Below, one piece after another: positions 1 to 50,130 of a stretch of 50,130 bases of DNA. The DNA comes from SAR202 cluster bacterium AG-426-M11 (GTDB taxonomy: Bacteria; Chloroflexota; Dehalococcoidia; Lucifugimonadales; UBA826). Position numbers and translations under genes: made by a program. How positions within the stretch are numbered: position 1 is the stretch's first letter; each line of letters opens with the position of its first letter. The notes under the pieces are model-generated. The model saw nothing but the letters and a program-made list of their open reading frames with translations. It did no database searches and was not told the DNA's origin. The stretch is from assembly GCA_003213095.1 (NCBI GenBank), contig QCNV01000009.1:1-50130 (forward strand), given 5' to 3'.

Positions 1-14
1 GCTTGTGGGCTCCA
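1..14 (+). tRNA. 3' end of a probable tRNA-Thr (partial)
   Basis: The first bases read as the 3' half of an acceptor stem (TGTGGGC, positions 4-10), a T discriminator and an encoded CCA (12-14). Only 14 bases are present, so the anticodon cannot be read. A tRNA-Thr just upstream of tuf is a classical bacterial arrangement (tRNA-Thr, tuf, secE, nusG), which is why threonine is suggested. It could also be chance sequence. Confidence 0.42.
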
Positions 15-28
15 GATGGAGGAAAAAT

Positions 29-1228
29 TTGGCAAAAGAAGTATTTCAGAGAAATAAACCACATTTGAATGTAGGGACCATAGGTCACGTAGATCATGGT
101 AAAACGACGCTAACAGCAGCTATTTCTTCTGTACTAGCTAGCGAAGGACTTGCAGAATATAGAGAATTTGGATCTATAGACAATGCTCCAGAAGAAAGAG
201 AACGTGGAGTAACTATTGCTATTACTCATATTGAGTATGAAACTGAATCTCGTCACTATGCTCACGTTGATTGTCCCGGACACGCAGACTATATCAAGAA
301 TATGATCACAGGTGCAGCTCAGATGGATGGTGCTATTTTGGTAGTTAGTGCTCCTGATGGGCCCATGCCTCAGACTAGAGAACATATTTTGCTTGCTAGA
401 CAGGTTGAGGTTCCTAGGCTTGTAGTTGCATTGAATAAATGTGATGTAATGGACGATGAAGAACTATTAGAACTTGTAGAGTTGGAAATGAGAGAGCTTT
501 TAACTGAATATGGATTTCCAGGAGATGATATCCCTTTTGTTAGAGTTAGCGCACTAAGTGCTTTAGAAGCTGATGATAAAGGCAGAGATAGTGAATGGGG
601 CAAGGGTATTTGGGAATTGATGGATGCGGTTGATGAATACGTACCTCTTCCAGACAGGCCGAAAGATCAGCCTTTTTTGATGCCAGTAGAAGATGTTTTT
701 GGTATTAAAGGAAGAGGCACAGTTGTTACTGGAAGAGTTGAAAGTGGAGTGGTAAATGTTGGTCAAGAAATTGAAGTAGTCGGAATTAAAGAATCTTACA
801 CTACTACAGTTACTGGGGTTGAAATGTTTCATAAGACTCTTGAAACAGGTGAACCAGGAGATGCTGTGGGCCTACTATTAAGAGGTGTAGACCGAGAAGA
901 CATCGAAAGAGGTCAAGTATTATGCGCTCCAGGTAGTATCACTCCTCATACTTCATATGAAGCTCAAGTTTATGTTTTGGGTAAAGATGAAGGTGGAAGG
1001 CATACTCCTTTCTTTAATGGATACAAGCCCCAATTTTTTATTAGAACTACAGATGTTACAGGTGAAATTCAATTACCTGATGGTGTTGAAATGGTAATGC
1101 CTGGAGACAATGTTGAAATGAAAATTAAATTAATCACTCCAGTTGCTCTAGATGAACAATTAAGATTTGCTGTTAGAGAAGGCGGTAGAACTGTAGGTTC
1201 AGGTGTTATTACCAAAGTGATTGAGTAA
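29..1228 (+). CDS. tuf: Elongation factor Tu
   Basis: EF-Tu is the GTPase that delivers aminoacyl-tRNA to the ribosomal A site. The protein has the P-loop GHVDHGKT near residue 19, the switch-II DCPGH motif and NKCD for guanine recognition. Domains 2 and 3 follow, to a normal total of 399 residues. I place the start at TTG 29 (giving M-A-K-E-V-F-Q), because GGAGG lies at 17-21. The in-frame GTG at 5 would read through the probable tRNA end and the Shine-Dalgarno. It is first in a tuf-rpmG-secE-nusG-rplKAJL string typical of bacteria. Confidence 0.97.
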
Positions 1229-1256
1229 TTTTCTAAAGCAATATTAAGGAAGATAG

Positions 1257-1421
1257 ATGGCTAAAGGCGATAATAGAATTTTAGTGACTTTTGCTTGTAC
1301 TGAGTGTAAAGATAGAACTTATAATTCTTCGAAAAGCAGACGAAATGATCCTCAACGATTAGAGTTGATGAAATTTTGTCCAATATGTAGGCAACGTAAA
1401 CTTTATAGAGAAGTCAGGTAA
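1257..1421 (+). CDS. rpmG: 50S ribosomal protein L33
   Basis: A small ORF of 54 codons encodes L33 of the large ribosomal subunit. It begins M-A-K-G-D-N-R and carries two zinc-ribbon pairs, C-T-E-C near residues 14-17 and C-P-I-C near 41-44. This is therefore the zinc-binding (C+) form. It lies 28 bases after tuf and 6 bases before secE, the usual position of rpmG in this cluster. Confidence 0.95.
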   Translation: MAKGDNRILVTFACTECKDRTYNSSKSRRNDPQRLELMKFCPICRQRKLYREVR

Positions 1422-1427
1422 GATTCT

Positions 1428-1631
1428 ATGCAACAACGTTCTTCTGGTTCTAGACCAAATGTGTTTAGATTTTTTAATGAAGTGATTGGAGAACTTCGTA
1501 GAGTCACATGGCCTACGATGCCTGAGACCTTTCGCTTAACATTAATGGTATTGGCTGTTGCTGCTTTTATTGGTGTCATTTTAGGCGTTGCAGATATTTT
1601 CTTCGGTTGGGTCTTTGAAGTGATTCTTTAG
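1428..1631 (+). CDS. secE: Preprotein translocase subunit SecE
   Basis: SecE is the small essential membrane subunit that clamps SecY in the SecYEG translocon. The 67-residue product has the conserved amphipathic stretch F-N-E-V-I-G-E-L-R-R-V-T-W-P (about 16-30). One transmembrane helix follows (about 38-60). This is the single-span SecE found outside gammaproteobacteria. It sits between rpmG and nusG, as in most bacteria. Confidence 0.95.
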   Translation: MQQRSSGSRPNVFRFFNEVIGELRRVTWPTMPETFRLTLMVLAVAAFIGVILGVADIFFGWVFEVIL

Positions 1632-1644
1632 AAACGGAAAAATT

Positions 1645-2205
1645 ATGGTACAAAATATTCCTAATGAAAAAAGATGGTATATCATCCACTCCTATTCAGG
1701 GCAAGAGGATAGAGTTAAGAAAAATTTAGAACAACGAATTCATACAATGGATTTGGGGGATAGAATTTTTCAAGTAATCGTTCCTACTGAAGAAGAAATG
1801 GAATTTCAGGGCGGTCAGAAAAAATCAGTATTTAAGAAAGTTTTTCCAGGTTATATTCTTGTAGAAATGGAAATGGATGATGAAAGTTGGTATGTTGTGA
1901 GGAATACTCCTGGGGTTACTGGATTTGTTTCTGCTGAGGATGAGACAGATAATCGCCCTAAGCCCGTTCCTCTTGAACAACATGAAGTTGATAATATCTT
2001 GAATTTGAATGATTCTGATCAACCTAGAGTTAAAGTTGGATTAGTTCAAGGGCAAACAGTTCGTATTACTGATGGTCCATTTTTGGATTTCATGGGAATT
2101 GTGGATGAAATTTACCCTGACCGATTAAAAGTTAAGGTGTTGGTCTCATTTTTTGGTAGAGAAACACCCGTGGAATTAGATTTTATGCAGATAGAAAAAG
2201 CGTAG
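1645..2205 (+). CDS. nusG: Transcription termination/antitermination factor NusG
   Basis: NusG binds RNA polymerase and links it to Rho or to ribosomal protein S10. The N-terminal NGN domain is seen (KRWYIIHSYSGQED at the start, then FPGYILVEMEM near residue 70). It is followed by a C-terminal KOW domain (VRITDGPFLDFMGIVDEI). The length of 186 residues is normal, with no insertion. It is the fourth gene of the cluster, 13 bases after secE. Confidence 0.97.
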   Translation: MVQNIPNEKRWYIIHSYSGQEDRVKKNLEQRIHTMDLGDRIFQVIVPTEEEMEFQGGQKKSVFKKVFPGYILVEMEMDDESWYVVRNTPGVTGFVSAEDETDNRPKPVPLEQHEVDNILNLNDSDQPRVKVGLVQGQTVRITDGPFLDFMGIVDEIYPDRLKVKVLVSFFGRETPVELDFMQIEKA

Positions 2206-2218
2206 ATAGGATAGTAAA

Positions 2219-2641
2219 TTGGCAAAAAAAGTTATTGGATTAATTAAACTGCAAATTGAAGCGGGAAAAGCAAATCCTGCTCCACCTGTGGGGCCTGCTT
2301 TGGGTCAGCATGGTGTGAATATAATGGGTTTTGTTAAAGAATACAATGAAAGAACTGCATCAATGGCAGGAACAATAGTTCCAGTTGAGATTACTGTTTA
2401 CGAAGATAGGTCCTTTGATTTTATAGTAAAAAGTCCACCTGCTTCGGATTTGCTTCGAAAAGCAGCGAAAATTTCAAAAGGTAGTGGTAATCCTTTAGCT
2501 GAAAAGGTTGCTATTATTTCAAGAGATCAAGTAAAAGAAATTGCTGAAACTAAAATCAAAGATTTGAATGCTGCTGATATTGAAGGAGCTATGAGAATCA
2601 TTGAAGGTACCGCCCGTAGTATGGGTATACAAGTACAATAA
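2219..2641 (+). CDS. rplK: 50S ribosomal protein L11
   Basis: L11 forms the GTPase-associated centre with 23S rRNA and the L10/L12 stalk. The 140-residue product shows the family signature around [15 protein letters not shown] (about 28-44). The C-terminal RNA-binding domain ends with an [11 protein letters not shown] tail. The start codon is TTG at 2219 with an upstream AGGAT. rplA follows 14 bases later. Confidence 0.97.
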
Positions 2642-2655
2642 TTAAGGTTAGAAAA

Positions 2656-3369
2656 ATGGTTAAACACGGAAAAAGATATAGCGCTGCAATTGGTTTATTG
2701 GAAGAAGATCAAATTTATTCTCCTCAAGAAGCGGTAAGTTTATCTAAGAAAAACGCTACTGCAAAATTTGATGAAACTGTTGAACTTCATATTAGAACTG
2801 GCGCTGATCCCAGGCATGCAGATCAAATGCTTAGAGGGGTTTCCTTATTACCTCATGGTGTGGGTAAACAAATTCGTACTTTAGTATTTTGTCAAGGAGA
2901 GGCAGTTGAAATAGCAAAACAAGCAGGTTCAGATCATGTTGGTAGTGATGATCTTATTCAACAAATTGAACAAGGTTGGCTAGAATTTGATGTAACTATT
3001 GCTACTCCAGATATGATGGGTAAAGTTGGTAAATTAGGTCCAGTACTCGGAAGAAAAGGATTGATGCCTAATCCTAGAACTGGAACTGTAGTATCACCTG
3101 AAGATCTTCCTAGAGCTATTGAAGATTCAAAAAAAGGAAGAGTGGAATTTAAATTAGATCGAAATTCTATAATCCATGTTCCACTTGGGAAAGCCAGTTT
3201 TGAAGAGAAGCAACTGATGGATAATTTATCAGTTTTGATGGAAAATATTTTAAGAAATCGTCCTTCAGGAGTAAAAGGACAATTTTTGAAATCAGCTTAT
3301 ATTACTACTACTATGGGGCCTAGCGTCCAGATTGATATTGCAGGAATTAGTGATCTTAAAGTAGAATAG
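2656..3369 (+). CDS. rplA: 50S ribosomal protein L1
   Basis: L1 forms the mobile stalk near the E site and in many bacteria represses its own mRNA. The 237-residue product has the conserved KLGPVLGRKGLMPNPRTGTV segment (about 129-148) and a normal length. The next gene, rplJ, is separated by a 110-base leader. L10/L12 synthesis can therefore be regulated apart from L11/L1. Confidence 0.97.
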   Translation: MVKHGKRYSAAIGLLEEDQIYSPQEAVSLSKKNATAKFDETVELHIRTGADPRHADQMLRGVSLLPHGVGKQIRTLVFCQGEAVEIAKQAGSDHVGSDDLIQQIEQGWLEFDVTIATPDMMGKVGKLGPVLGRKGLMPNPRTGTVVSPEDLPRAIEDSKKGRVEFKLDRNSIIHVPLGKASFEEKQLMDNLSVLMENILRNRPSGVKGQFLKSAYITTTMGPSVQIDIAGISDLKVE

Positions 3370-3373
3370 TATT

Positions 3374-3463
3374 CCGCCAAAGACCGAAGGTTCTCAAAAG
3401 GTAAAATTCCTTCCTAGGTGTAATATTAGTTGTATTACCTCGGTTTTTGCCGAGGTTTTTTTA
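3374..3463 (+). promoter_or_regulatory. Ribosomal protein L10 leader with intrinsic terminator
   Basis: The rplA-rplJ gap holds an RNA leader. GAAGG (3386-3390) can pair with CCTTC (3409-3413). AGGTGTAATA (3416-3425) can pair, with a two-base bulge, with TATTACCT (3433-3440). That pairing would exclude the terminator stem ACCTCGG (3437-3443)/CCGAGGT (3450-3456), which is followed by seven Ts. The L10 leader family is known to bind L10 (with L12) and attenuate rplJL. Identification rests on position and mutually exclusive stems, not on a covariance search. Confidence 0.78.
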
Positions 3464-3479
3464 TTTATAGGAGATTTTT

Positions 3480-3992
3480 ATGCCTACTGAAAAAAAGGCA
3501 GCACTTATAGAAGATTTAAAGAAATGCATTACGGATTGTTCAATTGCTATTGCAACTGATTATGCTGGAATTAGTGTTTCAGAAATGAGTGAACTAAGGA
3601 CTGCTATTAGAAATCAAGGTATGAAATTTAAAGTTGTTAAAAATACCTTGTTGAAAATTGCAGCAGATGAATCTGAATGGCCTGAACTTCAAGAATTAGT
3701 TGATGGTCCAACTGGCATTGTTTTTGGATATGGAGAAGAACAAGAAGCCGCAAAGTTGATTACAAAATACATTAAAGATTCAGGAATTGAGTTGAAATTG
3801 AAATCATCTGCTATGGGCTCACAAATTCTTTCTGCAGCAGAATTGCAACAATGGGCTAGTCTGCCTGGTAAAGATGAATTAATAGCTCAATTAATTGGCC
3901 AACTTCATGGTCAAATGGCAGCTTTGGTTTATACGCTGAATAACCCTATAACTCGATTGGCTAGAACTTTAAACACCATAGCTACACGTTAG
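3480..3992 (+). CDS. rplJ: 50S ribosomal protein L10
   Basis: L10 anchors L7/L12 dimers to 23S rRNA. The 170-residue product opens with MPTEKKAALIEDLKKCITDC. It continues with the family core (DYAGISVSEMSELR, KFKVVKNTLLKIA) and ends in the helix that binds L12. A strong AGGAG lies nine bases before the ATG. It is likely autoregulated through the leader just upstream. Confidence 0.96.
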   Translation: MPTEKKAALIEDLKKCITDCSIAIATDYAGISVSEMSELRTAIRNQGMKFKVVKNTLLKIAADESEWPELQELVDGPTGIVFGYGEEQEAAKLITKYIKDSGIELKLKSSAMGSQILSAAELQQWASLPGKDELIAQLIGQLHGQMAALVYTLNNPITRLARTLNTIATR

Positions 3993-4040
3993 ATACATAC
4001 AAGACTACAACAATAAAACCAGTAAAATTTAGGAGAAAAA

Positions 4041-4418
4041 ATGAACAGAGAAGAAATATTACAAGCATTGAAAGACTTACCAGTAATTGAACTGGCAGGT
4101 TTAGTTAAAGATTTAGAAGAAGAATTTGGCGTTAGTGCTGTAGCTGCAGCACCTGTTGCTGTTGCAGCAGCGCCTGCTGCAGGAGATTCTTCAGGAGCGG
4201 CAGAGCAAGAAGAATTCACAGTTACATTAAAAGAAGTTGGTGACAATAAAATTAATGTGATTAAAGCTGTTAGAGCTGCTACTTCTCTAGGATTAAAAGA
4301 AGCTAAGGATTTAGTTGAATCTGCACCTGCTCCAATTAAAGAAGGAGTGGGTAAGGATGATGCTGATGCTTTGAAGAAAGACTTAGAAGAAGCCGGAGCA
4401 ACTGTAGAATTATCTTAG
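4041..4418 (+). CDS. rplL: 50S ribosomal protein L7/L12
   Basis: This is the stalk protein that recruits translational GTPases. Of the 125 residues, an N-terminal dimerisation helix pair comes first. An alanine-rich hinge follows (about 33-52), then the C-terminal domain with the conserved [20 protein letters not shown] segment. It has a good Shine-Dalgarno (GGAGAAA). The gene ends two bases from the convergent larA-like gene, and I see no clear terminator hairpin between them. Confidence 0.97.
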
Positions 4419-4420
4419 TA

Positions 4421-5683
4421 TTAATAATATGGAATTGTTTGGGGCCCTTCTGGTAATACACATATTGAAGGGTTCCCGCCGTATTTATCTTTTAAATTGT
4501 TAATTGTCTTCTCAATATTATCTACAGGAATTAAATGGGCTTGACGAATTTCTTCGTTTGAAAGGTAATCAGATTTTAAATATATCTCATTATTTTTTTG
4601 TATTTGAGATTGAATTTGGACTTGCCATTGATCCTGTTTTTTGTACGTAGGTTCTTCGATCATTTTTAACAATTCGTTTGGTGATTGTCTAGAAGTTAAA
4701 ATTTCTTTAAATAAACCATGATTTGGTATTCCGTCAGAACATTCTGCAGCGCAAATGATGCTTCCATTATCTTTGGTGATTTGGAAAGCTGCCGATACTC
4801 CTTTAACACATTGATAAAGATTCATATCAAGAGGGTAGCCATTATTAGTGGTAACAACAATATCAAATAAATTTTCTACTTTTTGCATAGCTGTAGTTTT
4901 TACAAATTCACATGCTTCTTTATGAATAGAAAACATTTCTCCAGCAAATACGCTTGTAATCTCTCTTTTTTTATTGATTGTCACATCTAAAGTGAAATCT
5001 GAAGGGAATTTTGTAGCTATTTCTCTGATGCTGTCATGAATGGGGTTATCATATGTTTTTCCCCATCTAGAGTTTGAGTTTTTAATCATCTCAGATCCAT
5101 GAAGATCCATGATTGTATCTAGGCCTGCTAGCCCTGGTGCGATCATTTTAGGGCCTCCACTAAATCCAGCAAAAAAGTGAGGTTCTACAAACCCCATTGT
5201 AATTTTTGAATCACATGTCATCCATTCTTTATTGAGGAAAATAGGGATACCGTTTTTAGTGTTACCTAGAAAATCTAATGAATCTTTTTGATCTGCTCTA
5301 TGGTTTATAATGCGATGTTTTTCTATAATTTCTTGTGAACCTAACATCTCAGATAATTCTTCAATTGTATTTTCTCGATGTGTCCCAGTAGCTATAAAAA
5401 TATTTATGTCTAAATTCTGAATTTGGGATAACTCTTTTAAAACTATTGGCAATACCTTGCTTGTTGGTGAAGGTCTTGTAATATCACACACACTTATTCC
5501 AACTTTTTGTCCTGCTTTAACTATTTCTCTTAATGGACGAGAGTTAATAGGATTTCTAATAGCTGAGATGATCGCTCCATTCTCATCTGGTAACCCGGGA
5601 ATAAATTGTGGTTCTATTACAGTAGTACTTTCGGGTAATTCGATATCTAGTCCCGTTTTTCCATACATTAGCTTGATGTTCAT
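4421..5683 (-). CDS. larA: LarA-family nickel-pincer racemase (lactate racemase-like)
   Basis: The product belongs to the LarA (DUF2088) family, which racemises lactate or other 2-hydroxy acids using a nickel-pincer nucleotide. Residues matching the catalytic set of Lactobacillus LarA are all present with exact spacing. These are His102 (in G-T-H-R), His169 and Lys179 (E-P-H...G-G-P-K, ten apart), and His195 sixteen further on. The D-I-T-R-P-S-P-T motif (67-74) and the 420-residue length fit. It lies four bases after an M20 peptidase gene and has no visible Shine-Dalgarno, suggesting coupled translation. The cofactor-making larB/C/E are not in this window. The family contains many non-lactate racemases, so the substrate is open. 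Confidence 0.85.
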   Translation of the reverse strand: MNIKLMYGKTGLDIELPESTTVIEPQFIPGLPDENGAIISAIRNPINSRPLREIVKAGQKVGISVCDITRPSPTSKVLPIVLKELSQIQNLDINIFIATGTHRENTIEELSEMLGSQEIIEKHRIINHRADQKDSLDFLGNTKNGIPIFLNKEWMTCDSKITMGFVEPHFFAGFSGGPKMIAPGLAGLDTIMDLHGSEMIKNSNSRWGKTYDNPIHDSIREIATKFPSDFTLDVTINKKREITSVFAGEMFSIHKEACEFVKTTAMQKVENLFDIVVTTNNGYPLDMNLYQCVKGVSAAFQITKDNGSIICAAECSDGIPNHGLFKEILTSRQSPNELLKMIEEPTYKKQDQWQVQIQSQIQKNNEIYLKSDYLSNEEIRQAHLIPVDNIEKTINNLKDKYGGNPSICVLPEGPQTIPYY

Positions 5684-5687
5684 ATTT

Positions 5688-6773
5688 TTATACTATTTCT
5701 TTTCTAAGTAATGCTTCACATAAATGGGCCGTGTCCACTAAATCTGGGATGGTAACAAATTCACGTTTTGTGTGCATACCTGTAACTGCCATACCAATGA
5801 CTACCGCATCAATATTGTTAAGTTTAAAGACATTTCCGTCAGTTCCTCCTCCTGATTCAACATAATTTGGAGTAAGGCCTAAGCTATTGAGTGATTCATT
5901 TACCCTGCGTCTTACAGGATCGTCTTCAGAAATGGTGTATGTTTCAAATTGTTTGTGAAGATGAGTGTTTAAATTTGCCTCTGGATATTTCGTTTTAATA
6001 GATTGAACAATTTCTGTAATTTCACTTTGAATCTCGTCCAATTTTTCTATGTTAGTACTTCTAAACTCGCCCGTGATAGTTGTAGAATCTGCTACTGTAT
6101 TTCTAGTAGAGCCTCCTTCTATCAATCCAATATTGAAAGTCGTGTTTTTATCTAATCTTCCTTGTGGTAATTTTGTAATTAAGTCAGCGGCGATCCTGAT
6201 AGCAGATAATCCTTTTTCAGGTTCTACTCCAGCATGCGCTGATCTGCCTGTGATTTCTATGATGAATCCCATATATGTGGGGCTAGATATAGTCATTGTG
6301 CTGGCAGGACCTTCTCCGTCAAATACTATAGCTTCTTTGGCAGAAATTAATGAAAAATCCAAATTTTCAGCTCCAACTAATCCTATTTCTTCTTCTCTAG
6401 TAAAAACTACTTCCACTGGAGGGATTTGATGGTGGTCTTCAAAAATAGATTGAAGCCCCTCAAGTATAGCGCTTACCCCCGCCTTGGCATCTCCACCTAG
6501 AATAGTTGTGCCATCAGAAACAATTTTGTCTTGTTGAATTTGGGGTTTTATTCCTCTTCCGGGCTCAACTGTATCCATATGTCCAGATAAAATTATTTGT
6601 GGTTTACCTGAAGATTTTGCAATCAAGTTTCCGTATGAATCACGTTGAGTTTTTAATCCTAAATTTTCTAGAAAATCAATTAAGAATAAGGCTACATTTT
6701 CTTCTTCTCCTGAAGGGCTATCAATTTGAACTAGATCGCAAAAAGTTTTGATTAGTCTTTCTTTATTTATCAT
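5688..6773 (-). CDS. M20-family metallopeptidase (PepT-like)
   Basis: This is a zinc-dependent exopeptidase or amidohydrolase of the M20 family, closest in appearance to the PepT-like/YqjE group. Metal ligands are visible: H65 and D67 in H-M-D-T-V, bridging D95 in G-G-D-A-K-A-G, the catalytic E-E pair near 128-129, and D152 in F-D-G-E-G. The dimerisation domain starts near G-R-S-A-H-A-G. The length is 361 residues. It is the first gene of a two-gene unit with the LarA homologue and is divergent from the putative selenoprotein. The substrate is unknown. A shared role in taking up small peptides or hydroxy/amino acids is only inference. Confidence 0.85.
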   Translation of the reverse strand: MINKERLIKTFCDLVQIDSPSGEEENVALFLIDFLENLGLKTQRDSYGNLIAKSSGKPQIILSGHMDTVEPGRGIKPQIQQDKIVSDGTTILGGDAKAGVSAILEGLQSIFEDHHQIPPVEVVFTREEEIGLVGAENLDFSLISAKEAIVFDGEGPASTMTISSPTYMGFIIEITGRSAHAGVEPEKGLSAIRIAADLITKLPQGRLDKNTTFNIGLIEGGSTRNTVADSTTITGEFRSTNIEKLDEIQSEITEIVQSIKTKYPEANLNTHLHKQFETYTISEDDPVRRRVNESLNSLGLTPNYVESGGGTDGNVFKLNNIDAVVIGMAVTGMHTKREFVTIPDLVDTAHLCEALLRKEIV

Positions 6774-6791
6774 ATTATTCTCGCTACTTGG

Positions 6792-6797
6792 TATAAT
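6792..6797 (+). promoter_or_regulatory. -10 element of a probable leaderless promoter
   Basis: A perfect TATAAT ends six bases before the ATG at 6804, so transcription would begin at or next to the start codon. No Shine-Dalgarno is seen. The -35 region is not recognisable. The divergent M20 peptidase starts at 6773, so both promoters share a 30-base gap. Confidence 0.5.
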
Positions 6798-6803
6798 TTA
6801 AAT

Positions 6804-7292
6804 ATGGTTAAATTGTTACTGATTATATTATTTATATTTAATGGGTGCTCTCAAGCTAGTTTACCTCAAATAGATACAAAAGAAACTTTACCTGAAATTT
6901 CACTAATTACTGAAACGGGAGAAATTTCCTCTAAAGATTTTCTCGATGATAATAGACCAGAATTTTTATTATTTATTTCGCCATTTTGAGGTACATGTGT
7001 TTCCGAGTTACGGAAATTGTCAAATAATGATCAAGGTCTCTCAGACATTTCAAACATTTACATTATTGCAATGAATTCTGGTTTTACAATTGAGACAATT
7101 AAAAACCTTTCTAATGGGCATCCTGAATGGAAGTATGCAATTCCCAAAGATGATTCTACATTGAAAATTATTTCAGGTTTAACAAGGTCGACTAAAATTT
7201 TAGTCGATTTAGAGAATAATGTGATTGGGAGGTATAAAATGGGATTTTGGGATGTTAATCAATGGATTGAAATATTAAAAGAACCTGTTTAA
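6804..7292 (+). CDS. Putative selenocysteine-containing thioredoxin-fold lipoprotein
   Basis: One reading frame runs from ATG 6804 to TAA 7292, broken only by TGA at 6987-6989. Reading that TGA as selenocysteine gives a 162-residue protein. It has a lipoprotein signal (hydrophobic stretch ending in lipobox Cys15) and a redoxin domain with Sec62-G-T-Cys65. This UxxC sits exactly where thioredoxin/TlpA/MauD-like proteins have CxxC: the context F-L-L-F-I-S-P-F-U-G-T-C resembles the S-P-T-C-P-V-C of MauD. A hairpin of the bacterial SECIS type follows the TGA. The C-terminal half (ILVDLENNVIGRYKMGF) keeps the fold's last strands. The likely role is an envelope-anchored thiol/peroxide oxidoreductase. 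The alternative is a pseudogene or base-call error of Cys TGT/TGC. The stop-free frame on both sides and the hairpin argue against that. Confidence 0.72.
6990..7020 (+). promoter_or_regulatory. Putative bacterial SECIS element
   Basis: Directly after the in-frame TGA there is a perfect six-base-pair stem, TTTCCG (7000-7005)/CGGAAA (7011-7016), with loop AGTTA (7006-7010). A G-U pair and a lower ACA/TGT helix (6993-6995/7018-7020) can extend it across a three-base bulge. The loop has G then U at its second and third positions, and that G lies 18 bases after the TGA. In the E. coli fdhF SECIS the SelB-recognised G-U lies at nearly the same distance (about 19-21). No covariance search was possible. 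Confidence 0.65.
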
Positions 7293-8983
7293 TTTATATA
7301 TTTATTTGACAATGGCATTCGTCTATCTCGATCAAAATTTTTCGCAGTGATTTTTATTCCTGGAGCTGATTGACGTCTTTTGTATTCGTTTTTGTCTACT
7401 AATTTAATCACATGGTTGATAATATCGTTATCAAATCCCATAGTCTGTATTTCATAAGTGCTGAAATCCTTTTCTACGTATAATTCTAAAATTTTGTCAA
7501 GAATTTCATAAGGAGGTAGACTATCTGAATCTTTTTGGTCAAACTTAAGTTCTGCGCTGGGTTCTTTAGTGATAATTGATTCTGGAATAATCTCTTTTTT
7601 GTATTTTAGATTTATATAATTGCTGATTTTGTACACTAAAGTTTTAGGAACGTCTTTAATAACAGCAAATCCTCCTGCCATATCTCCATAAATTGTTGCA
7701 TATCCCACTGCCATTTCACTTTTATTTCCTGTAGTTAAGACTAAATATCCAAACTTGTTTGAAAGTGCCATTACTAAAGCCCCTCTGATTCTTGATTGTA
7801 AATTTTCCTCTGCTACTCCCCAATTAGTATTTTTAAAATCTTCAGATAATGTGGATTCATATGTTGAGAAAATGTCTTCAATAGAAATTTCATTTAAATT
7901 AATTCCTAGATTAATGCATAATTGATTTGCATCACTTTTACTACTTTGTGATGAAAATCTAGATGGAAGATAGACACATCTGACATTTTCAGGGCCTAAT
8001 GCTAGTGAAGCTATAGTTGCAACCAATGCAGAGTCAATTCCCCCAGATAATGCTATTAAAACCTTTGAAAATCCTGTTTTTTGAACATAGTCTTTTGTTC
8101 CTAGTATCAATGCTTGAAGTATCTGATCTTCTTCGATACAGGATTCTTGTGTTGTATTAAATTTTTCTAGTATGTGCTTTTTATTTTTGGAGGTTTTGAT
8201 ATTAATTGAGTTAGTTGAATAAGTAATTGATTGAGAGCGGTCTTGATTTTGATGTTCATCTAAATCGTAAACTAATAGTTTTTCAGTGAATTGAGGTCCT
8301 ATTACTTGTATTTTTCCATCAAAATTGATGAACATACTCCCGCCATCAAAGACGAGTTCGTCTTGTCCTCCAACCATGTTTACATATGCTATATTGACCT
8401 TATTTTCTTTAGCTCTTTTTATTAATAGTCTTTTTCTTTCTTCTATTTTCCCAATTTGGAATGGTGAACCATTAATATTCAGAATAGTGGAAACTCCACT
8501 AGCAGCTAAATTTTTAGTAGGATTTGGGTGCCATATATCTTCACAAATATTGATTCCTACTGTCGAATTTTCTAAATTTATCAAACTATGAGAGTGCCCT
8601 GAAGAAAAATAGCGTTTTTCATCAAAGACACCATAATTAGGCAGATAAATTTTCTTTTGAGTTCCTAATAACTGTTGATTATGAGAAATTGCAGCTGAGT
8701 TAAAAATCTTCTTGTTTTCTTTTTCTACAAATCCATATATGGCTATGATGTTTGATGTATGTTTTGCAACCTCTTTAGCTGCTTTAATATTATCTTCAAT
8801 AAAATGAGATTTGAGCAATAAATCTTCTGGGGGATATCCTGTAATTGATAATTCAGGAAAAACTATGATATCTGAATTTACTTTCTCAGCTTTTTTAATA
8901 AATTTTTTTATTTTTAAGACATTCCCTGTTAAATCACCAACTGTAGGATTAATTTGTGCCAGAGCTATTCTTAATTTACTCAA
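7289..8983 (-). CDS. nadE: Glutamine-dependent NAD+ synthetase
   Basis: NadE makes NAD+ from nicotinate adenine dinucleotide, ATP and glutamine. The N-terminal nitrilase-type glutaminase domain (about 1-260) shows its Glu (PELSITGYPPEDLL), Lys (KIYLPNYGVFDEKRYF) and Cys (NICEDIWHP). The C-terminal ATP-pyrophosphatase domain has the P-loop ALSGGIDSALVATIA. TTG at 8983 is preferred because GGAGAAG lies just ahead. An in-frame TTG at 8995 has no such site. This gives 564 residues, a usual length for the two-domain enzyme. Its last bases overlap the convergent lipoprotein gene by four. Confidence 0.93.
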   Translation of the reverse strand: MSKLRIALAQINPTVGDLTGNVLKIKKFIKKAEKVNSDIIVFPELSITGYPPEDLLLKSHFIEDNIKAAKEVAKHTSNIIAIYGFVEKENKKIFNSAAISHNQQLLGTQKKIYLPNYGVFDEKRYFSSGHSHSLINLENSTVGINICEDIWHPNPTKNLAASGVSTILNINGSPFQIGKIEERKRLLIKRAKENKVNIAYVNMVGGQDELVFDGGSMFINFDGKIQVIGPQFTEKLLVYDLDEHQNQDRSQSITYSTNSINIKTSKNKKHILEKFNTTQESCIEEDQILQALILGTKDYVQKTGFSKVLIALSGGIDSALVATIASLALGPENVRCVYLPSRFSSQSSKSDANQLCINLGINLNEISIEDIFSTYESTLSEDFKNTNWGVAEENLQSRIRGALVMALSNKFGYLVLTTGNKSEMAVGYATIYGDMAGGFAVIKDVPKTLVYKISNYINLKYKKEIIPESIITKEPSAELKFDQKDSDSLPPYEILDKILELYVEKDFSTYEIQTMGFDNDIINHVIKLVDKNEYKRRQSAPGIKITAKNFDRDRRMPLSNKYIN

Positions 8984-9018
8984 AATCTTCTCCAAAATAA
9001 AAGTGAAGAAATTGTAAT

Positions 9019-10182
9019 TTAATTTTCTTTAATAAACTTTTCTATTCTAGATAAAGCTTCATTCAGGTTTTTTTCAGAGTTTGCAAACGAGATTCTTAAA
9101 AATCCTTCTCCATATTTTCCAAAACACTCCCCAGCTAATAAAGCTACCCCTGCATCTTCTAATAGTCTGTTAGCTAAAACCCCACTTGAAAACCCTGTCC
9201 CTGAAATATCAGGAAACGCATAAAAGGCTCCTTTAGGCATAGCACAATTAAATCCCGGAATAGAATTTAATCCATCTACTATTATGTTTCTTCTTCTTTT
9301 GAATTCATCAACCATTAAGTTGGGTTGTTTTTGCGAACCAGAAATAGCTTCAATTGCTGCTTGTTGAGTAAAACTAGCAGTACAAGAAACGCTATTTGTA
9401 ACTAATCTTGAAATGGGTTCAATTAGATTGTCAGGAAATACACCATAGCCTATTCTCCATCCAGTCATAGCATAAGTTTTAGATAACCCATCAAGTACAA
9501 TTGTTCTTGAGAGCATATCAGGGAATGTAGTAATACTGTTATGATCGCCTTCAAATAAAAATCTTGAATAGATTTCGTCTGAAAGAACCAAAATGTTATT
9601 TTCTTTAGCTATATTTGCCAATTCTTCTAATTCTGAATCTCCTAAAATACTTCCGCACGGGTTGTTTGGCGAGTTAATAATCATGAGTTTTGTTTTTGGT
9701 GTGATTTGGTTCCTGACTTCGCTAATATCTATATTAAAATCCCGGTCTCCGTGTAACTGCATTGGGACAGCAGTCCCTCCACAAAATTCGATCATTGATT
9801 CATAAATGGGGAATCCGGGGTTTGGGTATAATACTTCGTCACCATTTTCAATTAACGCAAGCATAACAAAAAACATTATCGGTTTTCCCCCAGGAGTAAC
9901 TATTACATTTTCTCCTGAAACCTTGATTCCTCTTGATGTACTGATGTCTTTGGCAATTACATCTCTTAAATCACCATATCCCGGAGAGGGGTTGTAAGAA
10001 GTAAATCCATTTGATAAAGCATTTTGTCCTGCTGACACAATGTTTTCGGGAGTGTCAAAATCAGGTTCTCCGATTTCTAAGTGAATTACATTTTTACCTT
10101 GGGATTCTAATTTTTGTGCTTTTGCTAGAACTTCAAATGCAGTTTCTGTTCCAAGCCTACTCATTCTTTTAGCTAGTTTCAT
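9019..10182 (-). CDS. PLP-dependent aminotransferase, class I/II
   Basis: This 387-residue fold-type I aminotransferase belongs to the aspartate aminotransferase superfamily (AspB/AlaT-like). Visible are the N-terminal LEIGEPDFDTP, the asparagine-containing NSPNNPCGS, and the Schiff-base lysine in LSKTYAMTGWRIGYG. An FLRISFANS arginine segment for the substrate carboxylate lies near the C-terminus. It lies upstream of nadE on the same strand with a 35-base gap. Substrate specificity (aspartate, alanine, aromatic or other) cannot be read from sequence alone. Confidence 0.88.
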   Translation of the reverse strand: MKLAKRMSRLGTETAFEVLAKAQKLESQGKNVIHLEIGEPDFDTPENIVSAGQNALSNGFTSYNPSPGYGDLRDVIAKDISTSRGIKVSGENVIVTPGGKPIMFFVMLALIENGDEVLYPNPGFPIYESMIEFCGGTAVPMQLHGDRDFNIDISEVRNQITPKTKLMIINSPNNPCGSILGDSELEELANIAKENNILVLSDEIYSRFLFEGDHNSITTFPDMLSRTIVLDGLSKTYAMTGWRIGYGVFPDNLIEPISRLVTNSVSCTASFTQQAAIEAISGSQKQPNLMVDEFKRRRNIIVDGLNSIPGFNCAMPKGAFYAFPDISGTGFSSGVLANRLLEDAGVALLAGECFGKYGEGFLRISFANSEKNLNEALSRIEKFIKEN

Positions 10183-10274
10183 TTACTAAATCCATAATAT
10201 GATATTTCAGTATACATGTATATTTGTCACACTACTACAGATTAAACTCTATAATAATGTAGAGGAGGGTTAAT

Positions 10275-11174
10275 TTGAAAGTTTATTTAGGTGTTCCCCG
10301 AGGATTTTGCGCTGGTGTAGTTCGAGCTATAGACATAGTTGAATTGGCATTAAAAAAATTTGGACCTCCCATATATGTTAAACACCAAATTGTCCATAAC
10401 CCACATGTAGTAAATGATTTAGAACGTAAGGGTGCGATTACAGTAGAAAAAGTTGAAGAAATTCCCTCAGGAAGTAGAGTGATATTTTCAGCTCATGGTT
10501 CATCGCCTCAGGATTTTATTAAAGCTGAAACATTAAATTTAAAAGTTATAGATGCTACTTGTCCACTTGTTATAAGAGTTCATAATGAAGCAAAGAAATA
10601 TCATAATGAAGGCCGAAAAATATTATTAGTTGGACATAAAGGCCATCAAGAAGTAATTGGGACTATGGGTCAAACAGATATGGAATTGATTGATGATAGA
10701 GAAAAATTTAATCCGCCTGACTGGGATGTTAAAACTCCTGTTTCAGTAATTACTCAGACTACTCTTTCTGTAGATGATACAGAGCAATCCATTAAGAATA
10801 TTACTGAAAAATTTAGTGATGTGATTGTTAGAAATGATTTATGTTATGCAACTACTAACCGTCAAATGGCGGTAAAAAAGATCTCAGAATTTGTTGATAT
10901 GTTTTTAGTTATTGGTGCAGAAAACAGTTCTAATTGTAATCGCCTTAGAGAAGTAGCAGAAAAAAAAGGACTCAGATCTTATTTGATTAATTCTTTAAGT
11001 GATCTTGATATTGCATGGTTGAAAAATGTAAACAATGTAGGGATTACATCAGGTGCTTCCACTCCTGAAAAGCTTGTGAATGAAATTGTTGATTTTCTCA
11101 ATCCTGAAGAAGTGGTATATATGGGAGGTGAAGAGGAAAACATAACTTTTAATTTACCAGTTGAACTACGTTAG
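10275..11174 (+). CDS. ispH: 4-hydroxy-3-methylbut-2-enyl diphosphate reductase
   Basis: IspH is the [4Fe-4S] enzyme that ends the methylerythritol-phosphate route, giving IPP and DMAPP. The three cluster cysteines are in GFCAGVVRAID (about residue 12), DATCPLV (about 96) and the NSSNCNRLREVA segment (about 218). The E-V-I-G-T and T-Q-T-T-L-S motifs are also present. The length is 299 residues. The start is TTG 10275 after a strong GAGGAGGG. A TATAAT lies about 20 bases upstream. comB follows 10 bases after the stop. Confidence 0.95.
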   Translation: MKVYLGVPRGFCAGVVRAIDIVELALKKFGPPIYVKHQIVHNPHVVNDLERKGAITVEKVEEIPSGSRVIFSAHGSSPQDFIKAETLNLKVIDATCPLVIRVHNEAKKYHNEGRKILLVGHKGHQEVIGTMGQTDMELIDDREKFNPPDWDVKTPVSVITQTTLSVDDTEQSIKNITEKFSDVIVRNDLCYATTNRQMAVKKISEFVDMFLVIGAENSSNCNRLREVAEKKGLRSYLINSLSDLDIAWLKNVNNVGITSGASTPEKLVNEIVDFLNPEEVVYMGGEEENITFNLPVELR

Positions 11175-11184
11175 GAGTATATAT

Positions 11185-11874
11185 TTGCAAATTAATTTAT
11201 TAAGTCAATTATCTGGGGCTCTTGAAGCTGAAGGAATTGCGGTGGTAATAGATGTATTTAGATGTTTTACTACTCAAGCTATTGCATTTCAAAATGGCGC
11301 TTCAGAAATAATTTTAGTGGCAGAAATTGAAGAAGCAAAAAAAATGAAAAATGAAGGTTTGGGAGATGTGTTATTGGGAGAAGTAGGCGGTAAAAAACCT
11401 GAGGGTTTTGATTTTGGCAATTCCCCTACAGACATATTGAATGAGAATTTTTCCGGTAAAAAATTAATTCACTCTACTAGGGCTGGAACAGTTGGAGCTA
11501 CTTCAGTTAAAAATGCTGATGTGATTTATGGAGGATCTTTTGCTGTTGCGTCAGCTACTGTTGCATCTATTTTAAGACATAACCCTAATATCGTCAGTCT
11601 AGTATCTATGGGTCTAGAAGGTAAAATTCGTACAGATGAAGATGAACAATGTGCATTATATTTACGTAATTTGCTGCAGGGAAGATTGCCTGATCAGAAT
11701 GCTGTAAGGTCATTAATTTTGGTTAGTGAAGAATCAGAAAAATACGATAATGATGATTTACCTCAATGGCCTAAAAGTGATAGGGAAATTGCGTTAAATT
11801 TTGATTCGCATGAATTTGCAATTAGAATTTTTAATGAAAATGGTATGGTGGTATCTAGACCAGAATACATTTAA
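11185..11874 (+). CDS. comB: ComB-family 2-phosphosulfolactate phosphatase
   Basis: The ComB family hydrolyses 2-phosphosulfolactate to sulfolactate, the second step of coenzyme M synthesis in methanogens. Homologues are widespread in bacteria that do not make coenzyme M. Family blocks seen are A-V-V-I-D-V-F-R-C-F-T-T, L-L-G-E-V-G-G-K-K-P-E-G-F-D-F-G-N-S-P and H-S-T-R-A-G-T. A stop-free extension reaches TTG 11161 inside ispH. I prefer TTG 11185 because AGGAG (11174-11178) is correctly spaced; this gives 229 residues. comA and comC are not seen here, so the substrate in this organism is unsure. Confidence 0.85.
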   Translation: MQINLLSQLSGALEAEGIAVVIDVFRCFTTQAIAFQNGASEIILVAEIEEAKKMKNEGLGDVLLGEVGGKKPEGFDFGNSPTDILNENFSGKKLIHSTRAGTVGATSVKNADVIYGGSFAVASATVASILRHNPNIVSLVSMGLEGKIRTDEDEQCALYLRNLLQGRLPDQNAVRSLILVSEESEKYDNDDLPQWPKSDREIALNFDSHEFAIRIFNENGMVVSRPEYI

Positions 11875-13751
11875 TCTTGTTTTAGATCAAAAAATGAATT
11901 TACTAATTCTTCTTTTTGTTTTTCAGTAATATCTCTACTGTTTTTTTGTAATGATCTAAGGAATTTATTAACTATACAAATTCCTAATACGAAACCTGAA
12001 CTTATTCCGTAAATGAGACTCATGGAAACAAATCCATTTATAAGATCTTCTATTACCCATTTAGCAACAAAATCTAATCTTTCTCCAACTAACAATTGAG
12101 TTGAGAAATAAGGTGTTCCTTCTGTGATTAATTGTGTGATGGCTAAAGTGATTTGAGATTCAATTATAGGATATGCATATATAGGGAAAATGAAATTCCA
12201 GATTGCAAATATTATTATACTGGCAATTAATAAAGATGAAGATGCCCAAATAATTTTATTAATAAACCGTTTAGCTCCCAAAAAACCAAAAATTAAGGCT
12301 ATTAATATAGGTACTATGTACAATAGGATTTGAAAAACCCCAGATAGAGCTAAAAGGCTTCTAATGCTTTCTATGTTGTCATGTAAAGTTTTTCCTTGTG
12401 GTTGTGATGTCAAAATTCTTTTGTAATCGTCATCTGAAAATTTAAATCCACCAGTTAAATAGTTTCGAATTTCTTCAAATTGTTGAAGGTTTCCTGAATT
12501 TAATAGGATTTTTTCAAAATCAGACTCACTAAACAAATAGCCATTTTTCATGACTTCTCTAACTTTTTGTAATTGATCCATTGCATCAGGTGAAATAGAT
12601 ATTAATGTTTTTTCATCAAAATTTATCGAGTCTGGAATATTTGAGAGAATTAATGGTTCTATTTGAGATATTACATTTTTCGTAATTTCCTCTGTATCAA
12701 TGGTTTCTTTAAGAATAGGGTTTAGTGAATCAAACCTTTCTTCAAGTTTTTCTTGAATTAAAATTGAAATTCCTTCAATAGAATTCTTTTTAACCTGATC
12801 TAGTTTAACTTCTATATTAAATTCATCAGTGGACCCCAAAATGTAAAGCGCAACGTCATCTATCACAGATTCGGTTGTTGTTTGAATCCATTCAGGTGAA
12901 GCACTCGATTTTAAAGTGGAAATCAACTGTTCCTCGGTTAAAGAAATATTGTACGGAAGGTCAGGTATATTTTTTATAGCTGAAGAAATTGCAGGAGTGG
13001 CTACATTATCAAAAATAGAATTATAGGCGTCTCCCTGAGACAAGATATTTTTGGTTTCAGTAATAGCTGACTGAGATAATTCTTGTGTGTTGATTTTGAC
13101 AGTGAATGTGTCAGTTCTTCCAACAATGTAGGGAGTGATTTCAAAAAGTGCACTATCAATCTGATTTACTATCCACTTTTCGGTAATTACGTTTTGTGCG
13201 GATTCAATTAATGAGTCTTCTGTAACCTTAATTTCTAAGGGCAATTCCGACTCTGAAATTCCTTTTAACTGTGGTCTGATTTGGGTTTCAAAAATCCAAT
13301 CGTAAATTTCAGCATTTTTAATGATTTGAGATATCTCAAGTGATGCTGACTCTATTCTTTCATCCAGAGGGATTTCAATTAGGAAAGAATTAGATTGTCC
13401 TACAAAATATGTTCCCAGTTCAGTGAAAGAAGATTCTGTGCTTGATTGTAGCCAATCTGCAGGAATTACTCTGTTAAGGGACTCTATGATTTCATCATTC
13501 GATAAATTTTTTGATAATATCAAGATTGGATCTTGGGTTTTATTTGATTCTTTAGGTCTACCTTCTTCTAATGCAGACTGAGGAACATCATTGAGTATGA
13601 AATTGTATAAATCTCCCGAAGAGATTATTTCTAGGTAATAAGACGGGTTCAGTAGCCTGACTGTAATTTGATTTGTAAAAATGGTTGCTTGTAAAACAAC
13701 TACTAATAATAAAAATATTGGTGTTCCAAAAAATCTTCTTAGCCAAATCAT
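11871..13751 (-). CDS. Membrane protein with three ~94-residue extracytoplasmic repeats
   Basis: This 626-residue protein was not assigned to a named family. It has an N-terminal membrane anchor (about 8-26), then a long extracytoplasmic part made of three tandem repeats. The repeats are marked by W100, W193 and W288, each in a (P/A)-(E/D)-W-(L/I) context. Each is followed by a (Y-x-V/L-G-x-T/S-x-x-F) strand at about 115-123, 208-216 and 303-311. A degenerate fourth copy may start near 371. Next come two copies of a shorter acidic unit (F-S-E-S-D-F-E-K-I-L near 407 and F-S-D-D-D-Y-K-R-I-L near 438). The C-terminus has three or so transmembrane helices (about 468-490, 500-525, 571-594) and a charged tail. 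A sensor, adhesion or envelope-scaffold role is possible, but no function can be stated. Confidence 0.8.
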   Translation of the reverse strand: MIWLRRFFGTPIFLLLVVVLQATIFTNQITVRLLNPSYYLEIISSGDLYNFILNDVPQSALEEGRPKESNKTQDPILILSKNLSNDEIIESLNRVIPADWLQSSTESSFTELGTYFVGQSNSFLIEIPLDERIESASLEISQIIKNAEIYDWIFETQIRPQLKGISESELPLEIKVTEDSLIESAQNVITEKWIVNQIDSALFEITPYIVGRTDTFTVKINTQELSQSAITETKNILSQGDAYNSIFDNVATPAISSAIKNIPDLPYNISLTEEQLISTLKSSASPEWIQTTTESVIDDVALYILGSTDEFNIEVKLDQVKKNSIEGISILIQEKLEERFDSLNPILKETIDTEEITKNVISQIEPLILSNIPDSINFDEKTLISISPDAMDQLQKVREVMKNGYLFSESDFEKILLNSGNLQQFEEIRNYLTGGFKFSDDDYKRILTSQPQGKTLHDNIESIRSLLALSGVFQILLYIVPILIALIFGFLGAKRFINKIIWASSSLLIASIIIFAIWNFIFPIYAYPIIESQITLAITQLITEGTPYFSTQLLVGERLDFVAKWVIEDLINGFVSMSLIYGISSGFVLGICIVNKFLRSLQKNSRDITEKQKEELVNSFFDLKQD

Positions 13752-13843
13752 TTAAATTTCTTTTGAATATTTTGTATTTAAATGGTGCGGTATATTTGCG
13801 AATAATTCAAGGTTTCTAAATTTCCAATTTAGTATTAAAAACT

Positions 13844-14062
13844 TCAACCTACTCCATAATAACCTATTTGAATTGTATCTCCATTAACTAAAACAGGAGT
13901 AATTCTTTCCCCACCTGTTAATTCTTCAAGTAGGGAAATTTTTTCAGGATTAATCGACAAATCAATTTCTTGAAAATCGATAGATTGTTCTAGCAAATCA
14001 GATTTTAGAGCGTCTGAATAAGAACAGTCAGGCCGAGTGTATAAAATTATTTGATTATTCAT
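13844..14062 (-). CDS. Glutaredoxin-like protein with C-x-x-S active site
   Basis: A 72-residue thioredoxin-fold protein reads I-I-L-Y-T-R-P-D-C-S-Y-S-D-A-L near the start, then the cis-proline segment R-I-T-P-V-L-V and a terminal G-Y-Y-G-V-G. The second active-site cysteine is serine, so the chemistry would be monothiol. I use the ATG at 14062. The frame stays open up to 14122, but that would overlap sodX. GAGGT lies rather far (13 bases) upstream. It is downstream of sodX, 38 bases away. It may serve glutathione-type or mixed-disulfide reduction; the partner is unknown. Confidence 0.75.
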   Translation of the reverse strand: MNNQIILYTRPDCSYSDALKSDLLEQSIDFQEIDLSINPEKISLLEELTGGERITPVLVNGDTIQIGYYGVG

Positions 14063-14100
14063 TTGTACGTATATTACCTCATTAATCAGATGGTGTGTAT

Positions 14101-14511
14101 TTACAAGAACTTTAAGGGCCAAATTTTTAAAAATACAATTTCTGAAATGATCGACTCATTGATTGTTCCTATTTCTCTACTGTCTTTAGAACTTTGTCTT
14201 CTGTTATCACCAAGCACGTAAACATGGTGCTTGGGTATTGTTACATCATCAAAATCAGTGAAGTTTGATTCTGGTAATTTTTTTAAATAATTTGTAGATG
14301 TTTTCGATTTATTTAAATAAATTTTTCCCTCATGAATTAATATATGATCTTTCTCTATTCCAATGACTCTTTTAATAATTAAAGAGTTTTGAAAATTAAA
14401 AATTACTATTTGATTTCTTTTTATTTTTTGTGTTTTTTTGGTGAAAACATAATCTCCATTTTTCAGAGTAGGAAGCATACTGTTGTTCTTTATTTTACGA
14501 ATTTTGATCAT
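14101..14511 (-). CDS. sodX: S26 signal peptidase-like protease, probable nickel SOD maturation protease
   Basis: The 136-residue serine protease of the signal-peptidase I (S26) fold has the nucleophile Ser11 in N-S-M-L-P-T-L and the general-base Lys47 in I-I-K-R-V-I-G-I. It also has the G-D-N-R box. It lacks a membrane anchor. In bacteria with nickel SOD, a small S26 peptidase next to sodN removes the SodN N-terminal extension. Here the gene is divergent from sodN, 95 bases away, which supports that role. A TAGAAT at 14518-14523 lies six bases before the ATG, so the mRNA may be leaderless. Ordinary signal peptidase is a less likely alternative. Confidence 0.85.
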   Translation of the reverse strand: MIKIRKIKNNSMLPTLKNGDYVFTKKTQKIKRNQIVIFNFQNSLIIKRVIGIEKDHILIHEGKIYLNKSKTSTNYLKKLPESNFTDFDDVTIPKHHVYVLGDNRRQSSKDSREIGTINESIISEIVFLKIWPLKFL

Positions 14512-14517
14512 GTTGCG

Positions 14518-14523
14518 ATTCTA
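14518..14523 (-). promoter_or_regulatory. -10 element upstream of sodX
   Basis: On the minus strand TAGAAT ends six bases before the sodX ATG, with a weak TTTAGA about 18 bases further upstream. This would start transcription at the initiation codon, and no Shine-Dalgarno is visible. Confidence 0.4.
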
Positions 14524-14606
14524 CACGGTTTTAATGTATCTTCTAAATCGGAAATAAAAATTTCTGAATAAATTTTGGACGTCAAAATCTTACAAAGAGG
14601 TGAAAA

Positions 14607-15074
14607 ATGAATCTAGTATCGTCTATTGAAAAATTATTATCTATTAAAAATGTTGAGGCGCATTGTGATGTGCCTTGTGGGATCTATGACCCTATTACAG
14701 CAAAAATTGCAGCTCAAACTGTTTTGAAAATGGCAGTTAGGCTAGAGGCTGTTGAAATGCCACCTAGCTCTATTGATACTCCAAATAATGTGGCTAGGTA
14801 CGTTGCTGTAAAAGAAGAACATGCCGAAGCTGTTAAACATGATTTAAGTGTTTTATGGTCAGATTATTTTAAACCTGAGCATTTAGAAAAATACCCAAAT
14901 CTTCATGAATTATTTTGGAATGCTAATAAATTGGCTGGAGCCAATAAGCAATCTGTTAGTTCAGAATCTGCTCAGAAATTAGTAGACACTGTAGATGAAA
15001 TAGCTTCAATATTTTGGGCAAGCAAGGGCGTGGATTACTCAGACCCTAATGCATCTGTAAGATACGGAGCTTAG
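14607..15074 (+). CDS. sodN: Nickel superoxide dismutase
   Basis: SodN disproportionates superoxide using one nickel held by the N-terminal hook. The hook H-C-D-V-P-C-G-I-Y-D-P starts at His19, after an 18-residue leader ending in E-A. Cleavage after Ala18 would expose the His1 amine ligand, with Cys2 and Cys6 as the thiolates. The remaining 137 residues form the four-helix bundle typical of the family. A strong AGAGGTG precedes the ATG. The maturation protease gene lies divergently upstream. The gene ends in a bidirectional terminator shared with the cupin gene. Confidence 0.96.
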   Translation: MNLVSSIEKLLSIKNVEAHCDVPCGIYDPITAKIAAQTVLKMAVRLEAVEMPPSSIDTPNNVARYVAVKEEHAEAVKHDLSVLWSDYFKPEHLEKYPNLHELFWNANKLAGANKQSVSSESAQKLVDTVDEIASIFWASKGVDYSDPNASVRYGA

Positions 15075-15079
15075 TTTTG

Positions 15080-15119
15080 AAAGATAGGGCTTATGATAAT
15101 TTTTCGAAGCCCTATCTTT
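15080..15119. terminator. Bidirectional intrinsic terminator between sodN and cupin gene
   Basis: A perfect 13-base-pair stem is formed by AAAGATAGGGCTT (15080-15092) and AAGCCCTATCTTT (15107-15119), around a 14-base loop. T-rich sequence follows on both strands. It overlaps the last codons and stop (15112-15114) of the cupin gene. It would stop transcripts arriving from either convergent gene. Confidence 0.85.
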
Positions 15120-15438
15120 TATAATCTTCTCTAGGAGGGCTAAAAATATCTAATGCCCTAGCAGGCTTATCCCCTGTAATTACTTTGTGAGGTATGTTGC
15201 TAGGAATCATGTAATATTCCCCTTTGGATATTACTTTGGATTCATTGCCAATTATGAATTCAAATTCTCCCTCTAATACTAGTCCTGCTTGTTCGTTTTC
15301 ATGTACATGCTCTGGAACAATGGACCCAGCGGATAACTCTACAAGACTCATCATAATTTTCTCTCCCCATAAAGTTTTTAGTACAACTCCTTCAGCCTTA
15401 TTAATTTCAGTTAATTCAGATTCATCGAAAAAATACAT
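15112..15438 (-). CDS. Small cupin-domain protein
   Basis: This 108-residue single cupin has motif 1 P-E-H-V-H-E-N-E-Q-A-G-L-V-L-E-G-E (metal ligands His, His, Glu). Motif 2 is Y-Y-M-I-P-S-N-I-P-H-K-V with the second-site His. Such proteins bind a divalent metal and can be dioxygenases, isomerases or sensors. Nothing here fixes the substrate. It lies 13 bases downstream of the ketopantoate-reductase-like gene, probably in the same transcript, and ends inside the bidirectional terminator. Confidence 0.82.
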   Translation of the reverse strand: MYFFDESELTEINKAEGVVLKTLWGEKIMMSLVELSAGSIVPEHVHENEQAGLVLEGEFEFIIGNESKVISKGEYYMIPSNIPHKVITGDKPARALDIFSPPREDYKR

Positions 15439-15451
15439 TTCTACCTCTTTA

Positions 15452-16357
15452 TTATGATAAATTTTGATTATGCAATTGTAAGCTTGTAGTAATTATGTCA
15501 TTGATAGGAGTAAGAACTCCCATTTTTTTTCCTAGTCTTGAGACAGCTCCATTAATCACTTCGTATTCAGTCATTTTTTTTGCTTTTAAATCTTCATACA
15601 TTGAAGAAATGAGATTTAAAGAATTTTTTTGAAATTGAGTAATAATTTTTTGAACAATGTCACTAGATATATTTATATTCAATGAATGTGCTACTGATAA
15701 TGATTCCTTCAGAACGGAAATCACTAAATTTTTAGATTCTTCCCTAGACAAAATCGATTCAAAATCTTGTCTGAGTAGACAAGAAATTCCACTGAGTGCA
15801 GAAATATAAATCAGTTTTTTCCATAAATCACATTGAATATCTGTGGAAATTTCGTAATTAATTTTTGTGTTTTTAAAAATTGAATTAATCATTTCAATTT
15901 GTTTGTGATTGCCTCCTAATACTATTTTAGGATTACCTCCAAACTCTTCAATTACTCCATGAGATTTTTTTGTTGCATCAATATATGTAGCTCCAGGGAT
16001 TACATGATCAACCCCAAAATGATTAGATAGAAATTCTTGGCTTCCTATTCCATTTTGAATTGATAATATTTGTGTACTTGACGTTAAAACCTGTTTGATT
16101 ATCGGGATAGAACCTTCATTTTGATATGATTTTACGCTGAAAATCACTAGGTCAGCTTTAAAATTTTTGGGAGGTATTTCAAAAGCATTTACTTCAAAAG
16201 TGCTATTCCCAGTAGATTTACTAATTATTTTTAGTCCATTTTGTTTAATATTTTTTAAATGATTGCCTCTAGCAACAAATCCTACTTCATTATTATTTAA
16301 CAACAAGGATCCGAAATACCCTCCAACGGAACCTGCGGCCATAATCAATACCTTCAT
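15452..16357 (-). CDS. panE: 2-dehydropantoate 2-reductase-family oxidoreductase
   Basis: The 301-residue ApbA/PanE-family protein has the N-terminal Rossmann motif M-K-V-L-I-M-A-A-G-S-V-G-G-Y-F-G. An S-V-K-S-Y-Q segment follows, with the family lysine in C-D-L-W-K-K-L-I-Y near residue 185. PanE reduces ketopantoate to pantoate with NADPH. I choose ATG 16357 because GGGGGG stands directly before it. The first glycine of the usual GxGxxG is alanine (A-A-G-S-V-G). The family has many members of unknown substrate. Pantothenate use is supported only by coaBC and coaX being elsewhere in the window. Confidence 0.75.
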   Translation of the reverse strand: MKVLIMAAGSVGGYFGSLLLNNNEVGFVARGNHLKNIKQNGLKIISKSTGNSTFEVNAFEIPPKNFKADLVIFSVKSYQNEGSIPIIKQVLTSSTQILSIQNGIGSQEFLSNHFGVDHVIPGATYIDATKKSHGVIEEFGGNPKIVLGGNHKQIEMINSIFKNTKINYEISTDIQCDLWKKLIYISALSGISCLLRQDFESILSREESKNLVISVLKESLSVAHSLNINISSDIVQKIITQFQKNSLNLISSMYEDLKAKKMTEYEVINGAVSRLGKKMGVLTPINDIITTSLQLHNQNLS

Positions 16358-16394
16358 TTTCCCCCCATTAATCAAAAATTATGCAGATATGCTA

Positions 16395-16400
16395 TATAAT
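16395..16400 (+). promoter_or_regulatory. -10 element of the trp operon promoter
   Basis: A perfect TATAAT stands 45-50 bases before the T-box stem I. No convincing -35 hexamer is seen at 16-18 bases upstream, so its assignment rests on position. Confidence 0.45.
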
Positions 16401-16444
16401 AGTCTAAAATTTTGCGTTGATCAGGATTAGTAACTACTACAGAT

Positions 16445-16590
16445 ATTGAAAGAGAGCTGGGTAAGCTGTGAACCAGTGAATTAAGTGTAGCGAATGGACC
16501 TGTGAGCAATTTCTAAATAAGAGCTTTTCTTTTGAAAAGAATTAGGGTGGCACCGCGGTATATATCGTCCCTTGAGGACGATATTTTTTT
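16445..16590 (+). promoter_or_regulatory. T-box riboswitch, tRNA-Trp specific
   Basis: The antiterminator bears the T-box core AGGGTGGCACCGCGG (16544-16558). The terminator that follows is ATATCGTCC (16562-16570)/GGACGATAT (16576-16584) with a seven-T run. Upstream, ATTG/CAAT (about 16445 and 16507) closes a short stem I. It holds an AGAGAG strand (about 16451-16456) opposite GAA-TGG-ACC, whose TGG (16495-16497) is the likely specifier for tRNA-Trp. Uncharged tRNA-Trp should pair with TGG and TGGC, favour the antiterminator and let trpS and the trp genes be transcribed. Stem I is only about 65 bases, shorter than the classical form. Confidence 0.93.
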
Positions 16591-16601
16591 GGGAAAAATT
16601 T

Positions 16602-17627
16602 ATGACAAATAAACAAATCAGAGTTTTTAGTGGTGTACAACCTTCCGGAGATCCTCAATTAGGTAATTATTTGGGTGCTTTTAGAGGATGGGTTAAAAAG
16701 CAGTCTGAAAAAGATAATTTTTTTTGTGTTGTAGATTTACACGCATTAACTGTTACACCTTCACCCGAAGATCTTAAAAAGCAAACCCGTGAATTGGCTG
16801 CAGTATTGTTTGCTTGTGGGCTTGATCCGGATCAAAGTACACTTTTTGTTCAAAGTCATGTGTCAGCTCATGCTGAGGGGTGTTGGTTGTTGAATTGTGT
16901 CACACCGATAGGGTGGCTTGAAAGGATGACTCAATTTAAAGACAAGTCAGAAGGGAAAGAAAGAGTATCAACTGGATTGTTAGATTATCCGGTACTAATG
17001 GCTGGAGATATTCTTTTATACGATGCTGATGAAGTTCCTGTAGGTGAAGACCAAAAACAACATGTTGAACTTTCTAGAGATATTGCTGAAAGATTTAATA
17101 GGTTATACGGTGAAACATTTAAAATTCCTCGACCCGTTATTCCTGAAATTGGCGGTAGAGTGATGGGCTTGAATGACCCAAATGTAAAAATGTCAAAAAG
17201 TTTTGCTGATATTCGAGGCCATGCTATAAGAATTTTGGATACTCCTGAGGAAATTGAAAGATCTTTTATGAGAGCAGTCACAGATTCATCAAATGAAATT
17301 GTTTTTAGCAATTCTCCTGAAAAAGCAGGCGTCAATAATTTGTTGGGTATATATAAAGTTATTACAGAAAAATCAGAAGAAGAAGTAGAAAAAGATTTTG
17401 CATCGGCTAGAGGTTATGGTGATTTAAAGAAAGCCGTTGCAGAAGTTGTAATTGAAGAACTTCGTCCAATTAAAGAAAAATATTTGGAATTGATGAAAGA
17501 TGTAAGTGAATTAGACAGATTGTTGTCTGTGGGAGCTCAGCAAGCATCATCAATTGCTTTTCTGAAACTTGACCAAATGAAAGAAAAAATGGGATTAATT
17601 TTACCGGTAAGTAAGGAATTAATTTAA
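16602..17627 (+). CDS. trpS: Tryptophanyl-tRNA synthetase
   Basis: TrpRS charges tRNA-Trp. The class I signatures are P-S-G-D-P-Q-L-G-N-Y-L-G-A (a HIGH-type motif, near residue 13) and K-M-S-K-S (near 196). The length of 341 residues is normal. ATG 16602 begins 11 bases after the T-run of the T-box terminator; longer in-frame readings would lie inside that hairpin. The stop overlaps the trpE ATG by one base (TAATG). The T-box thus controls both charging and synthesis of tryptophan. Confidence 0.96.
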   Translation: MTNKQIRVFSGVQPSGDPQLGNYLGAFRGWVKKQSEKDNFFCVVDLHALTVTPSPEDLKKQTRELAAVLFACGLDPDQSTLFVQSHVSAHAEGCWLLNCVTPIGWLERMTQFKDKSEGKERVSTGLLDYPVLMAGDILLYDADEVPVGEDQKQHVELSRDIAERFNRLYGETFKIPRPVIPEIGGRVMGLNDPNVKMSKSFADIRGHAIRILDTPEEIERSFMRAVTDSSNEIVFSNSPEKAGVNNLLGIYKVITEKSEEEVEKDFASARGYGDLKKAVAEVVIEELRPIKEKYLELMKDVSELDRLLSVGAQQASSIAFLKLDQMKEKMGLILPVSKELI

Positions 17628-19078
17628 TGTATTCACCTAGTTTAGAAGAAGTTAAAAAACTTTCTAGTAAGGGTAATTTGATTCCTGTTTTTCTTGAAGT
17701 TGATGCAGACCTGGAAACTCCAGTGTCGGCTTATATGAAAGTTGCGAGATCTCCCTATTCATTTTTATTTGAAAGCGTAGAAGGTGGAGAGCATCTGGCG
17801 AGATTTAGTTTTATTGGGACTGAACCTGAATCTGTAATTGTTACTGGACCTAATCAGAAAGATGGAGAAGTTGATCCATTAATTTTACTTGAAAAAACTC
17901 TTTCACAATATCAACTAGTTGATACTGGAGATTTGCCTCGTTTTAGAGGTGGATCAGTAGGTTATTTATCTTATGAGACTATTAAATATTTTGAGGAATT
18001 AAATGTTCCAAAAGAAGATATCCTTCTTGTACCTGAATCCATATTAATGATGACAAAAACTTTCTTAGTTTTTGACCATGTGAGACACAAGATTCGTGTG
18101 GTTAGTCATGCTTATTTAAAGGATGGGGATGTTGAGCATGCTTATGATGATGCTATTAAAGAGATCGATAAAATTGTAAAACGATTGAATTCTCCTTTGA
18201 ATCCTATGGATATACCTCGAAAATCTGGACATCCTAGTGGTCCAGTTACATCTAATATGGATAAACAATTCCATAAAAAGATGGTAGAAAAATGTAAAAA
18301 ATATGTCGTTGATGGAGATGTGATTCAAGTAGTGGTTTCTCAAAGATTTTCTAAAAAAACATCTGCCCACCCTTTTCATATTTATAGATCACTTAGAGCA
18401 ATCAATCCGTCACCATATATGTATTATTTGGATTTGAATGGGTTTCAAATAGTTGGGGCATCTCCGGAAATGATGGTTCAAGTTGAAGATAGCACAGTGT
18501 CTATGCACCCTATTGCAGGAACTAGGCCACGTTCTCAAGATATTGATGAAGACATTAGATTGGAAGAAGAACTTAAAAATGACGAAAAAGAAAAAGCAGA
18601 ACACACAATGTTATTGGATTTAGGTAGAAATGATGTGGGGAGAGTGAGCCAACCTGGTTCTGTTAATGTTACTGAGATTATGGGGATAGAAAGATATTCT
18701 CACGTAATGCATTTAGTATCTAATGTAGAGGGTAAATTGAAGGATGAACTTTCTATTTTTGATGCTTTTAGATCATGCTTTCCTGCGGGCACCGTATCAG
18801 GGGCACCAAAAATTAGAGCTATGGAAATAATTGCAGAATTAGAAAACGATAAAAGAGGTCCTTATTCTGGTAGCGTGGGATATTTTGATTTTGCAGGCAA
18901 TATGGATACAGCAATTTCCATTAGAACTATGGTTTACAAAGATGGTGTAGCTCACGTTCAAGCAGGAGGTGGGATAGTCTTTGACAGTCAACCTTTAATA
19001 GAATTTGATGAAACTGTGCATAAATCTAATGCATTGATGAGGGCTATTGAATCAGCTGAAATGAAGTTAGATTTATAG
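17627..19078 (+). CDS. trpE: Anthranilate synthase component I
   Basis: TrpE converts chorismate to anthranilate using ammonia from TrpG. The N-terminal regulatory domain shows the tryptophan-site-like [10 protein letters not shown] segment (about residue 46). The chorismate-binding C-terminal half has [18 protein letters not shown] and [11 protein letters not shown]. The length is 483 residues, typical for stand-alone TrpE. Feedback inhibition is therefore likely in addition to the T-box. Confidence 0.96.
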
Positions 19079-19086
19079 GAGGATGC

Positions 19087-19665
19087 ATGATATTACTCTT
19101 AGATAATTACGATAGTTTTACATATAACATCTATCAATATATGTCCGAGTTAGGTGCTGAAGTGAAAGTGATTCGTAATGATAAAATTTCATTATCAGAA
19201 ATCAAAGATTTAAATCCTGAAAAAATTGTAGTGTCTCCTGGGCCTTGTACTCCTCAAAAGGCAGGTATTTCAAATGATGTAATTAAAACTTTTGGAGAGA
19301 ATATTCCAGTTTTGGGAGTTTGCTTGGGCCATCAATGTATTGGAGAATCTTTCGGTGGAATTGTGATGGGTGCTGGTGAGATAATGCATGGCAAAACATC
19401 TTTGATTCATCATGATGGGAAAGGTGTCTTTTTAGGGATTCCAAGTCCATTTATGGCAATTCGATATCATTCTTTAGTAATTCAGAATGAAACTTTACCT
19501 GATGAATTGGAAGTTTCAGCTTGGACAGATAATGGGATAATTATGGGGGTACGGCACAAAAGTTTACCTGTAGAAGGAATTCAATTTCATCCTGAATCTA
19601 TTATGACTGAATATGGGAAAGAATTATTGTCAAATTTTTTGAAAATAAAAAAGGATTTGTCATGA
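19087..19665 (+). CDS. trpG: Anthranilate synthase component II (glutamine amidotransferase)
   Basis: TrpG is the class I glutaminase that supplies ammonia to TrpE. The oxyanion motif S-P-G-P-C-T-P, the nucleophile Cys in G-V-C-L-G-H-Q and the His-Glu pair in Q-F-H-P-E-S are present. The 192 residues contain only the amidotransferase domain. The protein could also serve para-aminobenzoate synthesis, as in some bacteria. It overlaps trpD by four bases (ATGA). Confidence 0.95.
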   Translation: MILLLDNYDSFTYNIYQYMSELGAEVKVIRNDKISLSEIKDLNPEKIVVSPGPCTPQKAGISNDVIKTFGENIPVLGVCLGHQCIGESFGGIVMGAGEIMHGKTSLIHHDGKGVFLGIPSPFMAIRYHSLVIQNETLPDELEVSAWTDNGIIMGVRHKSLPVEGIQFHPESIMTEYGKELLSNFLKIKKDLS

Positions 19666-20675
19666 AACCATATTTGGAAAAAATTTCATCAAATGTTGAT
19701 TTAACTTATGAAGAAGCTGCAGATGCTATGCAATTGATTATGTCAGGAGAATCTACTGCTGCTCAATTTGGGTCTTTTGTTACAGGATTAAGAATGAAGG
19801 GCGAAACTGTTGATGAAATTGCTGGTATGGCCTCAGTAATGAGAAAGATGGCATTATCTGTAAATTATGATAATGATTTGTTAGATACTTGTGGTACTGG
19901 AGGTGATGGGCTAGGAACATTTAATATATCTACTGCTGCAGCATTTGTGTCGGCAGGGATAGGAATTAAAATTGCCAAACACGGTAATAGAGCAATGTCT
20001 AGTCATACAGGAAGTGCAGATGTTTTAGAATCTTTGGGGATTAATATTAATTTAACTCCCGACCAAGTATCTGAGTGTATCAAAATTTCAAATTTCGGAT
20101 TTATGTTTGCTCAGGGATTTCATCCGGCTATGAAACATGCAGGTCCTCCAAGGAGAGAAATTGGAATTCGAACTGTGTTTAATATACTAGGGCCTTTAAC
20201 TAACCCTGCAGGAGCACAGAAACAATTAATAGGTGTATCGGATCCTAAAGTTGGGAATTTAATAGCTCAATCTTTGAAAAGATTAGGATCTGAATCAGCT
20301 TTGATTGTTCATGGTAATGATGGTTTAGATGAAATCACTCTGTCTGATTATTCTCAAATATGGATTTTGAAGAATGGAGAGATTTCAACTGAAAAGTTTT
20401 ATCCAGAATCTGTTGGTGTCAACATTCAATCCTTGTCAACCCTACAAGTTAATAATTCAGAAGAGAGTGCTCAAATGATTGAATCAGTTCTTGATGGAAT
20501 TCATGGACCCTCAAGAGATATAGTTCTTTTAAATAGTGCTGCAGCAATTTTTATTTCAGGTCATTCTGATAATTTTCAAGCGGCTTTTGATAAAGCTAAG
20601 CACTCAATAGATAGTGGATTGGCAAATCAAACATTAAATTTAGTTAGAGAGTATTCACAAAAGTTAAATGATTAA
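19662..20675 (+). CDS. trpD: Anthranilate phosphoribosyltransferase
   Basis: TrpD transfers phosphoribose from PRPP to anthranilate. The PRPP loop D-T-C-G-T-G-G-D-G (about 77-85) is intact. The K-H-G-N-R-A-M-S-S and H-P-A-M-K-H-A-G-P-P-R-R segments that bind anthranilate are also present. The length is 337 residues, normal for the family. It overlaps both trpG and trpC by a few bases, so translation is coupled. Confidence 0.96.
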   Translation: MKPYLEKISSNVDLTYEEAADAMQLIMSGESTAAQFGSFVTGLRMKGETVDEIAGMASVMRKMALSVNYDNDLLDTCGTGGDGLGTFNISTAAAFVSAGIGIKIAKHGNRAMSSHTGSADVLESLGININLTPDQVSECIKISNFGFMFAQGFHPAMKHAGPPRREIGIRTVFNILGPLTNPAGAQKQLIGVSDPKVGNLIAQSLKRLGSESALIVHGNDGLDEITLSDYSQIWILKNGEISTEKFYPESVGVNIQSLSTLQVNNSEESAQMIESVLDGIHGPSRDIVLLNSAAAIFISGHSDNFQAAFDKAKHSIDSGLANQTLNLVREYSQKLND

Positions 20676-21465
20676 ATCTAATTCTCCAAATATTTTAAAA
20701 GAAATAGTAGATGCTAAAAAACTTCGATTGGTAGAAGCTAAAAAAAAATTTGCGTTATCTGATATAGAAGAAAGAATAAAAAATTCTGGTTATCCTCTAA
20801 ATTTTTCAGGAAATTTAATGAGTAACCAGATTCAAATTATTGCAGAAATTAAAAAAGGCTCTCCTTCAAAAGGCGATTTTAATTTACAATTTAGCGTTTC
20901 GGATTTGGCTGAAATTTATTCTAGAAATGGCGCTTCTGCTATATCTGTTTTAACTAACGAAGATCATTTTTTAGGTGATATCAATGACTTGAAATTAGCT
21001 CATGAGGTCGCTTATAAAAGCCGAATCCCTGTTTTAAGAAAAGAGTTTATATTTGATCCGTATCAGATATATGAATCTAGGGCTTACGGGGCTGATGCAA
21101 TATTATTGATAGTAGCCATGCTCGAACCTAGTCATTTGACTGAGTTGATGCAAATTTCAAAATCTCTTTGGATACAAAATTTAGTAGAAGTACATGATGA
21201 AAATGAATTAGAAATAGCTTTGAAATGTGGAGCTGAAATAATCGGGATAAATAATCGTGACTTAAGGACATTCAATACAAGTTTAGAAACTACAAGTGAT
21301 TTGGCAAATTTGATTCCTAGAGAAACAATTTTAGTTAGTGAAAGTGGATTTAAAAATAAAATTGAAATTGATTCAGTTAAAAAATATGGTGTCAATGCAG
21401 TACTTGTTGGCGAATCTTTAGTGGTTTCAGATGATCCTGGTAAGAAACTAAGAGAGTTGTTATGA
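20668..21465 (+). CDS. trpC: Indole-3-glycerol phosphate synthase
   Basis: TrpC closes the indole ring from CdRP. It is a TIM barrel of 265 residues with the conserved lysine-bearing A-E-I-K-K-G-S-P-S-K-G. Other family blocks are L-R-K-E-F-I-F-D-P-Y-Q, G-I-N-N-R-D-L-R-T-F and V-S-E-S-G-F. It overlaps trpD by eight bases and trpF by four. Confidence 0.95.
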   Translation: MIKSNSPNILKEIVDAKKLRLVEAKKKFALSDIEERIKNSGYPLNFSGNLMSNQIQIIAEIKKGSPSKGDFNLQFSVSDLAEIYSRNGASAISVLTNEDHFLGDINDLKLAHEVAYKSRIPVLRKEFIFDPYQIYESRAYGADAILLIVAMLEPSHLTELMQISKSLWIQNLVEVHDENELEIALKCGAEIIGINNRDLRTFNTSLETTSDLANLIPRETILVSESGFKNKIEIDSVKKYGVNAVLVGESLVVSDDPGKKLRELL

Positions 21466-22115
21466 CAAAATTTAAAATTTGTGGATTAACGGATTTGCAT
21501 AATGCTAAAACTGTTCGAAGTGCGAATGCAGATTTCATGGGTTTTGTTTTTGTGCCTGGATCAAAACGAAAACTTGATAAGAATTCTGCAAAACAATTGA
21601 TTGATTCATACAGGCAGTCTACTGGTTCAGGAGGTCCTGCTTTAGTAGGATTATTTGCAGACCAGCCATTAGATTTTGTTAATGAAATGATCACTTTATG
21701 TGGTTTGGAGTATGTTCAACTTTGTGGTAGTGAGTCTCCTGAATATTGGGAAAAAATTAATTCAAAAGTTATTAAATCTATAAGTGCAGATAGTTTAACA
21801 AGTAATGTTCAAAACCAATCAAATCTTTTCAATGAAACTCAAAAAATTGTAGATTCTAATGCTATTCCCTTATATGATAAATTTGAAAGAGGTCAGTTGG
21901 GTGGTACTGGGAAAAGTTTTGATTGGGCAAGTATCAACGGATTTTCAGATTCGTTAGACTTTATTCTGGCAGGTGGATTGAATCCAGAAAATGTTGGAAA
22001 TGCTATTAAACAAGTTCGCCCTTGGTGTGTAGATGTTTCTACAGGTGTTGAAACTGCAGGAAGAAAAGATCCACATAAAATATTAAAATTTTCTGAAGAA
22101 ATCCAAGTTTTATAG
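21462..22115 (+). CDS. trpF: Phosphoribosylanthranilate isomerase
   Basis: TrpF is the Amadori rearrangement enzyme of tryptophan synthesis. The 217-residue TIM barrel starts with K-F-K-I-C-G-L-T, whose Cys is the general base. It ends with the phosphate site L-A-G-G-L-N-P-E-N-V and the D-V-S-T-G-V-E-T aspartate. trpB and trpA, which would normally come next, are absent; unrelated genes follow. Confidence 0.94.
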   Translation: MTKFKICGLTDLHNAKTVRSANADFMGFVFVPGSKRKLDKNSAKQLIDSYRQSTGSGGPALVGLFADQPLDFVNEMITLCGLEYVQLCGSESPEYWEKINSKVIKSISADSLTSNVQNQSNLFNETQKIVDSNAIPLYDKFERGQLGGTGKSFDWASINGFSDSLDFILAGGLNPENVGNAIKQVRPWCVDVSTGVETAGRKDPHKILKFSEEIQVL

Positions 22116-22125
22116 GAATATTAAA

Positions 22126-22473
22126 ATGCGATGTTCTGATTGTGTTTTTTGTAAAATAAGTTCAGGACAAATTATTTCAGAATTCATCCATGAGTCGAAA
22201 ACTTGTTTTGCCATTAGAGACATTCATCCGATCGCATCAACACATGTTTTAATAATTCCGAGGATCCATATACCTCATTTAGAGTTTATACATCATTATC
22301 CAAACTTTGATTTCAATGAAATGTATTCTGTGGCGGTAGAAATAGCTCGTAAAGAGAATGTTGTAAATTCTGGATATAGATTGGTAATTAATCAAAAAGA
22401 AGATTCAGGCCAAGAAGTTGAACATTTACATCTTCATTTAATTGGGGGAAATAAATTAAAGGTTATAGGCTAA
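22126..22473 (+). CDS. HIT-family nucleotide-binding protein
   Basis: This 115-residue histidine-triad protein has C-V-F-C-K-I near the N-terminus and the triad H-L-H-L-H-L-I near residue 100. HIT proteins hydrolyse nucleoside phosphoramidates or related dinucleotides, for example adenylated lysine on lysyl-tRNA synthetase by-products. It comes 10 bases after trpF and overlaps yqeK by one base, so it is likely the tail of the T-box operon. Confidence 0.92.
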   Translation: MRCSDCVFCKISSGQIISEFIHESKTCFAIRDIHPIASTHVLIIPRIHIPHLEFIHHYPNFDFNEMYSVAVEIARKENVVNSGYRLVINQKEDSGQEVEHLHLHLIGGNKLKVIG

Positions 22474-23039
22474 TGTCTGAATTATTAAAAAAACTAAATG
22501 AATACTTGAATGGTCTTCCTATTAAATTACAAGATCATTTACATAGAACAGCAAAATTAGGTCGAGAATTGTCCATATTACATGAAGTAAATGAAGAGAA
22601 GGTTTTTGTTTCTTGTATAGCTCATGACATAGCAAAAAAATTAAATAATGATGAAATATTAGAAGAGTCCATACAAAACAAACTAACAATTTCTTTTGAA
22701 GAAGAAAAATCTCCAATTCTTATGCATGGTCCTTTAGCAGCTTTTTGGCTAAGAAAAAAGTTTAAATGTAAGGATCAGGAAATTATTGATTCTGTTTTTT
22801 TTCATACTACTGGGCGACCATACATGTCTCAAATAGAGAAAGTGGTTTTTTTGGCCGATAAAGTTGAACCTAAAAAAGTTGAAAGTAATCCAGATTTACT
22901 TGAAGTTTTAGATGTATGTCAATCTGATTTGGATCTAGCTATATTTAAATATCTTGAAATGAAAATAAGGCAATTATTAAATCAAGGAGTAATTATTCAT
23001 CCTCTAGCAATTGAGGCTCGTAATTTTTATATGAAATAG
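22473..23039 (+). CDS. yqeK: YqeK-like HD-domain hydrolase
   Basis: YqeK-type HD proteins hydrolyse diadenosine tetraphosphate symmetrically. The HD pair is in A-H-D-I-A-K (about residue 50). Other family blocks are M-H-G-P-L-A-A, F-H-T-T-G-R-P-Y-M-S and F-L-A-D-K-V-E-P. The length is 188 residues. Both this enzyme and the neighbouring HIT protein act on adenylylated or Ap4A-type by-products of aminoacyl-tRNA synthetases. That makes their place behind trpS sensible, though this link is inference. Confidence 0.85.
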   Translation: MSELLKKLNEYLNGLPIKLQDHLHRTAKLGRELSILHEVNEEKVFVSCIAHDIAKKLNNDEILEESIQNKLTISFEEEKSPILMHGPLAAFWLRKKFKCKDQEIIDSVFFHTTGRPYMSQIEKVVFLADKVEPKKVESNPDLLEVLDVCQSDLDLAIFKYLEMKIRQLLNQGVIIHPLAIEARNFYMK

Positions 23040-23048
23040 GAATTCTAG

Positions 23049-23552
23049 TTAAGGTTTTCCTTTTTCAATAATTTTTATTTCTGCTTCGAATTTACCTTTT
23101 TCTATAGTTATGAAAGCCATTGTGCCGTCTACCATAAATGATTTGTAGCCTTGGCCAGGGTTAACAAATAATGTTCCTTGAATATATTTGTTCAATGGTT
23201 CATGAGTGTGCCCAAAAAGAATTATGTCAGGTTTTTCTTCAAAATCTTTGAATAATTCTTCAGGAGGGAATTCTGGGCCAGCCCATGCAGGGTGAGTTAT
23301 ACCTATCTTGACACCCTCAATAGTTATTGTTTTTGTATAGGGCAGAGATTCTCTTATTTCTACAGGATCTGAATTGCCATGAACTATGTGGCCTTCTTTA
23401 GAAGAATTTAAAAATCCGTCTACTACTGATTGCCTGACTATGTCGCCACAATGAATAGCGATATCAGCATTTCGGATTTCTGTTTTCATATCAGAATTTA
23501 CATCTTCCCAATCTAAACTGTGAGTATCAGAAATTACAGCTATTCTTTTCAT
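23049..23552 (-). CDS. YfcE/MJ0936-type metallophosphoesterase
   Basis: This 167-residue calcineurin-like phosphoesterase has the five metal motifs: D-T-H (9-11), G-D (about 37), G-N-S-D (about 59), a central histidine (T-H-P-A-W) and G-H-T-H. Members cleave phosphodiesters with Mn or Ni. The natural substrate is unknown. The gene begins one base after the coaBC stop and is likely co-transcribed with it. Confidence 0.88.
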   Translation of the reverse strand: MKRIAVISDTHSLDWEDVNSDMKTEIRNADIAIHCGDIVRQSVVDGFLNSSKEGHIVHGNSDPVEIRESLPYTKTITIEGVKIGITHPAWAGPEFPPEELFKDFEEKPDIILFGHTHEPLNKYIQGTLFVNPGQGYKSFMVDGTMAFITIEKGKFEAEIKIIEKGKP

Positions 23553-23553
23553 T

Positions 23554-24756
23554 TTAATTTAATAAAGCTTGAACACGGTCTAAAATTTCGTGTGCTAATT
23601 CATATTTGGTCATTTTAGGTAAATTTTCTACTTCCCCTGATTTATTAATAATTATGACTTCATTATCTTCAGAGTTAAATCCTATATCATTTCTTGAAAC
23701 ATCGTTACCAATAATTAGGTTTAAATTTTTATTAATAATCTTTTTTTGAGCATTTTCAATCAAATTTTCAGTTTCAGCAGCAAACCCGACTTTTATTAAT
23801 GATTCGTTAGGAATTGATGAAAGGATGTCAGGATTTTTAATTAATTCAATTTCCCAGTTTGTATGATCAGACTTTTTGGCTTTAGTTTTAGAAATTGATT
23901 TAGCCCTCCAATCTCCTACTGCTGCAGCCATGATTAAGACGTCGCAATCTAAAGAATGAATCTCAAGAGATTTTTGCATCTCAATAGCAGTTTTAATGTT
24001 TTCTACATTTATTCCAATGGGATTACTTAAACTAGTAGGAGCTGATATTAAAGTAACATTTGCACCTCTATCTCTAGCAGCCTCTGCAATAGCAAATCCC
24101 ATTTTCCCTGAAGATCTGTTAGTAATGGTTCTAACAGGATCTAAATCTTCTTGAGTGCCGCCAGCTGTTATTACAATTTTCTTTTGTGAATAATCAGAAT
24201 TTTGGCCTAATATCATTGATGCAACTTGAATGATATCTTGGGTGGCAGAGAGTCTTCCTAATCCTACTAGCCCTGAAGCCATTCTTCCAAACTCTGGGCC
24301 GCACACAAAAAAACCTCTCTGAATTAATATTGCAAGATTTTCTTGAGTGGCAGGATTCTCAAACATTTTTCCATCCATTGCGGGGGCAATAATTACTGGA
24401 GCGTCAGTAGCTAAGATTGTAGTTCCTAACGCGTCGCTTGAAATCCCGTGAGAGATTTTAGCTATGGAATTAGCAGTAGCAGGAGCAACAATAATGCAAT
24501 CAGCAGCTTCGGCCATTGCTACATGATTTACAGCTAATTCACTGTCTGTGTCAAATAAATTTGTAACTACTTGTCTGTGGGTGATACTTTTAAAGGAAAT
24601 AGGATTGATAAATTGTTGCGCAGAATCTGTCAAAATAGTATCAACTTTTGCTCCCAACTGGGTTAGTTTACTCGCAAGATCAATGGATTTGTATGATGCG
24701 ATGCTACCAGTAACACCTAATATAATGTTTTTATTTTTTAGAGGATGATTAGTCAA
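23554..24756 (-). CDS. coaBC: Bifunctional phosphopantothenoylcysteine synthetase/decarboxylase
   Basis: CoaBC couples cysteine to phosphopantothenate (CTP-dependent CoaB domain) and decarboxylates the product (flavin CoaC domain). The CoaC half (1-185) has G-S-I-A, the catalytic His78 (N-H-V-A-M-A-E) and the P-A-M motif at 125-127. The next residue is Asp128, where the E. coli-type motif has Asn. The flap segment reads A-S-G (160-162) where many have A-C-G. The CoaB half starts with I-T-A-G-G-T-Q-E-D-L-D-P-V-R. The length of 400 is standard. It overlaps coaX by four bases. Confidence 0.94.
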   Translation of the reverse strand: MTNHPLKNKNIILGVTGSIASYKSIDLASKLTQLGAKVDTILTDSAQQFINPISFKSITHRQVVTNLFDTDSELAVNHVAMAEAADCIIVAPATANSIAKISHGISSDALGTTILATDAPVIIAPAMDGKMFENPATQENLAILIQRGFFVCGPEFGRMASGLVGLGRLSATQDIIQVASMILGQNSDYSQKKIVITAGGTQEDLDPVRTITNRSSGKMGFAIAEAARDRGANVTLISAPTSLSNPIGINVENIKTAIEMQKSLEIHSLDCDVLIMAAAVGDWRAKSISKTKAKKSDHTNWEIELIKNPDILSSIPNESLIKVGFAAETENLIENAQKKIINKNLNLIIGNDVSRNDIGFNSEDNEVIIINKSGEVENLPKMTKYELAHEILDRVQALLN

Positions 24757-25532
24757 GAATGTGTCCTTCCAAGATTCAGATAAAATATCATCTCTAATCC
24801 TTTTAAAGTTAAATCTATGTTTACTTCATCAATAATTCCTACTTCTTTTTCTAATACTTTAGCAAGCCCTCCAGTAGCAATTACTTTAGATTCACTTCCT
24901 AACTCTTTTTTGAATCTTTTTATCATCCCTTTAATAAGGTCAGCATATCCAAACATTAGTCCAGATTGAATAGAATTAGTAGTATTTTTACCTATAGCAT
25001 ATTCAGGTGCTTGCAATTCAACCCTTTTAAGTTGGGAAGTGGAATTGTAAAGCGAATTAGCAGAAACTATCATACCCGGGGCTATTGCACCTCCTAGATA
25101 TTCATTTGAGTCATTAATAGCATCAAATACTGTGGCAGTTCCTAAATCAACGATAATACATGGCCCTCCATAGATGAAGTTTGCTGCAGCAGCGTCTACT
25201 ATTCTGTCTGCTCCAACATCTTGAGGACGATCATAAATTACTTTTATGCCAGTTTTGGTTCCAGCACCTACAATTAGAGGTGAAATATCTAAGTATTTTT
25301 TGCAAAGCAATTCAAAAGTAGCTGTAATTGGTGGTACCACGCTGCAAATACATGCTTGTTGAATTTTTGATAATTCAATCCCAGAGTCTAGAATGATTTG
25401 CCTCAACAATGTGGCATATTCATCAGTGGTTTTTGATACGTCTGTTGAAATACGCCAAGTGTTAATTAAATCTCTTGATTTAAATATTCCTATTGATATA
25501 TTTGTATTTCCTACGTCTATAGCTAATAACAT
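24753..25532 (-). CDS. coaX: Type III pantothenate kinase
   Basis: CoaX phosphorylates pantothenate, the first step to coenzyme A. The ASKHA-fold protein of 259 residues starts with A-I-D-V-G-N-T-N-I-S-I-G. It carries G-A-D-R-I-V-D-A (about 103-110), D-L-G-T-A-T and G-G-A-I-A-P-G-M. Type III kinases are not feedback-inhibited by CoA and need a monovalent cation. coaX, coaBC and the phosphoesterase form one tight operon. Confidence 0.95.
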   Translation of the reverse strand: MLLAIDVGNTNISIGIFKSRDLINTWRISTDVSKTTDEYATLLRQIILDSGIELSKIQQACICSVVPPITATFELLCKKYLDISPLIVGAGTKTGIKVIYDRPQDVGADRIVDAAAANFIYGGPCIIVDLGTATVFDAINDSNEYLGGAIAPGMIVSANSLYNSTSQLKRVELQAPEYAIGKNTTNSIQSGLMFGYADLIKGMIKRFKKELGSESKVIATGGLAKVLEKEVGIIDEVNIDLTLKGLEMIFYLNLGRTHS

Positions 25533-25598
25533 AATATTTGTTACTTATGATTGATGAGAATTATATCATTGCTAATTTATTGATAAGTTAAATCAGGA

Positions 25599-25604
25599 TA
25601 TAAT
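25599..25604 (+). promoter_or_regulatory. -10 element upstream of moeB
   Basis: A perfect TATAAT sits 29 bases before the moeB ATG, with TTATTG 16 bases upstream as a possible -35. It is in the 100-base divergent gap to coaX and could start the moeB-his transcript. Confidence 0.5.
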
Positions 25605-25633
25605 CCCATTATAAAAATTTGCTGGAGAGAAAT

Positions 25634-26464
25634 ATGGCTACAAAATCACAAACTACAATTCTTACCCCATATCAAGTGAATCGATATAGTAGACATATCA
25701 TAATGCCTCAAGTTGGAAGTGTGGGCCAAAGAAAGCTTTTGGATGCAAAAGTTCTTATGGTAGGAGCTGGAGGTCTGGGGTCTCCGATTTCGATTTATCT
25801 TACTTTAGCTGGAGTAGGTACTATAGGTTTAGTAGAATTTGATGATGTTGATGTTACAAATTTACAAAGGCAAATTCTGCACTTTAATGATGACATTGGA
25901 AAACCTAAAGTGCAATCGGCTGTAGAGACATTAAAATCATATAACCCTGATACCGTTGTAAACATTCATGAAGAGCCAATATCTTCTTTAAATGCAATGG
26001 AAATAATTAAAGACTACGATATTATTGTTAATGGAGCTGATAATTTCCCAACTAGGTATTTAGTTAATGATGCTTCATATATGTCAGGTAAGCCCTTGGT
26101 AGATGGCAGTATATTGTTATTTGATGGTCAGGCAACAACATTTTTGCCGGGAGAAGGATGTTATAGATGCTTATTTCCTACTCCACCACCACCTGGTGAA
26201 GTGCCGAGTTGTGCTGAAGCAGGAGTATTAGGAATGCTTCCCGGTATGGTAGGAACTATTCAAGCTACTGAAGTGGTTAAATTAATTTTAGGAATTGGGG
26301 ATAGCCTGTCAGGTAGATTGCTTTTAATTGATGCATTAAGTATGGAATACAGGACTGTTAAATTAAGAAGAGATCCTGAATGTCCATTATGCGGGGATAA
26401 CCCTACGGTAACTGAATTGATCGACTATGAAGCCTTTTGTGGTGGAGCTTCATTAATAGGATGA
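25634..26464 (+). CDS. moeB: MoeB/ThiF-type sulfur-carrier adenylyltransferase
   Basis: The E1-like enzyme adenylates the C-terminal glycine of MoaD or ThiS for molybdopterin or thiamine sulfur transfer. Of its 276 residues the start T-P-Y-Q-V-N-R-Y-S-R-H-I-I-M-P-Q-V-G is typical. The ATP loop is V-G-A-G-G-L-G-S-P, and N-G-A-D-N-F-P-T-R-Y follows. Two zinc pairs (C-Y-R-C and C-P-L-C) are intact. There is no rhodanese domain. ATG 25634 is chosen for GGAGAGA. Molybdate uptake genes elsewhere in the window favour MoeB, but thiamine or cysteine synthesis is also possible. Confidence 0.88.
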   Translation: MATKSQTTILTPYQVNRYSRHIIMPQVGSVGQRKLLDAKVLMVGAGGLGSPISIYLTLAGVGTIGLVEFDDVDVTNLQRQILHFNDDIGKPKVQSAVETLKSYNPDTVVNIHEEPISSLNAMEIIKDYDIIVNGADNFPTRYLVNDASYMSGKPLVDGSILLFDGQATTFLPGEGCYRCLFPTPPPPGEVPSCAEAGVLGMLPGMVGTIQATEVVKLILGIGDSLSGRLLLIDALSMEYRTVKLRRDPECPLCGDNPTVTELIDYEAFCGGASLIG

Positions 26465-26472
26465 GTTTTTAA

Positions 26473-27036
26473 TTGAAAATTTATACTAAAACTGGTGATG
26501 ATGGATATACAGGTCTGTTTTTTGGAGGTAGGGTTAGAAAAAATGATGTTAGATGTGCAGCTAACGGATCTATAGACGAAACTGTTTCAGCTTTGGGACT
26601 TGCTAGAGCTTTTTGCAAGAATTCAGAAGTTTTAAATATTTTGATTGATATTCAAAACAGCTTGTTTACCGTAGCTGCTGAACTAGCAACTTTACCAGAA
26701 AATTATAAGGATCTGAAAGAATTTTATAAAACTATCGATGCTGAAAATGTGACAAAATTGGAGCAAACGATTGATTATGTTGATTCTCAAATTGAATTGC
26801 CTGCAAGCTTCATATTGCCCGGAGGTTCCCCTGGATCTGCAGCTTTAGATTTAAGTAGAACTATTCTCAGAAGATCAGAAAGAGAAGTTGTAACTTTGAA
26901 AGATGAAGGGAAACTTGGAAATGAATTTTTACTAAAGTATATCAATAGGCTTTCAGATTTATTATTTATGCTAGCAAGATTTGAAGACAAAGATTTGCCT
27001 GTTGAGGTTATTACTGGACAAAGATTAAATGATTAA
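26473..27036 (+). CDS. PduO-type cob(I)alamin adenosyltransferase
   Basis: This enzyme transfers the adenosyl group of ATP to cob(I)alamin to give coenzyme B12. The 187-residue protein has the ATP-binding N-terminus K-I-Y-T-K-T-G-D-D-G, then F-F-G-G-R-V-R-K-N-D. The conserved C-terminal L-D-L-S-R-T-I-L-R-R-S-E-R motif (typical form ARxxxRRAE) and N-R-L-S-D-L-L-F-M-L-A-R are present. The start is TTG 26473. It overlaps hisH by eight bases. It indicates use of adenosylcobalamin enzymes elsewhere in the genome. Confidence 0.92.
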   Translation: MKIYTKTGDDGYTGLFFGGRVRKNDVRCAANGSIDETVSALGLARAFCKNSEVLNILIDIQNSLFTVAAELATLPENYKDLKEFYKTIDAENVTKLEQTIDYVDSQIELPASFILPGGSPGSAALDLSRTILRRSEREVVTLKDEGKLGNEFLLKYINRLSDLLFMLARFEDKDLPVEVITGQRLND

Positions 27037-27655
27037 AGAAAAGCCGTTAATAGGTATAGTTGATTATCAAGCAGGTAATTTAAGAAGTGTCCAGAAGGCT
27101 TTGGAAAAATTTGGTGCTCGTGTTTTAATCTCTTCAGAAAAACAAGATTTGTTAAATTCAGATGCTATTGTATTTCCTGGGCAAGGAGCATGTGATTCTT
27201 CAATGCAAAATCTCAAAAAAAAATCGTTAGATGAAGTTCTCATTAGATTAATTAAGGATCAAGTTCCTTTTTTAGGTATTTGTTTGGGGTTACAACTTTT
27301 ACTGGAAAATTCTGAAGAAGGCATTGAAGATTGTCTAGGAGTAATTCATGGGAATGTAAAAAAATTTACACCTGGATTGAAAGTCCCTCACATGGGCTGG
27401 AATCAAGTTGAATGGAGAATTGATCATCCTGTATTTAAAAATATTCCCACCAATCAAAATTTTTATTTTGTACATAGTTACTACGCTGATCCGGTTGACA
27501 ATTCTATCGTTGCAGGTGTAACACAATATGGACAAGAATTTTGTAGTGCAGTTACTTTTGATAATGTTATAGCTACTCAGTTTCATCCTGAAAAAAGTGG
27601 AAGTTTGGGATTGCAGATTTATGATAATTTTATTCAATTTGTAATGGGAGATTAG
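27029..27655 (+). CDS. hisH: Imidazole glycerol phosphate synthase subunit HisH
   Basis: HisH is the glutaminase that feeds ammonia to HisF. Seen are G-I-V-D-Y-Q-A-G-N-L-R-S-V at the start, the oxyanion P-G-Q-G-A, nucleophile Cys in G-I-C-L-G-L-Q and the F-H-P-E-K-S His-Glu pair. The length is 208 residues. hisA begins at the base after its stop. Confidence 0.96.
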   Translation: MIKEKPLIGIVDYQAGNLRSVQKALEKFGARVLISSEKQDLLNSDAIVFPGQGACDSSMQNLKKKSLDEVLIRLIKDQVPFLGICLGLQLLLENSEEGIEDCLGVIHGNVKKFTPGLKVPHMGWNQVEWRIDHPVFKNIPTNQNFYFVHSYYADPVDNSIVAGVTQYGQEFCSAVTFDNVIATQFHPEKSGSLGLQIYDNFIQFVMGD

Positions 27656-28387
27656 ATGGAAATTATTCCTGCAATAGATATACGTGGTGGGATGTGTGTG
27701 AGATTGACTCAAGGTGATTATTCTCAAGAAACAGTATTTGATGAGGATCCTTTAAACGTTGTAGACCGTTGGTTGAGCTCAGGTGCAAACTCAATACACA
27801 TAGTAGATTTAGATGGGGCTAGATCTGGATTAGCGGTCAATCAAAGTCTAATACGAAGAATGGTAAATTCTTCTTCTGATTTAAATATTCAATTGGGTGG
27901 AGGTATTAGATCTTCAGAAATTGTAGAAGAATATATTAATTTGGGCGTGAATAGATTGATTTTGGGCACAGCAGCTGTCAAAGATCAAAAATTAGTTCAA
28001 TGGCAAATTGACACTTGGGGGACTGAATCTTTAGTGATAAGTATTGATGCTAGAAACGGCTTTGTTGAAATAGATGGATGGACAAAAAATAGTGGGATTT
28101 TAGCTTCAGAATTAATTGCCCAAATGATGAATCTAGGGGTACAAAATTTTTTATATACTGATATTTTGAAAGATGGAATGTTAACAGAACCAAATTATAA
28201 ATTTATTGAAGAATTACTAAATAAATTCGATATAAAATTACAGGCGGCAGGTGGTATTTCTTCACTTGCTCATTTGGAAAAATTAAATGAACTTGGTGTG
28301 GATTATGCAATTGTTGGTAAAGCAATTTATACTGGAAGAATTGACTTGTCTCAGGCTACTAAAATTTATAATAATGGTGACGAATGA
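27656..28387 (+). CDS. hisA: Phosphoribosylformimino-AICAR phosphate isomerase (HisA)
   Basis: HisA is the TIM-barrel isomerase just before the HisFH step. The N-terminal I-P-A-I-D-I-R-G-G-M-C-V-R-L has the catalytic Asp. The phosphate sites G-G-G-I-R and A-A-G-G-I-S-S and the second Asp in T-D-I-L-K-D-G are present. The length is 243 residues. It overlaps the following methyltransferase gene by four bases. Confidence 0.95.
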   Translation: MEIIPAIDIRGGMCVRLTQGDYSQETVFDEDPLNVVDRWLSSGANSIHIVDLDGARSGLAVNQSLIRRMVNSSSDLNIQLGGGIRSSEIVEEYINLGVNRLILGTAAVKDQKLVQWQIDTWGTESLVISIDARNGFVEIDGWTKNSGILASELIAQMMNLGVQNFLYTDILKDGMLTEPNYKFIEELLNKFDIKLQAAGGISSLAHLEKLNELGVDYAIVGKAIYTGRIDLSQATKIYNNGDE

Positions 28388-28923
28388 CTGATAACAAATT
28401 TTCTATTTCAAAAAATACTCCTAAATCAATTGATATTTATCATTTGATGTCTTTGTTACCTGTTATGCCATATCATCAAATTGTTGATGTTGGATGTGCT
28501 GACGGAACTTTATCTATTCCTCTAGCCAAATTGGTATATAGAGGTAATTTACAAGCTTTTGATAGTGATAAAAAGAATTTGACTGCTACTAGAAAAAAAT
28601 TCAAAGAGGCTCGATTAACTAATGTTAAAGCTAAAGAAATCAAAAATAATTCATTACCTGTCAAGGATGACACAATTGATTTAGCAACGTTGTCATATTT
28701 GAGTGATAGGGTAGAGGACCCCTTGAAAGTTATCACTGATACAGTGCGATCTGTTAAATCCAGTGGTTGGATTGCCATAATTGATAGGCAAATAGACGAA
28801 TCTAAACTTTCTAATGATGTTGAATCCTACAAGAAAATTGCAGAAAAATTAAAATTAAAATTTAACATGAAGCACAACTTGTCTGATGAAGATTATTTAC
28901 TTACTTTTACGTTTAGGAAATAA
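28384..28923 (+). CDS. Class I SAM-dependent methyltransferase of unknown substrate
   Basis: The 179-residue protein has the Rossmann-fold methyltransferase signature [14 protein letters not shown] (about 38-51). An acidic A-F-D-S-D follows after strand 2 and D-D-T-I-D-L-A-T-L near strand 4. It resembles the UbiE/ArsM-like group but lacks anything that fixes a substrate. It sits between hisA and hisF with a 4-base overlap and a 5-base gap, so it is translated as part of the his operon. No step of histidine synthesis needs a methyltransferase. Confidence 0.8.
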
Positions 28924-28928
28924 ATTTA

Positions 28929-29747
28929 ATGCTCACTAAGCGAATTATTCCTTGTTTAGATGTTGATCAAGGTAGAGTCGTAAAGGGTGTGAGTTTTGTT
29001 AATTTAAGAGATGCAGGTGATCCTGTTGAAATGGCTAGATTCTATGATCTAGAAGGAGCGGATGAATTAGTATTTCTCGATATTACTGCTTCTTCTGACA
29101 ATAGAAATATAATGAAACATGTGGTGAAATCTGTGTCAGAGCAAGTTTTTATTCCTTTTACTGTTGGAGGAGGAATTAGAAAGATTCAAGATATTAGAGA
29201 AATGCTTGAATCTGGTGCTGATAAAGTTTCTTTAAATTCAGCAGTATTTTCAAATCCTGATATCATTTATGAATCATCACAATTTTTTGGTTCTCAATGC
29301 ATTGTTTCAGCTATTGATGCTAAAAAAATTACTAGATATTCTAATGTTGTGCCACAAAACATTTCTAAAGAATACGTAATTGATTCTTCAACAGAATGGG
29401 AAGTTTTTTCACATGGAGGTAGAACTCCAACTGGTATTGATGCAGTTAAGTGGGCTAAATTTATGGCTGAAATGGGAGCAGGAGAAATATTACTTACAAG
29501 TATGGACAAGGATGGTCAAGAATCTGGGTATGACATTCAATTGTTAAGATCTGTAACTAATGAAATTTCTGTTCCAGTCATTGCTAGTGGTGGAGCAGGT
29601 AGTATGGAACATTTTAAGAAGGCTGTAGAATTAGGACAGGCTGATGCAGTACTTGCTGCTAGTACATTTCATTTTGGAACTTTTTCGATTAATCAAGTTA
29701 AGAAATATTTACATGATAGTGATGTCCCAATCAGGAAAACTTTTTAG
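28929..29747 (+). CDS. hisF: Imidazole glycerol phosphate synthase subunit HisF
   Basis: HisF is the cyclase that forms imidazole glycerol phosphate and AICAR. Catalytic Asp residues are in I-I-P-C-L-D-V (Asp11) and T-S-M-D-K-D-G. Phosphate sites are G-G-G-I-R and A-S-G-G-A-G. At 272 residues it is about 18 longer than usual. The extra part is a polar loop after A-I-D-A-K-K and before W-E-V-F-S-H-G-G-R, near residues 122-145. The partner HisH is encoded two genes upstream. Confidence 0.95.
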
Positions 29748-29755
29748 GAGACAAT

Positions 29756-30376
29756 ATGAATAAAAAAATTCAATTAGATCAAAATGGGTTAGTACCTGCT
29801 ATAGCACAACATGCTGAAACTTCTGAAATATTGATGATGGGTTATATGAACCCATCTTCCCTGAGTAGAACTGTAGAAAGTGGCGAAGTATGGTTTTATA
29901 GTAGGAGTCGATCTGAGTTATGGCATAAAGGTGAAACTTCCGGGAATTTTCTTCGTACAAAAGATATTATTGTAGATTGTGATGGAGACACACTCTTGTT
30001 AAAAGTAATTCCTGATGGCCCTGCATGTCATACAGGTGCGCAATCTTGTTTTAGTGAATTGTTGTCTGATTATGAATTTGAGGATTTTGACAAAGGTTCT
30101 AACGTTATAGAGGAACTTTTTGCTGTAATTCAAGATAGAAAATTAACCTCAATTAATGAATCTTATACTTCAAAACTTATTTCTGATGGTATTGAAAGAA
30201 TTTCACAGAAAATTATAGAGGAAGCTGGTGAAGTTGCTATTGCGGCAGTGACTAGAAATCATCAGGAAACTAGTGAAGAAATTTCTGATTTGTTGTACCA
30301 CACACTTGTTTTATTGTCTGCTATGGATATGAATCCTGAAGAAGTTTGGAAAGTTTTACGCAACCGAAGAAGCTGA
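29756..30376 (+). CDS. hisIE: Fused HisI-HisE (phosphoribosyl-AMP cyclohydrolase/phosphoribosyl-ATP pyrophosphatase)
   Basis: A two-domain enzyme catalyses steps 2 and 3 of histidine synthesis. The HisI domain (about 1-110) has W-F-Y-S-R-S-R-S-E-L-W-H-K-G-E and D-C-D-G-D. It also has the zinc-binding G-P-A-C-H-T-G-A-Q-S-C-F. The HisE domain (about 115-206) has the Mg-binding E-E-A-G-E-V and E-I-S-D-L-L-Y-H. The last 21 bases overlap the convergent DUF1385 gene, within a perfect palindrome. Confidence 0.95.
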   Translation: MNKKIQLDQNGLVPAIAQHAETSEILMMGYMNPSSLSRTVESGEVWFYSRSRSELWHKGETSGNFLRTKDIIVDCDGDTLLLKVIPDGPACHTGAQSCFSELLSDYEFEDFDKGSNVIEELFAVIQDRKLTSINESYTSKLISDGIERISQKIIEEAGEVAIAAVTRNHQETSEEISDLLYHTLVLLSAMDMNPEEVWKVLRNRRS

Positions 30377-31252
30377 TGAAATTTCATCAGCTTCTATTGC
30401 AGATGTCATAGCTACAATTGCTACCTCGATTTGGTCGTCATCAGGTTGTCTAGTAGTAAGTGATTGTAGCCAAAGGCTTGGAGATGCAATAGCTCTCATT
30501 AAAAAATTTGTTTGGTAAATACTGCTGAGTCTAATAAATTCATAACTTAGACTTGCTATAAATGGGACCAAAAATATCCTTGAAGAAACCACTATAATCA
30601 TTGATTCTCTAGGAATTAAAATGAATATTATTACTGCGATCAACATAATTGTTAGTAGAAAAGCAGTTCCACATCTTGGGTGAGCTGTGGGATATTTTTT
30701 TATATTTGAAAGATTTAATTCCAAATTGTTTTCTTGAGCATGAACAGTCATATGTTCAGCTCCGTGATACATGAATACCCTTTTGATATCAGGCATTAAT
30801 CCGATTACATAAATGTAACCAATAAAAATTATTAACCTGGCAATTCCTTCAATAATATTGCTGAGTATATTTGACCCTAAAATTCCTTCAAATGGTGTAC
30901 TGATTAATAAGGGTAAAATAAAAAAAAGACCTATAGCTAAACTTAATGAAATTGTTATCATTAATGCAATAGAAGCTTTATTGGGGGTTGTATTTTCTTC
31001 TTCCATCGCAACTGATGAAGAATAATTTAATGCGTTCATTCCTATAATTAATGTTTCAATTAGAGCAATGACACCCCTGATTAATGGGGTTTTTCGGTAC
31101 TTAGAACGAAAAATGTTTGCGATTGGTTTCACTTGAGTTTTAATTTCACCAGATGGAGATCTAACCGCAACTGATACATTTTGCTGACCACGTATCATTA
31201 CACCTTCTAGAACAGCTTGACCGCCATATGTGGGTGTTTGGTTTGAACTCAC
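30356..31252 (-). CDS. DUF1385 membrane protein (YqhQ-like)
   Basis: The 298-residue protein opens with Y-G-G-Q-A-V-L-E-G-V-M-I-R-G. It contains Y-H-G-A-E-H-M-T-V-H-A-Q-E and P-T-A-H-P-R-C-G-T, the hallmark blocks of the DUF1385 family. The latter two are rich in possible metal ligands. Four to five membrane helices are apparent (about 93-118, 137-155, 195-213, 217-235). The function is unknown. In many Gram-positive bacteria and Chloroflexota it lies behind rpmE, as here (11-base gap). Confidence 0.9.
   Translation of the reverse strand: MSSNQTPTYGGQAVLEGVMIRGQQNVSVAVRSPSGEIKTQVKPIANIFRSKYRKTPLIRGVIALIETLIIGMNALNYSSSVAMEEENTTPNKASIALMITISLSLAIGLFFILPLLISTPFEGILGSNILSNIIEGIARLIIFIGYIYVIGLMPDIKRVFMYHGAEHMTVHAQENNLELNLSNIKKYPTAHPRCGTAFLLTIMLIAVIIFILIPRESMIIVVSSRIFLVPFIASLSYEFIRLSSIYQTNFLMRAIASPSLWLQSLTTRQPDDDQIEVAIVAMTSAIEADEISSASSVA
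30368..30395. terminator. 28-bp perfect palindrome at the hisIE/DUF1385 convergence
   Basis: The sequence is exactly self-complementary over 28 bases (arms of 14, centre AAATTT, ends AGAAGC...GCTTCT). It contains the hisIE stop (30374-30376) and encodes the last residues of the DUF1385 protein on the other strand. It could act as a bidirectional terminator hairpin, but it lacks a clear T-run on either side. Confidence 0.5.
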
Positions 31253-31263
31253 TGAAACTATTT

Positions 31264-31470
31264 TTAAGAATTAAGATTATATCTTCTACGTAATCTTTCT
31301 ACTCTACCTTCAGTGTCTACAATTCTCTGTTCTCCTGTAAAAAAAGGATGACAAGTCGAGCAGATTTCTATTTTTAATTCTTGCTGAGTTGCTCCAGTAG
31401 TAAATGTGTGGCCACAAGAGCAAATTACTTTAGCTTGAGAATAATATTTGGGATGGATTTCTGGTTTCAT
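31264..31470 (-). CDS. rpmE: 50S ribosomal protein L31
   Basis: This 68-residue L31 begins M-K-P-E-I-H-P-K-Y. It carries C-S-C near residue 17 and C-S-T-C near 37, so it is the zinc-binding (C+) form. The C-terminal [12 protein letters not shown] is typical. It overlaps rpmA by four bases. Confidence 0.95.
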
Positions 31471-31730
31471 ACGGCTACCTCGGGGTAAACACTTGCATGT
31501 TTTTTGCCATTAGAAAAATATTCATATTTGACGCTGCCATCTATTAATGAATATAAAGTATGGTCTCTTCCAATTCCAACATTGTTACCAGGTCTAATTT
31601 TAGTTCCCCTTTGTCGTACTAGAATTGATCCTGCACTAACAATTTGAGTATCGTATATCTTGACTCCTAATCTTTTAGATTTACTGTCTCTTCCATTTCT
31701 AGTGCTACCACCACCTTTTTTATGAGCCAT
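31467..31730 (-). CDS. rpmA: 50S ribosomal protein L27
   Basis: L27 reaches toward the peptidyl-transferase centre. The 87-residue product begins [16 protein letters not shown]. There is no Firmicutes-type N-terminal extension requiring cleavage. It lies 24 bases after rplU. Confidence 0.96.
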
Positions 31731-31754
31731 GTTTTTGTTTCCCTCGTAATTGTT

Positions 31755-32072
31755 TTATAAAGTGATTTCTGTAACTTTTAAGTCTGTAAAAGTTTGTCTA
31801 TGACCGTTTTTTTTACGATATCTAGTTTTAGCTTTGTACTTGAATACTACTATTTTTTTATCTTTACCTTTATTGACTACTTCTGCAGTTACTTCTGCCC
31901 CTTCTATAGAAGGTTTACCTATTGTTACTTCGCCATTTTTTGAAATCAATCTGACATCGTCTAAAGTGATTGTGTCCCCTTGATCTCCTGCAAGTGATTC
32001 TACTCTAATAGTATCTCCACTTTTAACTCTATATTGTTTTCCGCCTGTTTGAACAATTGCAAAATCTGTCAT
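31755..32072 (-). CDS. rplU: 50S ribosomal protein L21
   Basis: This 105-residue L21 has V-Q-T-G-G-K-Q-Y-R-V near the start and the C-terminal K-A-K-T-R-Y-R-K-K-N-G-H-R-Q motif. A Shine-Dalgarno GAGGG precedes the ATG, and a good promoter lies 20-50 bases upstream. rplU-rpmA-rpmE can thus be transcribed apart from nusA-truB. Confidence 0.96.
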   Translation of the reverse strand: MTDFAIVQTGGKQYRVKSGDTIRVESLAGDQGDTITLDDVRLISKNGEVTIGKPSIEGAEVTAEVVNKGKDKKIVVFKYKAKTRYRKKNGHRQTFTDLKVTEITL

Positions 32073-32092
32073 ATTTTTCCCTCAGACAAGGA

Positions 32093-32121
32093 ATTTTATA
32101 TTTGTATGTGGGTTAAGTCAA
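32093..32121 (-). promoter_or_regulatory. Sigma70-type promoter for rplU-rpmA-rpmE
   Basis: On the minus strand TTGACT (32116-32121) is followed after 17 bases by TAAAAT (32093-32098). This stands between truB and rplU. Confidence 0.6.
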
Positions 32122-32136
32122 TTCACTGATATCGAA

Positions 32137-33036
32137 TTAAATAAACATTTTGACTGGTTTTAAAATGTTTTCTGTGTGAAGAAATTCGGCAATTCCAAAA
32201 AAAACATCATTTTCATCAAATACTCTTAAAAGTTCGTTTTGAGAAATTGAATGATGATGTAATATTTTTTGACCTGATTTGAGTTTAATGCTTTCTTCTT
32301 CTGTTAATTTTTCTTTGGGCATATGACTTAATACTGTGTCAAAATTTGTAATTAAATTTGAATAATCTTTATGTTTTAGTTGTTCAATTAGAAAATTCAA
32401 AGGAACAGAATTTTCAATGGACATATCTCCAGAAGCAATTCGGTTTAAAGATTTCAAATATGCTCCTGTTCCTATTTTATCCCCTAATTCGTGCGCAAAA
32501 GATCTCACGTAAAAACCCTTTGAACAATTTATTTTTATAGTTAAATAAGGAGGATTAAATTTTTTTAATTCAAGGGCTTTTATTTCAACTTGCCTGGAAG
32601 GGATTTTTACATCAATTCCCTTTCGTGCTAATTGATACATTCTGACACCATCTTTTTTTATAGCGCTAAATGTAGGTGGAGTTTGATTAATAATCCCCTT
32701 AAAATTATTTAATTCAATATCAATCATAGATTTTGTAATATGGTCGTATGACTTTTGATTAGAAAAATCTCCCTCTGAGTCATATGTATTTGATGTTTTT
32801 CCTATTTCAATTTCCGCAACATAAGTTTTGGAGTAATTTAATACGTATTCCAATAATCTAGTGGCGTTTCCTATAGCTATAGGGAGTACTCCAGTAGCTA
32901 ATGGGTCTAAAGTTCCTCCGTGACCAATTTTTTTTGAGTTAATTTCTTTTCTGATTTTTCTAACTACATCCATTGATGTCACTCCAATAGGCTTGTCAAT
33001 ATTAAAAAAGCCAGAATTAGATTGCTTAGACTGCAT
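32137..33036 (-). CDS. truB: tRNA pseudouridine(55) synthase TruB
   Basis: TruB makes the pseudouridine of the T-loop of tRNAs. The catalytic Asp is in G-H-G-G-T-L-D-P-L-A-T-G-V-L (about residue 45). The K-x-Y-x-A-E-I segment and the G-F-Y-V-R-S motif near 180 are present. I take ATG 33036 (299 residues), which overlaps the rbfA end by 11 bases. A longer frame to 33072 would run further into rbfA. Confidence 0.93.
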   Translation of the reverse strand: MQSKQSNSGFFNIDKPIGVTSMDVVRKIRKEINSKKIGHGGTLDPLATGVLPIAIGNATRLLEYVLNYSKTYVAEIEIGKTSNTYDSEGDFSNQKSYDHITKSMIDIELNNFKGIINQTPPTFSAIKKDGVRMYQLARKGIDVKIPSRQVEIKALELKKFNPPYLTIKINCSKGFYVRSFAHELGDKIGTGAYLKSLNRIASGDMSIENSVPLNFLIEQLKHKDYSNLITNFDTVLSHMPKEKLTEEESIKLKSGQKILHHHSISQNELLRVFDENDVFFGIAEFLHTENILKPVKMFI

Positions 33037-33394
33037 CAAAAGATTCGTTTTTGGGTAAATCAATAGAATCAAGTAAAGTCAGGATTTTTTCAGCGTCATC
33101 TAGAGAATAGTCTAGACGAAATTGGATAGAAGGAACATATTTTAGGTCAAGATTTTTTCTGAGTTGATTTTGTATAAATCCAGACGCAGAAGTAAGTCCC
33201 TTTAAAGCATTTTTTTTGATTTTTTCATCTCCTATTACAGAGATGTATATAGTAGCATTCTGTAAATTGCGAGATGTTTTGACTTCTACTATTGATACAA
33301 AATCGTTAATTCTAGGATCTTTCACCTGTCGATGAATTAGATTGCTTATTTCTTTCTTTAATAACGAATTTACACTGTTGATTCTGTCTGCCAT
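33026..33394 (-). CDS. rbfA: 30S ribosome-binding factor A
   Basis: RbfA is a KH-fold factor needed for 30S maturation and cold adaptation. The product begins M-A-D-R-I-N-S-V-N-S-L-L-K-K-E and has K-D-P-R-I near residue 26. A late Q-F-R-L-D-Y-S-L-D-D-A segment follows. From ATG 33394 it is 122 residues. It begins one base after the infB stop and has no clear Shine-Dalgarno, so translation is probably coupled. Confidence 0.93.
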   Translation of the reverse strand: MADRINSVNSLLKKEISNLIHRQVKDPRINDFVSIVEVKTSRNLQNATIYISVIGDEKIKKNALKGLTSASGFIQNQLRKNLDLKYVPSIQFRLDYSLDDAEKILTLLDSIDLPKNESFDAV

Positions 33395-33395
33395 A

Positions 33396-35159
33396 TTAAT
33401 TAATTTGCACACTTGTATATGCTTCTAAAATATCGTCTTCTTCAAAATCATCAAATCCATCTAAGCTGATACCTCCCTCAAAACCTGTAGCAACTTCCCT
33501 TACATCATCTTTAAAATGTTTTAAGCTTGTAAGGTTACCGACAAAAATTTCAGTTCCGTTTCTCAACACATGGATACTAGCATCTCTAACGACTTTGCCA
33601 TCTGAAACATAAATCCCAGCTATTTTTCGATGTCTTCCTAAGTTAAATACTGCTCTGACAGATGCACGACCTATGAATTGATCTTCAAATTCGGGTTCAA
33701 GCATGCCCGCTAAAGCTTTTTCAATATCTTCCACTAGATGATAGATAACCTGGTATTGCCTGATTTCAATGTTTTGTTGTTTTGCCACCGAATCGGCACC
33801 TGTTTCAATAGGAGAATTGAATCCGATTATTATAGCTTGAGATGCAACTGCTAATAGAACATCTCTTTCAGATATTCCGCCACTTGCAATATGAATAATA
33901 TTTACTTTTGAGTCTTGGGAGTTAAGGTTTTCTAAAGCATTTTTAATGGCATCAATAGTTCCTTGAACATCAGTTTTTATTATTAAGTCTACCTGTCTAA
34001 TTTCTCCAGGTTGAGTTCGCATATGAACATCTTGAAGTGTAATAGATTCTTGTCTTTGTAGAGCTTTTTGATTTTCAACAATTCTTTTAGCTTCTTTTTC
34101 GTTTTGTACCACATCAAAAAGAATACCTGCTTCAGGTACTTCATTTAATCCCATAATTTCAACTGGAGAAGATGGGCCAGCATTTTTAATTCTTTGTCCT
34201 TGATCATCAAACATGGCTCTGATGCGCCCAAAATGAGCTCCCATTACTATGGAATCTCCTTGTTTTAGAGTCCCTGTTTGCACTAATATAGTAGCTACAG
34301 GACCACGACTTTTTTCTAATCGAGCCTCGACTACTACCCCTTTAGCAATTCTTTCAGGGTTAGCTTTTAACTCACCTAATTCTGCAACTAATTGAAGATT
34401 TTCCAGTAAATCGCTCACTCCTTCTCCAGTGATTCCAGATAAAGGGACTGCAATGGTATCTCCTCCCCAAGCTTCAACTAAAAGATTATGTTCTGACAAT
34501 TGTCTATAAACTTTGTCAATATCAGAGTTTGGAATATCTATTTTTGTGACGGCAACAATTATAGGTACTCCTGCTGCTCGTACATGGTCTAATGCTTCAA
34601 TAGTTTGAGGCATCATTCCATCATCAGAAGCAATGACTAAAATTGCTATGTCAGTTACTTGAGCTCCTCTTGCTCTCATGGCTGTAAAAGCTTCGTGTCC
34701 AGGCGTGTCTAGAAAAGTGATAAGTTTTTCATTATGAGTGATTTGGTATGCCCCTATATGTTGAGTGATTCCACCAGCCTCACCTTCTACTACCTTAGTT
34801 GTGCGTATTTTATCTAGAAGAGTAGTTTTTCCATGATCTACATGTCCTAGTATAGTTACAATTGGAGGTCTTTCTGTAAGAAGGGCAGGGTCCTCTTCAG
34901 AAGTATTTAACGCTATAGAAGTAATTGCTTGATTGTCAGAATCCTTTAGGTTGGTCTGAAATCCATATACCTGAGATACTATAGATGCAAGCTCGTATTC
35001 TATAACATCATTTACAGCGAACATATATCCGCCACGCATTAATTCTTTAACAATTTCTATGGGGCTTACATCAATCAATTCTGAAAGGTCTGATACTGAT
35101 ATTGCTGCAGGGAGATTTAATTTTGAGGGGGTACCTTCTGTAGAAGCTTTAGTATTCAT
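33396..35159 (-). CDS. infB: Translation initiation factor IF-2
   Basis: IF-2 brings initiator tRNA to the 30S subunit. There is one IF2_N-type region (about 15-70), then the G domain with G-H-V-D-H-G-K-T (105-112) and D-T-P-G-H. A T-K-I-D motif and the C1/C2 domains ending near 587 follow. It lacks the long charged N-terminus of E. coli IF-2, a compact form often seen in Chloroflexota. It is followed directly by rbfA and truB. Confidence 0.97.
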   Translation of the reverse strand: MNTKASTEGTPSKLNLPAAISVSDLSELIDVSPIEIVKELMRGGYMFAVNDVIEYELASIVSQVYGFQTNLKDSDNQAITSIALNTSEEDPALLTERPPIVTILGHVDHGKTTLLDKIRTTKVVEGEAGGITQHIGAYQITHNEKLITFLDTPGHEAFTAMRARGAQVTDIAILVIASDDGMMPQTIEALDHVRAAGVPIIVAVTKIDIPNSDIDKVYRQLSEHNLLVEAWGGDTIAVPLSGITGEGVSDLLENLQLVAELGELKANPERIAKGVVVEARLEKSRGPVATILVQTGTLKQGDSIVMGAHFGRIRAMFDDQGQRIKNAGPSSPVEIMGLNEVPEAGILFDVVQNEKEAKRIVENQKALQRQESITLQDVHMRTQPGEIRQVDLIIKTDVQGTIDAIKNALENLNSQDSKVNIIHIASGGISERDVLLAVASQAIIIGFNSPIETGADSVAKQQNIEIRQYQVIYHLVEDIEKALAGMLEPEFEDQFIGRASVRAVFNLGRHRKIAGIYVSDGKVVRDASIHVLRNGTEIFVGNLTSLKHFKDDVREVATGFEGGISLDGFDDFEEDDILEAYTSVQIN

Positions 35160-35210
35160 ATTGACCTTTCGTGACTAAATTAACATTTCAATTCCTTTGG
35201 TAATGAACGG

Positions 35211-36728
35211 TTAACGTCTTTTTTTGTTTTTATTATTACTTTTTGTAGGTTTTGCTCTACGTGAAGATACTCCTCCACGTAAATCTTCAATATCTTCAGC
35301 AAACCTTATTGGTCCTGAATTTGTATCTTGTTTCATTCCAGCTCTATGAATAGACCAAATATCTTCAGGAAGTTGTGAGATTTCGGTACCTTCAGATTCA
35401 ACTTCAATTTCACTAGTATCATCTTCCAGTAACAATAATTCCTCTTCAGCAGTTAAAGTATCTTCAGTTGTTAATTCCTCTTGTAATTCTTCTGTTTCAG
35501 CTTCTTGTTGTTGTAAATTCAATTCCTCTTCAGCAATTAAAGCTAATAATTCTTGTTCTTCTTTATCTACAATTTCTGAGGAGTCCTGAGTTTCTATTTT
35601 AATTTCGTTCTCTATTTGAGTTTGATCATCAGGTGATAGTTCCTGATTGTCAGTAGAAACTTCCACAGGTTCAGGCAATTCAGATAGGTCAACATCCATG
35701 TCGCTTTTTATATCAACTGTCCAGCCGCAAAGTTTGGCGGCTAATCTGGCATTTTGACCCTCTTTGCCTATAGCTAAAGATAAATGCCTGTCCGGAACAA
35801 TAGCTATAGCGGTTCCATTTTCAGGATTTACGTCTACTCTTAAGACTTGTGATGGGCTTAATGCATTTTGAATGAATTTGTTAGGGTCTTTGTCCCACTC
35901 TAAGATGTCTATTTTTTCTCCTTGGAGTTCGTTTACGATGCTTTGGATTCTTACGCCTCGTAGTCCGACGCAAGAGCCCACAGGATCAACTCCTTGCTGT
36001 TTTGCTCGTACAGCAACTTTGCTTCTGGACCCACTTTCTCTTGCTACGGCTACAATCTCTACTGATCCACTATATATTTCGGGTACTTCTTGTTCAAACA
36101 ATCTGATTAATAAATCTTCAGAAGTTCTAGAAACTATTAGTTCAGGGCCTTTGGTAGAATCTTGATCAATTGTTCTAAGAACTACTTTTATTTTAGCTCC
36201 TTGCCTGTATCGCTCAGAATTAACCTGTTGACTAGTAGGCATAATAGCTTCTGCTCGACCTGTATCAACTACAATTTTCCCTGGTTCTATTCTTTGAATT
36301 GTTGCAGTAAAAATTTCACCTTCTTTGCCTTCATATTCTGCAAGAACTAATTCTTTTTCTGCCTCACGTAATCTTTGGAGTACAACTTGTTTAGCTGTTT
36401 GTGCAGCTATCCTACCTGCACTATTAGGAATATTTTGAGTTCTAATAGTGTCGCCAATTTTCGAGTCAGAGTTAAATTCTTTTTTTGCATCTTCTACGGT
36501 AATTTCTTGAAGTGGATCTTCAACTACATCTACCACTGTTTTAATTACATCAACTTGAATATCTCCTGATCCAGGATCTAATCTTACTGAAATGTTATGC
36601 CCCTCAGTAACACTATCTTTTTTAAAAGCAGAAACCAATGCGGCTTCTATTGCAGACATTACTTTTTCTCTGGGGAGTCCTCTTTCGGCAGCTAGCTGAG
36701 TTAACGCAACAAGAAAATCACTTTTCAT
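35211..36728 (-). CDS. nusA: Transcription termination/antitermination protein NusA
   Basis: NusA controls pausing and termination at RNA polymerase. The N-terminal polymerase-binding domain, S1 (about 125-195) and two KH domains (about 200-340; [12 protein letters not shown] is seen) are present. Then comes a Glu-rich, low-complexity tail (about 350-460) and a basic end (N-K-N-K-K-R-R). I choose ATG 36728, as GGAGG lies ahead of it; the earlier ATG at 36743 has no such site. rimP, its usual first partner, is not upstream. Confidence 0.94.
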
Positions 36729-36764
36729 CTCGACTGCCTCCATTTTAGTGTATAAATTATTTCG

Positions 36765-36794
36765 TATAAAAAATAAAGTGGGCTTAACCCACTT
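36765..36794 (-). promoter_or_regulatory. Attenuator-like hairpin in the nusA leader
   Basis: On the minus strand, AAGTGGG and CCCACTT form a seven-base-pair stem with a five-base loop, followed by TTATTTTTTATA. This is an intrinsic terminator placed between the promoter and the nusA start. A GTGGG(C)...CCCAC hairpin with a T-run is the known form of the rimP-nusA leader in many bacteria. Confidence 0.65.
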
Positions 36795-36821
36795 CTTTCA
36801 AACCAAATAAACTGTCGATCT

Positions 36822-36850
36822 AGTATAGCATTTGTGTTATAGGTAAACAA
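36822..36850 (-). promoter_or_regulatory. Sigma70-type promoter for the nusA operon
   Basis: On the minus strand TTGTTT (36845-36850), 17 bases and then TATACT (36822-36827), with TGC directly ahead as an extended -10. Transcription would start about 20 bases before the leader hairpin. Confidence 0.65.
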
Positions 36851-36881
36851 CATATAGTTTAGTTGTAGAGGTGTTTAGGAT

Positions 36882-37625
36882 TTGCTTTTTAAGTCTTTTT
36901 TTACAGTATGTTTATTAATGGCATTTTTTAGTTTGATTTCATGTATGCAGAATGATTTTGAAAATGAAAATATTAATGTTGCTGCTGCTGCAAGTTTGAA
37001 AGGAATTCTAGATGATTTGATATTAAATTACGAAACCAAGTATGGAGAAAATATAAATATAAATTATGCTGGATCATACACTTTGACTTCGCAAATCAAT
37101 AGAGGATTGGTAACGGATGTTTTTATCCCAGCAGGAACAATCCCTGTCAATAGGATCAATCGACAAGTTGATATTCTACCTTTTATTTCTAATAAACTAG
37201 TGTTAATTTCACGTGATAAAAACGATCTAGAATGGGATCTTGACGTGTTGAAACAATTTGATCGGATAGCTATAGCAGATCCAAATTTTTCTCCGGCTGG
37301 AGAATATTCTATACAGGCTCTAAATGCTTTAGATGATCAAAGGGATTTATATACTAGATTGGTGTATGCAAAAGATGTATCTGCAGCATTGTTGTACGTG
37401 AAAAAAGGTTTGGCAGATGTAGGAATAGTGTATTTGACTGATTCTATTGATGATCATGAAATATTTACAAATGACGTGATTCCCGAAGATACGTACTCCA
37501 AAATTGAGTATCCAATAGTGACTTTTTCTAATAATTTAAATCAAACAAATCATTTGATAAATTATTTGTTTCAACCAGAATCCCTCAAAATTATCAAAGA
37601 AAAAGGGTTTAAGATTCATGAGTAA
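36882..37625 (+). CDS. modA: Molybdate ABC transporter substrate-binding lipoprotein
   Basis: ModA captures molybdate or tungstate outside the membrane. The 247-residue product has a lipoprotein signal with Cys21 (S-L-I-S-C). The ModA fold follows: V-A-A-A-A-S-L-K-G-I-L-D-D-L, then N-Y-A-G-S-Y-T-L and D-V-F-I-P-A-G. The start is TTG 36882. It heads a modABC operon, with modB 16 bases downstream. Confidence 0.92.
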   Translation: MLFKSFFTVCLLMAFFSLISCMQNDFENENINVAAAASLKGILDDLILNYETKYGENININYAGSYTLTSQINRGLVTDVFIPAGTIPVNRINRQVDILPFISNKLVLISRDKNDLEWDLDVLKQFDRIAIADPNFSPAGEYSIQALNALDDQRDLYTRLVYAKDVSAALLYVKKGLADVGIVYLTDSIDDHEIFTNDVIPEDTYSKIEYPIVTFSNNLNQTNHLINYLFQPESLKIIKEKGFKIHE

Positions 37626-37641
37626 TGAGCAGGTATAGAAT

Positions 37642-38313
37642 ATGCTAGAAGTGATTATTTTGACTGTTCAAATTGCACTGCTAGCTACTGCAATTAATTT
37701 GCCTGTATCCTTAATTATTGCAAATTATCAAGATAAATTACCTTCAAAATTTAAATTTATTTTGGACGTATTTATTTCACTACCATTAGCACTTCCACCT
37801 GTTGTGACAGGTTATTTCTTGTTGGTAATTTTTTCTCCAAATGGAATTTTAGGGGATTTGTTTTTTGAGATTTTTGGATTTGATATTGTATTTACTTGGT
37901 TTGCAGCTGCTTTAGCATCTGCTTTAGTTTCATTCCCATTAATGGTTCGTCCTATGATGCTATCGTTTTCCAATATTGATTCTAATTTAATTAATGCTGC
38001 TAGATCTTTGGGAGCAAATAAATTCCAATCTTTTTATAAAATAAAATTAAACTTGGCATTACCCGGTATTTGGGCAGGAATAATTTTGGGTTTTACTAGA
38101 TCATTAGGTGAATTTGGAGCCACGATAATGGTTGCTGGAAATATACCCGGTAAAACTCAAACATTACCTCTTGCTATATATACTAGTGTGCAAATTGGTG
38201 ATGATTCTCAGGTTTATTTGTTGGTAGGGTTGTCTATTGGATTGGCTTTAATGTCTCTGAGTGTATACAACTTAATTTTGTATAGATATAAAAATTCCAA
38301 CAAGGATATTTGA
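37642..38313 (+). CDS. modB: Molybdate ABC transporter permease
   Basis: This 223-residue permease has about five transmembrane helices. The cytoplasmic EAA loop reads A-A-R-S-L-G-A-N-K-F-Q-S-F. The P-L-A-L-P-P-V-V-T-G-Y segment typical of ModB is near residue 48. It is four bases from modC. Confidence 0.93.
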   Translation: MLEVIILTVQIALLATAINLPVSLIIANYQDKLPSKFKFILDVFISLPLALPPVVTGYFLLVIFSPNGILGDLFFEIFGFDIVFTWFAAALASALVSFPLMVRPMMLSFSNIDSNLINAARSLGANKFQSFYKIKLNLALPGIWAGIILGFTRSLGEFGATIMVAGNIPGKTQTLPLAIYTSVQIGDDSQVYLLVGLSIGLALMSLSVYNLILYRYKNSNKDI

Positions 38314-38317
38314 TCGT

Positions 38318-39364
38318 ATGCATTCTTTCAAAATTAAAATCACGAAAAAAATAAAACCCTTTTTGTTAAATGTATTTATTGAATCAAACGCAAATGTCCT
38401 AGGACTGTATGGGGTTTCAGGAAGCGGTAAAACTACAATACTAAATTGTATATCTGGGTTCGATGAACCTGATGATGGGAAAATTGAAATAGATAATCAT
38501 ATTGTTTTTGATCATGCCAATAATATTAATACATCGATTGAAAAAAGAAGATTGGGTTATGTTTCTCAGTTTTCAACTTTGTTTCCAAATATGTCTGTAG
38601 CTAAAAATATTTCATTTGGTTTTGATCACACTCCAAAAAATGAGCGAATTTATTCACCTAACGAAATCATTTCATTTTTTGGGATAAGTCATTTGACAGA
38701 TAGGACAATTTATAAATTATCTGGTGGAGAGAGGCAATTGGTTGCATTAGCTCGAGCTATAGTAAGCTCACCTAAAGGATTACTATTAGATGAACCTTTG
38801 TCTTCTGTGGATTCTAAATCAAAAATTGGCTTAATTCATAAGTTAAAATCTGTGAACAGAGAATTAAATATACCGATAGTATATGTTTCTCATTCTGCAA
38901 GCGAAATCATGGCCTTAAGTGATCAAGTATCAATTGTTTCAAATGGCACTGTTATAAACAGCGGAAATCCATCAATCATATTTAACCATGATGATCTGAA
39001 TTCTATAGAATTTGAGAATTTTTTTGAATGCGAAGTGATAGATTCATCAAATTTAAGGCTTGCTCGTCAAAATGTTTTGATTGCAAATCAGGATTTTGAT
39101 GGTCAGAGTCACATTATGATATCAATTAACAGTTCCGATATTATTTTAAGCAATCATCACCCTATTGGGATAAGTGCTCAAAATATCTTTATGGGACATG
39201 TGATCGATTATATTGTGTCCGGAAATAATGTTTTAGTGTTGAGTGATGTCGGTGAAAAAATTTGGTCAAAAATCACAGTGGATTCTTTTAGACGTTTAAA
39301 ATTGTCGAAGTCGACAGAAGTTTATTTGATAATCAAGTCAAGTAATATCAATTTCCAAAATTAA
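38318..39364 (+). CDS. modC: Molybdate ABC transporter ATP-binding protein
   Basis: The ATPase has Walker A G-V-S-G-S-G-K-T-T (32-40), signature L-S-G-G-E-R-Q (134-140) and Walker B L-L-L-D-E-P (155-160), followed by the switch His in Y-V-S-H-S. The C-terminal part (about 270-348) resembles the molybdate-binding MOP domain that allows feedback control of uptake. The length is 348 residues. The stop overlaps the convergent amidohydrolase gene. Confidence 0.92.
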   Translation: MHSFKIKITKKIKPFLLNVFIESNANVLGLYGVSGSGKTTILNCISGFDEPDDGKIEIDNHIVFDHANNINTSIEKRRLGYVSQFSTLFPNMSVAKNISFGFDHTPKNERIYSPNEIISFFGISHLTDRTIYKLSGGERQLVALARAIVSSPKGLLLDEPLSSVDSKSKIGLIHKLKSVNRELNIPIVYVSHSASEIMALSDQVSIVSNGTVINSGNPSIIFNHDDLNSIEFENFFECEVIDSSNLRLARQNVLIANQDFDGQSHIMISINSSDIILSNHHPIGISAQNIFMGHVIDYIVSGNNVLVLSDVGEKIWSKITVDSFRRLKLSKSTEVYLIIKSSNINFQN

Positions 39365-40578
39365 ATCATTTTTTCATTATTTAATTTTACTAGTTTCCCG
39401 GATTTAAATATTGTATGGACATTATGTAAATCCTCTATAGTTTTCGAGGGGTCACCTTTGACGATTACTAAATCTGCCTTTTTGCCTTCTGAAATACTTC
39501 CTATTTTATCGTCGAGGCCTAGACACTCAGCGGAAGTGATTGTAGAAACTTTAATGGCATCTAGGCATGAAATGCCCATTTTTTTTACCATTACTTCTGG
39601 AATATAGGCAAAATCATCAAAATGAGCATTCACCATGCCGGAATCCATCCCAGAAACAAATTTAATCCCTATGTCCCACATTTGCCTTAATATTTCATAT
39701 CTTTTAGATGGATCTCTTTTTAATGTTTTGCCTCTTAATTGGCTTAAATAACTAAGTGCTAATGTGGGATCTACAAATATGCCATCATTAGCTATTTGAT
39801 TTGCGATTTCAGGTTGGTAATCATAAAAGTCGTCACTGTTTTCTGGGCCAATCCAGGAACAATGGATTAGATTGTCTACATGTGCATTTGTGCAAGCAAT
39901 AATTCCTTTAGTTGCATGACAATGAGTTGCAACTTTTAGTCCTAATTTATGAGCTTCTTCTACAGCAATTTCAATAGTTTCTTGTGAATATTGGGGTTCA
40001 TGGATATTTGTGCTAGGAGTGAAATTCCCCCCGGTTGCTATTATTTTGATCCATTGTGCTCCACAATTTGCTAGATATTTAATCGATTGGACTACTTCTT
40101 CTATTGTATCTGATTCCATTCCAAACATATTGCAATGTCCCCCAGTTGTAGTGATGGGACTGCCTGAAGGAACTAGATTAGGTCCGGGAATAATATGAGA
40201 ATCAATAGCTTTTTTTATGGGGAAAATCACATTGTTTTTACTCCCAAGGTCACGCATAGTGGTCACACCAGAAAACAAGGCATCTCCAACAGCTTTAGTT
40301 CCTCTAATTATTAAAGTTTCATCAGAATCATTTATAGAGTCATAGTATGCATTTTCTTGAGAACTTACATGTATATGTGAGTGCATTTCAATAAAACCAG
40401 GGAGTAATGTTGAATTTGAGGTTTTAATTTTTTTATAAGAAGAGTATTGAGCGTCATTGTAGGATTCGTTTGGTGAAATTTTAACAATTTCATCTTTTTC
40501 TATCACAACAAAATGATTTTTGATTACAGATTCATTTTTAGGATCAATAATTTTGTCTACAAAAATTACAGAATTCAC
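39361..40578 (-). CDS. Metal-dependent amidohydrolase
   Basis: This 405-residue TIM-barrel amidohydrolase is close to the imidazolonepropionase/prolidase-like group. It has G-F-I-E-M-H-S-H-I-H (metal His pair), Lys in W-I-K-I-I-A-T-G-G, then T-H-C-H-A. A further His is in L-I-H-C-S-W and the Asp is in V-S-G-M-D-S-G. The start is GTG 40578, which has GGAGAAA directly ahead. The frame is open further up to 40632, but without a ribosome site. The substrate (cyclic imide, dipeptide or other) is not evident. Confidence 0.85.
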   Translation of the reverse strand: MNSVIFVDKIIDPKNESVIKNHFVVIEKDEIVKISPNESYNDAQYSSYKKIKTSNSTLLPGFIEMHSHIHVSSQENAYYDSINDSDETLIIRGTKAVGDALFSGVTTMRDLGSKNNVIFPIKKAIDSHIIPGPNLVPSGSPITTTGGHCNMFGMESDTIEEVVQSIKYLANCGAQWIKIIATGGNFTPSTNIHEPQYSQETIEIAVEEAHKLGLKVATHCHATKGIIACTNAHVDNLIHCSWIGPENSDDFYDYQPEIANQIANDGIFVDPTLALSYLSQLRGKTLKRDPSKRYEILRQMWDIGIKFVSGMDSGMVNAHFDDFAYIPEVMVKKMGISCLDAIKVSTITSAECLGLDDKIGSISEGKKADLVIVKGDPSKTIEDLHNVHTIFKSGKLVKLNNEKMI

Positions 40579-40645
40579 AATTTCTCCAAAACAATTATTA
40601 AGTTGTGTGTATACTAACCTTAATATTAACAATTAGGTAGATGAC

Positions 40646-41383
40646 ATGCAGTGGAAAAAAAATCAGTTTGATGGAGTAGTGATAGAACCTGAATCATTAT
40701 CTTTAGATGATCAATCTTTTTACCTAGTCTTAAAAAATAATATTGATACCTGGAAGAATGATTCTGTTAAATTAGTTTGGTTGCAGATTAATAAGGAGTT
40801 TTATTCAAAGATACATATTGCATCTCAGTTTGGTTTTATCATGCATCATGCATCCCCTAATTATGTAATGATGACCCTGGCAATAGAAATAGATACATTT
40901 ATACCTCCTTATGCAACTCATTACATAGGAGTTGGTGGAGTTGTTGTTAATGATCTTAACGAAATATTAGTAGTTTCTGAAAAATATAGATCTTCGGCCA
41001 ATCCTTCATATAAATTACCAGGAGGTGCTTTAGTGCAGGGAGAAAATATTTCTCAAGCTGCAGTTAGAGAAGTTTTTGAAGAAACAGGAATAAATACCGA
41101 ATTTGAAAAATTGTCATTTTTTAGACATTGGCATGGTTATAGGTATGGAAAGTCAGATATATATTTCGTGGTTTTGTTGAAACCACTTAATCATGAAATA
41201 ATCAAACAAGAAGAAGAAATTGCTGAATGTGTTTGGATGGATGTTGATAAATTTCTAAATGATCCTGATATACATGATTTTAATAAACATATTGTTAGGT
41301 CAGCATTAAATTCTAATGGATTACATCTCACTGATATTCCAGGATATGGTTCAGAAAAAATGTTTGAATTTTTCACATCTTAA
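40646..41383 (+). CDS. Nudix hydrolase, NUDT6-like
   Basis: The 245-residue protein has a complete Nudix box from Gly127 (G-x5-E133-x7-R141-E-V-F-E-E-T-G-I149), which binds the metal-pyrophosphate. A domain of about 90 residues before it resembles the pre-Nudix region of NUDT6-type proteins (W-L-Q-I-N-K-E-F...G-F-I-M-H-H-A). The substrate is unknown. The gene is monocistronic, divergent from the amidohydrolase. Confidence 0.85.
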   Translation: MQWKKNQFDGVVIEPESLSLDDQSFYLVLKNNIDTWKNDSVKLVWLQINKEFYSKIHIASQFGFIMHHASPNYVMMTLAIEIDTFIPPYATHYIGVGGVVVNDLNEILVVSEKYRSSANPSYKLPGGALVQGENISQAAVREVFEETGINTEFEKLSFFRHWHGYRYGKSDIYFVVLLKPLNHEIIKQEEEIAECVWMDVDKFLNDPDIHDFNKHIVRSALNSNGLHLTDIPGYGSEKMFEFFTS

Positions 41384-41387
41384 TAAA

Positions 41388-41417
41388 TTGACACTCCACT
41401 AGTTTGGACAGTAGAAT
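41388..41417 (+). promoter_or_regulatory. Sigma70-type promoter for rpmH-rnpA
   Basis: A consensus TTGACA (41388-41393) is followed after 18 bases by TAGAAT (41412-41417), 25 bases before the rpmH ATG. This is the best-matching promoter I see in the window. Confidence 0.75.
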
Positions 41418-41441
41418 TTCAGTCTTGGAAGTGAGGAATTA

Positions 41442-41579
41442 ATGCCAAAGAGAACATATCAGCCTAAAAACAGACGAAGAATGAGAGTTCATGGATTTAG
41501 ATCCCGAATGAGTACAAAAAATGGAAGAAATGTACTCAAGAGACGTATGTTCAAAGGTAGACATAAACTGACAGTTTAA
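41442..41579 (+). CDS. rpmH: 50S ribosomal protein L34
   Basis: This 45-codon gene encodes L34. It starts [13 protein letters not shown] and contains [13 protein letters not shown]. Nearly every third residue is basic. It stands before rnpA, as in almost all bacteria. dnaA is not seen upstream. Confidence 0.96.
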
Positions 41580-41613
41580 TTAATCGTATTCCTGTAATGA
41601 CGGATGGATTGGA

Positions 41614-41976
41614 TTGAATAAACAAAAAAAATTATTAAAAACTACAGATTTTAATGATGTTAGAAAAAGAGGTAGAAGCTGGTCAGATAGAAATTTAATT
41701 TTAGTTGTAGCTAAGCGTGAATCATTTAACTCAAATGAGCATACTAGAATTGGTTTTATAGTATCCAAGAAAATTGGAAATGCTGTTGTAAGAAATAAAT
41801 GTAAAAGAAGATTAAGAGAACTTCTCTCAAAAATAGAAATTGCTTATGGATTTGATTTAGTTTTTATATGTAGAAAATCCATGGTTGCATCAAAGTATGA
41901 AGAAATTCAATTTTCAGTGTTATCCTTATTGAGCAGAGCTCAATTAATTAAGTCTATGGCAACAAATGTTGATTAG
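41614..41976 (+). CDS. rnpA: Ribonuclease P protein component
   Basis: RnpA is the protein cofactor of RNase P. The signature R-x-x-x-K-R-x-L-R is seen as R-N-K-C-K-R-R-L-R-E-L-L (about 62-73), after R-I-G-F-I-V-S-K-K-I-G-N-A-V. It has 120 residues from a TTG start. It overlaps yidD by 11 bases. Confidence 0.93.
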   Translation: MNKQKKLLKTTDFNDVRKRGRSWSDRNLILVVAKRESFNSNEHTRIGFIVSKKIGNAVVRNKCKRRLRELLSKIEIAYGFDLVFICRKSMVASKYEEIQFSVLSLLSRAQLIKSMATNVD

Positions 41977-42202
41977 TAGTTTAAGTAGAATATTTATGAG
42001 ACTAATATTATTCATGATAATTGTTTATCAGAAATCTATATCCCCATTTTTGCCTAATGTTTGTAGGCATCTCCCAACTTGCTCAGATTATTCATATCAG
42101 GCATTTCAGAAATATGGTTTTTTGAAGGGGTTATACCTTACTTTAAATAGATTATTTAGATGTCGCCCTAAAGGTACAAGTGGATATGATCCAGTTCCAT
42201 AA
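41966..42202 (+). CDS. yidD: Membrane protein insertion efficiency factor YidD
   Basis: This 78-residue YidD has an N-terminal amphipathic/hydrophobic helix. Its core is I-V-Y-Q-K-S-I-S-P, C-R-H-L-P-T-C-S-D-Y and R-L-F-R-C-R-P, with three conserved cysteines. It aids YidC- and Sec-dependent insertion. The start is TTG 41966, inside rnpA. The usual next gene is yidC, but a lipoprotein gene intervenes here. Confidence 0.93.
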   Translation: MLISSLSRIFMRLILFMIIVYQKSISPFLPNVCRHLPTCSDYSYQAFQKYGFLKGLYLTLNRLFRCRPKGTSGYDPVP

Positions 42203-42213
42203 GAGTAAATGTA

Positions 42214-43440
42214 ATGCGATTTAATTGTAAAAACTATGTTATTTCATTTGTAATTTTATCTTTTTCAATGGGGTTTGTAGGTTGTACAGGTTTAACTACT
42301 GCAGAAGGGTGGGGGAGCCCATTAATTCATGATAGTACTTTAATTGCAGCTACTATGGACGACCAGATTATCTTTTTAAATTTAGATGATGGCAGTGCTA
42401 TAGCTAATCATATTGATATCAGCTATTCAGAAAATGAAATGAAAAGAGCAATTTACGGGCAACCTGTTTCATCACCAATTTACTATGATGGGTCGAATGA
42501 ATTATTTGAAGAATTGATTTTTGTAGCTACTTATAATGGTTGGCTTCATGCTATTTTAGATTTTTCTGATAATGATTATGAAATTATTGAATTTGAGAAA
42601 ATTACTGATTCTCAGATTGTTGGAGGAATTCTCACATTTGATAATAAGATTTATTTAGGTACTACTGATGGTGAATTGTACTCATTCCAAATCTCATTAA
42701 AAACCAACGATAGAGGCAACCCTGAGGTATCTTTTGAAGATGATTGGAGTATGAAATTTGATGGTGGAATTTGGTCAACACCATTTTTTTACAATAATGA
42801 TTTGATCTTAACCACTCTTGATGGTTATGTTCATTCAGTAGATTTGGAGGGAAAATTGAATTGGAGTAAAAAATTTGATTCTGCTATATCATCCTCTCCA
42901 TTAGTTGTTAATCAACAAGTATTGTTTGGTGGCTTTGATAGTACTTTTTATTCACTTGATTTTGATACAGGGGAGATTAATTGGACTTTTGATGAAGCTG
43001 AAAACTGGTATTGGGCTACTCCAGTAGAATCTAATGGAATTATTTTTGCCCCTTCGTTAGATGGAAATATTTATGCACTGGATATAGATTCAGGTAGAAA
43101 AAAATGGGAAATACAAACAGGGGATGCAATTGTAGGGTCTCCTGTAATTATTAATGATTTGATCGTTTCAGGCTCGAAAGATGGATCAATCTATGTCGTT
43201 GAAGTAAAATCAGGTGAGATTTTGGGACAATGTAATATTGATGAAAAAATTGAGTCAGATATTATTTCCGATCCTGATTCTTCAGGTGTTATATATTTTA
43301 GTGCTAGAGATCATTCCTTCAGAGCATTGAAAATTAAGCCCAATGGTAATCCTGATGAATATTGGGAAGCCCCATATTTTTCGGATAAACTAAAAGATGA
43401 TAAATTAGCCCAGCCAAATGATTGGGCTCCAAATTGTTGA
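42214..43440 (+). CDS. Beta-propeller (PQQ-repeat, BamB-like) lipoprotein
   Basis: This 408-residue protein has a lipoprotein signal (F-V-G-C, Cys24) and at least five PQQ-type blade repeats. Examples are Y-S-L-D-F-D-T-G-E-I-N-W, Y-A-L-D-I-D-S-G-R-K-K-W and Y-V-V-E-V-K-S-G-E. Such propellers are protein-binding scaffolds, as in BamB of the outer-membrane assembly machine; no quinone site is implied. It lies in the rnpA-yidD-yidC-jag operon, 11 bases after yidD and seven before the preferred yidC start. A link to membrane-protein insertion is therefore plausible but unproven. Confidence 0.85.
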   Translation: MRFNCKNYVISFVILSFSMGFVGCTGLTTAEGWGSPLIHDSTLIAATMDDQIIFLNLDDGSAIANHIDISYSENEMKRAIYGQPVSSPIYYDGSNELFEELIFVATYNGWLHAILDFSDNDYEIIEFEKITDSQIVGGILTFDNKIYLGTTDGELYSFQISLKTNDRGNPEVSFEDDWSMKFDGGIWSTPFFYNNDLILTTLDGYVHSVDLEGKLNWSKKFDSAISSSPLVVNQQVLFGGFDSTFYSLDFDTGEINWTFDEAENWYWATPVESNGIIFAPSLDGNIYALDIDSGRKKWEIQTGDAIVGSPVIINDLIVSGSKDGSIYVVEVKSGEILGQCNIDEKIESDIISDPDSSGVIYFSARDHSFRALKIKPNGNPDEYWEAPYFSDKLKDDKLAQPNDWAPNC

Positions 43441-43447
43441 GGTAGTT

Positions 43448-44398
43448 TTGGAATTTATAGGACAATTATGGAATTCTATTTTAATTCAACCTATGGTGAA
43501 TTCACTTGTGCTGTTATACAGCCTGGCAAGTTCTAATTTTGGGATAGCAATTGTAATTTTTACAATAATTATTAGAGCTGGGATGATGCCATTGACTGTC
43601 AAACAAAGTCGTCAAATGAAAGCTATGTCTGCGCTTCAGCCCAAACTTAAAGAAATTCAAGCTAAATATAAGAATGATAAGGATGGTCGTCAAAAACAAT
43701 CTCAAGAAACTATGAAAATGTATAAGGATAATGGTGTTAATCCTATTGGATGTTTAGGTCCAATGTTCATTCAAATGCCTATTTTTATAGCCCTATATCA
43801 AGCAATAATTAAAACAGTTCCATCAGAACCAGAAAATTTAGTGGTTTTATCTAAGTATTTATATGGTTGGCTTCCTATGGTGCGTCAATCGATTCCAATT
43901 GATAGTGCATTTTTTTGGTTAGATTTAGCTAAACCGGATCCAACAATTGTTCTGCCTGTTTTAGTAGGAGGATCTATGTTTTTGATGCAAAAAATGACTA
44001 CAATGCCTGCAATGGATGAAAGGCAAGCATCTACAAATAGAATGATGCTTTGGATGATGCCAATTATGTTTGGGTTGTTTGCATCTGACTTAATTGGTCC
44101 AGGGTTTCCTAGTGGATTGGCATTATATTGGGTGATTTCTAACTTAGTGGGAGTAGTTATTCAAGGTTTTATTACAGGATGGGATCCATTAATTAAGCTT
44201 TTTTCATTTTTAAAATTTAATAAGTCTGAACCCGCAGTTGCTCTTGCAGGTTCGGCATCAACATTGATAGAGGAGGAAGAGATTTATGAGAACAGTAAAG
44301 ACCAGCGGGAAAACAGTGGAGGAAGCAGTAGAGATAGCGTTAATAGAGTTAGACGCAAGCAGAAACGAAGTAGAAATAGACGTAATAAGTCAAGGTAA
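43448..44398 (+). CDS. yidC: Membrane protein insertase YidC/Oxa1
   Basis: YidC inserts membrane proteins alone or with Sec. The five-helix Oxa1-type core is seen, with I-I-I-R in helix 1 (the hydrophilic-groove Arg). A charged coiled hairpin (Q-P-K-L-K-E-I-Q-A-K-Y) and N-P-I-G-C-L-G-P follow. There is no large periplasmic domain. I prefer TTG 43448 with GAGG five bases ahead (316 residues); ATG 43418 would overlap the lipoprotein by 23 bases. The last 38 codons, ending in a strongly basic R/K tail, overlap jag in another frame. Confidence 0.93.
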   Translation: MEFIGQLWNSILIQPMVNSLVLLYSLASSNFGIAIVIFTIIIRAGMMPLTVKQSRQMKAMSALQPKLKEIQAKYKNDKDGRQKQSQETMKMYKDNGVNPIGCLGPMFIQMPIFIALYQAIIKTVPSEPENLVVLSKYLYGWLPMVRQSIPIDSAFFWLDLAKPDPTIVLPVLVGGSMFLMQKMTTMPAMDERQASTNRMMLWMMPIMFGLFASDLIGPGFPSGLALYWVISNLVGVVIQGFITGWDPLIKLFSFLKFNKSEPAVALAGSASTLIEEEEIYENSKDQRENSGGSSRDSVNRVRRKQKRSRNRRNKSR

Positions 44399-44921
44399 AG
44401 CTGGAATCCTGGGAATTGGTAGTGAATTAGCTGCAGTTAATGTCACAAAAATTGACAATGTAAATGATTCAATAAAAACGGGTTATGAAGTAGTCAATCA
44501 TTTGATAGAACTTATGGGTGCTGATTTAGAGCTTAATATTAATCACAAGTCTGATAATGATCATGTTGAGTCAGTATTAGAAATAGTTGGTGATGATTCA
44601 GGTCTTTTAATTGGTAGAAAAGGTGAAACTTTAAAAGCACTTCAATTTATTGCTAATGTTTTAGTTAGTAATAAAACTGGTTCTAAATCTAGAATATCTA
44701 TAGATGTAGAAGGCTATGAAGATCGACGGAACCAATCTTTGATCAATTTAGCTAATAGAGTAGCTCAAAGGGTGACTAAAACTGGTAGACATATAGAGTT
44801 GGAGCCCATGAATCCACGTGAAAGACGAGTAATTCATATGGCTTTAGCAGAACATACTTCAGTGATAACTGAAAGTTCGGGATCAGGTTTTGATCGAAGA
44901 GTGGTAATCTCTCCCATTTAA
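44286..44921 (+). CDS. jag: RNA-binding protein Jag/KhpB
   Basis: The 211-residue protein has the Jag_N domain (about 3-50, with K-A-G-I-L-G-I-G). A KH domain (about 65-140, L-I-G-R-K-G-E-T-L) and an R3H domain (about 145-208, M-N-P-R-E-R-R-V-I-H) follow. Jag binds RNA and affects cell division and envelope growth in Gram-positive bacteria. GAGGAGGAAGAG before ATG 44286 is the strongest ribosome site nearby. The first 113 bases lie inside the yidC coding region. Confidence 0.93.
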   Translation: MRTVKTSGKTVEEAVEIALIELDASRNEVEIDVISQGKAGILGIGSELAAVNVTKIDNVNDSIKTGYEVVNHLIELMGADLELNINHKSDNDHVESVLEIVGDDSGLLIGRKGETLKALQFIANVLVSNKTGSKSRISIDVEGYEDRRNQSLINLANRVAQRVTKTGRHIELEPMNPRERRVIHMALAEHTSVITESSGSGFDRRVVISPI

Positions 44922-44956
44922 TGTAAATATATGTGACATAAAGAGAGTTAAACTCA

Positions 44957-46105
44957 ATGAACAACAATTTTGGCTCTAACAAACATTATTTAACTTTGTC
45001 GTATGTTGCCGTTTCCGTACTGATAATTGCGGTAATAATATTTTGTATATATATGATTAGGGGAGCTTTTGTTCCATTTGTAATTGGGTTGATACTGATT
45101 TATTTATTGAACCCTTTTTTGGAGCTAATCGAAAAACTTTTACCCATTAATGAAAAAGTGAGGCCGAGGCTTACTAGGATTTTATCAGTCTCCTTCGTTG
45201 CTGTTTTGTTGGTAACTTTAATTACTATAGCTTTTGTACTAGTCATTCCTAGTTTGGTGAATCAGAGTTCAGAGTTAGTAAAAGTATTGCCTGAACTTTT
45301 AGCAAATGTAGTTTCATCATTTGAAAATTGGAGTAGGCAATATATTCAAGACATACCGATTGGTATTAGAGACGAAATAGATTCTAGTTTAGCTAATGCA
45401 GGTGAAATGATCATTCAGGCTATAAGTGAGATTTTAAGTAGAACTGCAGTAGCTGTAGTAAATGCATTAACTATGGTTTTGGGGTTAGTTGTTTTACCCC
45501 TTTTCATTTTTTACGGATTAAAAGATAAGGAAATTATACGCTCATCTGTTATTGGATTTTTCCCGGCAGATTTTCAGATCCATGCGGTTCATGTGTTGAG
45601 AATAATTGATAGGATTCTCGGTGCTTATGTGAGAGCTCAAGCTGCTATTGCTGTGTTTGTGGGAATAATAATAGCTACAGGATTGACTTTACTTAATGTA
45701 GATTATGGACTTGTTTTAGGGTTGACCGCAGGCATTTTTGAGTTAATTCCAATAGTGGGATCATATTTAGGAGCAGTCCCTGTTGCCATCATAGTTTTGG
45801 CTACAGCCCCTGAAAAATTTATTTGGGTAGCATTGCTATATTTAATTGTTCAAGGAATTCAAGGAGGTATTTTGGCTCCTAGGATTCAAAGTTCTGCTAT
45901 GAAAGTTCACCCCGTACTTTTTTTGGTTTCTATCATGGTTGGAAGTGAAATTGCTGGTTTATGGGGAGTGATTTTGGGTCCACCTATTGTAGCTGCTACA
46001 AAAGAATTAATAGCTTATTTTCGTGACCAGAATACTCAATTAATTGAATCAAATGATGCAGTCACTATTATTGAAAGTACAGAAACACTAAAAGAAGAAA
46101 TATGA
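44957..46105 (+). CDS. AI-2E family transporter
   Basis: This 382-residue membrane protein has about eight helices and the family segments G-L-I-L-I-Y-L-L-N-P-F-L and G-I-F-E-L-I-P-I-V-G-S-Y-L-G-A-V-P. A final P-R-I-Q...H-P-V-L and W-G-V-I-L-G-P-P-I block is present. The family includes AI-2, Na+/H+ or solute exporters, so the substrate is not known. It follows jag by 35 bases and overlaps the next gene by four. Confidence 0.88.
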   Translation: MNNNFGSNKHYLTLSYVAVSVLIIAVIIFCIYMIRGAFVPFVIGLILIYLLNPFLELIEKLLPINEKVRPRLTRILSVSFVAVLLVTLITIAFVLVIPSLVNQSSELVKVLPELLANVVSSFENWSRQYIQDIPIGIRDEIDSSLANAGEMIIQAISEILSRTAVAVVNALTMVLGLVVLPLFIFYGLKDKEIIRSSVIGFFPADFQIHAVHVLRIIDRILGAYVRAQAAIAVFVGIIIATGLTLLNVDYGLVLGLTAGIFELIPIVGSYLGAVPVAIIVLATAPEKFIWVALLYLIVQGIQGGILAPRIQSSAMKVHPVLFLVSIMVGSEIAGLWGVILGPPIVAATKELIAYFRDQNTQLIESNDAVTIIESTETLKEEI

Positions 46106-46845
46106 TTGTAAATTTTGTTTTGGAAAAATCTTCTACTGCTGTAATTACTTTGCTTGATCAAGTTAATTCTAAAAACACATATGAAGCATTTTATTGGGAA
46201 TTAGAAGATTTGGTAGAAAAAATAGAATTTGATAAAACTATTAAATCTATAATTATTACATCAGAGTTTAGTGAATTTTTCCCATCTAATTTAGTACATG
46301 AAAATCCTGAGTTTGTTTTAGAGCATTCTATTACTCAATTAATTTCAAAAATTCGACAACCCGTGATCATGTCTGTAGAAAAGAATGCAAAAGATTATGG
46401 ATTTGAAATGGTGATTGCCGGAGATCTAGTAGTTTGCAGTAAAGACTCAAAATTTTCTTATGGGCAACTTTATGATGGGATTCCACCCCTAGGTGGAATT
46501 ACTCAAAGGTTACCTCGATTAGTTGGAGTAGGAAGATCTTTAGACATTATTCTTACTGCAAAAGATATCTCATGGAACGAGGCATTAGAAATTAATTTGG
46601 TTCAATATGTTTCTCAAACTAAATCTTTGGATAAGAGTAAAAAAATTGCTGAATTAATAAGTCAAATGGCTCCAATAGCTGTTTTTTATATCAAAGAGGC
46701 AGTGAAAATGGGCATGGAAATGACTTTAAATCAGGGTATTTCTTTAGAGGCAGATTTAAGTTTTATTTTGCAAAGTACAGATGATAGAAAAGAAGGATTA
46801 GATTCTTTTTTCAAGAGAAGACTCCCTAGTTTTAAAGGTGAATAA
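46102..46845 (+). CDS. Divergent enoyl-CoA hydratase/isomerase-family protein
   Basis: This 247-residue crotonase-fold protein is recognised from A-G-D-L-V-V-C-S-K-D-S-K-F-S-Y and the I-P-P-L-G-G-I-T-Q-R-L-P block. The first catalytic Glu is kept (Glu102). The second is Gln122, and the usual C-A-G-A-D-L oxyanion segment is replaced by an unrelated F-F-P-S-N-L. Hydratase activity is thus doubtful; it may bind another acyl-CoA or be structural. It is followed six bases later by a normal crotonase. Confidence 0.8.
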   Translation: MIVNFVLEKSSTAVITLLDQVNSKNTYEAFYWELEDLVEKIEFDKTIKSIIITSEFSEFFPSNLVHENPEFVLEHSITQLISKIRQPVIMSVEKNAKDYGFEMVIAGDLVVCSKDSKFSYGQLYDGIPPLGGITQRLPRLVGVGRSLDIILTAKDISWNEALEINLVQYVSQTKSLDKSKKIAELISQMAPIAVFYIKEAVKMGMEMTLNQGISLEADLSFILQSTDDRKEGLDSFFKRRLPSFKGE

Positions 46846-46851
46846 ATTATC

Positions 46852-47577
46852 ATGAACCTAAAAGAACCAGTGGTTAATTATTATAGAAAAGATGATATTG
46901 CGATAATTAGCTTGAACAGGCCAGCACAAATTAATGCATTTAACGTTCAAATGAGAGATGAATTGTATGAAATGTTATTACTTTTTCAAAATGATAATTC
47001 TGCAAAAGTAGGAATTTTAAAAGGGAATGGTCCAAAAGGGTTTTGTGCAGGTGCAGATCTAAGTGAATTTGGGTCTACACCCTCACAGGTAATAGCTAGA
47101 GAAGTTAGATGGCAAAGGGATTTGTGGGGCTTATTTTTAAAAATACAGAAACCTATTATTGCTCAACTCCATGGATTTGTGATTGGATCTGGAATTGAAA
47201 TTGCATCTTTTTGTGATGTGAGAGTTGCTTCTAAAACATCAAAATTTCGAATGCCAGAATCATCTTTGGGTTTGATTCCTGCAGCAGGTGGAACACAGAC
47301 ATTGCCTAGGTCTATAGGATTATCTAATTCATTTAAAATGTTACTAACCAATTCACAAATAGATTCTGAAACTGCAATCACTATAGGATTGATTGATAGG
47401 ATTTGTGAAGATCAACAACTTGATAATGAAGTATTCATGATAGCTAAACAAATTACCAATGTAGAATCTCACTTGATTGGATCAGTTAAGAAATTAATTA
47501 GAAATTCACTAGATCATGAGTTGTCTATAGGGATAAATGAGGAAAAATCTCGGTCCAAAACAGCATTGAGAAGGTGA
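46852..47577 (+). CDS. Enoyl-CoA hydratase/isomerase
   Basis: This 241-residue crotonase has the oxyanion segment G-F-C-A-G-A-D-L (63-70) and G-S-G-I-E-I-A. The two catalytic glutamates, Glu116 and Glu136, are 20 apart as in mammalian mitochondrial hydratase, and A-A-G-G-T-Q-T-L-P follows. Fatty or branched-chain acyl-CoA degradation is the usual role. The C-terminus is a little short. It ends three bases before the convergent tRNA-Gln. Confidence 0.88.
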   Translation: MNLKEPVVNYYRKDDIAIISLNRPAQINAFNVQMRDELYEMLLLFQNDNSAKVGILKGNGPKGFCAGADLSEFGSTPSQVIAREVRWQRDLWGLFLKIQKPIIAQLHGFVIGSGIEIASFCDVRVASKTSKFRMPESSLGLIPAAGGTQTLPRSIGLSNSFKMLLTNSQIDSETAITIGLIDRICEDQQLDNEVFMIAKQITNVESHLIGSVKKLIRNSLDHELSIGINEEKSRSKTALRR

Positions 47578-47580
47578 TGA

Positions 47581-47654
47581 TGGCTGCCCGGCCAGGATTC
47601 GAACCTGGGTCGAAGGAGTCAAAGTCCTTAGTGCTACCACTACACCACCGGGCA
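47581..47654 (-). tRNA. tRNA-Gln (TTG anticodon)
   Basis: On the minus strand a full 74-base cloverleaf reads from TGCCCGG to CCGGGCA, G discriminator and encoded CCA. The anticodon stem AAGGA/TCCTT encloses the loop CTTTGAC, giving anticodon TTG for glutamine. The T-loop GGTTCGAATCC is standard. A TATACT lies about 20 bases upstream. Confidence 0.97.
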
Positions 47655-47692
47655 ATTTTGATACGACTTGATAGTATATCCTAAGTAGATGC

Positions 47693-48067
47693 CTATGGTG
47701 TAACTATTTTTCCAAAATACAATCCTGCAAATGCAGCAATTAATCCCAATAATATAGTAGAAAAAATATTGATTCCTGCTTTAAGATATTCTCCTTCGGT
47801 GATTAATTGAATGGTGTTGACTGTAATAGTAGAAAAGGTTGTAAACGATGCTAAAAAACCAATTCCTATGAACAAGTTAAAATCTGACGAAAAATTTTCT
47901 TTGTTTAATGAATATCCTATAAATATGCCTAATATCAGTGAACCGAATATATTTATCAAAAAAATACTTATTAAATTAGATTTGAAATAGTTTGCAGCTA
48001 TTAATGTTATTCCATACCTTGAAATTGCACCTAGTCCTCCACCAAGCGCGACTAAAATCCAGTTCAT
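47693..48067 (-). CDS. crcB: Fluoride channel CrcB/Fluc
   Basis: This 124-residue four-helix protein has G-G-G-L-G-A-I-S-R-Y at the start. The conserved N-I-F-G-S pore segment and G-F-L-A-S-F-T-T-F-S-T are present, the latter carrying the phenylalanine box and sodium site. Fluc exports fluoride as a dual-topology dimer; here there is one gene copy. I did not see a fluoride riboswitch ahead; the gene overlaps trxB by four bases. Confidence 0.94.
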   Translation of the reverse strand: MNWILVALGGGLGAISRYGITLIAANYFKSNLISIFLINIFGSLILGIFIGYSLNKENFSSDFNLFIGIGFLASFTTFSTITVNTIQLITEGEYLKAGINIFSTILLGLIAAFAGLYFGKIVTP

Positions 48068-48987
48068 TTCTGCATTTTGGCAATGTGTCTATATGCAGAA
48101 ATTGCAGCCATAGCACCATCACTAGATGATGTGATTAATTGTGAAAATGATTTGTTTCGAATATCTCCCGCAGCAAAAATTCCAGGTTGATTAGTATTTA
48201 GATTTTCATCGGTAATGATGTGTCCCGATTGATCTGTGTTAACAAGGTCATTGAAATTTTGTGAATTAGGGTTTAATCCTACAAAAATAAAAACTCCATC
48301 CATTTTGATTTTTGTAGTTTCATTGTTGGATAAATTAAGAATTGAAATATGCTCCACCATTCCATCCCCATGAATTTCCGAAATTTGGACATTGAATTTT
48401 ATTGATATTTTTTTATCTGATTCTACGCGATCTTGTAAAATCTTTTGAGCGTGCAGGCTAGATTTGTTACACAATATATATATTTCTTTTGCAAATTCAC
48501 TTAAAGATAATGCTTCTTGTAGTGCTGAGTCGCCTCCCCCTATCACGCATACTTTTTGGTCGATAAAAAAGGCTCCATCACATGTTGCACAATAAGATAC
48601 ACCTCCACCTACTAGTTCTTTTTCTCCTGGTACATTTAATTTTGAGAGAGTTGAACCTGCAGCAATAATAATAGTCTTAGTCATCACTTTTGATTCAGAA
48701 GATTGAATTGTCCAAACATCTTCTTTTTTTGAAATTTTTGAAATTTCTGACATAACAAATTCAGAACCATTAATTTGTGCTTGAGTTTTCATCAAATCAG
48801 TTAGTTCTGCACCTGATATTCCTTGAGGAAAGCCAGGGAAATCTTCTATTTTTTCTACGTTAATGATTTGACCTCCAGGAATTAAGTTCTCAATGACTTG
48901 AGTTTTTAATCCTAATCGGGATGTGTATATTGCTGCAGTCATTCCTGCGACACCTGATCCTATGATGACTACATCAAATTCTTCCAT
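48064..48987 (-). CDS. trxB: Thioredoxin-disulfide reductase
   Basis: This 307-residue flavoprotein has the FAD motif I-I-G-S-G-V-A-G-M (8-16). The active-site C-A-T-C is at 133-136, the NADPH motif is G-G-G-D-S-A and the C-terminal A-A-G-D-I-R-N closes the fold. It would reduce thioredoxin and could supply electrons to the thioredoxin-fold proteins in this window. It is co-transcribed with crcB. Confidence 0.95.
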   Translation of the reverse strand: MEEFDVVIIGSGVAGMTAAIYTSRLGLKTQVIENLIPGGQIINVEKIEDFPGFPQGISGAELTDLMKTQAQINGSEFVMSEISKISKKEDVWTIQSSESKVMTKTIIIAAGSTLSKLNVPGEKELVGGGVSYCATCDGAFFIDQKVCVIGGGDSALQEALSLSEFAKEIYILCNKSSLHAQKILQDRVESDKKISIKFNVQISEIHGDGMVEHISILNLSNNETTKIKMDGVFIFVGLNPNSQNFNDLVNTDQSGHIITDENLNTNQPGIFAAGDIRNKSFSQLITSSSDGAMAAISAYRHIAKMQK

Positions 48988-49052
48988 GACTTATCTCCTG
49001 AAAAATGTATAGAATTGTTTAGGAATTATAAAATATTTATAGGAATGATTAA

Positions 49053-50130
49053 ATGAATGAAAACCTACAAAGTTTTTTTACACATCTCGAGTGTACATAT
49101 TGTCCTCAAAAATTTGAAAAAGATGTTATTAATCGATTATGCAAAAGTTGTGGAAAAGTTTTATTTGCTAAATATGATTTAGAAGAAGCGTCTAAAGTTA
49201 TTAGTCCTGACAAAATTAAAACTCGTCCTCCAAATATGTGGAGATACTTTGAAGTGATGCCTGTGATTGATCCTAAAAATGTGGTGACTCTTGGTGAAGG
49301 TTACACTCCTATTTTGAAATGTACTGATTTGGGGAATGAAATAGGAATACAAGATTTACTAATCAAGGATGAAGGATTAAATCCTACTGCTTCATTTAAA
49401 GCTAGAGGGTTATCAGCAGCAGTATCAAAAGCTAAAGAATTAGGGGTTAAGGCCATCACTATGCCTTCTGCTGGGAATGCTGCTGGAGCTATGAGTTCAT
49501 ATGCAGCAAGAGCTAGCATAGATTCCTATGTTTTTATGCCTAAGGATGCACCATTCGCGAATAAAGAAGAGGCATTAATGACGGGAGCTACAGTGGAGCT
49601 TGTTGATGGTTTAATCAGTGATGCAGGCGTTATATCAAGAGAAAAAGCTCAGCAAAATGATTGGTTTGATGTGTCTACTTTACAAGAACCATATAGAGTA
49701 GAAGGTAAAAAAACTATGGGGTATGAAATTGCTGAACAATTAAATTGGAAAATTCCTGATGTGATTATATATCCAACGGGTGGAGGTACTGGGATAGTGG
49801 GGATTTGGAAAGCCTTTGAAGAAATGCAAACAATGGGTTGGATAGATTCTAAAAGGCCTAAAATGTATGCAGTACAAGCAGAAGGCTGCGCCCCTATTGT
49901 TCGAGCTTATTTGAATAATGATGAGTTTGCAGAGCCATGGGCTAATGCTAATACTTATGCTTCTGGGATTAGAGTGCCATCAGCTATAGGTGATTATTTG
50001 ATTTTAGATGCATTGAGAAAAAGTAATGGGGGAGCTTTAACTGTATCTGATCAAGAGATGAGAGACATGACTCAAGTGGTATCAGAATTAGAAGGACTAT
50101 TTGTATGTCCTGAGGGTGCAGCTACAGCAG
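49053..50130 (+). CDS. thrC: Threonine synthase (3' end cut by window)
   Basis: The PLP enzyme converts phosphohomoserine to threonine. The visible 359 codons run from ATG 49053 (AGGA nine bases ahead) to the edge of the window. An N-terminal zinc-ribbon-like region has C-T-Y-C and C-K-S-C. T-L-G-E-G-Y-T-P follows, then the PLP lysine in N-P-T-A-S-F-K-A-R-G, P-S-A-G-N-A-A-G and the phosphate loop T-G-G-G-T-G. This matches the long bacterial/archaeal-type threonine synthase; a related PLP lyase is a weaker alternative. Confidence 0.9.
   Translation, partial: MNENLQSFFTHLECTYCPQKFEKDVINRLCKSCGKVLFAKYDLEEASKVISPDKIKTRPPNMWRYFEVMPVIDPKNVVTLGEGYTPILKCTDLGNEIGIQDLLIKDEGLNPTASFKARGLSAAVSKAKELGVKAITMPSAGNAAGAMSSYAARASIDSYVFMPKDAPFANKEEALMTGATVELVDGLISDAGVISREKAQQNDWFDVSTLQEPYRVEGKKTMGYEIAEQLNWKIPDVIIYPTGGGTGIVGIWKAFEEMQTMGWIDSKRPKMYAVQAEGCAPIVRAYLNNDEFAEPWANANTYASGIRVPSAIGDYLILDALRKSNGGALTVSDQEMRDMTQVVSELEGLFVCPEGAATA

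Follow-up and report, generated by a model that had tools for sequence, protein, structure and literature searches.

A very probably selenocysteine-containing and probably envelope-anchored redoxin encoded across the SAR202 order of the Chloroflexota

SAR202 bacteria are abundant in the ocean. The window analysed here is the whole of contig C9, 50,130 bases, from one of their genomes (1.16 Mb in 50 contigs, 78% complete), and a single frame on its forward strand raises the question of whether one TGA ends a protein or specifies a residue within it. The frame, 6804–7292, translates as MVKLLLIILFIFNGC...SPF-TGA-GTC...EPV; it holds a single in-frame TGA, at 6987–6989, ahead of a TAA stop at 7290–7292. 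A sequence-only reading of this DNA had noted that the TGA takes the place of the first Cys in a CxxC motif (SPF-TGA-GTC), as retranslation confirms, and had proposed a selenium-dependent, lipid-anchored thiol oxidoreductase. On one side the gene is flanked by a divergent M20-like peptidase ORF (5688–6773, minus strand) and on the other by an NAD synthetase-like ORF (7289–8995, minus strand) whose end overlaps it by 4 bases, both names being taken from reading the sequence. Neighbours are inconsistent across 11 loci in which ORFs were judged by eye, and no functional partner emerges from them. In a profile search of contigs, the homologues at same-genus and same-family level lie in SAR202 cluster and Dehalococcoidia genomes. 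The features that matter for the argument are as follows.

6804–7292, forward strand: predicted selenoprotein gene, 162 amino acids with U62 and a TAA stop (from the frame, and from the same TGA in two same-genus genomes at 80–82% amino acid identity).
6804–6848, forward strand: putative signal peptide with a lipobox-like end (FNG-C), Cys15 (codon 6846–6848) being the likely lipid-modified residue (by eye; relatives have similar ends).
6987–6989, forward strand: TGA, predicted selenocysteine codon U62, first residue of the U-G-T-C motif (homologue column; coding-type change on both sides relative to G002).
6996–6998, forward strand: codon of the predicted resolving residue Cys65, the second of the UxxC pair, invariant in the homologue alignment.
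6999–7017, forward strand: predicted bSECIS hairpin, stem 7000–7005/7011–7016, G-U pair 6999/7017, loop 7006–7010 (AGUUA) with G7007 (compensatory changes, invariant loop GUU).
7188–7196, forward strand: S129-T-K131, Ser at the thioredoxin/ResA cis-proline position followed by conserved Thr-Lys (ResA profile alignment; column composition in 118 homologues).

The codons that relatives carry at the active-site column speak directly to the question. After removal of duplicates from the fetched copies, 118 distinct homologous copies from the same order could be compared there: 111 have TGA, five TGT, one TGC, and one TGG. Homologues had been expected to hold Cys or Sec at this column, and 111 TGA and six Cys codons, with TGG the single exception, bear that out. 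Matches were present in 31 of the 60 related genomes searched; the best match contains exactly one internal TGA in 28 of them, and the column is Cys in the other three (G038, G046, and G056). An order-level profile search of 250 genomes likewise brought up numerous strong matches that contain one TGA. The same feature occurs in independent assemblies, including the single-cell genome AC-647-P02, and is therefore not a sequencing error; recurring in 111 distinct copies from many such assemblies, the TGA is genuine rather than a misread TGT or TGC. A one-base change would be enough to convert a Cys codon to TGA by mutation or misassembly, leaving a truncated product of 61 amino acids, but this explanation is refuted by the conservation of the codon, and purifying selection beyond the TGA, a covarying SECIS, and the presence of Sec machinery (all described below) also oppose it. 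We give it practically no weight.

The one TGG codon, which would specify Trp, lies in L136 (G249:C282:6434-6859), where the SECIS stem is intact and a tandem neighbour keeps TGA; a recent mutation or an assembly error is the reading we offer for it. Tandem TGA-containing redoxin genes or domains recur in the group, with two in many relatives and three in G196 (loci with neighbouring TGA paralogues are L106, L105, L021, L018, L142, L156, L157, L158, L132, and L135). Of 161 genomes sampled from the phylum, just one from outside the order, G305, gave a strong TGA-containing match (G305:C301:17221-17643), for which transfer or a deeper origin could account. A search for a phage copy of the gene found none.

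Sequence change around the codon is of the kind expected in a translated region. When the whole window was scanned against the same-genus genome G002, 19 in-frame TGAs with open flanks proved to be conserved, most of the others being antisense to known ORFs, judged by position; the frame holding the TGA at 6987 is not antisense to another ORF. Over 25 codons on each side of it, differences from G002 at codon positions 1, 2, and 3 number 1, 1, and 10 upstream and 1, 0, and 10 downstream. Between G001 and G002, synonymous codon changes outnumber nonsynonymous ones by 31 to 2 in the 100 codons past the TGA. By these comparisons the region 3′ of the TGA is clearly under strong purifying selection at the protein level.

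Immediately downstream lies the hairpin that the sequence-only reading described, and its geometry is as claimed: a perfect 6-bp stem (7000–7005/7011–7016) closing a 5-nt loop, AGUUA, with the G of its G-U (7007) 18 nt past the TGA. Taken alone, its folding energy is unexceptional (z of −0.55 against shuffles), and we judge the hairpin real because of comparison across homologues rather than because of energy. With the T of the TGA numbered 0, positions 13–18/24–29 form the stem and 19–23 the loop. In a set of 103 distinct Sec-type 40-mers, no sequence is mismatched at pair 17/25 (89 have C-G there and 14 U-A), pairing is kept at 16/26 in 102 and at 18/24 in all 103, and loop positions 20–22 are G-U-U without exception; the outer pairs are looser, about 76–83% paired. 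Overall, 91% of stem cells are paired, where shuffles give 73% (maximum 77%). The true stem comes first in a ranking of the 280 stems that could form. Eight coordinated changes at 17/25 can be placed on the full tree; a sign test for independent covariation of this pair draws on only five supported pairs, all five of which agree (p 0.06). Published bSECIS criteria specify a loop of 3–9 nt, an upper stem of 4–16 bp, a UGA-to-loop distance of 16–37 nt, a G at loop position 1 or 2 with G or U after it, and a free energy no higher than −7.5 kcal/mol (PMC13188914). The window hairpin has the published geometry (5-nt loop, 6–7 bp, G at loop position 2 and then U, 16-nt spacing), and at −6.8 kcal/mol over 44 nt and −8.5 over 57 nt its energy is borderline. 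Scanned against Rfam, the site yielded chance hits only and no SECIS family.

The third base of codon 6 after the UGA stays G even where Ala or Ser replaces Glu; the Leu/Phe codon that follows always starts with TT and never with CT; and codon 8 is Gln (CAG, once CAA) only where codon 5 ends in T, being otherwise mostly the Arg codon CGG. In these patterns the SECIS stem overrides the protein, forcing amino acid choices upon it. All six Cys copies, by comparison, have at most four of seven stem pairs left.

The genome itself encodes most of the apparatus that such a codon would require. Both selA (516 bits) and selD (386 bits) are present, as is a tRNA with anticodon TCA that ARAGORN calls tRNA-Sec; no selB above the cut-off was found in this 78% complete assembly. 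Contig C34 of G002 matches the window without a break up to 56271, and selB lies at 56386; in G001 the window's end corresponds to C2:3926 and selB lies at 4041. In both same-genus genomes selB is thus found 115 bases past the position equivalent to the window's last base, 50130, and its absence is therefore most simply an artefact of the contig break. Of the 28 genomes with a TGA copy, only G000 and G009 (55% complete) have no selB over the cut-off. The Sec machinery that the sequence-only reading had called for is accordingly present as selA, selD, and tRNA-Sec, with selB expected just beyond the contig end.

The selD gene (C17:7692-8612; L037 1336-2535, minus strand) has an in-frame TGA of its own at the catalytic position, SCAG-TGA-ASK, and is probably a second selenoprotein gene of this genome. 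It closes with a TGA that looks like a normal stop, so the codon has not been reassigned globally. Genome-wide reading of TGA as, for example, Trp would find an echo in the TGG of L136, but genes such as selD stop naturally at TGA, the substitutes for TGA in the other homologues are Cys, and a cognate SECIS and tRNA-Sec exist; reassignment, too, we regard as having a negligible chance of being correct. We conclude that the TGA at 6987–6989 is almost certainly decoded as selenocysteine, as far as comparison of genomes can establish it. The UGA would be decoded by Sec-tRNA(Sec) carried by SelB bound to the hairpin, which begins some 10 nt past the UGA.

The genomes G046 and G056 carry Cys copies and have neither selB nor tRNA-Sec; in the third Cys lineage, family f24, the one member tested, G038, has kept both. 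Members of the f24 clade (L028, L055, L057, and L064) have Cys at the column and have lost the SECIS. On the tree, which has no root and is weakly resolved, the Cys copies sit at three points among the Sec copies, a distribution that fits repeated Sec-to-Cys replacement.

Where does the protein act? The N-terminus of the window protein, MVKLLLIILFIFNGC, ends its signal in FNG-C, and relatives end theirs in FTGC, FNAC, IALAC, LAAAC, or IISC; judged by eye, the lipoboxes of the relatives are the better ones. Many relatives continue with a linker rich in Pro, Ala, and Thr. The protein is likely an extracytoplasmic lipoprotein, and the lipid anchor proposed earlier is to be taken at that strength, as something suggested by N-termini compared by eye.

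The fold is more readily assigned than the family. AlphaFold2, supplied with the family alignment, gave a model with pLDDT 86.5 and pTM 0.84, whose top structural matches by VIA-align are Aquifex aq_2194 and ResA (Z 14–15, rmsd about 2.5 over 130–137 residues). Sco (Z 13–14), AhpE, Tpx, Bcp, and DsbE/CcmG come within about 2 Z of these, and fold alone therefore cannot separate the families; no GPx appears among the structural matches listed. Profile search favours the thioredoxin-like protein 2m72 and ResA (E of 2e-16 for ResA). Conserved columns comprise UxxC, a Glu three residues past the Cys in most members (CxxCxxE), a Trp close to the C-terminus, and R/Q-S-T-K, whose S-T-K could conceivably resemble the WNFxKFL segment of GPx. 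The window protein stays below the cut-offs of all NCBIfam and Pfam models; the earlier reader, too, had recognised no named family for it. Against Pfam Redoxin (PF08534) the protein scores 14.8 bits where the gathering cut-off is 26.6, with homologues reaching E of 6e-14; it has no match to the ResA model at E of 1 or below, and the best ResA score in the family, from a Cys relative, is 51.9 bits against a cut-off of 170.

The ResA, CcmG (DsbE), and TlpA proteins share with this family a common fold, an extracytoplasmic anchor, and CxxC followed by Glu, and they provide the best structural and profile matches. The SAR202 protein differs in having Sec for the first Cys and Ser or Ala for the cis-proline (by sequence alignment to ResA, 82% of homologues have Ser here and 12% have Ala), and the family scores far below the cut-offs of the curated ResA and DsbE models. 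In the various groups with a thioredoxin fold this proline is kept more strictly than the CxxC motif, and peroxiredoxins carry Arg in its place (PMC2757866). Peroxiredoxins such as AhpE, BCP, and Tpx have the same fold with an N-terminal extension and account for weak Pfam hits, but their nucleophile sits at the opposite end of the motif, and the Arg is absent from the SAR202 protein. With Ser or Ala at the cis-proline position and no peroxiredoxin-type Arg, the protein is a member of the thioredoxin fold that fits neither the ResA/TlpA family nor the peroxiredoxins cleanly. Beside one Sec redoxin, on the opposite strand, G016 encodes a Cys-type TlpA/DsbE-like domain with an apparent cis-proline (GLPVTFF; L163 4660-5676).

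In the broad sense, we consider the product very probably to be a Sec-containing, envelope-located UxxC thiol oxidoreductase. The Sec in the sequence-only reading's interpretation stands; the oxidoreductase part follows from the UxxC/CxxC motif and the fold and is a prediction, and the missing cis-proline cautions against ordinary ResA/TlpA chemistry. As a whole that interpretation largely holds, and what was found of the machinery, the TGA site, and the homologues did not refute it. We suggest that Sec62 would act as the attacking nucleophile, forming a mixed (seleno)disulfide with an oxidised substrate; that Cys65 would resolve it to an intramolecular selenenylsulfide; and that a thiol donor in the envelope would then re-reduce the protein. 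Net thiol-disulfide reduction or repair in an oxic envelope is, by a slight preference, the function we favour, ahead of peroxide reduction. Such a reductase cycle is not assured, because Ser replaces the cis-proline that CcmG/ResA-type proteins need for re-reduction by their membrane partner (PMC5909903).

Two other activities deserve consideration. Sec62 could reduce hydroperoxides in the manner of Prx or GPx, with Cys65 serving only to resolve, and this fits the prominence of AhpC-TSA (21 of 25 homologues) and Redoxin (16 of 25) among the weak Pfam hits, the AhpE, Tpx, and Bcp structures lying within about 1–2 Z of ResA, and a cis-proline position that is not Pro. We nevertheless hold it to be a minority possibility, perhaps one to be taken seriously: the Sec is at the N-terminal position of the motif where peroxiredoxins use the C-terminal one, Ser or Ala stands where they have Arg (PMC2757866), and the motif is UxxC, against the UxxT listed for GPx-like selenoproteins (PMC13188914). 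Alternatively, a UxxC without cis-proline might bind metal or reduce arsenic, mercury, or selenium species, a suggestion prompted by a report, as cited in PMC2757866 (its reference 59), that cis-proline prevents metal binding by CxxC, and by the structural closeness of the Sco copper proteins. A Sco-type ligand would require His, however, and there is none among the strongly conserved columns; the adjoining ORFs, judged by eye, include no recognised metal gene. We think metal or metalloid handling improbable.

Redoxin-, TlpA-, and thioredoxin-like selenoproteins with UxxC are an established kind in marine data (PMC13188914, Table 1; PMC2398784). The marine UxxC groups (Redoxin family protein, PF08534 UxxC; thiol-disulfide isomerase-like, cd02966 UxxC; GOS_C, NF045500) have in common with the SAR202 family a thioredoxin fold, the motif, a SECIS directly past the UGA, and a marine source, and yet the SAR202 family gives no hit to NF045500 and falls below the cut-offs of other selenoprotein models. 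NF053656, the redoxin_TUGYCR (seleno)protein, is another thioredoxin-fold selenoprotein family; it matches 3 of 25 members weakly, with a best E of only 1.7e-4, and its TUGYCR motif is absent here. Our best reading, with published families compared by description only, is a new family-level member of the known UxxC redoxin selenoproteins. Literature searches found no paper joining SAR202 with selenoproteins. More tentatively, and with some doubt, we speculate that an order-wide family in which Sec-x-x-Cys is paired with a Ser-Thr-Lys replacing the cis-proline may carry out a cell-surface redox chemistry distinct from that of ResA/TlpA reductases, peroxiredoxins, and GPx.

Annotation pipelines that read TGA as a stop will truncate these genes. 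The SECIS, lying within the active-site helix, visibly shapes the choice of residues there, Arg accompanying Ser or Ala codons that end in C and Gln those that end in T, and the family offers a clean natural case of RNA structure constraining protein sequence. For the organisms themselves, the findings indicate that selenium-dependent redox chemistry in the envelope is widespread and often duplicated in the SAR202 order, with genomes that do not decode Sec carrying Cys instead.
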